This document shows, piece by piece, positions 1 to 64,000 of a DNA stretch of 64,000 nt; within the stretch, counting starts at the first letter, position 1; each line of letters begins with the position of its first letter. The stretch lies in contig NZ_CP026692.1 in assembly GCF_002949795.1 (NCBI RefSeq), positions 6,835,001 through 6,899,000 on the forward strand. The letters run 5' to 3'. A program made the translations under genes and the position numbers. Source of the stretch: Nostoc sp. 'Lobaria pulmonaria (5183) cyanobiont'. Its GTDB lineage: Bacteria; Cyanobacteriota; Cyanobacteriia; Cyanobacteriales; Nostocaceae. The notes under the pieces were generated by a model that saw only the letters and a list, made by a program, of their open reading frames with translations, was not told where the DNA came from and searched no databases.

Positions 1-3
1 AGG

Positions 4-76
4 TGGAGGTTAGCGGACTCGAACCGCTGACATCCTGCTTGCAAAGCAGGCGCTCTACCAACTGAGCTAAACCCCC
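4..76 (-). tRNA. tRNA-Ala (UGC)
   Basis: The minus strand folds as a 73-nt cloverleaf with anticodon TGC in a 7-nt loop, a 7-bp acceptor stem containing the G3:U70 pair that marks alanine tRNAs, discriminator A73 and a GGTTCGAGTCC T arm. It follows 16S and tRNA-Ile in the usual 16S-Ile-Ala-23S order; 23S would lie just beyond the left edge. CCA is not encoded. Confidence 0.97.
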
Positions 77-159
77 AAATCATAATTCGTAATTCGCAAT
101 TTTTAATTCGCAGTTAATTACGACGAATCACCAATTAGCAATTACTAATTACTTTCAGG
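77..159. repeat. Short tandem repeats in the tRNA-Ile/tRNA-Ala spacer
   Basis: The spacer between the two tRNA genes of the rRNA operon consists largely of degenerate AATTCGT/AATTCGC and AATTAG-type heptamers, the short tandem repeat class scattered through Nostoc genomes. It has no other recognisable function. Confidence 0.6.
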
Positions 160-233
<74 letters not shown>

Positions 234-368
234 ATATCGAACCAAATCATAGTTTGAAAGCTTTTTACATTTTGCATTGCAAATGTCTGCGACCGACCTA
301 GGTTAGACCAACTCAAAATCTATATAACTGTGTGTTTTTTGATTTCTGAGGGGTGTAGGTCTCCCTAA

Positions 369-1858
<1,490 letters not shown>

Positions 1859-2029
1859 AATTGGAAAGCTTTTTAGCTCTATAGCTGCTCTTTTTTAACT
1901 TCAGCTTAGTTATTTTTTATTTGCTTGACGCAATCCACTTGCTGTATAATCGCTTTCAAACTATAATATTTTCAAGGTTCGGTGTTCTTTAAGCGTCGCT
2001 TTTTCGCGCTCCGCTTCCAGCACTTATTC

Positions 2030-2058
2030 AATATAGCGAACCTCCTTAAGCTTGTCAA
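2030..2058 (-). promoter_or_regulatory. rRNA operon promoter (-35/-10)
   Basis: On the minus strand TTGACA (2053-2058) is followed after exactly 17 bp by TATATT (2030-2035), a near-consensus sigma-70 promoter about 170 bp upstream of the 16S 5' end. The transcribed leader would run from about 2023 to 1859. The spacing and position make it the likely operon promoter; no start-site data are available. Confidence 0.75.
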
Positions 2059-2170
2059 CTATTTTTCCAAAAATTCTTTTGGACTGTTTCTATATCGCTA
2101 TAAAATCCTTGTAACCTAAGGGTTTTAGACTATAGTATTCCTGGAAGTCTCTAAGGAAGCATTTTAATTT

Positions 2171-2275
2171 GTGAGCAATTCTAGTGTTTTGCCTCCCTGG
2201 CTGGTTTTAGATCCTCTTTTGCGTGCCTGGTTGGTGGAGGATATTGGCAGGGGCGATCGCTTTTCTAGAGCATAA
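2171..2275 (+). pseudogene. nadC: NadC N-terminal fragment (quinolinate phosphoribosyltransferase)
   Basis: A 34-codon frame from a GTG start reads LPPWLVLDPLL...WLVEDIGRGDR, which matches the first 30 or so residues of cyanobacterial nicotinate-nucleotide pyrophosphorylase (NadC, NAD biosynthesis). It then runs into four unrelated residues and a stop just after a HIP1 octamer. The remaining roughly 250 residues, including the catalytic barrel, are absent downstream. It is therefore a stub left by a rearrangement or deletion. The similarity is from memory of the family. Confidence 0.65.
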
Positions 2276-2546
2276 ATTATTTATAGACCAATTCCTTTGC
2301 GCTTCAGTCTGACAGATGCTATCTAACGCCCAATTGTTTTTTACCCACGTTTGCCTGTCTGCTTCTGTGTCCATATATAAAGTATAAAGATAGGTAAAAT
2401 GTCTTAAGGTCTTTGCTGTAACTGCTCAGAAAAATTCAGTTCCATGTAAGACAATGTTTTAAAAGTCGCTGAAGGTATAATTTTGCCGTTCTGACTTGGG
2501 TTAATTCTAAGAGGATGTCTGAAAAGTTTTAGATAGGTAATTTTCA
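2276..2546. other. Gap between the NadC stub and the IS5 relic
   Basis: No intact gene. A 55-codon minus-strand frame (2207-2374) that crosses the NadC stub is not recognised. The right part, from about 2511, begins GAGGATGTCTGAAAAGTTTT and is probably the outer end of the IS5-like element whose transposase relic follows. Confidence 0.4.
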
Positions 2547-3000
2547 TCATGCAAGTTGCTTTAACATTAAACGAATCATTGCAACGTAAATAAAAGCCTC
2601 TGTCGTTTCAGGTAAAATCTCATAGTCTTTACTTAGTCGGCGAGACCAATTGAACCAACCAAAAGTTCTTTCAACCAACCACTGTTTTGGAAGAACAACA
2701 AAACCCTTCTGTTCTTCAGAGCGTGTAATAACGCTCCACAGCCAGCGATAAACATCCATCACCCAGTGCGTAAAATCTTGACCGCGATAGCCACCATCAA
2801 CCCAAATCCGAATTAATCTACCCATGCGATGCCTACGGCGGGCTACGCCTAGGCGTATTTGATTAAGCTTTGATAGAGCTTGTTTTGCGCCCGCTTGCTC
2901 ACTTACCGAAGCAGCTGTGATTACCACAACAATAAGCTTTCCCCTTGGTATCAATGATTATGTGCCGCTTACGTCATGCAAATTTTTTTACCTGCATCGA
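2547..3000 (-). pseudogene. IS5-family transposase, 5'-truncated and frameshifted
   Basis: The main frame (2547-2954) holds the C-terminal half of an IS4/IS5-type DDE transposase: LIVVVITAASV, then WVDGGYRG with the second catalytic Asp, then LVERTFGWFNWSRRLSKDYE with the catalytic Glu. Immediately upstream, in a shifted frame, KRHIIIDTKG and further up DAGKKI can be read, so at least one frameshift separates them. The N-terminal third, with the first catalytic Asp, is missing because the sequence switches to a sensor-kinase relic near 3000. A Nostoc palindromic repeat interrupts the coding sequence in frame. The element cannot be active. Confidence 0.85.
2826..2855. repeat. Nostoc palindromic repeat inside the transposase relic
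   Basis: A 30-bp GC-rich palindromic element (GCGATGCCTACGGCGG... ending ACGCCTAGGCG). It adds about ten residues (RLGVARRRHR) between LNQI and the DDE motif of the transposase. Related copies lie at 14175-14203 and 32706-32732. Confidence 0.7.
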
Positions 3001-3191
3001 AGCAGCCTCATACCGCCATACCAAGCGCTAACTGCTACAACAGCATAAAATAATGTAAATATGCTTGGATCAAAAACTGCTAGTAAGATTTTTGTCAACA
3101 GCAGTGCCGTTATGACTGCTAAAATCATCACACTAAAAGCTATGAACCAAGAACGCATCATGAAAATTTTTTCAGGTACTTTCACCATCAT
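2988..3191 (-). pseudogene. Sensor kinase N-terminal membrane fragment
   Basis: A 67-residue frame with two hydrophobic segments (about residues 14-35 and 43-58) ending in FTLFYAVVAVSAWYGGM. This is the signature of the DUF4118-type membrane region found at the start of many cyanobacterial PAS/histidine-kinase sensors. Homology ends near 3006, where IS5 transposase sequence begins, so the kinase body is gone. Its start codon overlaps the end region of the upstream HTH gene (stop at 3193-3195), so the two were probably an operon before the IS arrived. Confidence 0.6.
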
Positions 3192-3192
3192 C

Positions 3193-3591
3193 TTAAGAGT
3201 CCTCCCGTTGCTCCGATTTTGGGAGATACTCGTTCACTAATCTTTTGCCTGCTTGGTCCATCTTCTCTAACATTTCTTCAATCAGCTTTAGTGCCATCTG
3301 TGAAGGCACTGTAGATCCGTTCTCCCAGCGATTATAGCGGTTCTCGTTTGAATGCAATACAGTTTGACCTCACTTCCATTCCTCTCTCCTTTTAGGAGAG
3401 AGGAATGGAATCTTACTCCCCTTCCCTTATAGGGAAAGGGCTGGGGGTTAGGTCTGTATTGCCCTCAACTGATAACCGCTATAGATTGTTCGTAGGGAAA
3501 CTCCTAACTTGGCTGCAAACTTTTCTTGAGAGAGATCGAGTTGCTGCCGAAGTTCACGGATTAAATCTGAATATGGTAAGATGCCAGTCAC
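3193..3591 (-). pseudogene. XRE-type HTH regulator split by a MITE
   Basis: Minus-strand codons from a GTG at 3591 read LIRELRQQLDLSQEKFAAKLGVSLRTIY. After the 143-bp insert at 3337-3479 the same gene resumes as NRWENGSTVPSQMALKLIEEML and ends at 3193. Joining across one copy of the flanking TATA gives an uninterrupted Cro/C1-type helix-turn-helix of about 80 residues with the usual RTINRWENG-like recognition segment. It is therefore a regulator gene interrupted by a small transposable element. The sensor-kinase fragment follows immediately. Confidence 0.75.
3337..3479. mobile_element. MITE with about 25-bp inverted ends, inserted in an HTH gene
   Basis: The left end GCGGTTCTCGTTTGAATGCA and the reverse complement of the right end (GCGGTTATCAGTTGAGGGCA) form imperfect terminal inverted repeats of about 25 bp. 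The 143-bp element is flanked on both sides by TATA (3333-3336 and 3480-3483), a plausible target duplication. The interior has two hairpins (an AGGAGAGAGG type and a CCCTTATAGGG type) and no coding capacity. Confidence 0.8.
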
Positions 3592-3656
3592 AAAACTAAA
3601 AAATTATGATGTACTTTTAATAATTTTTTTTTGCCTAATCCTAATCTTTAACTGTT

Positions 3657-4688
3657 TTGATTAATCAACACTCCGAAAATTTATTAAACAGTCAACTAGA
3701 AAATGCACCAGGTGAAGGCTATATATTTAACTGGTTTGATTGGTTTTGTCTTTGGTATCCTTCAGGGTGGCTAATTTTATTCAATCGCCATTGGCAGTAC
3801 TATCACACAGATCCAGATGGTTGGAATTGGCTAGAGTATGGATTATTTTTAATTCCTGGTGGATTTTATTTAGCGTTGCTGAGTCGCTGGTTGCGTCTGG
3901 GTTTTCGTTCACCCCGAAAAGAAGTTGGTGAATTCGATTCCAAATATCAACAAGCTTTTCGCAAAGAAATTCTGGGTCCCATCGTTAAATACTATTTTCG
4001 GGGAGAGTTACAACAAGTTGAAAACTTGCCGCCAATAGGGCCATTAATTGTAGCAATGAATCATGCTGGGATGTGTTTTCCTTGGGACTTTTTAACCTTA
4101 GGTTATTTATTAAGTGAAGCCAAAGGATGGGTAGTACAACCCATAGCAAATCCAGTATTATTTGAGCATCCTTGGGTGAATTGGTGGCTACCACCTCAAT
4201 GGTCGCAGGTTTTAGGTGGTGTGCGAGCCGAATTAAATGATTTTGAGTCAGCAATTGCTCAAGGTAAAACTCTCTTATATGCACCCGAAGGTATCCGCGG
4301 CCCTTTGAAAGGTTGGAGAAGACGCTATCAACTAGAAAAGTTTGATGTGAGTTTTATTCAGTTGAGCGATCGCTATCATATTCCGATTCTGCCAGTAGTT
4401 TGCATCGGTAGTGAATCTCTGCATCCTTGGGCTATTAATTTCACCAAATTGCAACGACTAGTCAAACTACCATTCTTACCTTTGTCGCCTTTGATGTTTG
4501 CCTTACTTCTGTTTCCCTCAATGGGAGTTTGGGCAATGAGAACTCGTTTGCGTTACTTTATTGGCCCTTTGCAACCAGCAGGATTGGATAACCACTCAAA
4601 GCAAGGGCGTGCAGCAGCCTATCAGCAGGCGCAACAATTACGAGAAAAACTGCAACTTCAAATTAATCAGTTTTTGGGTAAATCTTAA
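3657..4688 (+). CDS. Lysophospholipid/glycerol-3-phosphate acyltransferase (PlsC-like)
   Basis: A 343-residue protein with an acyltransferase core at about residues 110-260. It contains MNHAGMCFPWDF (the NH...D catalytic block, with wider spacing than the textbook HX4D), YAPEGIRGP (the EGxR acyl-acceptor block) and IPILPVVCIG. Hydrophobic stretches lie at about residues 20-60 and 265-290, so membrane association is likely. The family transfers acyl groups to lysophospholipids or other glycerol acceptors; the exact substrate cannot be read. The TTG at 3657 is the first possible start after an in-frame stop and no clear ribosome-binding site is seen. Confidence 0.75.
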   Translation: MINQHSENLLNSQLENAPGEGYIFNWFDWFCLWYPSGWLILFNRHWQYYHTDPDGWNWLEYGLFLIPGGFYLALLSRWLRLGFRSPRKEVGEFDSKYQQAFRKEILGPIVKYYFRGELQQVENLPPIGPLIVAMNHAGMCFPWDFLTLGYLLSEAKGWVVQPIANPVLFEHPWVNWWLPPQWSQVLGGVRAELNDFESAIAQGKTLLYAPEGIRGPLKGWRRRYQLEKFDVSFIQLSDRYHIPILPVVCIGSESLHPWAINFTKLQRLVKLPFLPLSPLMFALLLFPSMGVWAMRTRLRYFIGPLQPAGLDNHSKQGRAAAYQQAQQLREKLQLQINQFLGKS

Positions 4689-4828
4689 TAGTACAAGCTG
4701 AAATTGGTTGATTATAACCGATTTACGATGTGGTTCAATTAAATGAAAGCTATTAAAAGCTGGGACGGTGATGGTTGTTGTGAGTGCGATCGCCACTATA
4801 CTGTTGACTAAGCCACTAGAGAAAATCG

Positions 4829-5107
4829 TTGATAACATTGGTAATGCTGTATGGACGTGTTGTTAGGAATGAAGTTATTGTTCCTACCACAGCTTGTCCG
4901 TTCGTTACCAACATAACCTGTTTCGTTAAAAATGTTTATCCGTTAATAACGACAACTTATGCGTTCGTTACCAACATAACCTGTTTCGTCACGAATGCTT
5001 ATCCCTTAGTAACGACAACTTATGCGTTCGTTACCAACACAAACTGTTTTGTTACGAATGCTTATCTACTTGTGGCAAATGCTTATGTCGTCGTTACCAC
5101 AGCTTAA
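4829..5107 (+). CDS. Heptapeptide-repeat ORF, hypothetical
   Basis: The frame (TTG at 4829, or ATG at 4844) encodes a short leader and then ten consecutive 7-residue units with consensus Y-x-F/L-V-T-N/T-x, ending at TAA. Units differ by many synonymous changes (Val as GTT, GTC, GTA and GTG; Thr as ACC and ACG; Asn as AAC and AAT) while V-T stays nearly fixed. That suggests the frame is, or was, translated. No ribosome-binding site or homologue is recognised. A degenerating minisatellite that is open by chance remains possible. Confidence 0.4.
   Translation: MITLVMLYGRVVRNEVIVPTTACPFVTNITCFVKNVYPLITTTYAFVTNITCFVTNAYPLVTTTYAFVTNTNCFVTNAYLLVANAYVVVTTA
4895..5104 (+). repeat. Ten-copy 21-bp tandem repeat
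   Basis: Exactly ten 21-bp units run from 4895 to the base before the TAA, at about 60-90% identity to one another. A higher-order 63-bp period is visible (TATGCGTTCGTTACCAAC recurs every three units). There are no unique spacers, so it is not CRISPR. Confidence 0.85.
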
Positions 5108-5220
5108 GTAAAACTTATCAATCAGCGGCAAAATTATAGCCATTCTTTTTTTGATACTTGTGCGTGAATTACTATAAATTCATCTTTGCAGAAATTATTT
5201 GAGAATTTACTTAAAAAAGA

Positions 5221-5403
5221 ATGGAAATCAAACAAATTTGCGTGATTGGGGCTGGAATTAGCGGTCTGGTAACAGCTAAAACTTTTGTCGAAGAAGGCTA
5301 CGATGTTACTGTCTTTGAGAAACAAAAAGGACTTGGTGGTGTTTGGGAAAAATCTCGAACTTACCCAGGATTAACAGTCGCAAAGACTGAAAAATATCAA
5401 TGA
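5221..5403 (+). pseudogene. Flavin-containing monooxygenase N-terminal stub
   Basis: Sixty residues start with IKQICVIGAGISGLVTAKTF (a GxGxxG dinucleotide-binding fold), followed by DVTVFEKQKGLGGVWE, the FAD-binding strand and GGxW motif of FAD-dependent monooxygenases. The frame stops soon after TYPGLTV, where intact family members (400-500 residues) continue. Nothing matching the remainder is visible before the rppA-like gene. It is best seen as a truncated gene. Confidence 0.7.
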
Positions 5404-5449
5404 TTCTTCTAAACAATTAACCAAATCTTTGTGAGTCGAAAGCAGGCGG

Positions 5450-6166
5450 CTAAACTGACTCCACTGAAGAAGCACCGAAACGATAGCCTTTACCGTAGAC
5501 TGTGTGAATCAGTGCAGTTTCTTTACCTACCTCAATCTTACGCCGCAACAAACGAATTAATGCCGCAATTACATTACTACTGGGTAGTTCTGACTCTTGC
5601 CACAAATTTTGCATAATCTGGGCATGAGTCAGAAGTTGTCCAGTATGTTCCATAAAGTATTGCAACAACTGACTTTCTTTTTGCGATAACTCAATTATTC
5701 GTCCTTGGCGATAGGCTACTTGATTTTCACTATCGAGTTCTAAATCAGCAACGGTTAAACGTCCAGTGGTGGTTTCATAGGTTTGGGAACCGGAACGACG
5801 CAATAAAGCACGGACTCTCGCTAGTAACTCCCGCAGTTCAAAAGGTTTAACCAAATAGTCATCAGCACCAGCATCTAAACCTTGTACGCGGTCATCTAGA
5901 GTATCTTTAGCTGTGAGAAACAGAACGGGAGTGGTTTTGCTTTGGCGTCGCAATTCCTGACAAATCTCTAAACCCGTTTTTCCTGGCAGCATCCAATCTA
6001 AAATAAGTAGGTCATAACTGCCTGCTTGTGCAAGTTCGCTGCCAGATGTCCCATCATAAACGGCATCTACAGCGTAACCCTCACGAGTTAACAAGCGGCT
6101 CAAGGGTTGAGTTAGTTCAACTTCATCATCAACTAATAAAATTCTCATACTGCTTGTGGTAAGCAT
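5450..6166 (-). CDS. rppA: OmpR-family response regulator, RppA-like
   Basis: 238 residues. An N-terminal receiver domain (about residues 8-120) has the acidic pair DD in LLVDDE, the phospho-acceptor Asp in LLILDWMLPG and the conserved Lys in DDYLVKPF. A C-terminal winged-helix DNA-binding domain (about 140-232) ends in TVYGKGYRF. It resembles RppA, the photosynthesis- and redox-related regulator of Synechocystis. Its probable partner RppB lies about 1.2 kb away on the other strand, beyond hisG. The start could be the ATG at 6166 or the internal ATG before RILLVDDE. Confidence 0.85.
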   Translation of the reverse strand: MLTTSSMRILLVDDEVELTQPLSRLLTREGYAVDAVYDGTSGSELAQAGSYDLLILDWMLPGKTGLEICQELRRQSKTTPVLFLTAKDTLDDRVQGLDAGADDYLVKPFELRELLARVRALLRRSGSQTYETTTGRLTVADLELDSENQVAYRQGRIIELSQKESQLLQYFMEHTGQLLTHAQIMQNLWQESELPSSNVIAALIRLLRRKIEVGKETALIHTVYGKGYRFGASSVESV

Positions 6167-6224
6167 ATAGAGATATTCTCAATATTATTCAACTGCCAAG
6201 ATGCTAAGGATACCAATACAAAAA

Positions 6225-6869
6225 ATGTTGACTGTTGCATTGCCAAAAGGGGAACTACTTAAAAATAGCATCCGCTTGCTACAAGCTGTCGGATTAGATT
6301 TTAGTGCTTTTTTAGATTCAGGAACTCGCCAACTTCAAATTCCTGATACTAAGGGAGTTGCAAAAGCTTTACTGGTGCGGGCGCAAGATGTGCCTGTTTA
6401 TGTGGAATATGGTCAAGCACAACTAGGGGTTGTTGGTTACGATGTGTTACGGGAGAAGCAGCCGCAAGTTGCCCACTTGGTAGATTTGCAGTTTGGTCAT
6501 TGTCGAATGTCAGTAGCGGTAAAAGCATCAAGTTCTTACCGATCGCCTTTAGATTTACCACCGCATGGTAGAGTTGCTTCAAAATATGTGAATTGCGCTC
6601 GTGAATATTTCCATAGTCTGGATTTACCTGTGGAAATAGTGCCGTTGTATGGTTCAGTGGAATTAGGCCCAATTACTGGAATGTCAGAAGCGATCGTAGA
6701 TTTGGTTTCTACAGGGCGAACTTTGCGTGAAAATGGTTTGATTGAAATTGCTAGTCTGTATCAAAGCACGGCGCGGTTGATTGCCCATCCCCTGAGTTAC
6801 CGCCTGAATACGGGTAATCTGAGTGATGTGATTGGCAAGCTGCGGGAGTCCGTTTTGGTAGGGGTTTAA
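6225..6869 (+). CDS. hisG: ATP phosphoribosyltransferase, short form
   Basis: Catalyses the first step of histidine synthesis (ATP + PRPP to phosphoribosyl-ATP). The protein starts [12 protein letters not shown] and contains [16 protein letters not shown] and [14 protein letters not shown], typical of HisG. At about 214 residues it is the short form, which needs HisZ as regulatory subunit. The ATG at 6225 is preferred to 6201 because family members begin at MLTVALPKG. It diverges from rppA with a gap of about 58 bp, so the promoters overlap. hisC lies 31 kb away, showing that the pathway is dispersed, as is usual in cyanobacteria. Confidence 0.93.
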
Positions 6870-7390
6870 TATCATGTGATTCGTAATAACGCTTCTTTAG
6901 ATGCTCGTTCCTAGTTAACGCTGTACTATTCGTTCTTACAGCATCTTGTATTCAAGTAACTTGTAGATAAAAAATACTCAACTGTTATACCAATTTGATT
7001 AATGATTGCAACACATCTTTGGGTAAAGACGCGATAAATCGCGTCTCTACAAATGAATGTCTATTTGCCGCATTCTTTTTTCAAATTGGTATAATTTATG
7101 GCTAAAAACTAGGTTTTAAAAATTCTTACTTTTTGTTGCATAAGACTTGTAGAAACTTCCCGCATACAAAGATTAAATTTTTTTCTTAAACCCTCAGCAA
7201 ATTGAATCAAAGTTATATTTATATTATTTTGGCAGACAAAGTAATATTTTTTTGAGCGTTAAAATTTGATGCGATCGCTAAAAAAATAAGTAGTATGATT
7301 TGGGACAAAACCGTTGATAATAAAAATTATTTTTTAATTATTCTTAACATGTAATCTGATGATATTCAGTTAAAAGAAGTAGGTGAAAAT
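6870..7390. other. hisG-rppB spacer
   Basis: 521 bp of AT-rich DNA with no gene. It contains the MITE at 6985-7094. The remaining right part (7100-7390) presumably holds the rppB promoter; no clear -35/-10 pair was chosen. Confidence 0.5.
6985..7094. mobile_element. MITE with TTATACCAATTTG ends
   Basis: A 110-bp element with perfect 13-bp terminal inverted repeats (TTATACCAATTTG), extended imperfectly inward. The centre is a strong hairpin, AGACGCGATAAATCGCGTCT. It is non-coding and of a Nostoc MITE type. Confidence 0.8.
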
Positions 7391-8845
7391 ATGTTTCAGG
7401 CTACTCGCCGCCGTCTTGCAATTTGGTACACTGCTGTCACTGCTGTATTACTGCTACTGTTTGCCAGTGGCGTTTATTTATACGTTCGTACTACACTGAT
7501 TGAGCGGATTGATGACACCCTTAACCATGTAGTGGAAATAGTGGAGCGTTGCCTTACAACTAGTGGCTGTGCATCTACACTCATATTTGAGCCAATTAAT
7601 ACTGATGCAGATAAATTTCGCATTAATGTAGAAGCCAGTTTTGGTAATAATACCGAGACTGTAGAAGATGACCACATCGACCTAGAATGGTTTAGTCCAA
7701 ATGGTAAATTACTTTGGTCAACGCTATCTGAACCCCTAAATATTGCCATTCGTGTCAATCGCACTGGTGAAACTGTGCGCATAGTCAAGGGGGAGAGTGA
7801 AAATTCAAAATTTAAAATTCCTAACTCCCCACTCTTATTACGACAAGTCACCCAACGCGTAGAAGTGAGACGACAAGTATTAGGATATCTGCGTGTTAGT
7901 CATCCCTGGTTTGAAGTTACTAAACCTAGTCGCCAGTTAATTTTTGATTTGGCATTAGGTATTGGGTTAATGGTGCTTTCCGTAGGCGCAAGTGGTTGGT
8001 TTCTTTCGGGTAAAGCGATGGAACCAGTGGGTGAGTCTTATCAACGTCTTAAACAATTCACTGCTGATGCTTCCCACGAACTTAGAAGTCCTATCACTTT
8101 GATTCAAACTAATGTGCAAGTTGCGCTTGCTGACTTGGATTTAGCAGAGACAGAAACGACTACTTCTTTGCAATATCGACAACAGTTAAAGGTGGTGGAA
8201 CGGTTAACGCAGCGTTTGGGTAAGTTAGTCAATGATTTACTCTTCCTAGCCCGACAGGATAGTGGTATTAGCAAAGATACTTTTTCACCTTGTCCGTTGG
8301 ACGCTTTGCTAATAGAGGTGGTTGAAGAACAACAATTGTTAGTCCCTGAGAAAAAAATCGCCCTTTCTCTAAACTCAGTCGATCCTCCTATTTCTGAAAC
8401 TAGCCCCGAATTACTGGAAAATTGGTTTACTCTTGTAGGTAATTGGGATCAATTGGTGCGGTTGTTCACAAATTTAATTGCTAACGCTTTGCATTACACT
8501 CCAGCAGGTGGACGAGTGAAAGTGGAGTTAGCGCGGATAGAGGGAATAAATCGTGTTTCTGGACTACGTAACACCAGTGCCCAGTTGCAAGTTAAGGTGA
8601 GTGATACCGGAGTCGGAATTCCAGCCGAAGCATTACCACGCTTGTTTGATCGCTTTTATCGAGTAGATCCGGCACGTACTCATAGGACGGGGAATACAGC
8701 TACAGCCAGCGCTACTAGTTCAGGATTGGGATTAGCGATCGCTCAAGCTATTGTCGAACATCATCACGGTCATATTCAAGTTGAAAGTACCCAAGGCATT
8801 GGCACTACCTTTACTATCACTTTACCAATAACTCTTGAGTCTTAA
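7391..8845 (+). CDS. rppB: Sensor histidine kinase, RppB-like
   Basis: 484 residues. An N-terminal membrane helix (about 14-32), a periplasmic region, a second helix (about 185-205), then a HisKA domain with the phospho-accepting His in FTADASHELRSPITLIQTN. An HATPase domain follows with N box NLIANALHYTPAGG, G1 DTGVGIP and G2 GLGLAIAQ. It is the likely partner of the RppA-like regulator. The periplasmic part contains ESENSKFKIPNSP, encoded by a Nostoc short repeat (7800-7820) inserted in frame. Confidence 0.88.
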   Translation: MFQATRRRLAIWYTAVTAVLLLLFASGVYLYVRTTLIERIDDTLNHVVEIVERCLTTSGCASTLIFEPINTDADKFRINVEASFGNNTETVEDDHIDLEWFSPNGKLLWSTLSEPLNIAIRVNRTGETVRIVKGESENSKFKIPNSPLLLRQVTQRVEVRRQVLGYLRVSHPWFEVTKPSRQLIFDLALGIGLMVLSVGASGWFLSGKAMEPVGESYQRLKQFTADASHELRSPITLIQTNVQVALADLDLAETETTTSLQYRQQLKVVERLTQRLGKLVNDLLFLARQDSGISKDTFSPCPLDALLIEVVEEQQLLVPEKKIALSLNSVDPPISETSPELLENWFTLVGNWDQLVRLFTNLIANALHYTPAGGRVKVELARIEGINRVSGLRNTSAQLQVKVSDTGVGIPAEALPRLFDRFYRVDPARTHRTGNTATASATSSGLGLAIAQAIVEHHHGHIQVESTQGIGTTFTITLPITLES

Positions 8846-9183
8846 TTTGCTAATAAATTTTTCTTTCCTGTGATAGATGTAAGATTTTAAATCATTAAAA
8901 TTGACTTTATTTATTAGCGAGAAAATTTATTTTTTAGCAGTATATTGAATTTGACTATTACACAAATGTGCTTAATGACAATGATGTAAGACTTTAAATC
9001 TTGAGAATGAAATATTTTCATTTTTTTAAATGATTTCCGTATCCTTAGCTAGATGCAATAAATCTAGTCGTTTGTTAAATAGTTAGATGTACTCAACGAC
9101 CGATAAAACCTAATTTAATTTCCGGTTGAAGAAATACTTTGTAAGAAAAAAAGTTGAAGTTTTTTTAGGAGTTAAGAACAAAT
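8846..9183. other. rppB to 9184 gene spacer
   Basis: 338 bp, AT-rich, with no gene. A segment of the type ATGTAAGATTTTAAATC occurs at about 8878 and again, slightly changed, at about 8985, forming a loose direct repeat. A ribosome-binding site for the next gene (AGGAG) lies at about 9169. Confidence 0.4.
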
Positions 9184-9885
9184 ATGAAGTCTCAAAATTT
9201 CCGCAAGTCTAGCAAGTTATTTGGCGCTCTTTGTGGGGGATTGCTAATTAGTCTGCCAGTAATTACTCGAGCTTTCGCACAAGAATCTACTCCCACTGTT
9301 AAAGAGCCAGGAGCTACTTCTTCAACACTAAACCCAAGTCCCAGCATTTTTAGCGAACCACCCTACAACCGCTCTCAAGCTCCCGGATCACCAGAATCAG
9401 GTGTCACACTACCACAACCAGTTCCTCCGGCTGAAGGGCAAGTGTCTCCCGTACCACCACAACCAGGTGCTAGACCAGCACGCCCAATTCCTGGCGATCG
9501 AACTCAACAGCCTTCACCACCTGCGGTTTCTACTGACCAACAACCACAAGTAGAACCACGGCAAACCCCCAATGCGACGATCGCAATTACTAATGGTACG
9601 GTTAATATCAAGTTAGTTAATAATACTGCGACTAATATAACTTTCCAAGTGATTGGCGATACGGCACCGCGATCGCTACAAGGTAAGTCAGATGTAACAC
9701 TCCAAGCTTTAAAAGCACCAGTAACAGTAACATTTGAACGAGAAGATGGCGGACAGTTGATAGTGACTCCACAAGCTGCTTCAGAGCCAGGAAATTTGGA
9801 AGTTACATTCAAGGAAGCCACCAATGCAACACAGGGTAGAAGTACAATGAGAATTGAACGAAATGGTTCAGTGTTCTTGAATTAA
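9184..9885 (+). CDS. Secreted proline-rich protein, function unknown
   Basis: 233 residues with a Sec signal peptide (hydrophobic core LFGALCGGLLISLPV, cleavage likely after AFA). A disordered Pro/Gln/Ser-rich stretch (about residues 35-125) is followed by a compact beta-rich C-terminal domain (about 130-233) with ITNGTVNIKLVNNT and FEREDGGQLIV. It resembles conserved cyanobacterial exported proteins, but no function is recognised. Start ATG 9184 follows TTAGGAG at good distance. It is convergent with the TPR gene; the hairpin at 9934-10000 separates them. Confidence 0.7.
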   Translation: MKSQNFRKSSKLFGALCGGLLISLPVITRAFAQESTPTVKEPGATSSTLNPSPSIFSEPPYNRSQAPGSPESGVTLPQPVPPAEGQVSPVPPQPGARPARPIPGDRTQQPSPPAVSTDQQPQVEPRQTPNATIAITNGTVNIKLVNNTATNITFQVIGDTAPRSLQGKSDVTLQALKAPVTVTFEREDGGQLIVTPQAASEPGNLEVTFKEATNATQGRSTMRIERNGSVFLN

Positions 9886-9933
9886 TTAATTTAGAATTAG
9901 GGCGAAGGTCATTTACGGCTACATAAATAAGAG

Positions 9934-10000
9934 CTACACCGACCTGGGCTAGAGAAAATCAAGCTTTTATAACCCAGGTAGGTCGATTTTGCCTGTGTAG
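9934..10000. terminator. Bidirectional hairpin between convergent genes
   Basis: An outer stem (CTACAC with GTGTAG) and an inner stem (CGACCTGGG with CCCAGGT-GGTCG) enclose an AT-rich loop. It lies between the 3' ends of the secreted-protein gene and the TPR gene, so it probably serves both. Confidence 0.5.
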
Positions 10001-10025
10001 ACGTGGTTTCCAACCGCCCTTTTAA

Positions 10026-11105
10026 CTACTTTCGCTGAAGCATTTTAGTTAACTGATCCAGCAATTGCACTTCTTGTTTGCTGTCTTGCAATGTCCGCGC
10101 CAGTATAATTGCCCTTTCGTAAAAATTGCGGGCAGTTAAATAATTACCTTGTTGCTTATATAACTGAGCATAAGATTCAAAAGATTTTAATTCTTCGCGT
10201 AAATTTTGTAATTCTTTAGCGAGTGCTAAACGCTGCTCTAGTAAGTCAAAGGCGCGTTCGTAACGTCCTACAGCAGTGTGAGCCGTAACTAAACCGTCAA
10301 TTGCCCGTAATTGATTAGTGCGATCACGGTTGGTTTTAGCTGTCTGCATTACTTCACCATAAGTAGCAATGGTATCTTGATAATTTCCAGATGCTAAATA
10401 AGCATCTCCTAAATTATTTAAGGTATTTGCTTCACCAATAGCATCGCCAGTCTGACGGCGGAAAATTAAAGCATTTTCGTACAGTTTAATCGCCTTGTTA
10501 TAATCTCCCAACCTGGCACTTACCAAACCTAAATTACTTAAAGACAGTCCTTCACCTTCAATATTTTTGACACTGCGAGCAATTGTCAGTGCATCTTCAA
10601 CTGTTTTACCAGCAGCAACAGATTCGCCTTGTTGCAGCAGATATGTACCGATATTATTCAGCACAAAAATCTGAGATTGGAAGTCTTTAGTATCACGAGC
10701 GATCGCTAATCCTCTTCTGAAAGCATCTTCCGCCTCTTTTGAATTACCAAGCTGCACATAAGCCTTAGCAAGCAAATTGTACGTTAGACCTTGTGCTTTC
10801 AAGTCGCCAATGGAATGATATAGTTCCAATGCCCGCAAACAAGACGTAATTGTTTTGTCGCCATGTCCTGAAGCGTATTCTTGTTCAGCAATACGCAGCA
10901 AACCGTCTGCTTCATCTCTTGATTGTCGCCCAACAGAATTATTTAAAGGGCGATGGAGTTGTTCGGTAATATCAACCGCACCCGCTACAGGACTCAGCAA
11001 AAAAGCTAACAATAAAAAGCTGTGTAAAAGTACCTGGGGACAAGAAATCGCACCTACACAAATTAAGCCTAGCTTTTGGCAGGGAAATACAAGCCGTTGT
11101 TTCAT
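10026..11105 (-). CDS. Exported tetratricopeptide-repeat protein
   Basis: 359 residues. The N terminus has a hydrophobic segment (VLLHSFLLLAFLLSPVAGA), probably a signal peptide. About six TPR units follow from residue 60 to 350 (AQGLTYNLLAKAYVQLGNSKEAEDAF, GLSLSNLGLVSARLGDYNKAIKLYENAL and others). TPR arrays mediate protein-protein contacts. The closest relatives are the TPR parts of cyanobacterial CHAT proteins, but no CHAT protease domain is present here. The sigma-like gene lies upstream on the same strand with a 93-bp gap. Confidence 0.8.
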   Translation of the reverse strand: MKQRLVFPCQKLGLICVGAISCPQVLLHSFLLLAFLLSPVAGAVDITEQLHRPLNNSVGRQSRDEADGLLRIAEQEYASGHGDKTITSCLRALELYHSIGDLKAQGLTYNLLAKAYVQLGNSKEAEDAFRRGLAIARDTKDFQSQIFVLNNIGTYLLQQGESVAAGKTVEDALTIARSVKNIEGEGLSLSNLGLVSARLGDYNKAIKLYENALIFRRQTGDAIGEANTLNNLGDAYLASGNYQDTIATYGEVMQTAKTNRDRTNQLRAIDGLVTAHTAVGRYERAFDLLEQRLALAKELQNLREELKSFESYAQLYKQQGNYLTARNFYERAIILARTLQDSKQEVQLLDQLTKMLQRK

Positions 11106-11198
11106 AAAAATTACCCGTAAAGTTGCGGGTTTAAGTAGAAGGTCTAAGAAGAAGTTTTAATGTTTTAAATTGAAGACAATGAATATACGCGTTTGTAC

Positions 11199-11834
11199 TT
11201 AAGTTTTTGATTTAAATAAATCTTCCCCAAAGTATATGGTGCGGATATCTGTGGGCAATTTGTCCTCTAGCATACGATAGCCTTCTTGGAGAAAATTGGC
11301 TACTTCATTAGGAGCGATCGCTTCTCCTTCAGCTTGTAGATAAGCAGCGATTCTAGTTTCACTCCAGTGGAAAGTTTGAGCCATTAATACAATTAATCGT
11401 AAAACTGGTGGTAGTTGGTCTAACGCCTGTTCTACATAGCACCATAGCGGCGGCGAAGTCGCTTGCAGAGAATAATGAATTGCTTCTGTGGGTGGTAGTT
11501 TAATCTCATTTATACAGAAAGCTGTCATATTAATTAACCAATTCTGCATGGTCAAAGCTTCTTCACCTGATTCAGAGTCAGTTAACTTTAGTCCACCGAG
11601 TTCGTAATATATATGTCGCCAGGTGAGGGCAAACAGATAATCTGCTTGCACAGGCGATCGCGCCGAATGCCGAATTAAGGTGTAAACTATGGGGCTATAG
11701 CGGCAAAAAATCACCGTAAAGTACTTTCCAGCATCTGGATAGCGCTGAAACAGAGTCAGTAGTTCATGGTCACTGTGATGGAACAGCGATTTCACCAGTG
11801 GGTGATTAGCTTCGGGAAAATGAGGAATTTGCAC
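11199..11834 (-). CDS. Sigma-70/ECF-like factor, divergent
   Basis: 211 residues. The N-terminal half (DHELLTLFQRYPDAGKYFTVIFCRYSPIVYTLIRH) has the pattern of sigma region 2. The C-terminal half (ALDQLPPVLRLIVLMAQTFHWSETRIAAYLQ) resembles sigma region 4 with its HTH. Both are weak matches, and region 4 lacks the usual crisp recognition helix. It may be a divergent ECF sigma factor or a sigma-like regulator. It is followed co-directionally by the TPR gene. Confidence 0.55.
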   Translation of the reverse strand: MQIPHFPEANHPLVKSLFHHSDHELLTLFQRYPDAGKYFTVIFCRYSPIVYTLIRHSARSPVQADYLFALTWRHIYYELGGLKLTDSESGEEALTMQNWLINMTAFCINEIKLPPTEAIHYSLQATSPPLWCYVEQALDQLPPVLRLIVLMAQTFHWSETRIAAYLQAEGEAIAPNEVANFLQEGYRMLEDKLPTDIRTIYFGEDLFKSKT

Positions 11835-12030
11835 AAGTCTTGGAGTTGATAGTTGTTAAAATAGTTTTGGGAATTGCACTCCCCTAGTTAATCGCATAAT
11901 ATCTTGGTGTTGCTCAGTTTGTAGATGAGACTCAGACTACTTGAGTATTGATAAACTAGAAACAAGGACTTAATTTTAGTCTTAATCGACAATCATAAAA
12001 TCAACTCTCTTAAAGAATCCTTATTTGTTC

Positions 12031-12627
12031 ATGGTTATAGCAGTTAGTGTCATATCGTTCCTGCTCAGTCCCCTTACTTTAGGCTCCTTTCTGCCTTCCC
12101 TGCCCTTAGATAGCCTGTTCTCCACCCAAGGCATTATGGTGATGCTACTAGCAGCTTACGCTGGTGCTATGTGGATGTTTCTCACCAGTGCCCCAAAAGT
12201 ACACACTGTAATGGTGTCAGATTTGGAGATTGCCCGACAATTGTATGAAGGGCTGCTAGATTTGCCAGCAGCTGAGGTGCCATTGCACTACTACTACAAC
12301 TACGAACAAACTATAGGCGCAACTGGCATCGATCCGTTATATATGTCTACTGGCCCGAGCTTGTCTAGCAAAATGATGAATAATGCTAACGATGGGCTGT
12401 GGTATCAATTGAAGAAAAACACCCAGCTACACGTCATTACTGGTGCAAGTTTAGGTAGCAAAAATCAGCAACGCCACGTTTGTTTTGACCACGACTGCCT
12501 GGAAATGATTTTAATGCGAGTCGAAACGCGCGGTTTGAAATTGAAGATTCGTAACCAGAAACCCCTGAACTTTTTAGTCAAGGACTATGAAGGGCGAGTC
12601 ATTGAAGTAGCTGAGGTAGCAAATTAG
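12031..12627 (+). CDS. Membrane-anchored glyoxalase-like (VOC) protein
   Basis: About 199 residues. Two hydrophobic stretches occupy residues 1-50. A VOC-type fold follows, with VHTVMVSDLEIARQLYEGLL at its start and RHVCFDHDCLEMILMRVETRG...LVKDYEGRVIEVAEV at its end. VOC proteins include glyoxalases and dioxygenases; the metal ligands here are not those of a standard glyoxalase I, so the activity is unknown. ATG 12031 is preferred to TTG 12025. Confidence 0.6.
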   Translation: MVIAVSVISFLLSPLTLGSFLPSLPLDSLFSTQGIMVMLLAAYAGAMWMFLTSAPKVHTVMVSDLEIARQLYEGLLDLPAAEVPLHYYYNYEQTIGATGIDPLYMSTGPSLSSKMMNNANDGLWYQLKKNTQLHVITGASLGSKNQQRHVCFDHDCLEMILMRVETRGLKLKIRNQKPLNFLVKDYEGRVIEVAEVAN

Positions 12628-12652
12628 TTCTGAGATTTTAGATTATTTGAGG

Positions 12653-12696
12653 TTGGGTTTGGCGTAGCTTGCTACCGTAAGCATCGCTAAACCCAA
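12653..12696. repeat. Palindromic repeat, TTGGGTTT...AAACCCAA
   Basis: Inverted arms TTGGGTTT and AAACCCAA enclose GCGTAGCTTGCTACCGTAAG, a Nostoc palindromic repeat core. It lies between the VOC and DUF29 genes and could also act as a terminator for the former. Confidence 0.55.
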
Positions 12697-12778
12697 TATT
12701 TATTTTTAGATTTTGGATTTTGGTGCAAGCGTTACCGCAGGGGTAGGTAAGTAAATAGGTGTAAATAAAGTGGAAAAA

Positions 12779-13243
12779 ATGTATACATCTCACCTATATG
12801 AAACAGATTTCTATGATTGGACGCAAAAGCAGGTTAGCTTGTTCAAAACTCAACAGTGGGAACAATTAGATACAGTTAACCTGATTGAAGAAATTGAAAC
12901 TTTGGGCAGAAGAGAACGGCAAGAATTGCGAAATCGGCTGGGAGTATTGCTAGGACATCTACTAAAATGGCAATTTCAACCTGAAAAACGTAGCAATAGC
13001 TGGTTGGGTACAATTCGAGAGCAACGTGTTCAAATTAAACTGCTTCTGCAAGATAGCCCTAGTTTGAAACCCTATCTCGATGAAGTTTTCTTCAGTGTTT
13101 ATGAACTAGGTTTGGCTTTAGCGATTCGAGAAACTGAGTTGGGTGAAAATGTTTTTCCAGAAATCTGTCCCTACACTTTAGACCAAACTTTGAATCCTAA
13201 ATTATTACCAAATTTTAATCAGGTTGATGAACAGGGCGAGTAA
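12779..13243 (+). CDS. DUF29 family protein
   Basis: About 154 residues matching the DUF29 pattern: LYETDFYDWTQKQVSLF at the start, WEQLDTVNLIEEIETLGRRER and then LLGHLLKWQFQPEKR. DUF29 proteins are small helical proteins, abundant in cyanobacteria, of unknown function. Start is ATG 12779 or GTG 12770; neither has a strong ribosome-binding site. Confidence 0.85.
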   Translation: MYTSHLYETDFYDWTQKQVSLFKTQQWEQLDTVNLIEEIETLGRRERQELRNRLGVLLGHLLKWQFQPEKRSNSWLGTIREQRVQIKLLLQDSPSLKPYLDEVFFSVYELGLALAIRETELGENVFPEICPYTLDQTLNPKLLPNFNQVDEQGE

Positions 13244-13396
13244 TTGCCCCAATACTATTATTTTCTCACCGTAAACCGTGGCAAATAAAAGCAGCCCAGT
13301 AATGAGTATGTGAAAAGGGAAATTCCTCTGTCGAATTTTTTATGTCATAAATTTGACTTAACACTTTACGGTACTTTTTATATTAACAGTCTAGGA

Positions 13397-13762
13397 TTAG
13401 TATTTGATTTTTGAAAAAGCTCCGTACATCTGGAGAGACATAAAATCAAAGGCAGTATTTTGGATAAACCACTCAAACATCCACTTTAAATGAGAAAACG
13501 AAGGCACTAAAGCACAAAAACGTCGAACCCAAGTTTTAGCCTGCAACCAAATATCCTCAATTGGATTTTGTGACGGACAATTGGGAGCAAACCGGACACA
13601 GTGAATTTTCCATCGCTCTGAGTATTCAAAGGCTTTTTCTATTTGTCCAGCATTGATGCAAGCTTGCACCATTTTTTGGTAGATACCAATAGATTTCACC
13701 AGAATTTCTTGACGGTGTAATTCAGATTTTGTCCAAGTAGAGCGCCTCATTGGAAGCATCAA
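13397..13762 (-). pseudogene. Chimeric relic: CHAT/TPR fragment joined to IS630 transposase C terminus
   Basis: The frame is a fusion. Residues 10-52 (LHRQEILVKSIGIYQKMVQACINAGQIEKAFEYSERWK) resemble the TPR segment that precedes CHAT domains in cyanobacteria. From about residue 53 the sequence changes to CVRFAPNCPSQNPIEDIWLQAKTWVR, the last DDE block of IS630-family transposases (PxNPIExxW), and continues to the transposase end. An IS630 element therefore entered a CHAT-like gene and both decayed. Neither part can function as in its family. Confidence 0.7.
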
Positions 13763-13789
13763 AAAACCTGTGTCAGAATTAGCACTTCC

Positions 13790-14219
13790 TTGGATAACTG
13801 GTCACAAATTACTGGTCTAGGAGAAGTTGTGACGGCTCCAGGAATAATTTTTAGCGATAATGATAATGTTATTCCCGATGTTGTTTGGGCTAGCAACGAG
13901 AGATTGCCTTTACTTTTAGACGAGGCGGGACATTTAGACTGGTGCGCCAGAATTGGTTGTAGAGGTGTTATCTGCTGGTAGTGAAAACGAAAAGCGGGAC
14001 AGAGAACTAAAACTTAAGCTCTACTAATCACGAGGTGTCAGAGAATATTGGATTGTAGATTGGCGCAAGCAACAGGTGGAAGTATATCGGCGCGAACAAG
14101 CAAGTTTAAAGTTAGTTGCTACGTTATTCAATGGTAATGAATTGAGTTCACCCATATTGCCTAATTTTACTTGTGCGATGTCTACGACGGACTATGCCTA
14201 CGCACAATTATTTAATTAA
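13790..14219 (+). pseudogene. Uma2-family (DUF820) endonuclease-like pseudogene
   Basis: The first frame reads VVTAPGIIFSDNDNVIPDVVWAS...LLLDEAGHLD. A +1 shift near 13950 gives APELVVEVLSAGSENEKRDRELKLKLY, then a TAA, then RGVREYWIVDWRKQQVEVYRRE and the C terminus. These are the PD-(D/E)xK-fold blocks of Uma2 proteins (PDVVW, ELVVEVLS, GVREYWIVD). The gene lacks its first 50 or so residues and carries one frameshift and one stop. Its last codons lie in a Nostoc palindromic repeat. Confidence 0.85.
14175..14203. repeat. Palindromic repeat at the end of the Uma2 pseudogene
   Basis: GCGATGTCTACGACGGACTA followed by TGCCTACGC is a degenerate copy of the palindromic repeat seen at 2826 and 32706. 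It encodes CAMSTTDYAYA, near the C terminus of the pseudogene. Confidence 0.55.
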
Positions 14220-14220
14220 T

Positions 14221-14249
14221 AAAAATTACGAATTACGAATTACGAATTA
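14221..14249. repeat. ATTACGA heptamer array
   Basis: Three to four copies of ATTACGA between the Uma2 pseudogene and the next gene. It is a short tandem repeat of the Nostoc type. Confidence 0.7.
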
Positions 14250-14250
14250 G

Positions 14251-14532
14251 TTAATTGTGCTGTAAAAACTCAACTTTGGGCAATAACGGGTCAGTCACAA
14301 TACCCACACCGCTAAAACCCCAGCGTTTGAGCAAATTTCCCAACTGTGTACGCGCAATAGATTCCACAGCAAAGCGATTTGCCACTTCTGCTGCGTGGGT
14401 GTTGAGATAGCTAAGGGCATCAAAGTTTTCTTGAAACAGCAATAAATAGCCCGATGTTTCAGCATCAGGACGAGCTATAAGATAATTTCCGTCAGTTTTT
14501 GAACGCACCAAATAATAGACTTCAGACAACAT
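14251..14532 (-). CDS. Conserved small protein, function unknown
   Basis: 93 residues, no signal peptide, mixed alpha/beta: MLSEVYYLVRSKTDGNYLIAR, LLFQENFDALSYLNTHAAEVANRF and LLKRWGFSGVGIVTDPLLP. The ordered composition and a clean ATG suggest a real gene, and I recall similar proteins in heterocystous cyanobacteria. It lies downstream of pstB on the same strand with a 120-bp gap and is probably not part of that operon. No function can be assigned. Confidence 0.6.
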   Translation of the reverse strand: MLSEVYYLVRSKTDGNYLIARPDAETSGYLLLFQENFDALSYLNTHAAEVANRFAVESIARTQLGNLLKRWGFSGVGIVTDPLLPKVEFLQHN

Positions 14533-14652
14533 GGAGATAAGATTTGTTGGGGAGGAAAAAATCCTTCAAATAAAAAACATAGAGGAATATCGCGCAGCTT
14601 TAATTTCCGAATATCCCTCATTGCTTTAATATCAACAATGTAAAATATTTAT

Positions 14653-15459
14653 TTATCCAAATTTGCCGCTGACGTAATCTCTGGTATCTTCCTGCTGAGG
14701 ATTGTTGAAAATTACTTCTGTTGCATCATACTCTACCATATAGCCATTACGGGTTCCTGTTTCAGAAGTCCGAACATTAAAAAAGGCTGTCTTATCAGAA
14801 ACACGCGCTGCTTGCTGCATGTTATGGGTGACAATGACAATAGTATATTGCTCTTTAAGTTCGTGAATCAGTTCTTCAACACGCAAGGTAGAAATGGGGT
14901 CAAGAGCGGAGCAAGGTTCATCCATCAGTATAATTTCAGGTTGTACTGCGATCGCGCGAGCAATACATAACCGTTGTTGTTGTCCACCAGATAAAGATGA
15001 GCCACTTTGCTGTAGTTTATCTTTGACTTCATCCCACAAAGCTGCTTTTCTGAGACTGCTTTCTACCAATTCATCCAAATTACCTTTATAGCCGTTGATT
15101 TTGGCTCCAAAAGTAATATTGTCATAAATTGATTTGGGAAATGGGTTTGGTCTTTGAAACACCATCCCAATTCTCCGACGCACTTCTACAGGGTCGATGT
15201 CGGACGCGTACAAATTTTTATCGTAAAAAAGTATTTTACCTTCTGCCCGAAATGACTCAATCAGGTCATTGAGACGGTTATAGCATCGCAACAACGTACT
15301 TTTACCACAACCAGAAGGGCCGATAAAAGCAGTAACCTGATTTTTCGGTATATCTAGCCAAATATTCTGTAATGCTAAAAACTTGCCATAGTAAACATTG
15401 AGATTTTCAGTGCGTAAAACGGTTTCAGTGTCATTCACTGTCCTAGTGTTGGTAGCCAT
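14653..15459 (-). CDS. pstB: Phosphate ABC transporter ATP-binding protein
   Basis: 268 residues. Walker [13 protein letters not shown] signature [16 protein letters not shown], Walker [14 protein letters not shown] and switch His in VTHNM are all intact. The PstB-specific [12 protein letters not shown] segment is present. It powers uptake of inorganic phosphate with PstA, PstC and PstS, encoded directly upstream in the order pstS-pstC-pstA-pstB. There is no phoU in the cluster. Confidence 0.96.
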
Positions 15460-15516
15460 AAATTAAATTTAGTGTTAGTTTAAGCGATCGGGATTTGCAC
15501 TGTGGATGATTGCTTA

Positions 15517-16398
15517 CTAAGCTTTTTTGCGAGTTGCCCAGCGAGCGATGATACTTGTGATTAAAACCATCAATACCAAAATTAAAGATGCTGCCCAAGC
15601 TAGAGATTGCCAATTTTTAAACGGAGAAATGGCGTATTTGTAAACTAAAACAGCCAGAGAAGCTGTTGGTTGGAATAAACCATCTGGCCAAAAGTTAGAA
15701 AATAGGGCAGTAAATAGCAAAGGTGCGGTTTCTCCAGATGCTCTGGCGATCGCTAGCGTTGCCCCAGTTACAATAGCTGGTAAAGCTGCTGGTAAGACTA
15801 CTTGACTCACCGTTTGAAAGTTAGTCGCTCCCAACCCTACAGATGCTTGTCGCAAATCTTGCGATACTAACTGCAAGGCTTCATCAGTAGTTCGCAGAAT
15901 AATTGGCAACATTAAAATTGCCAGTGCAAACCCTCCAGCTAGAGCTGAATACGATCCTAAGTTCAACTTTACCATTGTCAAAACTACAATCCCATAGGCA
16001 AATACCCCAGCAATAATTGAAGGGACTCCACTAAGGACGTTAGCCGCAAAACGCACCCATCTAGCTACTTTCGCCGAACTAAATTCTGTGATGTAAATCG
16101 CCCCTAAAACTCCAAAGGGGATACTAATCAAGGCAGCAATTCCTACCATCAGCAGGGTGCCTAAAATTGCATTACCAAAGCCTCCTCCCTTTTGGAGAGC
16201 TTTGGGTGGCAATTCCACAAACACGGCCAGATTCAGACTGCTAAAACCTTTAATAATCACGTAAGAAAGCACTGCTAGCAAAGGTAAAAGTGCCAATACT
16301 CCGCAGATAAATGCGACTACAGTCATCACTGTATTAAACAGTGTCCTTTGAGACGTGGGGGAGCGAGTTAAACTGCGCTCTGGAAAATTAGAAGTCAT
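15517..16398 (-). CDS. pstA: Phosphate ABC transporter permease
   Basis: 293 residues with six predicted membrane helices. The permease loop facing PstB (ASVGLGATNFQTVSQVVLPAALP, residues about 195-217) is typical of PstA. It forms the membrane channel with PstC. It is separated from pstC by 19 bp and from pstB by 57 bp, so it is in one transcription unit. Confidence 0.95.
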   Translation of the reverse strand: MTSNFPERSLTRSPTSQRTLFNTVMTVVAFICGVLALLPLLAVLSYVIIKGFSSLNLAVFVELPPKALQKGGGFGNAILGTLLMVGIAALISIPFGVLGAIYITEFSSAKVARWVRFAANVLSGVPSIIAGVFAYGIVVLTMVKLNLGSYSALAGGFALAILMLPIILRTTDEALQLVSQDLRQASVGLGATNFQTVSQVVLPAALPAIVTGATLAIARASGETAPLLFTALFSNFWPDGLFQPTASLAVLVYKYAISPFKNWQSLAWAASLILVLMVLITSIIARWATRKKA

Positions 16399-16417
16399 AA
16401 TTTAACCCAAAACTAAG

Positions 16418-17368
16418 CTATATTCGCTTGACTCTCAGAACGATCAACTCTGCCAGAATATTGACTACCAGTGTCAAAAAAAATAAAATTAAAGCCGCGT
16501 ACATTAAAGCCGCAACTTGCAAACCACTCGCTTCTGAGAATTGATTTGCTAGTAGAGAAGAAATTGTATTGGCTGGTGCTAAAAGAGAGAGACTGATATT
16601 GTTGGAGTTTCCAATTAACATCGTTACAGCCATTGTTTCTCCCATTGCCCGCCCAAGTCCCAGCATCACAGCACTCACTATGCCCGAAAAGGCTGCTGGG
16701 ATAAGAACTTGTAAAATCGTTTCCCAGCGTGTTGCTCCTAGTCCGATAGAGGCTTGGCGCAAACTTGGGGGTACAGAAATCAAGGCATCGCGGGATAAGG
16801 CTGTGATGATGGGCAAAATCATAATCGCTAAAATGACTCCCGCCGGCAACATTCCTGGGCCTGTAGGAGAAGTACTAAAAAATGGCAGCCAGCCAAAGTA
16901 ACCATTGAGCCATTTTCCCAAATTGGTTAAGATTGGCACTAAAACGAAAATACCCCACACGCCGTAGACAACGCTGGGAATAGCTGCGAGCAGTTCTACT
17001 GCGAAAACCAGTACCAGTTTCACTTTAGCGGGCAAAAAATCCTCGCTCAGTACAATAGCAGTACCAACCCCAATTGGTACTGCTATCAGCAAACCAATAA
17101 AAGAACTCACGAGAGTTCCATAGATTTGAGGTAGAACTCCGTAGCTATCATTAACCGGGTTCCAAGTGGTGTTGACTAAAAAGCTAGCACCAAACTTTTG
17201 GATAGCAGGCCAAGAAGCAATTGCAACCTGCGACCCGATCCATAATAGAGTCCCAGCAACTCCAAAAGCGAAAATTTTAGTCAGCCAAATAAAACCCAAA
17301 TCTAAGGATTTTTCGGCGTCAGAGCGATTTTTCATCGCTGATGACAGATTTTGAGAATTTGTAGTCAT
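16418..17368 (-). CDS. pstC: Phosphate ABC transporter permease
   Basis: 316 residues with about six membrane helices and the EAA-type loop QASIGLGATRWETILQVLIPAAFSGI (about 203-228). It starts MTTNSQNLSS with a hydrophilic leader of about 20 residues. It is partner of PstA in the inner membrane. It lies 142 bp downstream of pstS. Confidence 0.95.
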   Translation of the reverse strand: MTTNSQNLSSAMKNRSDAEKSLDLGFIWLTKIFAFGVAGTLLWIGSQVAIASWPAIQKFGASFLVNTTWNPVNDSYGVLPQIYGTLVSSFIGLLIAVPIGVGTAIVLSEDFLPAKVKLVLVFAVELLAAIPSVVYGVWGIFVLVPILTNLGKWLNGYFGWLPFFSTSPTGPGMLPAGVILAIMILPIITALSRDALISVPPSLRQASIGLGATRWETILQVLIPAAFSGIVSAVMLGLGRAMGETMAVTMLIGNSNNISLSLLAPANTISSLLANQFSEASGLQVAALMYAALILFFLTLVVNILAELIVLRVKRI

Positions 17369-17510
17369 GAATACCGACTTTTAGAATGAAATCAGAGAAA
17401 AATATGGGAGGCAATCCAGATTGGTAAAATTGTTGCCTCATCATCTATTTAAACTGATACAATAGTAACTCTGTGTTCAAAGTTACTACTGAATAAGCGT
17501 GTTTGATTGC

Positions 17511-18692
17511 TTACTTGCTAGCACTATTACCACTGGCGACAGAAATTTTATACTCTGGGCTGATTTGGTCAGCAGCAGCAGCCACCTTTGTAATAACATT
17601 TGAGGGTAAAGGAACATATCCTAATGCACTAGCCTGCTTCTGTCCATCAGTTAAAGCGTATTCGATCGCAGCTTCAATCGCTTTGGCTTTTGCCGCATTG
17701 GGATATTTCTTGTAAGCCAAAATCCAGGTGTAAGTGACGATGGGATAGGAATCAGCCCCGTCAGGATCGGAAATGAAGGAGCGGAGATTTGCGGGTAGAG
17801 CTACTGATTCGAGAGTTTTAGAAGCTGACTCCTCACTAGCTACAACAAACTTACCGCCTTTATTTTCCAAAGCAGCAAACTTGAGACTATTTTGTTTGGC
17901 ATAGCCATACTCGACATAACCAATGGAACCTTGAGTTTGCTGGATTTGGGCAGTAACACCCTCGTTACCTTTAGCACCCACTCCCTTAGGCCAGTTGACA
18001 GTTTTACCTTCACCAACTTTACTTTTCCACTCAGGGCTGATAGCGCTGAGGTGTTTTGTGAACACACCCGTAGTTCCGCTACCATCGGAACGATAAACAA
18101 CTGTGATTGACTCTTTCGGAAGCTTTGCACCTGGGTTAGCCTTGGCAATTTGGGCATCATCCCAAGACGTGATTTTGCCTAGTAGAATATCGGCGTAAAC
18201 GGCTCGTGGGAGCTTAAGTTCTGGAACATCAGGCAAGTTGTAAGCCAACACGATGCTACCAGCAGTCACAGGCAGTAAAATAACACCTCTATCTGCTGGT
18301 ACTTTTTGGATTTCTTCATCCTTCATTGCAACATCGCTGGCACCAAAGTCTACAGTGCCTTTGATAAATTGTTCAACTCCAGAACCGCTACCAACTGATG
18401 CATAGTCAACTTGCAGATTGGGATATTTTTTGTTTAAATCTGTGAACCAGGTATCGTACAGTGGTGCCGGAAAAGACGCACCAGCTCCGCTTAACTTTAC
18501 GGTTCCGCCAAGGTCTAATTTAGCTGGGCTAGAGGCAGTAGTATCTGTAGCAGTACCAGAAGGCGTATCTTTGGTGGCTGTACTATCTGGTGTTTGCTGT
18601 CCGCCACAAGCTGCTAGGCTGATTGTCAGTGCTAACACTGAAATTGAACCTGTGAGGCGATGAGTTTTTATTGCACTAAGACGTGAGAGCAT
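17511..18692 (-). CDS. pstS: Periplasmic phosphate-binding lipoprotein
   Basis: About 393 residues. A lipoprotein signal ends in SLAAC-GG (lipobox), followed by a Ser/Thr-rich linker. The binding domain begins KLSGAGASFPAPLYDTWF and includes DYASVGSGSGVEQF, VDFGASDVAM and YRSDGSGTTGVFTKHL, the phosphate-contacting loops of PstS. ATG 18692 is preferred to TTG 18701, although neither has a strong ribosome-binding site. A Pho box lies 55-85 bp upstream. Confidence 0.95.
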   Translation of the reverse strand: MLSRLSAIKTHRLTGSISVLALTISLAACGGQQTPDSTATKDTPSGTATDTTASSPAKLDLGGTVKLSGAGASFPAPLYDTWFTDLNKKYPNLQVDYASVGSGSGVEQFIKGTVDFGASDVAMKDEEIQKVPADRGVILLPVTAGSIVLAYNLPDVPELKLPRAVYADILLGKITSWDDAQIAKANPGAKLPKESITVVYRSDGSGTTGVFTKHLSAISPEWKSKVGEGKTVNWPKGVGAKGNEGVTAQIQQTQGSIGYVEYGYAKQNSLKFAALENKGGKFVVASEESASKTLESVALPANLRSFISDPDGADSYPIVTYTWILAYKKYPNAAKAKAIEAAIEYALTDGQKQASALGYVPLPSNVITKVAAAADQISPEYKISVASGNSASK

Positions 18693-18747
18693 CGCTATCA
18701 ATTTTTTAGTAACTTTTCAGGTGAGCGTTTCTAAGATACTCCCAAAG

Positions 18748-18777
18748 AACAACAATAGAGATTAACGAAAGGTTAAC
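18748..18777 (-). promoter_or_regulatory. Pho box upstream of pstS
   Basis: Reading the minus strand: GTTAACCT, 3 bp, GTTAATCT, 3 bp, TTGTTGTT. This is two good and one weak copy of the 8-bp direct repeat (PyTTAAPyPyT/A type) at 11-bp intervals that defines the cyanobacterial PhoB/SphR site. Its position just upstream of pstS fits induction on phosphate limitation. Confidence 0.75.
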
Positions 18778-19287
18778 AAAGCAATAAAAATACTTGTTTT
18801 TTTGATGAAGAGCAAACCCTTGTTTCTAGATTTGATTGATAAATTTTATACTCTTGCTTTAGGTTGAAGATAGAAATATGACTACAGTAAGTTTGTTGTA
18901 CTCATTTACAAAACTTTATTGTTAGTGTAATTTCGTTGGTCAAGTTATAAAAAAAAATAGATTAATATTAATTAAGATTAAGCATTAAACACTTTGTAGC
19001 CAAATTTAGCCACTGCTCTGCAAAACTAGTATAAATACTAATATAAATAATGAATGTCAATTTTACCTTGTTTTAGGTTAAACACCAGAATTCACAGCAC
19101 GCTTCAGCTAAGAAAATCAGATAATAGACACCTCAGTTGCAATTCGTAGAACTGAAAAATTACATACCAAAAAGGCAAAAGAAAATATGCTAGTTCTTAA
19201 GATGTAAGCACAAATTTCATTTCAATATTAATGAATATACTAGTTGCTGTTGGTTTTCCCTTTTGCTTTTCCTTGGTTGCCTAATAA
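18778..19287. other. pstS-bioY spacer
   Basis: About 510 bp of AT-rich DNA between divergent genes. Apart from the Pho box at its left edge nothing is recognised. No biotin-type operator palindrome was seen before bioY. Confidence 0.4.
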
Positions 19288-19875
19288 ATGTTTGCTGCTT
19301 CCAATCAATTACTATGGTCTATGATTGGCTTACTCCTGACAATGGGTGGTACCTTCTTAGAAGTTTATGGCATCACCTTACCTTGGACTTGGAGTCAGCA
19401 CGGAATTCAGACTTTTCCTTTAGGTGTCACTTTTCAAATTGGCGCAGTATTGTTGGTGGGTTGTTTAGGGGGCAAAAATGCAGGTGCGCTTTCGCAAATT
19501 GCCTATTTAGTTATGGGGTTAACCTTATTACCAGTATTTGCCGATGGCGGCGGTATTGGTTATGTCAAGCTATCTTGGTTTGGCTATCTACTAGGCTTTA
19601 TTCCTGGAGCTTGGATTTGTGGCTTAGTTGCCTTTAAAGCCAGACCTCGACTAGAAACTCTTGCCTTTAGTTGCGTCTGTGGCTTGTTAACTCTCCACAT
19701 CTGCGGTATTACTTATTTGATTATTAGCTATCTTTTTCATTGGAAAGGCACAGAAAATCTATCCTTGATGCAAGCAATCCTTAAATATTCCTGGTTTGCA
19801 CTACCAGGTCAACTAACTGTGGTCTGTGCAGTTACTGTAATAGCATATATATTGCGTCACTTAATGTTTTATTAG
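19288..19875 (+). CDS. bioY: Biotin transporter substrate-binding subunit
   Basis: 195 residues, strongly hydrophobic, about six membrane helices. PLGVTFQIGAVLLVGCLGGKNAGALSQIAYLVMGLTLLPVFADGGG matches the BioY core, including the GxxAGxLSxxxYLxxG pattern. BioY is the S component of energy-coupling-factor transporters and captures biotin; no EcfA/EcfT gene is nearby. It is followed by lspA after 149 bp, a pairing I recall from other cyanobacteria. Confidence 0.9.
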   Translation: MFAASNQLLWSMIGLLLTMGGTFLEVYGITLPWTWSQHGIQTFPLGVTFQIGAVLLVGCLGGKNAGALSQIAYLVMGLTLLPVFADGGGIGYVKLSWFGYLLGFIPGAWICGLVAFKARPRLETLAFSCVCGLLTLHICGITYLIISYLFHWKGTENLSLMQAILKYSWFALPGQLTVVCAVTVIAYILRHLMFY

Positions 19876-19900
19876 TTCATTGTTATTTGTCCTCTCTTAC

Positions 19901-19936
19901 AAAGTTCTGAGCGCCGGCTTCCGGCGCTCAGACTTT
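19901..19936 (+). terminator. Strong hairpin after bioY
   Basis: An 11-bp perfect stem (CTGAGCGCCGG with CCGGCGCTCAG, loop CTT), extended by AAAGT/ACTTT. There is no long T-run. A diverged copy of the same hairpin follows the gene ending at 54735, so it is a dispersed repeat serving as a terminator. Confidence 0.7.
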
Positions 19937-19955
19937 GCGCTTTGTCAAAAGCTCA

Positions 19956-20011
19956 TGACCAATGACCAATGACCAATGACCAATGACCAATGACCAATGA
20001 CCAATGACCAA
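19956..20011. repeat. TGACCAA heptamer array (8 copies)
   Basis: Seven perfect TGACCAA units and a final TGACTAA. It is a Nostoc short tandem repeat directly before lspA. Confidence 0.95.
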
Positions 20012-20024
20012 TGACTAATTTGCC

Positions 20025-20501
20025 ATGCATTTAAAAAATCGTCTTTTCTGGATCGCTGCCTTCATCACTTTTTTCTTAGACCAAATAACAAAGTACTGGG
20101 TAGTACAAAGCTTTAGCTTGGGGCAGACACTACCACTATTACCTGGGATATTTCACTTCACCTATGTCACTAACACTGGTGCGGCTTTTAGTCTGTTAAG
20201 TGGAAAAGTAGAGTGGTTGCGCTGGCTATCTTTAGGAGTGAGTTTAGTCTTGATAGCGTTGGCGCTAATTGGCCCAACATTAAATTTATGGGATCAGTTA
20301 GGCTATGGCTTAATTTTAGGTGGAGCTATGGGCAACGGTATCGATCGTTTTGTTTTAGGCTATGTCGTTGATTTTCTTGATTTTCGCCTAATTAACTTTG
20401 CTGTATTTAATGTGGCAGATTCATTTATTAGTATCGGTATTGTTTGCCTGTTAATTGCTTCTTTGCAAAAAACACCAACTCCAACTGGCAGATCCCATTA
20501 A
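20025..20501 (+). CDS. lspA: Prolipoprotein signal peptidase (signal peptidase II)
   Basis: 158 residues, four membrane helices. It cleaves the signal peptide of lipoproteins after lipid modification. Catalytic aspartates are in GNGIDRFVLGYVVDFLDF and FNVADSFISIG; VTNTGAAFSLL is the other conserved block. It is complete for the family. The ATG at 20025 follows the heptamer array and lacks an obvious ribosome-binding site. Confidence 0.96.
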   Translation: MHLKNRLFWIAAFITFFLDQITKYWVVQSFSLGQTLPLLPGIFHFTYVTNTGAAFSLLSGKVEWLRWLSLGVSLVLIALALIGPTLNLWDQLGYGLILGGAMGNGIDRFVLGYVVDFLDFRLINFAVFNVADSFISIGIVCLLIASLQKTPTPTGRSH

Positions 20502-20508
20502 ACTATTA

Positions 20509-20533
20509 AGCCTGGGATGATTAATCCCAGGCT
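20509..20533 (+). terminator. Hairpin after lspA
   Basis: A 10-bp perfect stem (AGCCTGGGAT with ATCCCAGGCT) with a 5-nt loop, 8 bp after the lspA stop. There is no T-run, so termination efficiency is uncertain. Confidence 0.6.
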
Positions 20534-20709
20534 ATTGACTTAGTGAAACCCTTGCTCAGTCTTATATGCGAAGACTTTACGTATAAGGTTTTATCAATTT
20601 TTATTTGTCATCTGACACCAGTTTGCATAACTGGTGCAAGAGTTCAAGAAAGATGCACCGACAATCGCTGATGGCAAACTAGTATTTAGATTATGCCGCA
20701 GCTTTTTAT

Positions 20710-21420
20710 TTAATTACCTGTGGTAGGAGTTTTTGGCGAAATAGAGCCAGGAGTACTGGGAGAGCTACCTGGTTCAATACTGCTGCCAGGAGTGCCAGGA
20801 GTGCCAGGTTGTTCAGGAGTAGTAGAGCTACCTGGTTCGGTAGAGCTGCCAGGAGTGCCAGGTTGTTCGGGTGTGGTTGGAGTAACGCTTCCTGGTGCTG
20901 GAGTTAGGTTGCTAGGTGCGCCTTCAGGTGTGGTAGAGCTTCCTGGTGCTGGAGTTAAGTTGCTAGGTGCGCCTTCTGGTGTGATTGGAGTAACGCTTCC
21001 TGGTGCTGGAGTTAAGTTGCTAGGTGCGCCTTCTGGTGTGGTTGGAGTAACGCTTCCTGGTGCTGGAGTGGTTTCAGGAGTGCCAGATTCAGGAGGGGTG
21101 GTTCCTGGTGTAGTTGTACTATCAGGAGTGGTGGTGCTATCAGGCGTTGTAGTTCCTCCTGGTACTGTAGTGCTACCAGGAGCGTTAGGCGCAGGAGCGC
21201 TAGGGGTGGCTGCTGTGCCGCCGGAACAGCGTGAGTTGAGCGGAAAATGATCGCACAGAATTTTCATACCTTCTGGCGACATCTTGATTTCCGTTGGTGT
21301 GCTAGTGGAGTCGCTACTAGACTGGGCTATGGGGGATTTACTGGATTCGGCTACAGCAATGTTAGTGGTAAGTGCCAAAGATAAAGCTGTACCAATCAGG
21401 GTCAGAGATTTTCCCATCAT
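20710..21420 (-). CDS. Secreted Pro/Thr/Ser/Gly-rich protein with FPLNSRC motif
   Basis: 236 residues. A signal peptide (cleavage near AVA-ES) is followed by a short conserved block, MSPEGMKILCDHFPLNSRCSG (about residues 46-66). The remaining 165 residues are low-complexity repeats of the type NLTPAPGSVTPTTPEGAPS, encoded by nearly identical DNA. The FPLNSRC block recurs in many cyanobacterial exported proteins; its two cysteines could form a disulphide. The tail is probably disordered and hypervariable in length. Function unknown. Confidence 0.65.
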   Translation of the reverse strand: MMGKSLTLIGTALSLALTTNIAVAESSKSPIAQSSSDSTSTPTEIKMSPEGMKILCDHFPLNSRCSGGTAATPSAPAPNAPGSTTVPGGTTTPDSTTTPDSTTTPGTTPPESGTPETTPAPGSVTPTTPEGAPSNLTPAPGSVTPITPEGAPSNLTPAPGSSTTPEGAPSNLTPAPGSVTPTTPEQPGTPGSSTEPGSSTTPEQPGTPGTPGSSIEPGSSPSTPGSISPKTPTTGN

Positions 21421-21853
21421 TCTGAAATTAACCTCAACTGAACACTCGCCCTATTAAAGCAGATAATTAAGATTTAGAATATCTTCCTAAATGAAGATAT
21501 TTAAGTTTGTTTCAATATATGTGGATATGTAAAATTGGTAAAATTTAAATCAGTTGTTTATTTATAACTAGTCTTAAAAAATACAAAGGAAATCTTATAG
21601 TTCTAGTTATAGAACTATTAATACTAGCTTAGATAAGGCTTTGAGAAGGGATAAAAAATTTTACTTCAATAAATAAGTGACTAAAATCACAAATCAGTTC
21701 TAACTTTAATATAAATTAAAGTATAAATTAGTTCAAAAAGTTCCGTATAGGCAATTTATGCTTTGGCTTATGAGTAAAATGATGAAAGACTAACATCTAA
21801 TATTAATTGTAATTCGCCCGATTCTTCATTAAAAACTGTGATGTGAATAGCCG
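21421..21853. other. AT-rich spacer before the FHA-PBP gene
   Basis: 433 bp between divergent genes with no recognisable gene, hairpin or repeat. It probably contains the promoters of both. Confidence 0.4.
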
Positions 21854-24124
21854 ATGAGTTCTCCCCAACCCCCTCACAAGCCACAAACGTTACTAGGTCA
21901 ACTGACTCAAGCAGTACATACGATTCAAGCTAGGGTCGATTTTTCTAAATTGGCGCTCAAGCCTAATGCCAAAGTACCAGAACTTTGGGTGCAGGATGCG
22001 GGGGCGGATAAAGCAGAGGTATATCCACTGTTGGGCGATCGCTATATTCTCGGTCGTAGCTCCAAATCCAGCGATATCGTCATCCGTAACCCTGTTGTCA
22101 GCCAAATTCACCTGTCACTATCGCGCAATTCTACTCAGCGCACACCAGTTTTCACGATCAAAGACGAAAACTCAACCAATGGCATTTATCGTGGTAAGCG
22201 TCGTGTTAGCTCTCTAGAACTGCGTCACGGCGATATTCTGACTCTGGGCCCCCCAGAACTCGCCGCTTCTGTGCGGTTGCAATATGTCGATCCACCAGCA
22301 TGGTATGTCAAAGCTGCAAGTTTGACAGCTTATGGAATTGGTGGTGTCAGTGCCCTATTAACATTAGTGATTGGCGTCGAATGGCTGAAATTTTCAGTCA
22401 AACCTCTACCGACAGCGACACGCGCCCCAGTAGTTGTTTACGCCCGTGATGGAGCCACTCCCCTGAGAGAACCTCGGACAATCTCTCATGTAGATATGAA
22501 GCGATTAGAGGAATTTGGCCCTTATTTGCCTGCTGCGGTAGTAGCTTCAGAGGATAGTCGTTATTACTGGCACTTTGGGGTCGATCCTCTGGGGATTTTA
22601 CGAGCTGTGTTGATTAATAGCCGCACCGGAGATGTGCAACAAGGAGCCAGCACTGTAACCCAGCAAGTTGCGCGCAGTTTGTTCCGCGAGTATGTAGGTA
22701 GACAAGATACCCTTGGTCGCAAATTGCGGGAGGCAGTTGTCGCCCTAAAGCTCGAAACATTTTACAGCAAAGATGATATTTTGCTGATGTACTTAAATAG
22801 GGTTTTTTTGGGAGGGGATACCTCTGGCTTTGAGGATGCAGCCCGGTATTACTTTGAGAAGCCGGCTAAAGAATTAACTTTGGCAGAAGCAGCAACATTG
22901 GTAGGAATTTTGCCTGCTCCCAACGCTTTCGATTTTTGTGGGGATGGGCCAAATAAGCTAGAAGCGGCTGAATACCGAAATCGCGTAATTAAGCGGTTGC
23001 TGGAGATGGGCAAAATTAAACCAGAGGATGCGAACCGAGCTAGACGCTCCACTGTCCAAATTAGTCCTAAAGTGTGCGAACAGCAAGCTAAAACGATCGC
23101 ACCTTATTTTTACAGTTACGTCTTCTCTGAACTCGAATCAATTTTGGGGGAGGGAGCTGCAAGAGAGGGAAACTATATCATTGAAACCAAGCTCGATCTA
23201 GGCATACAGAAACAAGCAGAAGCAGCGTTAAGTAATTCGGTCAACAACTCTGGTAGAACTTTTAATTTTTCTCAAGGGGCATTAGTCACTCTTGACTCTA
23301 GTACAGGCAGTATCCTCGCAATGGTAGGCGGGACTGATTACAAAAAAAGTCAGTTCAATCGTGCTGTTCAAGCCAAAAGACAACCAGGTTCCACCTTCAA
23401 AATCTTTGCTTACACTGCCGCCATTCAACAGGGAATTTCGCCATCAAAGAGTTATTCCTGCGCCCCTTTAACTTGGCAAGGTTTTACTTATAAACCCTGT
23501 CGTGCTGGTGCTGACACTAGCTTCGATATTGCCACCGGGCTGGCGCTTTCAGAAAATCCTATCGCCTTGCGAGTTGCGAAAGAAGTCGGGCTGGATAAAG
23601 TAGTAGCAATGGCGCAGCGTTTGGGGATAAAATCAAACCTCGATCCAGTTCCTGGCTTAGTACTGGGTCAAAGCGTAGTCAATGTTTTGGAAATGACTGG
23701 TGCTTTTGGCGCTATTGGCAATCGCGGTGTGTCCAATCCTCCCCATGCCATTAACCGAATTTTAGACAGTGGTGATTGTCGCGATCGCAATGATATCAAA
23801 ACCTGTCGTGTAATCTACTCCTTCGACCAAGATCCAGGTGCCAACAAACGAGTGTTGACAAATGATGTCGCCGATCAAATGACTAGTTTGATGCGTGGTG
23901 TAATCGCAAGAGGTACTGGTCGTAGTGCTGCCATTGGACTAGGTGAAGCTGGTAAAACTGGCACGACTGATAAAAACGTTGACTTGTGGTTTATTGGTTT
24001 TATCCCCAGTCAGCGACTTGTAACTGGCGTTTGGCTGGGAAACGACAATAATTCCCCGACATCTGGCAGCAGTGCTCAAGCAGCTCAATTATGGGGGAAT
24101 TATATGCGGAGAATTACACGGTAA
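21854..24124 (+). CDS. Class A penicillin-binding protein with N-terminal FHA domain
   Basis: 756 residues. A cytoplasmic FHA domain (about 50-135: YILGRSSKSSDIVIRNPVVSQIHLSL and DENSTNGIY) precedes a membrane helix (about 158-178). A GT51 glycosyltransferase domain (about 200-380) follows with EDSRYYWHFGVDP and QGASTVTQQVARSLF. The transpeptidase domain (about 460-740) has the active-site Ser in PGSTFK, SENP and GKTGTTD. It polymerises and cross-links peptidoglycan, and the FHA domain implies control by Ser/Thr phosphorylation. All catalytic motifs are intact. Confidence 0.93.
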   Translation: MSSPQPPHKPQTLLGQLTQAVHTIQARVDFSKLALKPNAKVPELWVQDAGADKAEVYPLLGDRYILGRSSKSSDIVIRNPVVSQIHLSLSRNSTQRTPVFTIKDENSTNGIYRGKRRVSSLELRHGDILTLGPPELAASVRLQYVDPPAWYVKAASLTAYGIGGVSALLTLVIGVEWLKFSVKPLPTATRAPVVVYARDGATPLREPRTISHVDMKRLEEFGPYLPAAVVASEDSRYYWHFGVDPLGILRAVLINSRTGDVQQGASTVTQQVARSLFREYVGRQDTLGRKLREAVVALKLETFYSKDDILLMYLNRVFLGGDTSGFEDAARYYFEKPAKELTLAEAATLVGILPAPNAFDFCGDGPNKLEAAEYRNRVIKRLLEMGKIKPEDANRARRSTVQISPKVCEQQAKTIAPYFYSYVFSELESILGEGAAREGNYIIETKLDLGIQKQAEAALSNSVNNSGRTFNFSQGALVTLDSSTGSILAMVGGTDYKKSQFNRAVQAKRQPGSTFKIFAYTAAIQQGISPSKSYSCAPLTWQGFTYKPCRAGADTSFDIATGLALSENPIALRVAKEVGLDKVVAMAQRLGIKSNLDPVPGLVLGQSVVNVLEMTGAFGAIGNRGVSNPPHAINRILDSGDCRDRNDIKTCRVIYSFDQDPGANKRVLTNDVADQMTSLMRGVIARGTGRSAAIGLGEAGKTGTTDKNVDLWFIGFIPSQRLVTGVWLGNDNNSPTSGSSAQAAQLWGNYMRRITR

Positions 24125-24183
24125 TTGGGCATTGGGCATTGAGAATTGGGAACTATTGATCAATAAATGATCAATGGACTTTT

Positions 24184-24549
24184 GTGAGAAGACCTGATTT
24201 TGAGGACTTAGAAGTTTATCAACTCGCCCAAAAGCTAGCTAATGAAATTTGGCATATTGTTCAAAGATGGGACAATTTCACTAAAGATACACTGGGCAAA
24301 CAAATTGTTCGGTCTGCTGATAGTATTTGTGCGAACATCGCAGAAAGTAAAGGTAGGTACAACGACCAAGATAATCGGCGTTTTGTCAAGATTGCGAGAG
24401 GGTCTTTGTATGAAACTATCAGCTTGTTGAGGTTAGCCTACGCCAGACAGTTATTGACAAATGAACAGGTAAGTAGATTTAAACCAATTCTTGATGAACT
24501 ATTACCCAAGCTCAATGCTTATCTAAAATCCATAGGAAATAGGGAATAG
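24184..24549 (+). CDS. Four-helix-bundle protein (23S rRNA intervening-sequence type)
   Basis: 121 residues matching the IVP/four-helix-bundle family: FEDLEVYQLAQKLANEIW, LGKQIVRSADSICANIAESKGR and RRFVKIARGSLYETISLLRLA. Such proteins were first noted in intervening sequences of 23S genes, but in cyanobacteria they are common solo chromosomal genes near repeats. Function unknown. The GTG at 24184 is the first start; heptamer repeats flank the gene on both sides, which fits mobility as a cassette. Confidence 0.85.
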   Translation: MRRPDFEDLEVYQLAQKLANEIWHIVQRWDNFTKDTLGKQIVRSADSICANIAESKGRYNDQDNRRFVKIARGSLYETISLLRLAYARQLLTNEQVSRFKPILDELLPKLNAYLKSIGNRE

Positions 24550-24632
24550 GGCATGGTGCATCGAGAATGGGGAACGGGGAATAGGGAATTCCAACTTAAT
24601 TCTCTGCCCAATGCCCAATGCCCAATGCCCAA
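24541..24632. repeat. GGGAATA/GCCCAAT short-repeat spacer
   Basis: Degenerate heptamers (GGGAATA, GGGCATG, then four near-perfect CAATGCC units) fill the gap between convergent genes. Confidence 0.75.
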
Positions 24633-26063
24633 TTACTGATATCCCTTCCAAGGAGTGACTTCGAGCTTGCCGTTAGGCTTGAATATCACTTGGAAGTGGG
24701 CTAGAGGTTCTCTGTCATTGGGAGGAGCTACATTAGAACCATAGACAGCGTTAAACATCTTAGGAAGAGGTGTTTCTCGGAAATAATCAAAGGCGACTTG
24801 ATTGAGTGGTTCATAGTCAGCAATTACACCATCTTTGTTGACTGCTACCCGATATTTCAAATCTCGTGTAAAGGTGGGAGTGCCACTCCAGGTTTGGCGA
24901 ACTGTATTATAAAGCTTTTGATTTAAACCTTTAGTGATATTAGAGTCAGTAATTTTTGCACCGAGTACTTCTGGTGTCTTAGCATATCCTCGCCAAGGGC
25001 TAACTTGCAGCACACCATTTGTAGTAAACACTATTCGGAATTGAGCAATTGGTTCATTGGAAATGGGAGCGCGGTTAGCAGGATTATAAAGTAGGTTAGG
25101 CAGAGGAGTTTGCCCGACTCCTTGATTGGCCTCTTTATTCACCGCTTTATAACCAACGATCGCTCCATCCGCAGCTACACCCAAACGATAAATCAAATCT
25201 TGTTGCAATCCTGAGCGTTTAGTCCAAGCTGGATGAATTTGGTTATACACTTGACGATTCAATGCACGCAGCTGGGATGGATCGGTAATTTCTGGAACTG
25301 TATTTAAAAGTGCTTCTAAATCTTTAACTGCTGGCTTTTCATTAGCTGTGGGTGGTGGTGTTGGTGTTGTAGCCACGATAGGTGTTGCAGCTGCTGATGC
25401 TGGAGGATTAAGGCTCTTTGTTGTAGAGCTAGTTTGCTCATCTGGCTTAGGCTGCGGTATACGCATTTGGGGAGGTGGAATCAAGTTAAATGCGATCGCT
25501 GCTACTGCTAAACTCGATACTCCCACGGCAGCAGGAACAGCCTGCCTGATTACAGCCTGATTAGCACCGCCATAGCGTCTAGTAACTGGTTGTAGTTCTA
25601 GGGATAATTCTGGTAAAGTCTGGGTATCAGCAAAAAACTGATCCACTGCTTCTACTAAATCAAACAACTGCACCGTATTCAAATCTATTTCAATCGGCGG
25701 ACGTTTAGAATTATTAGAGTGATCGAACCCCTCTGGAGCGCTTTCTGAATGTATGATTAACCTGTGGAGGTTGCCATCAATTTTTTGAAACTCTACTAGC
25801 TCCGATTCTTGGTTGTGTGCTTGCGGATTGGATACGCTACTCAGAAATTCTTGGGCGTAACCACTAACAGCCCTCACCAAACTTTCAAAAAATTCTCGCC
25901 CTCCAGTTAGGGGTTGGTTATAACCAGATAAATAGCATTCTGCATTTACCAATATTGATAATTCTGGGCGCATTTCCTGGAACTGTGCAGCCCTAGTCAC
26001 ATCACTTAACCCTTCTAACAGAAGAGTACAATTAGGTAGACTGTACTTACGTTGAATATTCAT
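24633..26063 (-). CDS. DUF4335 domain protein
   Basis: 476 residues. The N terminus (IQRKYSLPNCTLLLEGLSD...LSILVNAECYLSGYNQPLTGGREFFESLVRAVSGYAQEFL) matches the DUF4335 family, which is found only in cyanobacteria. A hydrophobic helix (about 178-195) and a Pro/Thr-rich linker follow. Two copies of a domain of about 95 residues complete the protein, each with YRVAV/YRLGVAADG and LPNLL-type blocks. It overlaps the upstream DUF3038 gene by 4 bp (ATGA), implying translational coupling. Function unknown. Confidence 0.85.
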   Translation of the reverse strand: MNIQRKYSLPNCTLLLEGLSDVTRAAQFQEMRPELSILVNAECYLSGYNQPLTGGREFFESLVRAVSGYAQEFLSSVSNPQAHNQESELVEFQKIDGNLHRLIIHSESAPEGFDHSNNSKRPPIEIDLNTVQLFDLVEAVDQFFADTQTLPELSLELQPVTRRYGGANQAVIRQAVPAAVGVSSLAVAAIAFNLIPPPQMRIPQPKPDEQTSSTTKSLNPPASAAATPIVATTPTPPPTANEKPAVKDLEALLNTVPEITDPSQLRALNRQVYNQIHPAWTKRSGLQQDLIYRLGVAADGAIVGYKAVNKEANQGVGQTPLPNLLYNPANRAPISNEPIAQFRIVFTTNGVLQVSPWRGYAKTPEVLGAKITDSNITKGLNQKLYNTVRQTWSGTPTFTRDLKYRVAVNKDGVIADYEPLNQVAFDYFRETPLPKMFNAVYGSNVAPPNDREPLAHFQVIFKPNGKLEVTPWKGYQ

Positions 26064-26686
26064 TCCACTTCACCGTCAAAAAGACTAATCCAGAACCGCT
26101 GCATTCCAGCAGTACCAGTACAAAAGAGTAATTGTCCTAACAAATTTATTGCTAGCGCATCTAATTTTTCATCAGAGGTTAATGCTAGTACGCCAGAACG
26201 TCGAGCATTCATCCGGCTTTTAAAATGCGCTCTAAACCGCTCTAAGTAATTAGATAGCCGTAAATTCTGTTCTAATGGAATCTGTTTTTCTTCCATTTGT
26301 TGACATATCATTAATAACTGGCGGATGACAACAGTTAAACGCCGTGCTATATAGCAAGCAATGACCACCAGAGCTTTTGCTTCCATAATAGTTAAGGGAC
26401 GGCGCATGTGCGCTCTTCGTAGCGGGTTAGAACTACGCATCCGCCATAAATTCACCCTGTCTTTAACAATTCCTTTAAGATCCAACTCTTGAGCAAAAGC
26501 CAGGATTGCTTCCGAACCACCAAGCTCTAAAGCTTCAATTGCCAGTAAAATCAGGTCAATTTGCAGCCTGGTTCTGCGAGGACACGTTTTAGAAGCGATC
26601 GCAGGATCTGGTAAAGTGTCCAGAATCATCGGCAGTGAGTCTTGGGTTGGACTGTTGAACGGCGTTAAACTTGCTGAAACATTCAT
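26060..26686 (-). CDS. DUF3038 domain protein
   Basis: 208 residues, mostly helical. RTRLQIDLILLAIEALELGGSEAIL, LWRMRSSNPLRRAHMRRPLTIMEAKALVVIACYIARRL and LDALAINLLGQLLFCTGTAGMQRFW are DUF3038 blocks. It is always found beside DUF4335 in the cyanobacteria I recall, and the 4-bp overlap supports a joint role. No biochemical function is known. Confidence 0.85.
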   Translation of the reverse strand: MNVSASLTPFNSPTQDSLPMILDTLPDPAIASKTCPRRTRLQIDLILLAIEALELGGSEAILAFAQELDLKGIVKDRVNLWRMRSSNPLRRAHMRRPLTIMEAKALVVIACYIARRLTVVIRQLLMICQQMEEKQIPLEQNLRLSNYLERFRAHFKSRMNARRSGVLALTSDEKLDALAINLLGQLLFCTGTAGMQRFWISLFDGEVE

Positions 26687-27104
26687 TCTATAAATACCTT
26701 GTGCGGTTCCAACAGACTAGATAAAACAAATTTAAGATTGGTAGCCAAGACTTGAGCCTTAGACTTGTGACAGTAGCATGACTACCTGATATATACATTA
26801 CTTAACTCTTTCTACTCAAAGTTTTCCCTATATTGAAATCAAAATTTTAAAACATAATTAAATTCACCTCATTTATTAGTGAAATACCTTTTATAGCTTG
26901 GTTTAGATTCTAATTATCGTCAATGAAGGGCGAAGCTTCAACCTTTACCTCCACTTGACCCCCAGCGTATGACATTATAGTGTACGATTTTTCAGGTATC
27001 TGAAATTGAGCATTGGGCATTGGGCATTGGGCATTGTTTATTATATTTATCTACCTCATTCCCCATGCCCCATTCCCCATTCCCTACTCCCCATTCCCCA
27101 TTTT
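26687..27104. repeat. Spacer with GGGCATT repeats before apt
   Basis: The left part is AT-rich and empty. From about 27009 to 27104 it consists of GGGCATT units and CCCCATT/CCCCATG units that could form a long hairpin with each other. The apt frame remains open through them, which would wrongly extend the protein by 33 residues. Confidence 0.7.
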
Positions 27105-27623
27105 ATGGATTTAAAGTCTCTCATTCGTGACATCCCAGATTTCCCGAAACCCGGAATTTTATTTCGGGATATTACTACGTTACTACGCGATCCAGAGGGA
27201 CTGCGCTACACTATTGACTTTTTAACACAAAAATGCAACGAAGCTGGAATAACAGTTGATTACGTCATTGGTATGGAGTCGAGGGGATTCATTTTTGGTT
27301 CACCTTTAGCTTATAAATTAGGAGCTGGTTTTATTCCCATCCGCAAAAAAGGGAAGTTACCAGCAGCTGTTTACTCAATTGAATATCAACTAGAGTATGG
27401 TACAGACTGCCTAGAAGTGCATCAAGACGCTTTACATCAAGGTAGCCGAGTTTTGATTGTGGACGATTTGATTGCCACAGGTGGAACTGCAAGTGCCACA
27501 GCCAAATTGGTGCAGAAAATTGGCTGTGAACTAGTAGGATTTGGGTTTATTATCGAGCTACGGGATTTACAAGGGCGTACACATTTACCGGACGTGCCGA
27601 TTATCTCTTTAGTTGAATATTAG
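27105..27623 (+). CDS. apt: Adenine phosphoribosyltransferase
   Basis: 172 residues from ATG 27105. It salvages adenine to AMP using [28 protein letters not shown] is the canonical start; [10 protein letters not shown] and the PRPP-binding [14 protein letters not shown] are intact. The open frame extends upstream to 27006, but that part is repeat-derived and not conserved, so the internal ATG is chosen. Confidence 0.95.
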
Positions 27624-27722
27624 TCATAGGTCATAGGTCATTAGTCATTAGTCAATAGCAAAACAACTGGCAAATGACAAAATATAAATGACAAAATATA
27701 AATGACAAAGGACAAAATATAA
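27624..27722. repeat. GTCATAG/AATGACA short repeats
   Basis: Heptamers GTCATAG/GTCATTA, followed by three copies of an AAATGACAAAATAT-type unit, between apt and the permease gene. Confidence 0.75.
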
Positions 27723-28769
27723 ATGACATCTGCGAAAATTTCCTTGGAGACAAGTCGGGATTGGCTAATCGAGCTAGTCACGAGCGAAACTTTTGTTTAT
27801 GTGGCAAAGCGGCTATTGCAGGCACTGCTAACTTTGTTATTGGCGTCAGCGTTGTCGTTTTTCATCATTCAACTCGCTCCTGGTGATTATGTAGATACGC
27901 TACGGCAAAACCCGAAGATATCTCCTGAAAGAATTGAGGAAATCAAGCGGCAGTTTGGTCTGGATAAGTCTTGGCCAGAACAATTTGGGCTGTGGCTATG
28001 GCGAATCTTGACCAAAGGGGATTTTGGCACGAGTTTTATTTATCAACGTTCAGTTGCATCGCTGTTGTGGGAACGAGTACCAGCGACATTACTATTAGCG
28101 ATCGCATCTTTAATTGTCACATGGGCGATCGCCATCCCTCTGGGGATCTTTGCGGCTGTTAAACAAAATAAGCCAGCAGACCAGATTTTACAGGTGATTA
28201 GTTACGCTGGACAAGGCTTTCCCAGTTTCATCACTGCCTTAGCGCTGCTGGTTTTAGCCCAAATCACCTCGCCATTGTTCCCAGTGGGTAGCATGACTAG
28301 CATCAATCACTCAGAACTGTCGTGGTTTGGCAGAATCTTAGATATCGGCTGGCACATGATTTTACCCACAATCGCACTCTCAATTACTAGTTTTGCTGGT
28401 TTGCAACGCATCACTCGCGGCGAATTATTGGATGTTCTGCGTCAAGACTACATCCAAACGGCTCGTGCCAAAGGTTTGCCAGAAAACCGCGTCATCTACG
28501 TTCATGCACTCCGCAACGCCATAAATCCCTTAATTACCTTATTAGGTTTTGAATTAGCTAGTTTATTAAATGGTGCCTTCATCGCCGAATTTTTCTTCAA
28601 CTGGCCCGGTTTAGGGAGGTTGACTCTACAGGCTTTACAAGTTCAAGATTTATATTTATTAATGGCAAGCTTGGTGATGGGCGCAGTACTGCTGATTATT
28701 GGCAATTTAATCGCCGACTTGATGCTCAAAGCAGCTGATCCACGCATTCGCCTAGAAAATCTCAATTAG
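27723..28769 (+). CDS. Peptide/nickel-type ABC transporter permease (DppB/OppB family)
   Basis: 348 residues, six membrane helices. The N-terminal TM region contains FFIIQLAPGDYVDTLRQNPKIS (DppB-type) and the cytoplasmic EAA loop is YIQTARAKGLPENRVIYVHALRNAINPLI. It would pair with a DppC-type permease and ATPases, none of which is nearby, as is usual for scattered cyanobacterial oligopeptide systems. The substrate is not deducible. Confidence 0.88.
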   Translation: MTSAKISLETSRDWLIELVTSETFVYVAKRLLQALLTLLLASALSFFIIQLAPGDYVDTLRQNPKISPERIEEIKRQFGLDKSWPEQFGLWLWRILTKGDFGTSFIYQRSVASLLWERVPATLLLAIASLIVTWAIAIPLGIFAAVKQNKPADQILQVISYAGQGFPSFITALALLVLAQITSPLFPVGSMTSINHSELSWFGRILDIGWHMILPTIALSITSFAGLQRITRGELLDVLRQDYIQTARAKGLPENRVIYVHALRNAINPLITLLGFELASLLNGAFIAEFFFNWPGLGRLTLQALQVQDLYLLMASLVMGAVLLIIGNLIADLMLKAADPRIRLENLN

Positions 28770-29031
28770 CAGCAATTCAAAAATCCAAAAAATCAAAACG
28801 TATTGGGCGGTTTCCAGACTACTGCCAACTATAAACAAACAATAAGTAGGTAGCCAGAGTGCGGATGTCGTTAAAGAAACTGTTGCTGATTCCTCATCCT
28901 GTCTTGAATTCGGCTACTCTCAGTTTCAGGCTATTTCTGTATACTGCAAAATTGTGAATTGCTTTTTAACTAATTATTTTACCAAGATTCAGACTTAGTT
29001 TTTGCACTCGTATATTTAAGAGTTTTTTCTA

Positions 29032-29102
29032 AGCGGGCGGCGGGAATCGAACCCGCATTAATAGCTTGGAAGGCTATAGTTTTACCACTAAACTACGCCC
29101 GC
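29032..29102 (-). tRNA. tRNA-Gly (UCC)
   Basis: A 71-nt cloverleaf on the minus strand: acceptor GCGGGCG/CGCCCGC, anticodon TCC in loop CTTCCAA and discriminator U, as expected for bacterial tRNA-Gly. The region 28770-29031 before it holds nothing recognisable. Confidence 0.96.
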
Positions 29103-29152
29103 AAATTTCCAACCATATAAACGTAACACAGTTTTTGCCAAAATTCAAGTAT

Positions 29153-30319
29153 TTAGTTGGAATTGGCGGGTTGGATTCTGATCCTGACATATAGATTGCT
29201 CAATTCTGGTTTTGTGCCATCGTTATTGTGGGCAGCAAGAAAGTTTTCTGTTTTAAAAACTTCATTGAGAACTTGCTCGTATGTACTTTTTTCACTTTGC
29301 AGTGTTGCTGGTTCTATTTCTAGAACTACAGCTTGTTTAAAATTACCATTGTTATCGATTATCAAGCTAGCCAAGAGTTGTGCTGCTTCAAGTCCAGAAT
29401 TGTGGACAAGAAAACTTGGGTCTAATTGTTTTGTATTGCTTCCTCTGTATAAAGCGATAACGTCGGGTAAAGCATCTTGTCGGAATCCTCTTGATTGTAT
29501 CAAGCTAATCACTTGATTTCTAGATAAGGGAGCTACTATTGCTACCGATGCTCCCCCAGTCGAAGTTGCTGGAGTTTCTCTAGTTGAAGTTGCTGGAGTT
29601 TCCCTAGTCGAAGTTGCTGGAGTTTCCCTAGTTGAAGTTGCTGGAGTTTCTCTATTTTCAGGTTCTGAAACTGGTCGATTTGATGGAATACCTGTTGGTA
29701 GTTGCGTTCCCTTTCCCAGTTTAATTTCTTGACGACGCTTCCAAGGTAAATTACCGACTGGAACTGTAGGTGTCGGTGTGACTTTAGCTATAGGTTTTGG
29801 TGTGGCTTTAGGTGTAGGTTTCGTTGTGGCTTTAGCTATAGGTTTCGGTGTGGCTTTAGGTGTAGGTTTCGGTGTTGGCGTGGGGACTATCTGTTTTCTA
29901 AAGGGTTGACTATTAGGTTGAGAGGCGTAAATTCGGCTCTTTTTCTGGAGATTCTCAGGGGAATTGATTGCACCAAAATCTTCATTTTTAGGAGTAGTTC
30001 GTGCTGTTTGTGACGAACGTGTTGGTACAGACTTTTGAGTTGAGGATAGTGGCTTTGACGAAACTATTTTGGCTGTTGATTTTGATTTGATTATTGATTT
30101 TGTTTTAGGAGCAATTTCTATCAATTCAATAGGAACAGCAGATTGATTTTGCTGGGGAAACCACAGACTAAATGCATTAGATAAGCGCATCAGCCAGAAC
30201 ACCAGCAAGTGCAGAGAGACTGAACTGACAACGACAAAAATCCACAAACCTGGTGGATCGGTGTGTCGTCTCCAGACCTTGGCTGGAATTGGAGTTTTGT
30301 CTGCAACCGATGGTGTCAT
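29153..30319 (-). CDS. TonB-like periplasmic-spanning protein
   Basis: 388 residues. One N-terminal membrane helix (about 25-45, WIFVVVSSVSLHLLVFWLM) is followed by a long Pro/Lys/Thr linker with PTPKPTPKATPKP runs and four tandem 8-residue ETPATSTR units. A C-terminal globular domain (about 265-388) carries LLASLIIDNNGNFKQAVVLEIEP. The topology matches TonB or TonB-like energy-coupling proteins that span the periplasm, but the C-terminal domain is only weakly TonB-like and no ExbB/ExbD or receptor is nearby. cyaC lies upstream on the same strand. Confidence 0.6.
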   Translation of the reverse strand: MTPSVADKTPIPAKVWRRHTDPPGLWIFVVVSSVSLHLLVFWLMRLSNAFSLWFPQQNQSAVPIELIEIAPKTKSIIKSKSTAKIVSSKPLSSTQKSVPTRSSQTARTTPKNEDFGAINSPENLQKKSRIYASQPNSQPFRKQIVPTPTPKPTPKATPKPIAKATTKPTPKATPKPIAKVTPTPTVPVGNLPWKRRQEIKLGKGTQLPTGIPSNRPVSEPENRETPATSTRETPATSTRETPATSTRETPATSTGGASVAIVAPLSRNQVISLIQSRGFRQDALPDVIALYRGSNTKQLDPSFLVHNSGLEAAQLLASLIIDNNGNFKQAVVLEIEPATLQSEKSTYEQVLNEVFKTENFLAAHNNDGTKPELSNLYVRIRIQPANSN

Positions 30320-30387
30320 ATTATATAAACTGGATATGATTATGCACTTTTACTCATTGGTAATGCTTTAAAATACCAGTCTAAATT

Positions 30388-33300
30388 TTAGCGATTAACC
30401 ATTACCTCTGGTGTAACAGCGAAAGTCAAAACTGTTTCATCTACTCCTTTCAGTTCTAGCGGCCTACCTTTAGTAATTTCTCCTTCCTGTAAATAATCTG
30501 CTACGGCAGCAGAAACCAGGATTGTACCGGGAACAGCGGCAGCTTGCAACCTTGCAGCAATATTCACACTTGGGCCAATAGCTGTATAATCGGCACGTTC
30601 AGCGCTACCAAACATCCCCACAACAGCAGTACCTTGGTGAATACCGCACCGGAACTGTACGCTAGTAAGTTTGTCGCTATTGAATACACCTTGCTCTCGC
30701 CAGCGCTGGTTTAACTCAGCCAGTGAGCGGTGCATTGCTCTTGCTGTATTAATCGCACGACGCACTTGTTCGTTAGGGGTTAGTTCTTCCGGCGCTCCAT
30801 ATAAAGCTAAGATAGCATCTCCCATAAATTTATCTACAGTACCGCCATTGCTAAAGACAACTTTGGTCATGGCTTCTAAATATTCATTTAGCAACTCCGC
30901 GACTCGTCGGGATCTGAGAGTATTTGCTAGCTGTGTAAAACCCACAATATCGCTAAACAAAACTGTAATTAAGCGTGGTTCTGGGCGCAAATCTAACGTT
31001 AAATCTCCGGTTGCGGCTTTTTGCACCAATACAGCAGGCAAAAAGCGCTTTAGCACCGATTCTGTTAGATAAGTATTTAACTCCACAATTCGCCGTTCAT
31101 TTTCTTTCAATGCTAAAAGATTCCGAACTTCCGCCAAAAGTTCCCGATCGTTAAATGGTTTTGCTAAATAAGCGTCCGCGCCATGTTCTGTACCTTCGAT
31201 GCGGGTTTCTTCATCTACTTTCGCTGTCAGCAGAATGATTGGTGTTCCTTTCAACGTCTCCTCATTGCGGATCATCTGAATCATCTCAAGTCCGCTCACT
31301 AAGGGCATCATTAAGTCAGTCACAATCAAGCTTGGTATAATTTCCTTAGCTTTACTATGCCCTTCATGACCGTTACGAGCCGTCTTTACATGATAGCCAT
31401 TACGGCGGAAAATCTCAGATACATAGGTTCGCAAATCGGGGTTGTCATCTACAACTAAAATTGAGTGCTGAGTCTTAAGTGCTGAGTCTTTAGTCTCAAC
31501 ACTGGAAGAGAGATTTATTGTAATATCTTCAATATTGTTTGTTGTTGGCTCTACTAGTTCTAAATCAGCCAATTCTACGCTAGCGCGGCTCGTATTTAGT
31601 TCGATAGGCGTCTCTAGTATTTGCTGTGCAGGTAAATGAGCATTTCCAGTCACTAGCCATAAACTAAAGGTAGTACCTTCACCATAAACTGATTCCACAG
31701 TGACTTGACCACCATGTAATTCTACTAATTCTTTAACTAAAGCTAAACCCAAACCACTGCCTTCATAGGAGCGATTTGCTGAACCTTCAGCTTGGCGAAA
31801 GCGCTCAAATAGGTGAGGAATTTGTTCTTTAACAATGCCTATTCCAGTATCTTGTACTTGCAAGATGCAACGATCGCGCTCAGATTTTAGTCGAATACCA
31901 ATCGTGCCACCTTCAGGAGTAAACTTCATGGCATTTGACAAGAGGTTATAAACCACCTTGTCAAATTTTTCCATGTCTAAGTACACCGTCGAACATTCAT
32001 CTAGCTGGGTAACGAGATGCAGTCTCTTTTTCTCGCAGTAGGGACGAAAAGATTCCACTATTTGGCTGACAAATTCGACTAAATCGCAGGGATGGAAGCT
32101 AGGCTGCATTCTCCCGGCATTCAGGCGTTGTAAATCCAAGAGTTGATTTACCAGTCGCAGCAGACGGCGGGAGTTACGTAGGGCGATCGCACATTGGGAG
32201 TAAGATAATCCTTCACCAGCCGCCACCGCCGACTCTAAGGGCCCTTGAATCAAGGTAATTGGTGTGCGAAACTCATGGGAAATATTTTGGAAAAATTCGG
32301 TTTTTTGTTTGTCTAATTCCAGTAAGCGTTCGGCTTGTTGGCGAGTTTTTTGATACAAATGTGACTGCTGCACAGCGATCGCTGCTTGCGCTGCAACTGC
32401 TTTGGCCAAATCGATATCAGATGGCAACCACTGACGTACTTTTTTACCTTCATGTAAAGTAATACTACCAATACATTTACCATCAGCTAATAATGGCACA
32501 AACATTAGCGATCGCGCTGGCATTTTTAAAGGCAAATCAAAACCCCGCACATCTGAGTGAGAATGACTCACATTACCAATTACCACAGGTTCATGTGTCT
32601 GTAGCATTTGTTGGAGGATGGGATTCTCCTGTATAGATGCTTGAGAATAGGGTAATCTCTGGGTTGGTAGGTGATTATTGCTACTTAATCTATTTTCTAG
32701 GGCTGGCGATGCCTGCGGCGGGCTGTGCCTACTGAAATTTTCTAGATGTTGAAAACTGTCATACAAGCCCACACACTCAACAAACTCATCTTCCTCTGTC
32801 CATAAAGACAAGACGCAGCCATCGACTTGTAAAGCTTGTCCTAATTGCTGGGTAATTGCCGCAAAAATATCTTGAGGATCTAAGCTAGAGCGAATTGCGC
32901 TAGTAATCGTATTAATCAAGCTCTCTCGCTTGGCAAGGGCACGTACTTGTTCGTAAGCATAAGCTTGAGATAAAGCTAAGGCTGCCTGATCCGCTACCAT
33001 CAACACTAATTGCACCTCATCATCTCCCCAAAAGCGAGGCAGAGAACACTGGTGCAGTGCTAGCACTGCCATCAGTTCTTGTTGGCAGATCAATGGCACA
33101 ACTAAACTAGAACAAATGTTAGCAGCAGCAAAAGCTTGCCCACGTTCGCGCAGTTCGGGAGTGTTACCGTGAATGCGCTGATCATCGATCGCATCGTGAA
33201 TCACCTGAACTTCGCGGGTTTCCCACACCGTCTGAGCCAAAAGAGACAGAGGGGGAGCAGAGGAGGCGGGCAGAGATGAAAGACCTAGTGCTAGTTCCCC

Positions 33301-33936
33301 TTCGTTCTCCTGCACCTCTGTTTCTTCAGAAAGAGGCTTCTGATAAATAAACCCTTTATCCGCCAACTGCTCATCTTGGAAGGGACGCAACAGACAGACA
33401 TCCACTTCCAACATGTGACCTACTGTATCTACAATTGCTTGCAAAATTTGTCTATAGTCTAAAGCACTGCGAATCGTATTGGTAACGGTATTCAGCAGCG
33501 ATTCTTGACGGAGTGTGCGGGTAAGTTCGCGGGTTCTGGCTTTGAGAACATTGTGGGTATCCAAAGCTTGGCGTACCACTGCTTTGAGTTCCTCCGCTTC
33601 CCACGGTTTAGTGACATATTTAAAGACCTTACCAGCGTTGATTGCTTCCACCAGGTCTTCGACATCGGTGTAGCCAGTTAAAATAATCCGGATAATATCT
33701 GGATATTGAGTTGCTGTCAGGCTCAAAAATTCTGTACCGCTCATCATTGGCATCCGCTGATCGGAGATGATCACCGCAATCTCCCCCTCTTGAGTCAGCA
33801 GATCGAGGGCCGCAGGGCCAGAGGTTGCCCTTAGCACCTTATAATCACGATAGAAAGTGCGGTAAAGCAAGTCAAGGTTGTCTGGTTCATCATCGACAAC
33901 CAAAATTTTAGGCTTACTGTTTGCTTGGGATTTCAT
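30388..33936 (-). CDS. cyaC: Hybrid two-component adenylate cyclase, CyaC-like
   Basis: 1,182 residues with domain order REC - GAF - GAF - HisKA - HATPase - REC - class III cyclase, as in Anabaena/Arthrospira CyaC. REC1 phospho-Asp is at about residue 59 (ISDQRMP). The kinase His lies in FFQNISHEFRTPITL, HATPase motifs are DTGIGI and GSGLGLAL, and REC2 has LIVTDLMMP. The cyclase has metal Asp in VLFSDIVGFTQ, the Lys of VDKFMGD and the Thr of DYTAIG that select ATP. It makes cAMP in response to phosphorelay signals. Two in-frame repeat insertions lie in GAF2 (32706-32732) and before REC2 (31463-31495). Confidence 0.92.
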   Translation of the reverse strand: MKSQANSKPKILVVDDEPDNLDLLYRTFYRDYKVLRATSGPAALDLLTQEGEIAVIISDQRMPMMSGTEFLSLTATQYPDIIRIILTGYTDVEDLVEAINAGKVFKYVTKPWEAEELKAVVRQALDTHNVLKARTRELTRTLRQESLLNTVTNTIRSALDYRQILQAIVDTVGHMLEVDVCLLRPFQDEQLADKGFIYQKPLSEETEVQENEGELALGLSSLPASSAPPLSLLAQTVWETREVQVIHDAIDDQRIHGNTPELRERGQAFAAANICSSLVVPLICQQELMAVLALHQCSLPRFWGDDEVQLVLMVADQAALALSQAYAYEQVRALAKRESLINTITSAIRSSLDPQDIFAAITQQLGQALQVDGCVLSLWTEEDEFVECVGLYDSFQHLENFSRHSPPQASPALENRLSSNNHLPTQRLPYSQASIQENPILQQMLQTHEPVVIGNVSHSHSDVRGFDLPLKMPARSLMFVPLLADGKCIGSITLHEGKKVRQWLPSDIDLAKAVAAQAAIAVQQSHLYQKTRQQAERLLELDKQKTEFFQNISHEFRTPITLIQGPLESAVAAGEGLSYSQCAIALRNSRRLLRLVNQLLDLQRLNAGRMQPSFHPCDLVEFVSQIVESFRPYCEKKRLHLVTQLDECSTVYLDMEKFDKVVYNLLSNAMKFTPEGGTIGIRLKSERDRCILQVQDTGIGIVKEQIPHLFERFRQAEGSANRSYEGSGLGLALVKELVELHGGQVTVESVYGEGTTFSLWLVTGNAHLPAQQILETPIELNTSRASVELADLELVEPTTNNIEDITINLSSSVETKDSALKTQHSILVVDDNPDLRTYVSEIFRRNGYHVKTARNGHEGHSKAKEIIPSLIVTDLMMPLVSGLEMIQMIRNEETLKGTPIILLTAKVDEETRIEGTEHGADAYLAKPFNDRELLAEVRNLLALKENERRIVELNTYLTESVLKRFLPAVLVQKAATGDLTLDLRPEPRLITVLFSDIVGFTQLANTLRSRRVAELLNEYLEAMTKVVFSNGGTVDKFMGDAILALYGAPEELTPNEQVRRAINTARAMHRSLAELNQRWREQGVFNSDKLTSVQFRCGIHQGTAVVGMFGSAERADYTAIGPSVNIAARLQAAAVPGTILVSAAVADYLQEGEITKGRPLELKGVDETVLTFAVTPEVMVNR
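31463..31495. repeat. In-frame short repeat in cyaC (GAGTGCTGAGT type)
   Basis: Two copies of AGTGCTGAGTCTT inside the CyaC linker encode KDSALKTQHS just before REC2. The same unit forms the inverted repeat at 46448-46487, so it is a dispersed repeat inserted in frame. Confidence 0.7.
32706..32732. repeat. In-frame palindromic repeat in cyaC GAF2
   Basis: GCGATGCCTGCGGCGGGCTG plus TGCCTAC encodes SRHSPPQASP within the second GAF region, a sequence unlike its surroundings. It is the same repeat family as at 2826 and 14175. Confidence 0.7.
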
Positions 33937-34090
33937 GCACCGCTTTCCTGCTGCAACGGCAGTCGGATAAAGAATAATCTGATCAGGTAAGGATTTTTCT
34001 GAGTCAGGTAAGAGCAGAGCATTTCGACCAATAAGGCTGTTTGGCTACATGACTGCTGAGTGTGGGAGCGTTTACTCACAGTAATTCGTC

Positions 34091-34330
34091 TCAATTGCTT
34101 GTACCGATTACCGTTTGCGTTGGTGCAGTGTAATTGCTTTCATTGTCAGTTTTAGTTTTACAGAGTCGACACTTGCTTGCCAAATCTTTTTTCACCTCCT
34201 GTGAGCAATGTCTGATAATACATACAGCGCTCATAGCCAGCTGAAAAATCCAGATAAAGCTGCATATTAAGTTTTCCCTTTGCATCTGTTGTAATAACAC
34301 TTGCAGGTAAATTTTATTTATGGTAGTCAT
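34091..34330 (-). CDS. Small putative membrane protein, uncertain
   Basis: 80 residues from ATG 34330: one hydrophobic segment (LICSFIWIFQLAMSAVCII) and four cysteines (IRHCSQEV, KCRLCKTK). It lies upstream of cyaC on the same strand. No family is recognised and no ribosome-binding site is evident; it could be a chance frame in an otherwise empty 1-kb region (33937-34954). Confidence 0.25.
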   Translation of the reverse strand: MTTINKIYLQVLLQQMQRENLICSFIWIFQLAMSAVCIIRHCSQEVKKDLASKCRLCKTKTDNESNYTAPTQTVIGTSN

Positions 34331-34954
34331 GGTAGAGTCAGCCAAATTAGAACAATTAAGATTTAAAGCCAAAGTATACTATTAGACAAATACCTCTTTC
34401 TAATTTAGCAATCAGAACTATCATTAAGACAAGTGGTAGTCGTTGAGGAGTCAGAGATTAGGGATTAGAGAACCTTGCAGATTCTTGTCCCAGTAGCTTT
34501 ACAGTTTATTTGAATGACTTAGTAGCAAAGTAGTGCCAGTGTATCGGCAACTGCAAAAACAAGTTCAGTACTGCAAGCAAGGGTAGTTTGAAACCAGAGT
34601 TTGCCAATAGTGTACTTACTTAACAATTTCGGAGATGCTGCTTACGGACAAGTTATGCTATTCCTCTGCCCACTCATTCAAAGCTCTATCACTTTACAGA
34701 TGCTTTTGTGGCAATCAGTTTGATATTCTGGGTACCTAAAACAAGGGATGCAATGAATCTACTGAATTTAAGGTTATAGATTTATGAAGTTGTAACTCCT
34801 AATACTCTTTCAAAAATGCAGGTTATAAAACTCCAAACTAAAGTGTAAAAATTTGTTTAATCGACAAGCAAAAATGAATTAGCAATACTGGTTCAGTTAA
34901 ATCTCCTGGGCAACTCTAAAGTTTTGATTTAGTTTAAATTTTGTTTTAGGATTT
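34331..34954. other. Spacer before the GNAT gene
   Basis: About 620 bp with no recognisable gene, tandem repeat or strong hairpin. It presumably includes promoters on both sides. Confidence 0.3.
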
Positions 34955-35605
34955 TTGAGAAAATTTTTGTTGAATAAAATCAATACTAAACTAGCCTTGA
35001 AATATCGGTTTTTTCACCCATACCACCAACAGCCAATCGATCCAGCTTCCTACCAATTCCAAATTCGTACAGCTACATCGACTGATTTGATTGGTGTCGC
35101 CCAAATTATTACTGAAAGCTTTCACTCCCACAACGGTATATGGGGATGGGCTTTCCCGTTGCTACGTCTGGGTATTTACGAAGACTTAAGGCATCGGATG
35201 GCATCACCTACGCCCCGTCATATTTGCTTAGTTGCTCTTGAATCTACTACTGGTGAGGCTAATAACTTAGTCGGAAGTGTGGAACTGGGTGTACGTTATA
35301 GTAGTGATTCATGGAGCCAAGTTGGTGTAGGTTTTCCTTACTTATCTAATTTAGCGGTTCACCCAAAATACCGTAGACATGGTGTGGCTTCAGGATTGCT
35401 TACTAGCTGTGAAAAAGTCTCTCGCGAGTGGGGATTTCAAGACTTATATCTCCATGTTTTAGAAAATAACCATCAAGCAAGGCAGCTTTATTTCAAGCTG
35501 GGATATCGAGTGCATAAAGTCGAATCGAACTGGAATACATTTCTTCTAAGACGCTCAAGCCAGATGTTATTGCACAAGCACCTGAGTGCTGATTCCATTA
35601 TCTGA
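34955..35605 (+). CDS. GNAT-family N-acetyltransferase
   Basis: 216 residues. The GNAT core (about 40-200) begins FQIRTATSTDLIGVAQIITESF and contains the acetyl-CoA site YLSNLAVHPKYRRHGVASGLL (Q/RxxGxG/A variant). ENNHQARQLYFKLGYR is the final conserved block. The substrate is unknown. TTG 34955 is the only start in range, so the first 30 or so poorly conserved residues are uncertain. Confidence 0.85.
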   Translation: MRKFLLNKINTKLALKYRFFHPYHQQPIDPASYQFQIRTATSTDLIGVAQIITESFHSHNGIWGWAFPLLRLGIYEDLRHRMASPTPRHICLVALESTTGEANNLVGSVELGVRYSSDSWSQVGVGFPYLSNLAVHPKYRRHGVASGLLTSCEKVSREWGFQDLYLHVLENNHQARQLYFKLGYRVHKVESNWNTFLLRRSSQMLLHKHLSADSII

Positions 35606-36496
35606 ATTGTGTTTTGGCAATTGTCAAATTTTGTTTTCCATTCCAATTAAATTTGATAAAGTCTGTAACTCATAGCGGTAATCAAACACAAACTAAGTTA
35701 AACCACGTCTACCTTGAAAATCATAGTTATTTGGACTTAGAGAAAGCTTAAAACCCAAGCTAAAACCTAATAATATACTCCTTTTAATAACTTCCGGTTT
35801 TAAAATGGACGAGGTTTAATTACAAATCCAGCCAATATTAGCTAAATATCTATAGAAATTCGCTTTGATTTGGAGAACTTACTTGGTTTAGCAAGCAAGA
35901 GGCAAGGGTAAAGAAGGCTCTTGGAGTTGCACTGAGTTTTTCACCCAATCAAATAGGAGTCCTATAGATAAAAACTAAAACATGTTAATTTCCGAAGCCA
36001 GTAAATAGCTTTTGCTAATTCTTTTTCAAAAGAATATTTGGTTTTAACTTTTTACGAAAATCCCCCTCGTTCGGATAAAAACAATTATTTTATTAGTAAA
36101 TATTTTAATATTAAAAAATGTTAAACTTAGCCTTCTGGGATTTGTGGTTAACAAGTTTTTTAAAGCATTCGATATAGATAAAAATCGACTATAATGGCAA
36201 CATAGGCAAAATCACGTTCTAAAAAATCATCACTTCCTCATAATAACTTTGTAATTAAGATATTCATCTTTATAAAAACTTTAAGAAAACATTAGTATAG
36301 TTTACAGACAAATCTTGTTATATCTTTTAAGATATAATCACTAAATTAGTGAAACAACGCCTATCGATTGCTATTTTTAGTTGGATTGACCAGAAAGGTC
36401 TTGATAATAAAAGAATTCAAAAACTTGATTTGATATAACAGTTAATTCCGTTTTGAAGTGCATACTACAACAACATTCATTAAAAGTTTAAAAAAC
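35606..36496. other. Long upstream region of the 36497 gene
   Basis: About 890 bp without a gene, AT-rich and free of the usual short repeats. A possible promoter-like TTTAAGAAAACATTAGTATAGT lies near 36280, but nothing is certain. The length and repeat-free nature suggest a long 5' leader or complex regulation. Confidence 0.35.
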
Positions 36497-37051
36497 ATGG
36501 ATAGCGAACAGCATCGACGCTATCAGACCTCTATGGTATCAACTTATTACCCTGAAACAACTTTCCTTGACTCTGTTGTCATGTCAGACGGAACTGAGCA
36601 ATCGCAAGGCTCGGATATCCTTACACGTTTGCACAGTGGAAAAGTTTTCATTGTCAATAGTCGTAGGCGAAATGGATTAATACTCTTTAAACGCTACCAT
36701 GCAGAGTTTGCTGGGCCTGGGGCTGCTGTGGGTGGGGATTACGATTGTGATTGCCAAAGGGCACTGCCTATAGGTAATCTTTCTTTATTAACTCCTGAAT
36801 CTAATGAAGAACGCCAGAAGGCTTACTTGATTAGGCGACAGTGGATTCGATTGATCAAACAAATTACAGAAAACCCACTGCCTGGGCAGCGAGTCCAGAA
36901 AATTCTCGATCAATTTGAACAATACTTTCCACCAGAAATAGTGGCTCTTTTGCCGGATGTTGCTTTTGCTCTTTTAGTGGGTGTGCTGCCACAAACAGTG
37001 GGAGTAGTACGCCGTTTGGGCAGTGAGGTGAATAGCAGGTTTAATTACTGA
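36497..37051 (+). CDS. Conserved cyanobacterial protein, function unknown
   Basis: About 184 residues from ATG 36497 (GTG 36458 would add 13). No signal peptide. Blocks include ILTRLHSGKVFIVNSRRRNGLILFKRYHAEFAGPGAA and LIRRQWIRLIKQITENPLPGQRVQKILDQFEQYFPPEIVALLP. The second block looks like a helical pair, and the composition suggests a soluble regulator. I could not assign a family. The unusually long upstream region is notable. It is convergent with hisC. Confidence 0.65.
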   Translation: MDSEQHRRYQTSMVSTYYPETTFLDSVVMSDGTEQSQGSDILTRLHSGKVFIVNSRRRNGLILFKRYHAEFAGPGAAVGGDYDCDCQRALPIGNLSLLTPESNEERQKAYLIRRQWIRLIKQITENPLPGQRVQKILDQFEQYFPPEIVALLPDVAFALLVGVLPQTVGVVRRLGSEVNSRFNY

Positions 37052-37059
37052 GTAAATTG

Positions 37060-38208
37060 CTAAGATGACAAATTGGCCAAAGCAGCTTTTACTCGATTAA
37101 CGGTGTGGGCGTTTTCTTCTATAGTTCCGACAGTAATTCGCAATCCTCCGCTGATGCATCGCACAAGAGTGCCCAGTGTTCTAAGTTTCTGGTGGAAAGT
37201 TTTTAAAGCAACTTCTTGTGAATAAAAGCCATTTGGTTTGAGACGCAGGTAAACAAAGTTGGCAGCACTTGGAGTAATTTGTAATTCTGGTTGCTGGGAT
37301 AAAATTTCGATTAGTTTGGTTCGTTCACTCAGGGTTTGGGGAATTGATTCCAGCAAAAGTGTACGATTTTGTAAACCAACTAATGCAGCTGCGATGGAAA
37401 AACTGGGGAGATTGTAGGGTAAGCGAACTTTTTCTAAGATGGCGATCGCTTCGGGATGAGCGACACAATAACCGATACGGAGAGATGCCAATCGGAAAGC
37501 TTTAGAAAAAGTGCGTAAAATTACCCAATTAGGACGCTGTGCTAATTCACCTACTAAGGTAGTTTGACTGAATTCAAAGTAAGCTTCATCAATTACTACC
37601 AAAATATGCTGTGGCAAACTTCTTAACCATGCCAACTCTGCCTCAGTTAAACTGTTGGCAGTTGGCGAATTAGGATGTACTACGAAAACTACGCGAATCG
37701 GTGAATTTTGAGTTTGTTCGATCGCAGACTGTGCGGCGCTTATGTCAATTTCAAAATTTCTTTCATTTCTCCCCACCGCCACTACAGGAATGCCCAATGT
37801 TTGCGCCAAAATCCCGTACATTGAGAAAGTAGGATTGGCAACGAGAATTGATCCTTCTCCTCCTAGACAGGTGGCGATTAATAAAGAGCGGATAATTTCA
37901 TCTGAACCATTACCAACAGAAATATTGGCAGCAGTAAATAAGGATGATGAGAGGGCGGCTGATTGATTGACATACTCAGCGATCGCATCCTTAAGTGTTT
38001 CATGTCCGCCATCGGGATAACGATTTGTTTCAATTACTTGCTGATACGTCCATGCCAGCTTCTCTTTTAACTCAGGTGGTAAATCGTAGGGGCTTTCATT
38101 TGTATCTAACCGATCGAACTGTGTAGTGACAGAATCGGCTGTATCGCTGCTAGGATGAGGTTTATAGGCGGTGAATTGGGCTAAATCTGACCGGATGAAG
38201 GGAAGCAT
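37060..38208 (-). CDS. hisC: Histidinol-phosphate aminotransferase
   Basis: About 382 residues of fold-type I PLP aminotransferase. [17 protein letters not shown]-type block [22 protein letters not shown] and the PLP lysine in [16 protein letters not shown] are intact. It converts imidazole-acetol phosphate to histidinol phosphate. Start ATG 38208 (MLPFIRSDL) is preferred because the ATG at 38220 is made by the neighbouring TCATTAG repeat. Confidence 0.92.
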
Positions 38209-38215
38209 AGTTTTA

Positions 38216-38264
38216 GTCATTAGTCATTGGTCATTAGTCATTAGTCATTGGTCATTAGTCATTA
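38216..38264. repeat. GTCATTA/GTCATTG heptamer array (7 copies)
   Basis: Seven consecutive heptamers GTCATTA or GTCATTG abut hisC. The first copy supplies a false ATG to the hisC frame. Confidence 0.9.
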
Positions 38265-38407
38265 GTAACTAACAAAGGACAAATGACTAAGGACATTAGT
38301 TATGTGTGAGTCTAATATTTTACAACTTCAAGGTAATTGGCAAAACAGACGAATTGCTTGCCAAATTTCTTCATCACCACACCATCGCCATTTTCTGAAG
38401 ATGTCCC

Positions 38408-38623
38408 TCAGTTCACTTTTCTTAATTGCCATTTCGTGTAGCCTTCACGCATACCTCCCCTGATCAACTTTGCCAGACGTTCTTAAGCCCGTCTGACACT
38501 TTGCCTTGAAGTTTTTACATCGTGCAAAGAACCAATAACATACCACGCACAAGGACTTTGCTCATGTAGTGGCTGAGGATATATCGTATACCAGGAATTT
38601 ACAAATTGTCCTATCTGCGATAC
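38408..38623 (-). pseudogene. Degenerate ORF beside the RHH gene, unidentified
   Basis: A minus-strand frame without a start reads QFVNSWYTIYPQPLHEQSP, CAWYVIGSLHDVKTSRQSV, a TAA, then ERLAKLIRGGMREGYTKWQL to TGA at 38408. The composition is protein-like on both sides of the stop, so it looks like a decayed gene. It begins about 8 bp after the RHH gene on the same strand. No family is recognised. It lies in the putative CAST relic and may be former cargo. Confidence 0.4.
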
Positions 38624-38630
38624 CTAGATA

Positions 38631-38855
38631 TTATTGCGGCGGATTTTGCTTCTTTTCCCGCTCCTCAACTGCCTTACTCACAAGCCGCACAACAAGATTA
38701 CTGATGGGACGGTCTTCTTCCTCAGCCCATCTTACCAAAGCCTCGTGGATATCTTTGGGGAAATATATGGAAGTACGGTTACTATAGCCGTTAGGTGGTG
38801 GGTTGAAAGATGGAGAAACCCTATCGCCCTGCGGTGTGCCACCCGAAGTTTCCAC
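38631..38855 (-). CDS. Ribbon-helix-helix (CopG/Arc-like) protein, 5' end altered
   Basis: 74 residues. Residues 27-66 (NRTSIYFPKDIHEALVRWAEEEDRPISNLVVRLVSKAV) form a typical RHH DNA-binding unit: a beta strand and two helices. Family members start close to this point. Here the frame continues upstream into FNPPPNGYS and METSGGTPQG, which are translations of the CRISPR-like repeats and spacer, and the only start is a GTG inside repeat 2. The native start was probably replaced when the array came to lie here. Arc-like regulators accompany some V-K transposons, so it could be an element gene. Confidence 0.6.
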   Translation of the reverse strand: METSGGTPQGDRVSPSFNPPPNGYSNRTSIYFPKDIHEALVRWAEEEDRPISNLVVRLVSKAVEEREKKQNPPQ

Positions 38856-38883
38856 AGCCCTCCCGTTAGGTGGTGGGTTGAAG
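38788..38883 (+). CRISPR. Remnant type V-K-like CRISPR array (two repeats, one spacer)
   Basis: Repeat 2 (38848-38883, 36 nt) runs GTTTCCACAGCCCTCCCG then TTAGGTGGTGGGTTGAAG. It agrees along its whole length with the Cas12k repeat type I recall (GTTTCAAC...CATCCCGGCTAGG then GGTGGGTTGAAAG). Repeat 1 keeps the 3' 22 nt (38788-38809: CCGTTAGGTGGTGGGTTGAA then AG). The interval 38810-38847 is a 38-nt spacer. Repeats point right, toward the tRNA. There is no Cas gene in the window. The assignment rests on remembered repeats, so a database check is needed. Confidence 0.7.
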
Positions 38884-38925
38884 TTCTTATAATTGAAGAC
38901 GCCAATTTGGCTATATAATTCTTTA

Positions 38926-38959
38926 TTAGGGTGGTTTGAAAGGAGCGCTGCGATCGCAC
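38926..38959 (+). ncRNA. Candidate delocalized homing crRNA against tRNA-Ala
   Basis: An atypical short repeat, TTAGGGTGGTTTGAAAG (38926-38942), is followed by GAGCGCTGCGATCGCAC (38943-38959). The latter matches 16 of 17 bases of the sense strand of tRNA-Ala(CGC) at 39350-39366, where the bases just 5' are GTA, fitting the GTN PAM of Cas12k. The match ends exactly at base 17, as in the short homing guides described for V-K CASTs. Eight of the bases are the common HIP1 octamer, which weakens the match alone but not its geometry. Confidence 0.7.
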
Positions 38960-39156
38960 GTAAAACGCAGCTATTTTATAGTAATGGAGCCTCTGCTTGG
39001 GTGAAAACAGCAAAAGAAGAGGTTATATATTTTTGTAATTAGACTGCAAATAAAGTGCTTTAAAGCTATTCTTCTAATTCAAGAGCCTTGGGCTTGCTGT
39101 AATAAATTAAATTAGAAAACATATATTTATTTAGCTGAGTTTTACAGGCGGATTTT

Positions 39157-39312
39157 GGACAATAATTCTTTAAAACTGGTTTCAACTCTGGACAATAATT
39201 CTTTAAAACTGGTTTAATTGCTGAAAGCCGCGAAAATACGTAACTTATGCCCCTGAAGTTGGAAAAAATGGACATTAATTCTTTAAAATTGACAATAATT
39301 ATTTAATGGACA
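39157..39312 (-). mobile_element. Tn7-like/CAST transposon end with four TnsB-type sites
   Basis: Reading inward from 39312 on the minus strand: terminal TGTCC, then four copies of a TTTAAAGAATTATTGTCC-type motif (plus-strand positions 39291-39306, 39270-39287, 39190-39207 and 39157-39174; the outermost two are degenerate). Arrays of such sites next to a TGT terminus are how TnsB-dependent transposon ends look. The terminus lies 2 bp from the tRNA-Ala 3' end and 54 bp from the GTA PAM used by the guide. The opposite end was not found. Confidence 0.65.
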
Positions 39313-39314
39313 TA

Positions 39315-39387
39315 TGGAGAATAACGGATTCGAACCGATGGCCTCTGCGGTGCGATCGCAGCACTCTACCAACTGAGCTAATTCCCC
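39315..39387 (-). tRNA. tRNA-Ala (CGC), putative CAST attachment site
   Basis: A 73-nt cloverleaf on the minus strand: acceptor GGGGAAT/ATTCTCC with G3:U70, anticodon stem CTGCG/CGCAG, loop ATCGCAC giving anticodon CGC, A73. A HIP1 octamer spans the anticodon stem and loop. It appears intact despite the adjacent transposon end. Confidence 0.93.
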
Positions 39388-39452
39388 TTAATCGGTGCTA
39401 AATTAAGAGTACTATTACTCATTAATTTAAGACATTATCACCATAGATTATT

Positions 39453-40181
39453 CTAACATTCAGTTACCGATGGTTGAGGCTGTTTTTGGGAATAAACCTT
39501 CTGCACACGTTCGAGTTCCAAATCATTGAGATAATCAACAGTCCAGTTACAGCAACGCTGGAGCATGTGGAATGGGTAAGTATTCGCTACACCAACTACT
39601 TGCATCTGCGATCGCTTCGCCGCTTCGATCCCTGCTGGAGTATCTTCAATTGCCAGACATTCCTGTGGTTGAAGATTCAATTCGGGATATTCCTTATTCA
39701 GGTGTTTCACTGCCAGTAGATAACCATCGGGTTCTGGTTTGCTGGTGGTGATGTCATCACCCGCGACAATAATTTTAAAATGTTCGGCTAGTTTAGCTCG
39801 ATGGAGTACCAGTTCTATTTCTTTGCGAAAAGCGCCACTAACTAATCCTAGTTTCAGATTCCGCGATCGCACCTGAAATATTAAGTCTTCTACACCTGGA
39901 TATAAAGGCAGTCTCTCTATTTTCTCTAGTTCGACCACATACGCTTGGGCTTTCCGGTACAGCAACTGAGTTAAATAGTTTTCATTGCCTACTCTACCAC
40001 GATTAGCGAGTAGTTGCTGAAAACAAGCGCGATCACTGCGTCCTAAAGAAGCTTGACGCTCATCGACGCGTTGGGGTTGGAGATTTTCTTCCATGAGAAT
40101 CTCATCGATCAGTTGCAGGTGGATTGGCTCATCGTTAATGATTACACCATTAAAATCAAAGAGAACTGCCTTTAAACTCAT
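39453..40181 (-). CDS. HAD-superfamily hydrolase (phosphatase/phosphomutase-like)
   Basis: 242 residues with a HAD core and helical cap. Motif I reads LFDFNGVIIND: the nucleophile Asp is present, but the second Asp (general acid/base) is Asn. Motif II is LVSGAF, the Lys is in TTSKPEPDGYL and motif IV is CLAIEDTPAGIEAA. It resembles beta-phosphoglucomutase/phosphoglycolate phosphatase-type enzymes, though the Asn would alter catalysis. It overlaps the upstream methyltransferase gene by 4 bp (ATGA), so the two are translationally coupled. Confidence 0.82.
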   Translation of the reverse strand: MSLKAVLFDFNGVIINDEPIHLQLIDEILMEENLQPQRVDERQASLGRSDRACFQQLLANRGRVGNENYLTQLLYRKAQAYVVELEKIERLPLYPGVEDLIFQVRSRNLKLGLVSGAFRKEIELVLHRAKLAEHFKIIVAGDDITTSKPEPDGYLLAVKHLNKEYPELNLQPQECLAIEDTPAGIEAAKRSQMQVVGVANTYPFHMLQRCCNWTVDYLNDLELERVQKVYSQKQPQPSVTEC

Positions 40182-41065
40182 GCCATTATGCCAAATGCTG
40201 GAGAACCAAGTCCCTCCAAATCATTATTATCTACTGATGTGTGAGTATACCGACGGATATTTTCGGTTGCTATTGGTTTAATGCCGCTAGTTACCTGATT
40301 TATCCACCATACATCTTGCGATCGCACTGCTTCAAATCCGGCTGCACCCATATTCGCTTCTATACTACTAGCAGCATATTCACGAATATATGGCTCTTCA
40401 AAAACATCATTGAGCCATTCTAACTGACGCAGAGTCTTCTGATTCCCATCTAGAATTAACACTTGTCCTCCAGTTCCCAGCAACCGGAAGCTTTCCCGCA
40501 GAATTGCCAAAGACACTGCATCTGGTGTTTCGTGGAATAGCAAAGAAGCTGTTACTAAGTCAAATGTTGCATCCCTCAAACCAGTTTTTTCAGCATTTCC
40601 ATGTCGCCATACTATATCTAAACCAGCATTTCTAGCTTTATCTTCTGCCCTTACCAGCATATAGGGCGATAAGTCCAAACCAATAACTTCCGCTTCGGGG
40701 AAAGCCTGTTTTAACATTAAAGTAGTGGAACCTGTGCCGCAGCCTAAATCGAGTATGCGTCGTGGTTTTACCTTGACGGCATCAACTAAAGCTTGACGAA
40801 CAATACTTTCATTCGGTGGCAAAACATAGTGGGTAATCGGATCGTAAGTAACTGCTGCATCGTAAGTCAGATATCCGCCAGCAATCCCGTGAAAGTTTTG
40901 ATTACTGTAGTACCACGGAATTATGACATCATCTCGTCGATAGCGATCGCTCTCTTTCTCCCAATCAATACTATCAGCGTAACGCCGTAACCCGTCTTCA
41001 TCAATCAAAAGACGCACTACAGGGGATAAAAAACGTTCCCAGATTGTATCTTGACGCACTGCCAT
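40178..41065 (-). CDS. Class I SAM-dependent methyltransferase
   Basis: 295 residues. SAM-binding motif I RILDLGCGTGSTTLML (about 105-120), the acidic post-I residue in EVIGLDLSPYML and motif DLVTASLLFHETPD define a class I methyltransferase (Methyltransf_11/25 type). The N-terminal 80 residues (WERFLSPVVRLLIDEDGLRRYADSIDWEK) are specific to a cyanobacterial subgroup. The substrate is unknown. It is coupled to the HAD gene. Confidence 0.85.
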   Translation of the reverse strand: MAVRQDTIWERFLSPVVRLLIDEDGLRRYADSIDWEKESDRYRRDDVIIPWYYSNQNFHGIAGGYLTYDAAVTYDPITHYVLPPNESIVRQALVDAVKVKPRRILDLGCGTGSTTLMLKQAFPEAEVIGLDLSPYMLVRAEDKARNAGLDIVWRHGNAEKTGLRDATFDLVTASLLFHETPDAVSLAILRESFRLLGTGGQVLILDGNQKTLRQLEWLNDVFEEPYIREYAASSIEANMGAAGFEAVRSQDVWWINQVTSGIKPIATENIRRYTHTSVDNNDLEGLGSPAFGIMA

Positions 41066-41480
41066 ATTGTGTCAGAACTTTAAGGAGCTATTTAAACAAA
41101 GTGATTTTCTTTACAAATTTTAATACATTTGGGAAGCATCTGCTTTCTCCCTATGGTGATACGTTGACGATTGTAATTTATTGTACTATAATTGTAGTAT
41201 ACAAATATAACTCCTAAAAGTAGTTCTTCAGCTTTACGAAAATTCAGAGAGTCAAATGAAAGACAATACAACATTTATATTGCTACAACTAACTAAGTAA
41301 TGGTTTATAAGTCATACCAATAATTATCACTGCCTTATACTCAATCCCTCCGGGTGACGCTCGTACCTCGCTAACGCTGCGCTAACGGTAGTTGCTCATG
41401 GAGGAAACCCCCATGCCCTTGGGAGAAGACCGCACTACCTCACCAAAATCTAAAATTTAAAATCCAAAATAGAAAAAATT
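41066..41480. other. Repeat-bearing spacer before rtcB
   Basis: 415 bp between divergent genes. The right part (about 41341-41470) contains a Nostoc palindromic repeat (GCTAACGCTGCGCTAACGG region) and TCTAAAATTTAAAATCCAAA short repeats. The left part is AT-rich and empty. Confidence 0.5.
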
Positions 41481-42662
41481 ATGCCCTACGAAAAGTTAGA
41501 AATTACCACACCAGCACCCGTCTTATCTTGGGCAAATCACTCTTTGGGTCCAGAAGAAACCAAGATGGCCAAGAATGTGGCATCATTACCATTTGTATTT
41601 AAGCACGTGGCATTAATGCCAGATGTTCACTTAGGAAAAGGTGCTTTAGTGGGTTCTGTAATTGCGACCAAAGAGGCAATTATGCCTGCTGCTGTCGGTG
41701 TAGATATCGGTTGCGGAATGAGCGCTATCAAAACATCATTTACTGCCGAACAACTAGAAGGTAAACTCAAGAAAATCCGTCTGGATATTGAAGCAGCAAT
41801 TCCTACTGGATTCAACGAAAACAAAGACGTTGAAAAATCTGTTATCAACTGGCAACACTGGGATGATTTTAAAGACTTGCATCGTGGTGTGCAAGACCTA
41901 CAAAGTAAAGCAATGAAACAAATGGGTTCTCTCGGTGGAGGAAACCACTTTATTGAAGTGTGCCTCGATACAGAGAACCAAGTTTGGCTGATGCTGCATT
42001 CTGGTTCGCGCAACATCGGCAATAAACTCGCCCAGTGTCATATTCATACAGCCAGAGAATTAGCAAAAATGGCAGGTAATAAATTGCCTGACCCTGATTT
42101 GGCTCATTTTGTGGCTGGTACGCCAGAATTTCAAGCATACTGGCACGATTTGCAATGGTCACAAAACTATGCGCGTGTCAACCGCGATGTGATGATGGCG
42201 CGTTTTAAGCACATAGTTGAAAAGCATCTGGCAGGTGGGAAGGCAACTAAACCTTTATTGCAGGTTAATTGTCATCATAATTACGCCGAAAAAGAAGTGC
42301 ATTTTGACGAGGATGTATACGTTACTCGTAAGGGTGCAGTCCGCGCCCAAACTGAAGATTATGGGATTATTCCTGGTTCGATGGGGGCAAAGTCTTTCAT
42401 CGTTAAGGGTAAAGGTAATGCTCACAGCTTTTGTTCTTGTTCTCATGGTGCAGGGCGTTTAATGTCTAGAAATAAGGCAAAAAATGTCTACACACTTGAT
42501 GATTTGATAGAGCAAACAAATGGCGTAGAATGCCGCAAAGATGAGGGTGTGTTAGATGAAATTCCTGGTGCTTATAAGCCGATAGAACAAGTTATGCAAA
42601 ATCAAGCAGATTTGGTTGAAGTTGTAGCAACACTTAAGCAAGTTCTTTGTGTAAAAGGATAA
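41481..42662 (+). CDS. rtcB: RNA ligase RtcB family
   Basis: 393 residues. It joins 2',3'-cyclic phosphate (or 3'-phosphate) and 5'-OH RNA ends using GTP and Mn. Metal ligands lie in VGVDIGCGMSA (Asp and Cys), GSLGGGNHFIE and LMLHSGSRNIG. The guanylylated His is in CSCSHGAGRLMSR. It is the shorter bacterial form of RtcB (about 390 residues versus 480 in archaea). No archease or RtcA gene is adjacent. A terminator hairpin follows. Confidence 0.93.
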   Translation: MPYEKLEITTPAPVLSWANHSLGPEETKMAKNVASLPFVFKHVALMPDVHLGKGALVGSVIATKEAIMPAAVGVDIGCGMSAIKTSFTAEQLEGKLKKIRLDIEAAIPTGFNENKDVEKSVINWQHWDDFKDLHRGVQDLQSKAMKQMGSLGGGNHFIEVCLDTENQVWLMLHSGSRNIGNKLAQCHIHTARELAKMAGNKLPDPDLAHFVAGTPEFQAYWHDLQWSQNYARVNRDVMMARFKHIVEKHLAGGKATKPLLQVNCHHNYAEKEVHFDEDVYVTRKGAVRAQTEDYGIIPGSMGAKSFIVKGKGNAHSFCSCSHGAGRLMSRNKAKNVYTLDDLIEQTNGVECRKDEGVLDEIPGAYKPIEQVMQNQADLVEVVATLKQVLCVKG

Positions 42663-42672
42663 ATTAGGTAGG

Positions 42673-42697
42673 GTGGGTAATGCCCACCTTTTTTATT
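42673..42697 (+). terminator. Rho-independent terminator of rtcB
   Basis: GGTGGG with CCCACC, a 5-nt loop and a run of six T, 10 bp after the rtcB stop. Confidence 0.85.
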
Positions 42698-42739
42698 TTT
42701 TTAAATGCAGAGGCACGCTGAGGAAGAAATGATTGTTTT

Positions 42740-42915
42740 AAGTGAATCAGACTGAACAAATAGCTTCTAAAGACTGGCGAGAAGGATAAGTCTGCTAAGG
42801 AGTAAATATTACGGGTTAGGAATATGGCATCGGTCAATTCAAAGGTTGCGTCTTTGGCTCTACCTAAATGTTTGTAAGCTACTTGACGAAACTCTTCGAG
42901 TCTGGCACGTTTCAT
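42740..42915 (-). pseudogene. Transposase N-terminal fragment (NF041680-like)
   Basis: The frame begins MKRARLEEFRQVAYKHLGRAKDATFELTDAIFLTRNIYSLADLSFSPVFR, the recognisable start of a cyanobacterial transposase family I recall. After about 52 residues it loses similarity and runs out at 42664. Family members are about 400 residues, so this is a stub. Confidence 0.65.
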
Positions 42916-43483
42916 GTTGCAGATGAGTAATGGTAGTTCTTTTCTCAGTTTCTGCCAAAAAGGGGACTGTATTCAATCAGACCCCCCTTTATTTTTGGTA
43001 ATTTCCCATTTAGTCTAAACTCCAGTCTTAAGGTCAGATTAAGTACTACTGCTTCAGTATAAACTCGGTAATTAGGGAAAACCTTTATAAAAATTTCAAT
43101 GGTAAGCTTTTAAAATAGGTGCTGGTGCGTTTTCTATCTATCAGTGCCACGATATGCACATGAAGTAGATATGATCTCGAAGTCAGTACCAAGTAAACAG
43201 GAATCGGCGGCCTATGAAACGTTGCGTTGTGTTTGTCTTCTTGAGTTTTCGTCAGCCAGCATAGATAATCCTAGACTCTTTTACCATAACAAAAAAATCA
43301 TGCTACGAAAAAAACACGTATTTAGTAAAAATACTGAGACAGTCTAATAGCATATTGAGTTATTTTTATAGCTATAAAATTAGTGAAGTTCGTGCTGATT
43401 TAGGGACATTTAAACTCAGGTATTTCTTATAGTTTGCTCAAATTATTGGAGAAAAATATGCGATCGCTATTCAGGAGCTAAAA
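42916..43483. other. Spacer before the 43484 gene
   Basis: About 570 bp, no gene recognised. It may include flanks of the transposase relic. A ribosome-binding site (AGGAG) lies about 8 bp before 43484 and a HIP1 octamer just before it. Confidence 0.35.
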
Positions 43484-44080
43484 ATGAGAAAGAATTTTTT
43501 GTTTGCATTAATATTTAGTTTGGTTGTCGTTTTATCTTTATTAACTAGCAAAGCAGTTGCTTCTTTGAATTACCAGGAATTACCATCAGCACTCATAGCT
43601 GCTATTCGTCAAGATTTCTTGCAGTATCAGGAGAATTTTGGTGATTACAGCAGGAACAGCAAGGATCACAGAGTTTTTTTTGTTGATCTTAACAATGATC
43701 ATGTCAAGGAAACAATTTTATATCCGGCAAGTGGAGTAATGTGCAGTAACCGTAGTTGTCCAATTTTTATATATACTAAAATCGGTAACAACTATAAAAC
43801 AATATCTGATATAAAGGTTGTTAAAAACGATAAGTTTTCAACTATTTATGGATCAAAGAATGAACCATCAATTGGGGTTTTAAAGACCAGTAACGAAGGA
43901 TGGCGTGACTTAGCAACTCGATTATTTGACTATGCAAGTCGAACAGAAAAGTGGTCACAGTTTCGTTATGGAAGTCATGGATATACAGATTCAACGCGAG
44001 TTCTGATTTCAACTCCGCGAACTATTTTGGAATATTCATCAGGTGTTGAGACAGACTTCAACAAATTTTTAGCCCCTTGA
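43484..44080 (+). CDS. Secreted protein, function unknown
   Basis: 198 residues with a clear signal peptide (LFALIFSLVVVLSLLTSKAVA). The mature part has a central block, RVFFVDLNNDHVKETILYP, resembling an EF-hand-like/FG-GAP Asp-rich turn, and two cysteines in MCSNRSCPIF that could form a disulphide. AGGAGCTAAAA precedes the ATG. No family is recognised. It shares with the next gene a low-GC composition and a signal peptide. Confidence 0.6.
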   Translation: MRKNFLFALIFSLVVVLSLLTSKAVASLNYQELPSALIAAIRQDFLQYQENFGDYSRNSKDHRVFFVDLNNDHVKETILYPASGVMCSNRSCPIFIYTKIGNNYKTISDIKVVKNDKFSTIYGSKNEPSIGVLKTSNEGWRDLATRLFDYASRTEKWSQFRYGSHGYTDSTRVLISTPRTILEYSSGVETDFNKFLAP

Positions 44081-44340
44081 TGCAGAAAGTAAACTATGAA
44101 TCAATCTAGTTTAGGTTAATAGTGAATTTTTACAATATTTCAATTTTGTTTTAGTGGTAATTTAAAAAATCAAATATAAACAGGACTTTAAATGTAGCCT
44201 ATTTAGAATTTTTGACAGCTAGTTTATCACCTATTTTGGTAAAGTATAATCCTATATCGTGGTAAAAATTATTGACGATTTAAAAAATAATTTTAGGAAA
44301 TCATAGAGATATAAAATAATAATCACAACTATAATTAATT

Positions 44341-44874
44341 ATGTCTTTAAAACAATCTTTTCAACCATCTTTTACTCGAAGCAGCTTAGTGATATTCTTA
44401 ATTGGTGCAATTAACCTCACTAATTTTTCAATGGTAAAGGCTGGAAATGTTTTTGAAATAAACAGCACTACCCAAACATGGCCTTCAGCTTCAACACAAT
44501 CGGATCAAACAAAAGCTTCAAAAACAATAAATTCTGCTCTTTTAATAGGTGAGTGGAGTCAGACTGGTAAATGTAACTATGAGCGTTTTATTTATACTTC
44601 AAATGGTAAATATATTTGGCGTAAAAAAGAAGGAAGAAGATGGAAAAATCAATATCAAGGAATTTATGTTTTTAAGAATGGGATAGTAATAGTTGCTGAT
44701 GGGCCAAACACGGGGGGAGCGCAGATTAACATTTATTCTTTAACTAGAAAATCTTTTATAGGTACATGGGTTGCTACTGAAGAGTTAACTTTTGAAAATC
44801 CAGAAGATGCAAAGTTTAACTACACAAAATGCACTACGAATATAAATATTTTTGTTAATCAGAAAAACGCCTAA
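44341..44874 (+). CDS. Secreted protein, function unknown
   Basis: 177 residues. The signal sequence (LVIFLIGAINLTNFSMVKA) is followed by a beta-rich domain from about residue 70: IGEWSQTGKCNYERFIYTSNGKYIWRKKEG, then FIGTWVATEELTF and KCTTN. The pattern (a lipocalin-like GxW start and two Cys) suggests a small beta-barrel, but this is a guess. The 260-bp gap before it is empty. Confidence 0.55.
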   Translation: MSLKQSFQPSFTRSSLVIFLIGAINLTNFSMVKAGNVFEINSTTQTWPSASTQSDQTKASKTINSALLIGEWSQTGKCNYERFIYTSNGKYIWRKKEGRRWKNQYQGIYVFKNGIVIVADGPNTGGAQINIYSLTRKSFIGTWVATEELTFENPEDAKFNYTKCTTNINIFVNQKNA

Positions 44875-44953
44875 TACTAAGCCCATCACACCCTAAGCAC
44901 CCCTGTCTCTAATGCTACTGTCCATAAAAATTTAAGTGTAGGTATTATTTATT

Positions 44954-44999
44954 GTTAGCGCTAGTCTACGACAAACTACTACTCGCTGATAGCGCTAAC
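44954..44999. terminator. Inverted repeat between convergent genes
   Basis: GTTAGCGCTA and TAGCGCTAAC form a 10-bp perfect stem with a 26-nt loop between the 44341 gene and pdhC, both ending here. Confidence 0.5.
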
Positions 45000-45024
45000 A
45001 TTTAAATTTGGTGTCTTTTCAAAA

Positions 45025-46326
45025 TTACATTGTCAAAGATTGAGGATTTGTCTCAATCAATTTCGCTAAATCTTGCAAGAATGCCGCAGCATGGGCACCA
45101 TAAATAATCCGGTGGTCGGAAGTAATATTGACTTGCATTTGTTGGCGCACGCCAAATAAACCGTCGGGTGTTGCTACCACTTGCGGACGGGATGCCCCGA
45201 TCGCTAAAATTGAACCTTGTCCAGGTGGCAAAATCGCATCAAATTTGTCTACGCCAAACATCCCCAAATTCGACAGAGTGAAAGTACCACTGTTGTATTC
45301 TTGGGGCTGTAGTTGTTTTGCCCTGGCACGTTCTACCAAAGATTTCCAAGTACGCGACAGAGAATAAATATCCACTGCGTCTGCATTTTGCAGCACAGGT
45401 GTAATCAATCCGCCATCATCCATTGCTACTGCTACAGAAATGTTGATATCAGAATGATAGACAATACCCTGGTCTGAGTAGCTAGCATTTAACAATGGGT
45501 GTTTTTGCAATGTCACTGCTACAGCTTTCGCTAGTAGCGCTGTCATTGTCACGCCTTTGGATTTAATTTGTTTATAAAGTTTGTCTAATCCGTCAGTGGT
45601 AATTGTATAACCGACACGGAAGACGGGCACGGATATGGTGGCTACCATATTCCGCACGACAGCATTTTGGAAGGTAGTTAAAGGTACGGTTTGACCAGGA
45701 ACAGCCGTCGCCACGGGTGCGGGTGCTGGTGTCCGAGGTGCTGGGGGTGCAATTGGGGCGCTGGTTGGTACGGGTGCTGGTGGGGCAGCTGGGGCAGGTG
45801 CAGGTTGTTTGCCCTTATTAGACAATGCTTCTACATCTTCGGCGACAATGCGTCCGTGTGGGCCACTACCTTGGAGTGTAGTTAAATCAACTTTGAGTTC
45901 TTTGGCTAACTTACGGGCACGGGGTGAAACTACAAGCCTTCCTTCTTTGTGGTTAGAACCGTTTTGAGACGCTAAGGCAGGTGTGGCGGCTGAGGCTGTA
46001 GCGGCAACTGGTTCAGGGGAAGAGGTAGGAGTAGCAGCTGCGCCGCCAGAATTGGCAAGAGATTTGGCCTGTTCAATTTCAGCTTCCGTTTCAGCGATGA
46101 AGGCGATCGCAGATCCTACTGGGGCAGTTTCACCAGCTTCAACTATGATATGGGCAAGAAATCCCTCATAGAAGGTTTCTACATCCATATCTGCCTTATC
46201 TGACTCTACAACCACCACTGTTTCGCCTTTTTCCACTTTGTCCCCAGGCGATTTCACCCAGGAGACGATTTTGCCTTCCGTCATGGTGGAACTCAGCGCC
46301 GGCATAAATACTTCGTGAATGCTCAT
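45025..46326 (-). CDS. pdhC: Dihydrolipoamide acetyltransferase (pyruvate dehydrogenase E2)
   Basis: 433 residues. The lipoyl domain (about 3-76) has the lipoylated Lys in VESDKADMDVE. A peripheral-subunit-binding domain (about 130-168: VSPRARKLAKELKVDL) follows a Pro/Ala linker. The catalytic domain ends SDHRIIYGAHAAAFLQDL, with the active-site His. The usual DG after it is YG, as in the cyanobacterial/plastid form. It transfers acetyl groups from E1 to CoA. E1 and E3 genes are not nearby. Confidence 0.93.
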   Translation of the reverse strand: MSIHEVFMPALSSTMTEGKIVSWVKSPGDKVEKGETVVVVESDKADMDVETFYEGFLAHIIVEAGETAPVGSAIAFIAETEAEIEQAKSLANSGGAAATPTSSPEPVAATASAATPALASQNGSNHKEGRLVVSPRARKLAKELKVDLTTLQGSGPHGRIVAEDVEALSNKGKQPAPAPAAPPAPVPTSAPIAPPAPRTPAPAPVATAVPGQTVPLTTFQNAVVRNMVATISVPVFRVGYTITTDGLDKLYKQIKSKGVTMTALLAKAVAVTLQKHPLLNASYSDQGIVYHSDINISVAVAMDDGGLITPVLQNADAVDIYSLSRTWKSLVERARAKQLQPQEYNSGTFTLSNLGMFGVDKFDAILPPGQGSILAIGASRPQVVATPDGLFGVRQQMQVNITSDHRIIYGAHAAAFLQDLAKLIETNPQSLTM

Positions 46327-46447
46327 AGGGTGGTTTGGAAATCAATGGTTTATGGACTTTAACAGTTTTTGTCAGATCGAATTGTATCTTGATGGGAGAG
46401 TTTTAGACTGTTTATATTTTAGGTTGAGGATTGGGCAAAATAGTTCC

Positions 46448-46487
46448 GAGTGCTGAGTAAAGAAGTAACATTCCCCACTCAGCACTC
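46448..46487. repeat. GAGTGCTGAGT inverted repeat
   Basis: An 11-bp perfect inverted repeat, GAGTGCTGAGT/ACTCAGCACTC. It is the same unit as the insertion in cyaC. The surrounding 46327-46789 spacer also carries GGGCATT heptamers and no gene. Confidence 0.7.
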
Positions 46488-46789
46488 CTGAAGGGCATGG
46501 GGTATTGGGCATTGGTTATTCACTAATGACTCTAGGAACCTAAATATAGCTTAGAGGTCTATAATACAGAACTATCCTCAATGGTTAGCCAATATCTCGA
46601 TGTCGTTTTAGTCATTGACTTGCAAAAACCACCACGAGTTTCTCACAGATTAAATGGGATTGCTATTTAATATTCCTCATAACCACTACTTAAGATACAA
46701 GAGCTTCTCACGGATAGAGGATATAGGATGTAGTTCAATCTAGAATTCAAAACTGGTAATAAACCTATTTGAAATTCCTGTTTATTTTT

Positions 46790-47311
46790 ATGTCGGCAAA
46801 GCTGAAATTCTTTTTGATTGTGATATTAAGTATCTCTGCCACGGCTGGTGCTGGAATTTATATTATTCAGCACCAGCAATCTGCACCAATTGTTGAGACT
46901 AGTGATGAGCAAACCCAGCAGATGGGAGCAATACATCAGTCTCAGGAAGTTGCAGCATTCTCAGAGCGTTCCGATTATCAAACTATACCTTTAGAAAAGC
47001 TCAACTCATCTCTCCAAGGCAGTAATCCTACGACCCTCGCCCTGAATGCCTTTGAGGATATAGCAGTGGGAGGAACGCGAAAGATAGATGTAGTTTATCC
47101 GCAACCAAATCAGGCGTTAGTAACGATTACGCAAATCAAACGGGATAATAATTCAGTTGGGACAGTTAAATATCGAGCAGAGATGACAACCTTTGGGCGA
47201 TCGCTTTTTATTAGCTCACCTCCAGTGTGGCAAATTGTTTGGGCTGGCTCCCAGGCAGAATGTTGGTCTGGGAGCCGCTCTTACACTAAGTTAAATCACA
47301 TCTGTCATTAG
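46790..47311 (+). CDS. Exported or membrane-anchored protein, unknown
   Basis: About 173 residues from ATG 46790 (TTG 46769 would add 7). The N-terminal helix LKFFLIVILSISATAGAGIYII is a signal or anchor. The mature region contains TLALNAFEDIAVGGTRKIDVVYPQPNQALVTITQIKRD, a predicted small alpha/beta domain, and ends with QAECWSGSRSY. I cannot assign a function. The stop lies beside a TCATTAG repeat. Confidence 0.55.
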   Translation: MSAKLKFFLIVILSISATAGAGIYIIQHQQSAPIVETSDEQTQQMGAIHQSQEVAAFSERSDYQTIPLEKLNSSLQGSNPTTLALNAFEDIAVGGTRKIDVVYPQPNQALVTITQIKRDNNSVGTVKYRAEMTTFGRSLFISSPPVWQIVWAGSQAECWSGSRSYTKLNHICH

Positions 47312-47373
47312 TCATTGGTCATTGGTAACAAAACAAATGACTAATGACTAATGACAACGGACAAATGAAAAAT

Positions 47374-47823
47374 TTAAATGTCGCCGCGAATTTCTTCTAC
47401 AATGCCATCGCGCAGAACGATTTCAACCTGCATTTTACTAATCAGGTTATCACCGGTTTCTACCCGGAAAAAACCTTCCATTTGAAATTGGTTGACTTCC
47501 TGATCTTGCTGGAGAAACTGTACTTGCTGGAGGTTTTGTAGCAACTGGTTTTTTTGCTCCAAAAATTCACTTTTCTTTTGATTGACTTGGAGTTGGATAT
47601 TGTCAATTTGTTGGAGGGTCTGGGGGCCAGGTGGTTGCAGACTCTGCTTTTGAATTGCTGCGATCGCTCTTTGTCCTTCAACGTCTAGCTGTTGCAGTTG
47701 CTGATCGAGTTGATTGATCTGGGTTTGCAGCTGCTGTTGTACTTCCTCTTTCCAGAGGGGAGTCACAATGACTTTGACGTTAACGACGCGTTTCAGAAGC
47801 AAATTAGATTTGGAGACATCCAT
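47374..47823 (-). CDS. YlqD-family coiled-coil protein
   Basis: 149 residues. The YlqD pattern is visible: LLLKRVVNVKVIVTPLWKEEVQQQLQTQINQLDQQLQQL (coiled coil), a second coil (IDNIQLQVNQKKSEFLEQKNQLLQNL), and a C-terminal beta region GFFRVETGDNLISKMQVEIVLRDGIVEEI. Function unknown; members occur in Firmicutes and cyanobacteria. It lies 42 bp downstream of the fatty-acid ligase gene on the same strand. Confidence 0.8.
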   Translation of the reverse strand: MDVSKSNLLLKRVVNVKVIVTPLWKEEVQQQLQTQINQLDQQLQQLDVEGQRAIAAIQKQSLQPPGPQTLQQIDNIQLQVNQKKSEFLEQKNQLLQNLQQVQFLQQDQEVNQFQMEGFFRVETGDNLISKMQVEIVLRDGIVEEIRGDI

Positions 47824-47865
47824 AAATATTTCACGTTCACTCTTTACAGTTAGCAGGTGGAATCA

Positions 47866-49842
47866 TCAGGCAAACATGCCGTCAATAATATCGCGATAGC
47901 GTTCCGTGACGATGTGTCGTCGAACTTTTAGTGTTTGTGTCATCAAGCCATTTTCGATGGAAAATGGTTCCAGGATGATTTTAAACGTTCCGATGCGGTC
48001 ATCCGGTCGATAGCCTGGACGATTTTGGACTTCCCGATTTAATTCTTGGCGAAATAAATCCTGGATCATTCTACTCTCCAAGTCAATTTTTTGACTATCT
48101 GAGGAAGTCACTCGATCGTTGGGCGTATCTAGCGTTAGATTCTGACTTGCTGCCCATTTTTCTAAGGCTTCGACATTGGGGACAATTAAGGCTCCCAGAG
48201 TGCGCCGATCTTGACCAATGAGCATAATTTGATCGATGTATGGCGATCGCAAACACACATCTTCGATCGGCTGTGGCTCGATGTTTTCCCCGTTAGTCAA
48301 TACAATCGTATCCTTAGACCTGCCAGTCAGCACTAAGTCGTCTTGTGGTGTCAGCCAACCCAAATCGCCACTATCAAACCAACCTTCAGGATCAATTGCT
48401 TTCGCTGTCGCTTCGGGATTTTGGTAATAGCCTTGCATAATCTGCGGGCCCCTCAACAATACTAAGCCTCGCTTCTCTATTGGTAAAGGCGTTTTTGTCT
48501 CAGGATCGACAATTTTAGCTTCTGTTGCCGGGAGTGGTAGCCCTGACGCACCAATCAAATTCCGCCAAGGACGCCGTACATGGGTAACAGGAGAAGTTTC
48601 TGTCAAGCCATAGCCTTGCAAAATCTGCACACCAATAATTTCAAAGAAATTATCTATGTGTCTGGGAAGGGCACCACCACCACTAATCATCTGCTTAACT
48701 TCTCCCCCTGTGGCTTTCCTAACTTTGGCGTAAACCAGTCGTTCTCCCAAGGCATGGAGGGGTAATAAAGCTGATGCTTGGATCTTAGCTGCTAATCGTT
48801 CGCCGGCTGAAGCATGAAGATTATTTAAACTCAATCCCTGAGCAACTCGCCGCGCTTTGATATATTTTTCGCTAATACCCAATAAAGAGTTAATTAGGCG
48901 TTGCTTGTTCGCTGGTTGTTCCCGGAACTGCTTTTGCACTCCTTCATAAATCGATTCCCACAGGCGGGGTACACCGACCATGTAATTGGGTTTAAATTGT
49001 CTCAAATCCCCTTTTACGGAGCGCAAATTAGTATAAACTTGGGTGCAACCTTGAGATAGTAGGTAGTATTCAACAGTTCGTTCGTAGCTGTGCCACGAAG
49101 GCAGGATACTGAGAACGATATCGCTAGCATTTGGTTGCAATACTGTCCCAAATGTTGTTACTTGGTGCATCAAATTGTTATAAGACAGCATTACACCCTT
49201 GGGTTTACCCGTAGTACCAGAGGTATAAATTAAGGTCGCCAAAGCGTCACGATTTTGCTTTACTGGCACAAAATGATGATTTACTCCAATTTCGAGCAAC
49301 TGTGTAAAGTTCAGCACCTTTAGGGTTTCGTCTGTTGGTGGTGCTTCATCCGAAAGTAAGATTACCACTTGAATTGGTAAATCTTTGAGGCGGTCTTGTA
49401 GTTTTTTAAGTGTTTTTAAATCCTCAACGACGATCGCTGTACTGCCGCTATTAGTGATAATAAACAGCAATTCTTCTTTTTCGGCTTGGGAACTACGCAC
49501 CGCATCAACGCCTCCAGCAGTCATTATGCCTTGATCGGCAATAAACCACCGAGGACTATTGTCAGCAATTAGGGAAATGCGATCGCCTACCTTTACTCCC
49601 AACGCCTGTAAGCCAGCAGCAAATAGTTGCATTTGCTCTGCCAACTGGGTATAAGTAATCACTACTTCTGGTTTGGCGTGAGGATTGCGGAGAGCGACAA
49701 TATCACCAAATCGTTGAGCTGCCAAAGGCCAAATTTCTGGTAGCGATTCCACATTTGTGTAATCTACCAACCGTTTTAATGCCTGCCGTTCTCGCTCACT
49801 GATGTTAGATAAAAAAGAAGACGCGGTTTGGGTTTTTGACAT
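47866..49842 (-). CDS. aas: Long-chain acyl-ACP/acyl-CoA synthetase
   Basis: 658 residues of the AMP-forming ligase superfamily. P-loop LIYTSGTTGKPKGVMLSYNN, QGYGLTETSPV and WFDSGDLGWL...LTGRSKDTIVLTNGENIEP are intact. It matches cyanobacterial Aas (Synechocystis slr1609 type), which recycles free fatty acids to acyl-ACP. The alternative is a long-chain acyl-CoA ligase; the two cannot be separated by motif. It is monocistronic or co-transcribed with the ylqD-like gene. Confidence 0.88.
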   Translation of the reverse strand: MSKTQTASSFLSNISERERQALKRLVDYTNVESLPEIWPLAAQRFGDIVALRNPHAKPEVVITYTQLAEQMQLFAAGLQALGVKVGDRISLIADNSPRWFIADQGIMTAGGVDAVRSSQAEKEELLFIITNSGSTAIVVEDLKTLKKLQDRLKDLPIQVVILLSDEAPPTDETLKVLNFTQLLEIGVNHHFVPVKQNRDALATLIYTSGTTGKPKGVMLSYNNLMHQVTTFGTVLQPNASDIVLSILPSWHSYERTVEYYLLSQGCTQVYTNLRSVKGDLRQFKPNYMVGVPRLWESIYEGVQKQFREQPANKQRLINSLLGISEKYIKARRVAQGLSLNNLHASAGERLAAKIQASALLPLHALGERLVYAKVRKATGGEVKQMISGGGALPRHIDNFFEIIGVQILQGYGLTETSPVTHVRRPWRNLIGASGLPLPATEAKIVDPETKTPLPIEKRGLVLLRGPQIMQGYYQNPEATAKAIDPEGWFDSGDLGWLTPQDDLVLTGRSKDTIVLTNGENIEPQPIEDVCLRSPYIDQIMLIGQDRRTLGALIVPNVEALEKWAASQNLTLDTPNDRVTSSDSQKIDLESRMIQDLFRQELNREVQNRPGYRPDDRIGTFKIILEPFSIENGLMTQTLKVRRHIVTERYRDIIDGMFA

Positions 49843-50071
49843 AACACCTTACCTAAATATTTTTAACTGATCGTTTTCCAGCTTATTTTGTTATTAGGCT
49901 ACAATAACCGTCATTATTATCCACATTCCCTTCTGTGTACGATCATTCCAGGAATTCCACGTTTATATTCACAAAAATTTATGTTAAAGTTAATTTACAT
50001 AGAGTGCAAGCAATGATTGGGTTTGCATCTAAGAACAGCGATCGCCTATATTTCACAGGAGATGATTACCT

Positions 50072-50317
50072 ATGAATTTTATCGACACCATAATGCTAAC
50101 GCTGCTCAATATTGCTGCTTGCATAGCGTTACCGAAGATTTTAGCTATCCTTTTGGATGATAAAACCAAACTTACTGAAGCGTTGGTGAATACTTCCAAA
50201 TTACAAACAGCCAAAATTGAACTTACAAGTTTTCCTTATTGTACAGCTTACCAATTGACAGGTAGCCAATACTGCAAATTCAGTCCTGATTTTTGTGCCA
50301 GGTGTTCTCCAAATTGA
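50072..50317 (+). CDS. Small membrane protein with Cys-rich C terminus, unknown
   Basis: 81 residues with ribosome-binding site AGGAG 10 bp before the ATG. One N-terminal hydrophobic helix (IMLTLLNIAACIALPKILAIL), then a soluble part with four cysteines ending CKFSPDFCARCSPN. The good ribosome-binding site and a following terminator support a real gene. No family is recognised. Confidence 0.55.
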   Translation: MNFIDTIMLTLLNIAACIALPKILAILLDDKTKLTEALVNTSKLQTAKIELTSFPYCTAYQLTGSQYCKFSPDFCARCSPN

Positions 50318-50413
50318 TGGACTATTCGCCAGGAAAAATTCCTTAGCACTTCCGACAACCAGCAATTCAATTAATTCTTCAACACATATTCACTCTAATT
50401 TCGACAGCTTGAA

Positions 50414-50447
50414 ATCCCCGACTTCTTCAAAAAGAGGGGATCTTTTT
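50414..50447 (+). terminator. Hairpin with T-run after the 50072 gene
   Basis: ATCCCC and GGGGAT arms with a 16-nt loop, followed by TCTTTTT. It is of the AAATCCCCGACTTCTT repeat type that is common in Nostoc. Confidence 0.6.
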
Positions 50448-50580
50448 GTTTGGAACTCCTGCAAGGATTACTAAACCTCGCTTATAAGCTGCCCTTGCTT
50501 TAATTTGCACAACTAGGGCGGGCAAGATGCCATTGGTGTCAAGTTAAGGCAGAAGCCCAAATGTCAAAGGTATGTTCATC

Positions 50581-50853
50581 GAATTCGGAGTGTCGTTTAT
50601 TGAATTCGGGGTGTCGTTTATTGAATTCGGGCAGCCGTTTATTGAATTCGGGCAGCCGTTTATTGAATTCGGGCAGCCGTTTATTGAATTCGGGCAGCCG
50701 TTTATTGAATTCGGGGTGTCGTTTATTGAATTCGGGCAGCCGTTTATTGAATTCGGGGTGTCGTTTATTGAATTCGGGCAGCCGTTTATTGAATTCGGGC
50801 AGTTGTTTATTGAATTCGGGCAGCCGTTTATTGAATTCGGGCAGCCGTTTATT
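50581..50853. repeat. 13-copy 21-bp minisatellite
   Basis: Thirteen consecutive 21-bp units GAATTCGGGCAGCCGTTTAT-T. Units 1, 2, 7 and 9 have the GTGTC variant instead of CAGCC, and unit 11 has CAGTT. Because 21 is divisible by three and no stops occur, it is open on both strands: R-L/H-P-E-F-N-K on minus, I-E-F-G-Q-P-F and L-L-N-S-G-S-R on plus. No frame shows convincing coding features. There is no unique spacer, so it is not CRISPR. Confidence 0.9.
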
Positions 50854-51140
50854 ATTTTTGTTCAATTTTAATTTGAGGAGGATAAAACCTAAACACAAAA
50901 AGACTTTTCATCCAGTCCCCAGTCTCCAGCTATACTAATTGACCCCAGTGATTTCATCTTAACTTGACACTAATGGCTGTCCGGCCCACCCCACAAGAGA
51001 TTTATTTTTTGGAGGATGCAAATTAAAAGATTTTTAGCTTATTTACATTTTCTAGCTCTCTATCTTAAGCTCTCAGACTAGAGGGCTTACGCCTAATCAA
51101 ATATATTTCCCCAACTAAGTTATAACTAAACCTCATCTAT

Positions 51141-51286
51141 GTTGAGAACCGTAGTTTTTCCCCTCACCCTAAATCCCTCTCCCTACTTGGGAGAGGGACT
51201 TGTTTTTGGCTCACCTTCTCCCCATATTGGGAGAAGGGGCTGGGGGATGAGGGTTTTTCTGTTCATACAGAACTACAGTTTTCAAC
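51141..51286. mobile_element. MITE with GTTGAGAACCGTAGTT ends
   Basis: A 146-bp element with imperfect 16-bp terminal inverted repeats (GTTGA-A/G-AAC-T/C-GTAGTT). Two internal hairpins (CCCTCTCCCTACTTGGGAGA and CCTTCTCCCCATATTGGGAG) resemble those in the MITEs at 3337 and 59552. It is non-coding. The flanking spacer (50854-51301) has nothing else. Confidence 0.75.
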
Positions 51287-51301
51287 GTGGACGCGCTTTA
51301 A

Positions 51302-52288
51302 TTATACGGACATGATATAATTTGATTTTTTCAGATTTTGGTAAATATACAGCGAAGAAATTGTATTGTAATTTACTTCTTTAGGCTCATATTCATCCTC
51401 ATGAGTATTTTTAAATAGGACTGTAAATGCACCAGCACCTAACCTATCTTGAGGAAATATCCGGTAACAAGGCATCGTCGTTAAATGTGATTGATATTTG
51501 GCTAAATTACTAATTTCTATCGCTTCAAACTGGGGAAACCTTTCCAAGAACCATTCACAAACTTGCTCATTTTCTTCAGGCGAATATGTGCAAGTCATAT
51601 AAGCAAGATAGCCTTGTGGTGAAACAATTTTAGCAGAGTTAGCTATGATACGCTTTTGCCGATTTGCACTCTTATTAATAGCAGTTGGGTGAAAACATCC
51701 GGGTGCTTTTTCACCTTTAGCAAGTAGAGATTGTCCAGTACACGGAGCATCTACTATTACTATATTGCTAGAGCCAGGAAACATTTCGGCAAATATGCTC
51801 GAATCTCGATTAACCACTGCGCTAGGGCTAACCTGGCAACGCTTCAAATTAGAAATTAGCATTCCCAGACGTTTGCCAATTACTTCATTACTGATGAGCA
51901 ATTCAGGTTTTAAAGCTCTCCAAGCGAAGATACTTTTACCTCCCGGTGCCGCACACATATCAAAAACTAAATGCATTGACTCAGGAATAGCTAACAAAGT
52001 AGTAGCTGCAAACACCGAAGAAAAATCTAAACAATAGAAATATCCTTTTTCATGCAAGGGATGCTGACCAGGTTTTTCTCCCAGAGATAAGCGGTCTATA
52101 AATTGTGGTTGCCAAGAGATTGGTGTTTCCACTGTCAAAGGTGAAACATCTGGCTTTTCTTGACACCAAAGAATAGTAGGTGAAAAAGGCTGAGGATTCA
52201 TTAAAGCCTCAATAAACTTTTCTTGCTCATCTAGATTAGTAAACAAACGCCGCGAGACTTTAAGTAATAAATTAGAAGGTTTTTCCAT
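51302..52288 (-). CDS. RsmB/NOP2-type rRNA (cytosine-5) methyltransferase-like
   Basis: 328 residues. The NOP2/Sun SAM motif MCAAPGGKSIFAWRAL, the PC motif in VDAPCTGQSLLAKGEKAPG and the catalytic TC in LAYMTCTYSPEENEQVCEWFL are intact, so it should methylate C5 of cytosine in rRNA or tRNA. It lacks the N-terminal NusB-like domain of RsmB. The C terminus lies in a short AT-rich tail. Substrate unknown. Confidence 0.85.
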   Translation of the reverse strand: MEKPSNLLLKVSRRLFTNLDEQEKFIEALMNPQPFSPTILWCQEKPDVSPLTVETPISWQPQFIDRLSLGEKPGQHPLHEKGYFYCLDFSSVFAATTLLAIPESMHLVFDMCAAPGGKSIFAWRALKPELLISNEVIGKRLGMLISNLKRCQVSPSAVVNRDSSIFAEMFPGSSNIVIVDAPCTGQSLLAKGEKAPGCFHPTAINKSANRQKRIIANSAKIVSPQGYLAYMTCTYSPEENEQVCEWFLERFPQFEAIEISNLAKYQSHLTTMPCYRIFPQDRLGAGAFTVLFKNTHEDEYEPKEVNYNTISSLYIYQNLKKSNYIMSV

Positions 52289-52301
52289 GTAGATTATGAA
52301 T

Positions 52302-52341
52302 TATCAATTACGAATTACGAATTACGAATTACGAATTAGTA
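52302..52341. repeat. ATTACGA heptamer array
   Basis: About five ATTACGA units upstream of the RsmB-like gene. Confidence 0.85.
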
Positions 52342-52472
52342 CGTTGTATCTGAATCAAATTAAACTGTTACACAAGAACAATGTAATTAAGGCTTTTGGC
52401 TTCATACTCAAAATATAATGACCGCCATTGGGATCGCAATGGCCAAGCTACCCCACTGCACCGGAGAAGGTC

Positions 52473-53891
52473 ATGTTCTTAGATAGTTTTCAGGAAAAAT
52501 TACGCAAAGAAGCACACTTATGGAGGGATGAAGGATTAATTAGTTCTTCGCAGTATGAGCAGATAGCAGAACGTTATCAATTTAAAAACCTGGAAGCTGC
52601 TGCACGCGATCGCAATAAAGCGATCGCGATCACGATCGGCAGCATACTTTTATGCTTAGGCATAATTACCTTTGTATCAGGAAACTGGCAGGGAGGATCG
52701 CGAGAAATCAAAATTATTCTGATGATGAGTTTGTTTTTTGCGATCGCCATCACTGGATTTTACACCTGGAGACCACCTGAAGGAAAGAAGCCAGAACGAA
52801 GCAAACGCCTACTGGGAGAGGGCTTGCTAATTTTAAGCGCCTTCATCTTCGGTGCAAATTTACTGCTGATGGCCCAGATGTTCAATATCATCGGTTCAGC
52901 TTCCCAACTGTTTCTCGCTTGGGGATTCGGTGTTGTAGTCATGGCCTTCAGTTTGTCCTTAAATTCTTTAGGAATTCTGTCAATTATCCTTGTGGAAATC
53001 GGCTACTGGACTGGACTAGAAGACTTGTGGTACGCTTCAGGTGAATTAACTTGGTCGCGGCTAGTAGTGCAGCATCTGCCTTTGTTGGCATGGCTAGTAT
53101 TTGTACCTTTAGCTTACTTCTGTCGATCCCGTTGGATTTTTGGTCTAGCAGCCTTTGTTTTTGCTAGTTCCTTACAAGCTAACCTTAATCCACTGCCACT
53201 GCTGAATTATGCTGATATAGCACCTTGGGTGGCATCTTTTGCTTTTGCACTGCCACCTGCATTATTCTGGAGTTATGATGATTTACTGTTTCCAACGATA
53301 AATTACAGATTGTTTCAATCTCTAGCGCGTAATTTAGCGTTGGTATGCTTCGGCATTGTCTTTTACGTTTTGTCTTTTCGTTGGGTCTGGGAATCTCCAG
53401 ATTATAGTTCTAATCAGCCAACGAATTTGACAAACTTATTCAAGTCTCTGCCGATTATCGATTTAGGGATTCTCAGCGGCTTGGCGGTATTGCAATGGTT
53501 GTTTCTACTGCGTCAAAGAAATAATCCTCCGCGCCGCGAAGTGATTTTCACAACTGCTGTCATTAGTACATTTCTTGTCTTTATTGCAATAGTACCTTTT
53601 TGGCATCAAACTATCAGCCGGATTGATGAACTTGGCATTTTTATTTTCAATGTACTTCTTGCAACATTAGCCTGGGGACTAATTCAAGAAGGATTGAAAT
53701 TAAGCAACAGAAGTTCCTTTTGGGGCGGTATGCTGTTAGTAACACTGCAAATTATCAGTCGTGTGCAGGAGTACGACACCGACTTACTTTTTAAGTCGCT
53801 GATCTTTGTCCTGTGCGGTTCTGCTTTAATTAGCGCTGGACTCTGGTTTGAACGCCGTTTACCTGGTGGTAGCTCTACAAGTAAAAAGTAG
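52473..53891 (+). CDS. DUF2157 membrane protein
   Basis: 472 residues. The N-terminal soluble helix pair (LRKEAHLWRDEGLISSSQYEQIAERY) is the DUF2157 signature, followed by about ten membrane helices. ATG 52473 is chosen: the upstream 15 codons are not conserved and GGAGAAGG precedes the ATG. It is adjacent to a GDYXXLXY protein, the usual pairing in bacteria. Function unknown. Confidence 0.85.
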   Translation: MFLDSFQEKLRKEAHLWRDEGLISSSQYEQIAERYQFKNLEAAARDRNKAIAITIGSILLCLGIITFVSGNWQGGSREIKIILMMSLFFAIAITGFYTWRPPEGKKPERSKRLLGEGLLILSAFIFGANLLLMAQMFNIIGSASQLFLAWGFGVVVMAFSLSLNSLGILSIILVEIGYWTGLEDLWYASGELTWSRLVVQHLPLLAWLVFVPLAYFCRSRWIFGLAAFVFASSLQANLNPLPLLNYADIAPWVASFAFALPPALFWSYDDLLFPTINYRLFQSLARNLALVCFGIVFYVLSFRWVWESPDYSSNQPTNLTNLFKSLPIIDLGILSGLAVLQWLFLLRQRNNPPRREVIFTTAVISTFLVFIAIVPFWHQTISRIDELGIFIFNVLLATLAWGLIQEGLKLSNRSSFWGGMLLVTLQIISRVQEYDTDLLFKSLIFVLCGSALISAGLWFERRLPGGSSTSKK

Positions 53892-54024
53892 TGCAAATTC
53901 AGAATTCAGAAATCTGCCCATCATCAAAATCTCTGTGCGGCAAAATTTTTAAAGTTTCTCTGCGTCAGTCCTAATCTCGTTACTTTTGAACTCCTCAAGA
54001 CCTCTGCTTTTTAGGACTACGCTC

Positions 54025-54735
54025 ATGACTAATACCTCTTCTGAATCTAAGAATAAACCCTTGTCTCCCGAAGCCGAATTTTCCAATAAGGTGACTTTTC
54101 GGGATTACTTGATTGCTACTGAACAAAAATCGAATAAGCCCTTACCTTTTTGGCGGTTACTTGCTCCCCTGGCGCTGCAAACAGGGCTAATTATGGCAGT
54201 ACCAGCCCAAGCAGTTTATACAGACGTAACAGGTAAGACGGTGATTTTGCAAACCGTACCTGTAGACCCTAACAATGCGATCGAAGGTAACACCTTAGCC
54301 TTAGATTACAACATATCCCGGATCTCAAATTTGAGCAGACTACCTGGCTGGCAAACATTAGTCAGCAGAGGTCGTGGAAGCGGTAGAAGATTGCCTGAAG
54401 GAACCAATATTTACGTGACTTTGCAAGAGCAATTATCTTCTGGTCGCGGTGTTCCGAGAGCTTGGAGACCGTTACGAGTAAGTAGCGATCGCCCCACAAC
54501 TCTTAGAGCTAATCAAGTAGCCTTAAAAGGTGTTTATCAGGATGGTTCTATTAACTACGGTTTAGAAACATATTACATCCCAGAAAACCAACGCCAGCAG
54601 ATTCGGAACGACTTACAAGCCCAACGCGCTCGCAGAGGACAAGTACCACCTATTGTGGTAAAAGCGAAAGTAGATCCACAAGGTAAGGCAGTGCCACTTA
54701 GTATGTGGGTGCGCGATCGCAACTATCGCTTTTAA
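54025..54735 (+). CDS. GDYXXLXY-domain protein
   Basis: 236 residues. A hydrophobic segment (about 50-68) precedes the periplasmic domain with GNTLALDYNIS, the GDYxxLxY motif (G-x-x-x-x-L-x-Y form). The C-terminal part (GVYQDGSINYGLETYYIPENQ) matches the family pattern. These proteins are encoded beside DUF2157 proteins, as here (133-bp gap), and probably act with them. ATG 54025 follows TTAGGAC; the TTG at 53986 is less likely. Confidence 0.75.
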   Translation: MTNTSSESKNKPLSPEAEFSNKVTFRDYLIATEQKSNKPLPFWRLLAPLALQTGLIMAVPAQAVYTDVTGKTVILQTVPVDPNNAIEGNTLALDYNISRISNLSRLPGWQTLVSRGRGSGRRLPEGTNIYVTLQEQLSSGRGVPRAWRPLRVSSDRPTTLRANQVALKGVYQDGSINYGLETYYIPENQRQQIRNDLQAQRARRGQVPPIVVKAKVDPQGKAVPLSMWVRDRNYRF

Positions 54736-54778
54736 GCTGTTAGGTAAAGCGTGTAAATATGCAAGCTTTGTCTCTAAA

Positions 54779-54808
54779 GTTCTGAGCGCTGACTTCCGGC
54801 GCTCAGAA
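54779..54808 (+). terminator. Hairpin, diverged copy of the bioY terminator
   Basis: CTGAGCGC...GCGCTCAG arms with CTTCCG in the loop, embedded in AAAGTT...TTTGTCA context nearly identical to that after bioY (19901-19936). Confidence 0.6.
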
Positions 54809-54983
54809 TTTTCTGTTTGTCAGAAACTAAAAACCAAATAATACTTACAAATCAACTACTTCCTTTACCCTCCTACACCCAGAAAAAGCAAGGGTTTCAC
54901 TTTTCTTCGTGACATTCGTCCTTTTCCCCTCTTTTTTAATTGGCGATCGCACTACAAATTTACTAGTATTGAGCAACACACTG

Positions 54984-55403
54984 CTAAGGCACAATCAGCA
55001 CTGGGCAAGGGGAAAGGTTAATCACGCGAGTTGTAACACTATCATCCGCTCCCTCTTCTGTCAAGCCTAGCCCGCGACAGCCCATGATAATTAAATCTGC
55101 CCCGATTTCATCAGCGACATCGCAGATCGTAAAAGCTGGTTTGCCTCGCCTTTCCAAGATTTCAGATTGAATTCCTTGCCCAGAAAATAAAGATTGGGCA
55201 TTTTCTAACAGTTTAGCAACTACCTCTGGCGACACCATCGGATCATCGGCGCTAGGCGCATCTGGAGGCGGTTCTTCTACCACAGACAGCAGCACCAAGC
55301 GACTGCTGTACTTTTTAACTACGTTGGTAACAACGTCAGCAGCTTCCCGCGTTTCCCGGCTTTGATCGATAGGAAATAATACCGTCTTAAATATATCTGT
55401 CAC
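54984..55403 (-). CDS. Universal stress protein (UspA family)
   Basis: 139 residues of USP fold: FKTVLFPIDQSRETREAADVV at the start, GADLIIMGCRGLG and SPCPVLIVP at the end. The ATP-binding G-x2-G-x9-G(S/T) loop is only partly conserved (MGCRGLGLTEEGADDSVTTRV), so nucleotide binding may be altered. It is divergent from pgk with an 80-bp gap. Confidence 0.9.
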   Translation of the reverse strand: MTDIFKTVLFPIDQSRETREAADVVTNVVKKYSSRLVLLSVVEEPPPDAPSADDPMVSPEVVAKLLENAQSLFSGQGIQSEILERRGKPAFTICDVADEIGADLIIMGCRGLGLTEEGADDSVTTRVINLSPCPVLIVP

Positions 55404-55483
55404 TTGGGTACCCCTGACTCCGGTAAAATCTTGATGGTTCTACTTTCAAAACAATAACAAAAAGGCAATCAGGAGAGTTTGGT

Positions 55484-56686
55484 GTGTCCAAAAAAAGTTT
55501 AGCAAGTTTATCTTCGGCTGATATCTCTGGGAAACGTGCCTTAGTGCGGGTTGACTTTAATGTGCCTGTGGACGATCAAGGCAACATTACTGACGATACT
55601 CGCATTCGCGCTGCTCTACCAACCATCCAAGATTTGACGCAGAAGGGAGCTAAGGTCATTCTCGCCAGCCATTTTGGGCGTCCCAAGGGTGTGGATGACA
55701 AATTACGCCTAACTCCCGTTGCCAAGCGTCTGTCGGAGTTACTAGGGCAAGAAGTCATTAAAACTGATGACTCTATTGGCGATGAAGTTGCAGCTAAAGT
55801 TGGCGCGTTGCAAAATGGCCAAGTGCTGTTACTGGAAAATGTCCGTTTTTACCCAGAAGAAGAGAAAAACGACTCAGAATTTGCGAAAAAATTGGCAGCT
55901 AATGCTGATTTTTATGTAAATGATGCTTTTGGTACTGCACACCGCGCCCATGCTTCTACTGAAGGTGTGACTAAATTCCTCAGTCCTTCTGTGGCTGGAT
56001 ATTTGGTTGAGAAGGAATTGCAATATCTGCAAAACGCCATTGAAAATCCCCAACGTCCTTTGGCGGCAATTATTGGCGGTTCCAAGGTTTCCAGTAAAAT
56101 TGGCGTGATTGAAACGTTGCTGGAGAAGTGCGACAAGCTGATCATCGGCGGTGGGATGATTTTCACATTCTACAAAGCCCGTGGTTTGAATGTCGGTAAG
56201 TCGTTGGTGGAAGAAGACAAGCTAGAACTAGCGAAAACTTTGGAAGCTAAGGCTAAAGAACGGGGTGTTGCTTTATTGCTGCCTACAGATGTGGTATTGG
56301 CAGATAATTTTGCCCCTGATGCCAATTCTCAAACCGTTAGCATTGAGAGTATCCCAGATGGTTGGATGGGTTTGGATATTGGGCCAGACTCGGTGAAATT
56401 TTTCCAAGAAGCTCTTGCAGATACCAAAACGGTAATTTGGAATGGGCCAATGGGTGTGTTTGAGTTTGATAAGTTTGCCGCAGGTACGGAAGCGATCGCT
56501 CATACCCTCGCTGAAATCGGCAAAACTGGCACAACTACCATCATTGGTGGTGGCGACTCAGTAGCGGCTGTGGAAAAGGTTGGTTTAGCCGACCAAATGA
56601 GCCATATCTCCACTGGCGGCGGCGCTAGCTTGGAGTTACTTGAAGGCAAGGTATTGCCTGGAATTGCAGCTTTAGATGATGCTTAA
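55484..56686 (+). CDS. pgk: Phosphoglycerate kinase
   Basis: 400 residues, Calvin cycle and glycolysis enzyme. [51 protein letters not shown] and the nucleotide-binding [11 protein letters not shown] are intact. It starts at a GTG (MSKKSLASL) 13 bp after AGGAGAG. A 28-bp inverted repeat follows and may terminate it. Confidence 0.97.
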
Positions 56687-56738
56687 GAAAATTAGCTCTT
56701 AAGCTACTGAAAAAATCTGGTAGTTTTTGACAATTGTA

Positions 56739-56766
56739 GTAAGGGTGCGGTATACCGTACCCTTAC
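56739..56766 (+). terminator. Inverted repeat after pgk
   Basis: GTAAGGGT/ACCCTTAC arms extended by GCGGTA/TACCGT make a nearly continuous 14-bp stem about 50 bp after the pgk stop. There is no T-run. Confidence 0.5.
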
Positions 56767-56823
56767 TGTATTTATTAGCATTTTTGGCAACCATACCACC
56801 AAAATCGTGGAGGTGAAAGTGTA

Positions 56824-57996
56824 ATGGCAAGAATTGAAGAAATTTCTGTCAAAAACTATAGGGTTATGCAAAATATTACCCTAAAAGATATCAAACCTTT
56901 TTCTGTTTTCCTTGGCCCTAATGGTAGTGGCAAGACTACTTTTTTTGATGTGATAGGTTTTCTTTCAGATTGCCTTACTACTAATGTTCGCAAAGCCTTA
57001 GAAAAGCGAGGAAGATTTCAAGAAGTCATCTCCCGTGATTGTCAAGGTCAAGAAATTGAAATTGTAATTAAATATCGAGAAGATAATCAATCTCCTAAAA
57101 TCACCTATACAGTTGCTATTGCTTTACAAAATGGAGCGCCAATTGTTTCAAGAGAAACTCTCAAATGGAAGCGCGGTTCTCGTGGAAACCCATTTGATTT
57201 TCTAAAGTTTGAAAATGGTGGAGGTGAAGTAATTAGTGGTGAAAATCCCGAAATTAATGACAAAAGAATTCACTATCAAATGGATGACCCCAATTCCCTG
57301 GCTATTAAAACTATAGGTCAATTATCAGATAACCCACGCATTGCTAGTTTGCGCCGTTTTATTGAGGAATGGTTTCTCTCTTATTTCATACCAGATCAAG
57401 CTCGTCAGCTAGCGACTGCTGGTGCAATGGAACATCTTTCTCGTGAAGGAGACAATATTGCCAATGTAGTTCAATATCTTGCTGATGAACATCAAGAAAC
57501 TTTATCCAAAATTTTGAAGTTACTGGTTAGCCGTGTTCCCCAGTTAGAAAAAGTGGAATCGGAGCCAACAATTGATGGCAGACTAGCTTTTTTATTTAAA
57601 GATACACCTTTTAGTAAACCATTTTTAGCTAGGTTTTCCTCAGACGGTACACTAAGATTACTGGCATATTTAATATTATTAAATGACCCTAATCCTCCTC
57701 AATTACTTTGCATCGAGGAGCCAGAAAATGGACTGCACCATCGACTGCTTGATTCTTTAAGTGAGGAAGCTCAGGCTTACTCGCAACGCGCACAAGTCTT
57801 TGTTTCTACCCACTCCCCATTTTTTGTTAACACAATAAAAGATGCTAGACAACTCTGGATTTTTCAACGCGATGAGAAAGGTTATGCAACTGTTACAAGG
57901 GCTGACCAAATCCATGATGCTAAACATTTTATAGAATCCCAAGCAGGCTTAGGTGATCTCTGGTCTGAGGGATATCTTAGAGGATTACCTTACTAG
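56824..57996 (+). CDS. AAA/ABC-type ATPase of an OLD/RecF-like two-gene module
   Basis: 390 residues. Walker A LGPNGSGKTT (about 33-42), an ABC-like signature region FSSDGTLRLLAYL, Walker B LLCIEEPENGLHH and switch His in VSTHSPFF are intact, typical of the AAA_21/OLD-like ATPases. It starts 13 bp after GGAGGTG and ends 11 bp before the DUF4276 gene. In known systems such ATPases sense a signal and license a partner nuclease, so it is a candidate defence or stress module. The function here is inferred. Confidence 0.85.
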   Translation: MARIEEISVKNYRVMQNITLKDIKPFSVFLGPNGSGKTTFFDVIGFLSDCLTTNVRKALEKRGRFQEVISRDCQGQEIEIVIKYREDNQSPKITYTVAIALQNGAPIVSRETLKWKRGSRGNPFDFLKFENGGGEVISGENPEINDKRIHYQMDDPNSLAIKTIGQLSDNPRIASLRRFIEEWFLSYFIPDQARQLATAGAMEHLSREGDNIANVVQYLADEHQETLSKILKLLVSRVPQLEKVESEPTIDGRLAFLFKDTPFSKPFLARFSSDGTLRLLAYLILLNDPNPPQLLCIEEPENGLHHRLLDSLSEEAQAYSQRAQVFVSTHSPFFVNTIKDARQLWIFQRDEKGYATVTRADQIHDAKHFIESQAGLGDLWSEGYLRGLPY

Positions 57997-58007
57997 TAGT
58001 AGCAATT

Positions 58008-58565
58008 ATGCATATAGAGTTTTTAGTAGAAGAACCTTCAACTGAAGTTGCTTTAAATTTTATTGTCCCTAAAATTATAGGTGATACTCATACGCTGAAA
58101 ATTCATAACTTTCAAAATAAAGCTAGACTTTTAAAAAGACTACCTGAGCGGATGAGAGCTTATGCTAACTCTGTGCAGGATGACTGGCGGATCGTGATTA
58201 TAGTAGATGAAGATAGATGTGATTGTCGAGAATTAAAGAGGAAACTTTGTGATGCTAGCAGTGTTGTGACTAAATACAAAGGAAATATTGTTCTCCATAG
58301 AATTGCTGTAGAAGAACTGGAGTCATGGTTTAAAGGTGATGTGACAGCAATTAGGGCTGAATATCAAAAGATTCCTGTTTCTTTATCCCAGCAAGCCAAA
58401 TTTCGGAATCCAGATACTATCAAAGGTGGTACATGGGAGCAACTAGATAAGATACTAAAAAAATATGGCTATGAGACAGGTTTACAAAAAATCAACTTTG
58501 CTGAGAAAGTTTCTCCCCACATGGATGTAGAAAACAATCTCTCTAGAAGTTTTCAGATTTTTTGA
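58008..58565 (+). CDS. DUF4276 family protein, Toprim-like
   Basis: 185 residues. IEFLVEEPSTEVAL carries the first Toprim Glu and IVIIVDEDRCDCRELKRKL the DxD motif, so it is probably a nuclease-type Toprim partner of the upstream ATPase. It follows that gene after 11 bp. The C terminus ends SRSFQIF at a TGA, beyond which DGLRSIVK then TAA stay in frame (to 58592), which suggests a recent nonsense change that trims about nine residues. Core motifs are unaffected. Confidence 0.75.
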   Translation: MHIEFLVEEPSTEVALNFIVPKIIGDTHTLKIHNFQNKARLLKRLPERMRAYANSVQDDWRIVIIVDEDRCDCRELKRKLCDASSVVTKYKGNIVLHRIAVEELESWFKGDVTAIRAEYQKIPVSLSQQAKFRNPDTIKGGTWEQLDKILKKYGYETGLQKINFAEKVSPHMDVENNLSRSFQIF

Positions 58566-58646
58566 GATGGGCTAAGAAGCATCGTCAAATAAAATTTCTT
58601 AATCAGGTACTTGCTTACACTAACTTACATAAATTTGGTAAAAAAT

Positions 58647-59264
58647 GTGGAAACGAAATGGCTGGAATGGGGACAGAAGTTACAAGCGATCGCTCAAAAT
58701 GGTCTAACCTATTCTGAAAACCCTTTTGATATCGAACGTTACAAACAATTACGAGCGCTCGCCACGGAAATCATGGCGAGTTACTCAAATGTAGAACACA
58801 GCTATGTCCTCGATTTATTTAGCCGTGAATTAGGATATGCAACTCCCAAAGTTGATGTGCGAGGAGCAATTTTTCGTGATGATACTATATTATTAGTCAA
58901 GGAACGAGCAGACGGCTGTTGGACTTTACCTGGTGGATGGGCTGATGTTGGTGAGTCGCCTAGTGAGGTAGTTGTGAAAGAAGTATATGAAGAATCGGGA
59001 TATCAAGCACGCGCTATCAAACTCCTAGCAGTCTATGACAGAAACAAACAGGGACATCCACCATTACCGTTTTATGTCTACAAGCTGTTTTTTCACTGTG
59101 AACTTATTGGTGGTTCTCCATCATCAAGTATTGAAACTGAAGAAGTAGGTTTTTTCCCTGAAGGTGCGTTACCAGAACTTTCTCTCGGACGTGTGACACC
59201 AGTACAAATAAATCGACTTTTTCAACATTATCGCCAACCAGATTTACCAACGGACTTTGATTAG
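58647..59264 (+). CDS. NUDIX hydrolase
   Basis: About 205 residues. A helical N-terminal domain (VETKWLEWGQKLQAIAQNGLTYSENPFD) is followed by the Nudix domain (about 80-190) with box GGWADVGESPSEVVVKEVYEESG. The usual Arg of RE is Lys, which family members can tolerate. It hydrolyses nucleoside-diphosphate derivatives, substrate unknown. The start is uncertain: GTG 58647 or TTG 58635; 58611 is probably too far upstream. Confidence 0.85.
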   Translation: METKWLEWGQKLQAIAQNGLTYSENPFDIERYKQLRALATEIMASYSNVEHSYVLDLFSRELGYATPKVDVRGAIFRDDTILLVKERADGCWTLPGGWADVGESPSEVVVKEVYEESGYQARAIKLLAVYDRNKQGHPPLPFYVYKLFFHCELIGGSPSSSIETEEVGFFPEGALPELSLGRVTPVQINRLFQHYRQPDLPTDFD

Positions 59265-59379
59265 TAGCCCTTCAATATTTAATATACTTTGCCAATTTTT
59301 TTAGGTAAAATACTACTACATAAATTTATTATCTACACTAATTAACTATATAGTTTGTTCCCAAAATAAATGCATAGCA

Positions 59380-59535
59380 ATGACTCAAATTACTCAACAA
59401 CAACAGCCAATCCAGCACCACCCAAGACTCGGAATTGAAGTCCTGCGAGGTTGCAATCTTAACTGTCTCACAAATCTAGAGTCGCGTGAATTAAAAGAAT
59501 CACTTTGGAAACATGGTGTAGTAGAGACAGGTTGA
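59380..59535 (+). pseudogene. TauD/TfdA dioxygenase N-terminal stub
   Basis: A 51-residue frame: HPRLGIEVLRGCNLNCLTNLESRELKESLWKHGVV. The last 25 residues match the N-terminal block of alpha-ketoglutarate-dependent dioxygenases (TauD/TfdA, where ...SRELKESLWKHGVVFVR is usual). It stops at TGA 59533, 16 bp before a MITE. The Fe-binding HxD...H part is missing. Confidence 0.6.
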
Positions 59536-59551
59536 AAGACATCACTACAAT

Positions 59552-59696
59552 AGACCTCTTGCACAAATGCAAAATTCGCCCTCATCCCCCAACCCCTTCT
59601 CCCAATTTTGGGAGAAAGGGAGCCAATTTCAAAGTCCCTCTTCCAAGCTTGGGAGAGGGATTTAGGGTGAGGTCTTTTGATTCATGCAACAAGTCT
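59552..59696. mobile_element. MITE with AGACCTCTTGCA ends
   Basis: A 145-bp element bounded by TA (59551-59552 and 59696-59697) with inverted ends AGACCTCTTGCACAAATGCA and AGACTTGTTGCATGAATCAA. Its internal hairpins are CCCTTCTCCCAATTTTGGGA and CCCTCTTCCAAGCTTGGGAG. A TA target duplication fits IS630/Tc1-type elements. Confidence 0.8.
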
Positions 59697-59811
59697 AATG
59701 TCTAAGTTAGTGTAAGAGGCTTTGTAGTAAGCACTTTAGTGCTTAGAAAATTAAGGAATAAAGTGTTTTACTACGAACTTGTTTACCTGTCAATTTAAAC
59801 TTGACAGACTG

Positions 59812-61977
59812 CTAGGGCGTTGTCTCAGGAGTTGGTATTGGTGTAGGTTCAGGTTCAGGTGTGGAGATTTTTGTAGGCGTGGGTATTGGCGTTGGCGTTG
59901 GCGTTGGCGTGGGAGCTGGTGTTGGCGTGGATGTTTCCGTGGGCGTTGCTGTTGGAAATGGGAGAGGAGTGGGATTTTCCGCTGTAATAGTGAGTTGATA
60001 ATCTACTGGTTTCGTTGCTGTAGAAACTACGACAAACTCATAAAATCCATTTTCTGCTAATTTAGTTGACAAACTACGCTTGGTAGAATCTTCTAAAAAT
60101 CGAATTTTCCCAGAAGGTGAATAGACTGATAACAAAACTTGGGAATTTGCTTCTAACTTCAAGTCTAGAGATTGTTCTTTGGCAAGTCCAGCAATGAATA
60201 CTTTACCATCACCAGGTTGGAGAGTGCCGTTGACTGTTTTGCCAGTAGCCCCCGGATCGAAGACAAGTTTCTGGAAAGCGCTACCGCCGAGGATAGCACT
60301 GAGTCGATCGCTAACAAATCCGTACCAAACTTGTCCAATGGGCTGACCTTGGAAATTTTTACTCCGTTGTTCAGGAAATACACGGGAAAAAGCTGCATCT
60401 CCCAAATCATACAAAGAACGGCTACCAACATTGACTTTGTTGACTTCCACTTTCCAGCGATCGCGTTCAGCAGTTGTGTAAGTTCCCATTTTTTGGCGTG
60501 CATTATTACTCAGTGGTGCAAGCTTTTCTAGCAATTCTGAGGCTGTTTTATCCCATTCTGCGCGCAAACTCTCATCTTCAGCGCCATTGCTGAGAGTACG
60601 TCCCCGTAAACTGGGATTTCTGTCCCAAAAAACTTGATTCACCAAGTTCACGTAGAAGTTAGAGTCAATACCCAACTGTTGACGGCGATCGCTTAATTTT
60701 TCTTTGCGTTCTCGTTCTGCTGGCGAATATTGCGCTAGAGGATCAGTTGGTTGTTCACTAGTTGGAGTAGGGCTGACTGTAGGATTAGGTTGGACTTGTT
60801 CGACATCTCGTCTACCATTCAATCCCCACCAAATTAATCCCACACTACCACCGACTAGCGCCGCCACCAGGAAAGTTTTTGTTGGTGTCCACCAGGAGGA
60901 AGGCGGGGGAGATGAGGAATATGAGGGGGATGGAGAAGGTGGGGGAGGTGGGGAGACGGCAACAGTGGCGGATGTGGGTTGTGGTGGAGTGGGATATTGA
61001 GTTGGCGGATAGTTAGCCGAGGGCGGGTTGAGGGCTTGGAGTACTTGACGGGCTGATTGATAGCGATCGCTTGGTCTGGCAGATAGCATTTTATCTAATA
61101 CCTGTGCCAAATTTTGACTCAGACTAACTTCCCGTCGCCACTGCCAGGTGAGAGTATAGGTATCAATTAATTCTTGGGGTTGTTTCCCTGTCAGTAAAAC
61201 CAACATTGTTGCGGCCATTGCATATAAGTCGCTGTGGGGAGATACTAACCCAGTTTGCATTTGTTCTGGGGGCGCAAATCCGATTTTACCTAATAAGGTT
61301 GGTGCTGGTGGAGGTGCGACCATACCGGGTTGGTAATATTCCGAAGCTACGGTTGCTACTACTTGTTTGACACCGCCAAAATCAATTAAAACTGGCAGTT
61401 TGTCAACAGTGCGAAGCATTAAATTATCTGGGGAAATATCTCGATGAATTACTCCTAATGAGTGGATGTATTCCAACACTGGCAAAATTGAAAGGAACAA
61501 TTGGCGTATTTCCGTCTCTGTAAAGCGCAAACCCTGTTGTATCCTAGCATTTAACAAAGAATTGTAAGTTTCCCCTTCTACATAATCTTGCACCAAAAAC
61601 AGATATTCTTTGCCCCCTAAATTCAGCCGCAGCAGTTCCCGGAAGCGGGGAATTTGGGGATGTTGCAGTTTATAAAGAACACTCGCCTCTCTCTCAAAGA
61701 GTTCTTCAGCTTTTTCGACAACGTAAGCGGTTTGAACTTGGGGGGAAAATTCTTTTAAAACACAAAGTTCGCGGAAACGGTTGACATCTTCAGCTAAATA
61801 AGTGCGCCCGAAGCCACCTTGGCCAATTTGACGCACAATCACATAGCGATCGCCTAAAGTCAGTCCCGGTTGGATACTATAACTCATGGGCATATCCAAC
61901 AAATTTTCACCACACTGGAGACAAAAGCGACTACCTGGGGAATTTTCATGTCCTTTAGAACAATATATTTTTGTCAT
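59812..61977 (-). CDS. Serine/threonine protein kinase with zinc ribbon and PT-rich tail
   Basis: 721 residues. An N-terminal zinc ribbon (YCSKGHENSPGSRFCLQCG, four Cys) precedes a kinase domain (about 38-305) with GQGGFGRTY, Lys in CVLKEF, HRDISPDNLML and LIDFGGVKQ. A single membrane helix (about 368-390) follows, then an external region with an IDSNFYVNLVNQVFWDRNPSLRGR domain, a pre-peptidase-like beta domain and a 60-residue PTPTP tail. A paralogue lies 50 bp upstream. The substrate is unknown. Confidence 0.9.
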   Translation of the reverse strand: MTKIYCSKGHENSPGSRFCLQCGENLLDMPMSYSIQPGLTLGDRYVIVRQIGQGGFGRTYLAEDVNRFRELCVLKEFSPQVQTAYVVEKAEELFEREASVLYKLQHPQIPRFRELLRLNLGGKEYLFLVQDYVEGETYNSLLNARIQQGLRFTETEIRQLFLSILPVLEYIHSLGVIHRDISPDNLMLRTVDKLPVLIDFGGVKQVVATVASEYYQPGMVAPPPAPTLLGKIGFAPPEQMQTGLVSPHSDLYAMAATMLVLLTGKQPQELIDTYTLTWQWRREVSLSQNLAQVLDKMLSARPSDRYQSARQVLQALNPPSANYPPTQYPTPPQPTSATVAVSPPPPPSPSPSYSSSPPPSSWWTPTKTFLVAALVGGSVGLIWWGLNGRRDVEQVQPNPTVSPTPTSEQPTDPLAQYSPAERERKEKLSDRRQQLGIDSNFYVNLVNQVFWDRNPSLRGRTLSNGAEDESLRAEWDKTASELLEKLAPLSNNARQKMGTYTTAERDRWKVEVNKVNVGSRSLYDLGDAAFSRVFPEQRSKNFQGQPIGQVWYGFVSDRLSAILGGSAFQKLVFDPGATGKTVNGTLQPGDGKVFIAGLAKEQSLDLKLEANSQVLLSVYSPSGKIRFLEDSTKRSLSTKLAENGFYEFVVVSTATKPVDYQLTITAENPTPLPFPTATPTETSTPTPAPTPTPTPTPIPTPTKISTPEPEPTPIPTPETTP

Positions 61978-62027
61978 TTGTCATTTGTCATTAGTTATTA
62001 GTTATTAGTTACTCTTCCCCAGTCCCC

Positions 62028-63716
62028 TTATTTGCCAGATTGTACTTTAGTGACTTGATCGGCTGCGATCGCATACCAAATTTGACCGAAAGTCTGTTGA
62101 TTCAGTTTCTTACGCTGCTGACCGGGAAACAACCGATCGAATTTTTCATTTGTGTCTTTAGTCAATTGATCGATTGTGTAGTTCTCAAACTGCCGCGACC
62201 GCGCTTGTTGTCTCCATGTATCGTAATCTTTTTGACTATAGTTCCCCAATTTCTGACGAGCTGTTGTACTGAGTTTAGCCTGTTCTAGTTTATCCAATAA
62301 ATCATCAGCGATACCAGACCATTCATCTCGTAAACCAGCGTCTTCAGGTTTAGATGTCAGGCTACGTCCTTTTAATTCTGGTTTTTTTGTATAAAATAAA
62401 TCATCTACTGTGCGAATAAAAAATCCTTCAGTAATTTCTAATTCTTGACGACGACTGATAATTTTCTGTAGGTCGCTATTTCCTTTGTCGCCGGCTGGTT
62501 TTCCAGTTGGAAAGTGTGGGATTTGCGGTAACGAAGGTAATGAAATTGATGGGATGGTGATTGAAGTTACGGCCCGAATGGCTGCATTTCCCGCCGCTAA
62601 AGTTAATCCAACTAAAGCCGTTCCCCCTAAACTCATCACAAAAGGGCGAATCCAAACAGGGAAAGATGCCGGTTTAGCGATCGCTTGCGTTTGCCTCTGG
62701 AATTTACTCACAACAGCACTGGCGCGTTGTCTTCCTGGAGCAACTACCATTGTTTTAATCTTGGTGGTAATATAATTACCTGGAGATTTAGTTGCAGTTG
62801 GTGATGGTAAATCTCTGAGAATTTGCTCGGCTCGTTGATAGCGATCGCTCGGTCTATAAGCTAGCATCTTTTTTAACACTGTTTCCAGTTGGGGACTAAC
62901 TTGGATTTCTTTTCCCCACCCCCAAATTCCCTGATAGCTGTCGTATAATTTTTGTGGTTCTTCACCTGTAAGCAATACTAATGTTGTCACCGCCAAAGAA
63001 TATAAATCACTACTAAAAAAGGCTTTTCCCTGCCGTAGCTGTTCTTCTGGAGCGTAGCCTTTTTTACCCAGTAAAGTGTTATTTCCAACCAGCTTAGTGC
63101 GCCAAAAGCCCTGAGAAGCTGGCAATTGTTTAACGCCACCAAAATCAATTAGCACTGGCAAATTATCAGAACGCCGCCAGATTAGATTATCGGGAGAGAT
63201 ATCACGGTGAATTACATCTCGTGAGTGGATGTAGGATAACACAGGTAAAATCTGTTGCAGGAGGATGATTACTTCCTCTTCACTAAAGGTTTTTCCTTGA
63301 CTTTTACGCTGTTCTAATAACTGGTAGTAATTGTCACCATCCACATAATCTTGCACTAAAAAGAAAAAATCTTTAGTACCTATCTTCACTTGTAGCGAGG
63401 CGTGAAAACGTGGAATCTGTGGATGCTGGAGTTTTTTCAGGACACTCGCTTCTCTCTCAAATAACTCTTTAGCTTTTTGTAAATCTTGATTTTCTTGTAC
63501 TTGGGGTGCAAATTCCTTCAGCACACAGGTTTGATGGGATTTATTGATATCTTCCGCCAAATAGGTGCGTCCAAAGCCGCCCTGCCCTAGATGACGGATA
63601 ATTTGATAGCGATTATCCACAACCTGTCCCACAGCAAGAGGTAATGGTTCACCACAATGGGTACAAAAGCGGTTACTACCATTATTTGTGTGTTGTTTAC
63701 TGCAATAGAGCTGCAT
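62028..63716 (-). CDS. Serine/threonine protein kinase, paralogue
   Basis: 562 residues with the same plan as its neighbour: zinc ribbon (YCSKQHTNNGSNRFCTHCG), kinase domain (GQGGFGRTY, VLKEF, HRDISPDNLIW, LIDFGGVKQ) and a membrane helix (about 362-385). The same external domain (ITEGFFIRTVDDLFYTKKPELKGRSL) is present. It ends before the beta domain and PT tail of the neighbour. The two probably arose by tandem duplication and are co-transcribed. Confidence 0.9.
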   Translation of the reverse strand: MQLYCSKQHTNNGSNRFCTHCGEPLPLAVGQVVDNRYQIIRHLGQGGFGRTYLAEDINKSHQTCVLKEFAPQVQENQDLQKAKELFEREASVLKKLQHPQIPRFHASLQVKIGTKDFFFLVQDYVDGDNYYQLLEQRKSQGKTFSEEEVIILLQQILPVLSYIHSRDVIHRDISPDNLIWRRSDNLPVLIDFGGVKQLPASQGFWRTKLVGNNTLLGKKGYAPEEQLRQGKAFFSSDLYSLAVTTLVLLTGEEPQKLYDSYQGIWGWGKEIQVSPQLETVLKKMLAYRPSDRYQRAEQILRDLPSPTATKSPGNYITTKIKTMVVAPGRQRASAVVSKFQRQTQAIAKPASFPVWIRPFVMSLGGTALVGLTLAAGNAAIRAVTSITIPSISLPSLPQIPHFPTGKPAGDKGNSDLQKIISRRQELEITEGFFIRTVDDLFYTKKPELKGRSLTSKPEDAGLRDEWSGIADDLLDKLEQAKLSTTARQKLGNYSQKDYDTWRQQARSRQFENYTIDQLTKDTNEKFDRLFPGQQRKKLNQQTFGQIWYAIAADQVTKVQSGK

Positions 63717-63858
63717 GGTGCTGAAGGATAAATTAAGGTTTTATTGAATGACTACAACGCGCATACCCTCATTTTCGGATATTCTACGAATTACGAATTA
63801 CGAATTACGAATTATTTTTAACGGTGTTGATTCTACTTCAGGATAAACAACAAGCGTC

Positions 63859-64000
63859 ATGAACTGCAAATCACGACATCAGCAAGTAATTAAAGCATTT
63901 GAAGACTTTTTGTCTACCCCTCTAGAAACGATACTGCAACGGCATCTCAATACTCAAACTTCGGCAGCTTTGAGTTTATTTCATGATGTGGTGGCGAATG
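63859..64000 (+). CDS. Partial CDS cut by the window edge, unidentified
   Basis: From ATG 63859 an open frame of 47 codons runs off the right edge: SRHQQVIKAFEDFLSTPLETILQRHLNTQTSAALSLFHDVV. It looks like a genuine N terminus (helical, no signal peptide). It is preceded by ATTACGA repeats and divergent from the kinase pair. The family cannot be decided from this fragment. Confidence 0.5.
   Translation, partial: MNCKSRHQQVIKAFEDFLSTPLETILQRHLNTQTSAALSLFHDVVAN

Follow-up and report, generated by a model that had tools for sequence, protein, structure and literature searches.

Features beside tRNA-Ala(CGC)

The 64-kb stretch of DNA that was analysed, referred to as the window, carries a transposon left end together with a short CRISPR guide next to a tRNA-Ala(CGC) gene. 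An earlier note on this DNA had placed the feature at 38923-39369; it was found to extend further, out to about 38410. The parts are listed below in window coordinates, with genomes denoted G (G000 for this one), contigs C and loci L.

38373-38409, no strand: junction filler between a truncated gene beside a hisC-like ORF and the element; source not found
38410-38633, minus: element-internal sequence that takes in the beginning of the first cargo gene (only its very start) and the stretch leading from there to the regulator
38631-38774, minus: 3' part of a ribbon-helix-helix (RHH) regulator gene, comprising the stop and the 47 codons before it, without the native start
38778-38809, plus: degenerate CRISPR repeat fused to the regulator gene (identified by eye from comparison with the repeats of G037 and the window)
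38848-38883, plus: CRISPR repeat, 36 of 37 positions, 86-94% identical to the array repeats of G037, G020 and G028
38926-38942, plus: R*, TTAGGGTGGTTTGAAAG, a shortened CRISPR repeat ahead of the anchor spacer, near-identical and in the same position in relatives
38943-38959, plus: anchor (homing) spacer, GAGCGCTGCGATCGCAC, 17 nt, 16/17 to the tRNA
38942-39004: second half of the spacer plus downstream sequence, with a host-locus copy (L002:1501-1560; L035) that starts around the HIP1 octamer
39158-39312, no strand: Tn7-like transposon left end, ending in TTTAATGGACA (motif scan; abuts the tRNA in relatives)
Starts at 39158, 39191, 39271 and 39291: four left-end repeats (motif scan)
39310-39312: terminal TGT/ACA of the left end
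39315-39387, minus: tRNA-Ala(CGC), the target gene (ARAGORN and Rfam)
39366-39350, minus: anchor protospacer, GAGTGCTGCGATCGCAC, in the tRNA sense strand
39369-39367, minus: PAM GTA (GTN type)

The spacer differs from the tRNA sense strand by a single mismatch at position 4, in the seed-side half, and identity ends at base 17 with the next base being different. From the GTA PAM to the left-end terminus at 39312 the distance is 54 nt, and the terminus in turn lies 2 bp from the 3' end of the tRNA gene. The 16/17 match, the PAM, the stop after base 17 and the 54-bp distance had all been described in the earlier note, and these facts and their coordinates were confirmed. The same is true of its placing of that distance within the range of Cas12k systems, which for type V-K CASTs spans 46-82 nt between PAM and left end in the excerpts of PMC9938897 that were available. 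Both decayed repeats point toward the left end and are of the 37-nt type, with the one at 38778-38809 being 5 bases shorter in its middle than the repeats of G037 and the window. At gathering scores Rfam recognised tRNAs and 16S rRNA only.

The regulator remnant scored 44.7 bits against Pfam RHH_5 (cut-off 26), and its frame stays open into the CRISPR repeats, where an in-frame GTG is found by eye at 38855-38853. As in V-K CASTs, a small DNA-binding regulator is encoded on the strand opposite the repeats; RHH_5 is the domain of the Arc_2 regulators described next to V-K cas12k in the portion of PMC9938897 at hand.

The tRNA-Ala(CGC) site in related genomes

The tRNA-Ala(CGC) gene and its neighbour gene are present in 52 of 53 genomes of the genus (own included), and a search of these 53 with 38600-39310 gave matches in 38 at E <= 0.001. 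From 52 genomes, one of them contributing two loci, the element side of the tRNA was taken for 53 loci in all, the window among them, and scanned with one script; the stretch fetched per locus spanned 0.25 to 19 kb, with some contigs ending there. A guide was called where an R*-like ending was followed by a 17-mer having at most 5 mismatches to a GTN-preceded site in the tRNA. R* and spacer were in this way found together with the tRNA at 16 of the 53 loci, window counted, with 0 mismatches in five (G037, G028, G014, G008 and G048), 1 mismatch in ten (window, G020, G031, G019, G005, G009, G034, G035, G038 and G052) and 2 mismatches in G024. The end type of the window is shared by 12 of the 16, counting G019, in which the final bases are lost; the remaining four (G009, G034, G035 and G038) have a different end. 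Irrespective of a guide, the end motif of the window abuts the tRNA in 24 of the 53 loci, and G048 has a variant of it that differs by one base. A wider genome collection, scanned for the exact pattern, returned 11 records, from Nostoc (seven), Dendronalium, Cylindrospermum, Hassallia and one Nostocales MAG, several of which are the same genomes as in the set of 53; ten carry tRNA-Ala(CGC) with GTA, and the eleventh stops 89 bases past the spacer.

This recurrence bears on whether the guide match could be a chance pairing of a HIP1 octamer with unrelated repeat-like sequence next to it. Eight of the matched bases are HIP1, which occurs 50 times in the window, and the earlier note had on that account warned that the match was weaker than it looked. 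When 17-mers from both strands of the 64-kb window, with the tRNA masked, were compared with the four GTN-preceded 17-mers of the tRNA, nothing but the spacer lay within 1 mismatch, and the best HIP1 site besides spacer and tRNA had 3. The match is thus unique in the window, and random 17-nt matches beside many HIP1 sites, which the note had raised, were not found. The decisive point is that R* and spacer recur with the tRNA in relatives, with PAM and end conserved alongside; because of this the match is more than chance, and a coincidence through HIP1, ruled out by the conservation of the whole unit, is hardly credible. The warning was accordingly fair for the match by itself and is overcome by that conservation. 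Nor, in the loci inspected, is the stretch ordinary chromosome kept by relatives, a possibility that had likewise been raised: those of them without this end have other sequence flanking the tRNA.

Full-length Cas12k adjoins the spacer in 4 of the 12 loci with the end type of the window (G037, G020, G028 and G014), is broken in G031 and present as fragments in G019, and was not found in the stretch fetched for the other six, window included. With the NCBIfam model V_Cas12k (cut-off 150) the Cas12k of G037 reached 791 bits, and it also matches Cas12k chains of solved structure. G037 also carries 37-nt repeats, a degenerate final repeat, R* and spacer, and no long frame was seen among its listed ORFs at the expected position of tnsB. 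The element in G020 looks complete, with cargo, Cas12k, array, R*-spacer, both ends and CATGG outside each end; its frames of 632, 306 and 170 aa are, from position and recall, presumably tnsB, tnsC and tniQ.

Several further arrangements were observed in the set. A second left end begins 9 bp past the right end of the first element in G028 (L103:14530-14595), in tandem, and in G020 the right end is directly adjoined by an end of a different type (L100:4100-4170), likewise a tandem at tRNA-Ala. In G052, L176 (G052:C1:4877750-4878269) is a miniature guide-carrying CAST derivative, a gene-free element of 520 bp beside tRNA-Ala(CGC) that retains both ends, two CRISPR repeats, R* and a 17-nt spacer; no 5-bp duplication was found in its flanks. 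At G004, one of the 24 loci with the end motif of the window, a guide-less element of 123 bp sits at the CAST insertion point beside tRNA-Ala (L145:13899-14021; G004:C7:23898-24020), complete with both ends and with AATGG as a perfect 5-bp duplication. Nine near-full-length copies of it occur in 7 of the 53 genomes, and among the seven copies whose flanks were inspected by eye only that of G004 has a duplication or a nearby tRNA. The 123-bp element looks like a MITE mobilised in trans by a V-K CAST; a literature search found no publication on miniature inverted-repeat Tn7-like elements in cyanobacteria.

Some results fit less smoothly. At position 4 the spacer has C or T, as does the tRNA at the corresponding base, and the two agree within the same genome in 6 of the 12 loci (G037, G028, G014, G008, G024 and G048) and differ in the other 6 (window, G020, G031, G019, G005 and G052). 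The differences point either to tolerance of the mismatch or to drift of one partner, spacer or tRNA. Pairing of R* with the tracrRNA regions of G037, G020 and G028 was no better than that of shuffled R*, as 54, 58 and 63 of 200 shuffles, respectively, did as well or better. Part of the spacer is moreover not unique to CASTs, because a 50-bp sequence that starts inside it is also found, both in this genome and in G034, at a host locus that has no left end. In G002, G015, the second left end of G028 and G040, element similarity begins at or a few bases from the HIP1 octamer of the spacer with other sequence before it, a pattern suggestive of recombination at HIP1.

Junctions of the window copy and its missing machinery

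The window copy consists of two blocks orthologous to elements that carry Cas12k. The first, 38410-38774, corresponds to the stretch lying between the regulator and the first cargo gene in G037 (L098:6180-5817; 96.7% identity) and G020 (L101; 95.1%); that cargo gene we take to be hsdM-like in G037. The second, 38848-39310, matches the array end and left end of G037, G020 and G028 at 89-92% identity. In these three genomes the blocks are separated by 3.1-3.6 kb with cas12k in between. The window has them joined to each other, at about 38775-38777, and the cas12k-to-array region of the relatives is missing.

At the outer junction, similarity to relatives on the hisC side ends at 38372 and element similarity starts at 38410. 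The adjoining sequence, 37900-38372, lies next to an ORF that is presumably hisC and is located elsewhere in relatives; a rearrangement therefore appears to have cut the element at its first cargo gene. G034 (L069) continues past the hisC-side breakpoint of the window, and a further part of that continuation lies in this genome at C1:6673275-6674225, on the opposite strand and about 200 kb off; the approximately 550 bp that separate the breakpoint from that part in G034 (L069) were not found in this genome. By the hisC-like ORF a dispersed repeat is also seen (38213-38295), with units like TCATTAGTCATTGG and many copies here and in relatives.

Searches for the machinery gave no Cas12k in the window copy or, apart from a fragment elsewhere, in the genome at E <= 1e-10. 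TnsB had no match in this genome at E <= 1e-5, at which 6 of 6 other genomes were matched. The right end of the window element was not found, and the whole elements of relatives gave no TnsC or TniQ match in 37001-40300 or in four other 20-kb stretches. Because Cas12k is absent from both the copy and the genome, the copy is a relic and not a complete CAST. The fragment mentioned, at L135:9876-10314 (G000:C1:429875-430313), is a Cas12k-like C-terminal piece, a 73-aa stretch with two stops, about 150 bp from tRNA-Lys(CTT), and is likely a second V-K relic of this genome.

A living element having its other half elsewhere in the genome was considered and, for the stretches inspected, rejected. The stretch beyond the hisC-side breakpoint (G000:C1:6664000-6703999) and that at the rplL-like cluster (G000:C1:515000-534999), a cluster which follows the right end in G037 and G028, held no CAST sequence besides short dispersed matches. 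An isolated 29-bp end-like match was found at G000:C1:4740927-4740956; the 19 kb around it contain no tRNA, and no CAST gene was recognised by eye among the ORFs listed there. A plasmid search matched 34 records, and among the 20 listed similarity covers the tRNA only.

Retention of the left end and the guide could mean that the copy is non-autonomous and still movable in trans by the proteins of another CAST, and the gene-free 520-bp derivative at the same tRNA in G052 gives this idea some footing. That derivative has both ends; the window copy lacks a right end, and neither TnsB nor Cas12k was detected in its genome at the cut-offs applied, which makes such mobility very improbable.

Somewhat less remote, and still unlikely, is a retained use, by which the left end and the RHH core, fused with codons from the CRISPR repeats, would serve as a resident repressor or immunity site against CASTs targeting this tRNA, with the window remnant being one of many solo left ends kept at Nostoc tRNA-Ala. 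The left end carried by the window copy is indeed seen at 25 of 53 loci, full-length Cas12k being found in the stretch fetched only in G037, G020, G028 and G014. The regulator core is also unchanged at the protein level, all 47 residues being shared with G037, G020 and G028. This identity is accompanied by only 2-3 changes in synonymous codons, however, and may reflect no more than recent decay, and the native start of the regulator is lost. G033 has a regulator within 50 bp of the tRNA and no cas12k in its stretch, but of the codon changes in that regulator relative to the window, 8 are nonsynonymous and 6 synonymous. Protection of the site is further put in doubt by the tandem elements of G028 and G020, because of which an occupied site does not exclude a new insertion.

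Interpretation and comparison with type V-K elements

The window stretch is read as the decayed left portion of a type V-K CAST inserted beside tRNA-Ala(CGC), with a probability of roughly 0.95. The copy is dead, and is a fossil of a known kind and not a new system. Integrase-mediated attachment at the tRNA was set aside, the end, array and orthologues being of Tn7-like and V-K type. The reading as V-K CAST homing put forward in the earlier note was right in kind, given that such units lie beside Cas12k in relatives; what it described is a relic and not a working system.

In the V-K model, as given in the parts of PMC9938897 and PMC11406308 consulted, a crRNA from R*-spacer acts with Cas12k at a GTN PAM and TniQ, TnsC and TnsB insert at a set distance. 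By that published mechanism, the element when living would have produced a crRNA of R* and the 17-nt anchor spacer that, with Cas12k and tracrRNA, bound the tRNA gene at the GTA PAM. TniQ, TnsC and TnsB would then have inserted the element about 54 nt downstream with the left end nearest the tRNA. Two later events probably put an end to the copy. An internal deletion would have taken out cas12k and the tracrRNA region and left the RHH regulator gene in fusion with the repeats, and a rearrangement with its break in the first cargo gene would have connected the element to the hisC-like locus, with loss of the transposase genes and right end. Past activity, the two events and their order are what we infer from the junctions and the relatives. 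As far as searched, the window copy is unable to run the V-K steps from its own genome.

Use of tRNA-Ala(CGC) as a site by CASTs is documented here. The literature search found no publication joining Cas12k, cyanobacteria and tRNA-Ala, and did not reach the works said to be primary on V-K homing, reportedly Saito 2021 and Hsieh and Peters 2021 (bioRxiv preprint). What remains of a guide-homing transposon once its machinery has been lost can be seen in this relic: a left end, and a guide from which the target can still be read. In Nostoc the site forms a natural archive of guide-directed insertions and their decay, from complete elements and tandems through deletion derivatives as small as 520 bp to solo ends. 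The site also allows one to ask how exact a homing guide has to be, with half of the 12 spacers of the lineage mismatching their own tRNA at position 4.

A second V-K lineage at this tRNA-Ala (G034, G038, G009 and G035) has R* and a 17-nt spacer directed at the same protospacer as in the window, with 1 mismatch. Its Cas12k, found nearby in G034 and G038 and partially in G009, is about 41-45% identical to that of G037, and its end sequence is other than that of the window. The closest complete relative examined is the G020 element, which has the same end, repeat, R*, regulator and tRNA site as the window. It differs in having T instead of C at position 4 of the spacer, and in being complete with a 5-bp target duplication, CATGG, whereas the window copy is without Cas12k, TnsB and right end.

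The layout described for type V-K, in the excerpts of PMC9938897 available, is a left end downstream of a tRNA, with R*, a 17-nt anchor spacer and a GTN PAM. Unlike a type V-K CAST as described in those excerpts, the window copy is without cas12k, tracrRNA region, tnsB and right end, and has its regulator fused to the array. It shares with such elements, so far as the consulted parts of PMC9938897 and PMC11406308 describe them, the tRNA, the left end, R*, the 17-nt spacer and the GTN PAM, and in addition the 54-nt distance, the 37-nt repeat type and the RHH_5 regulator.
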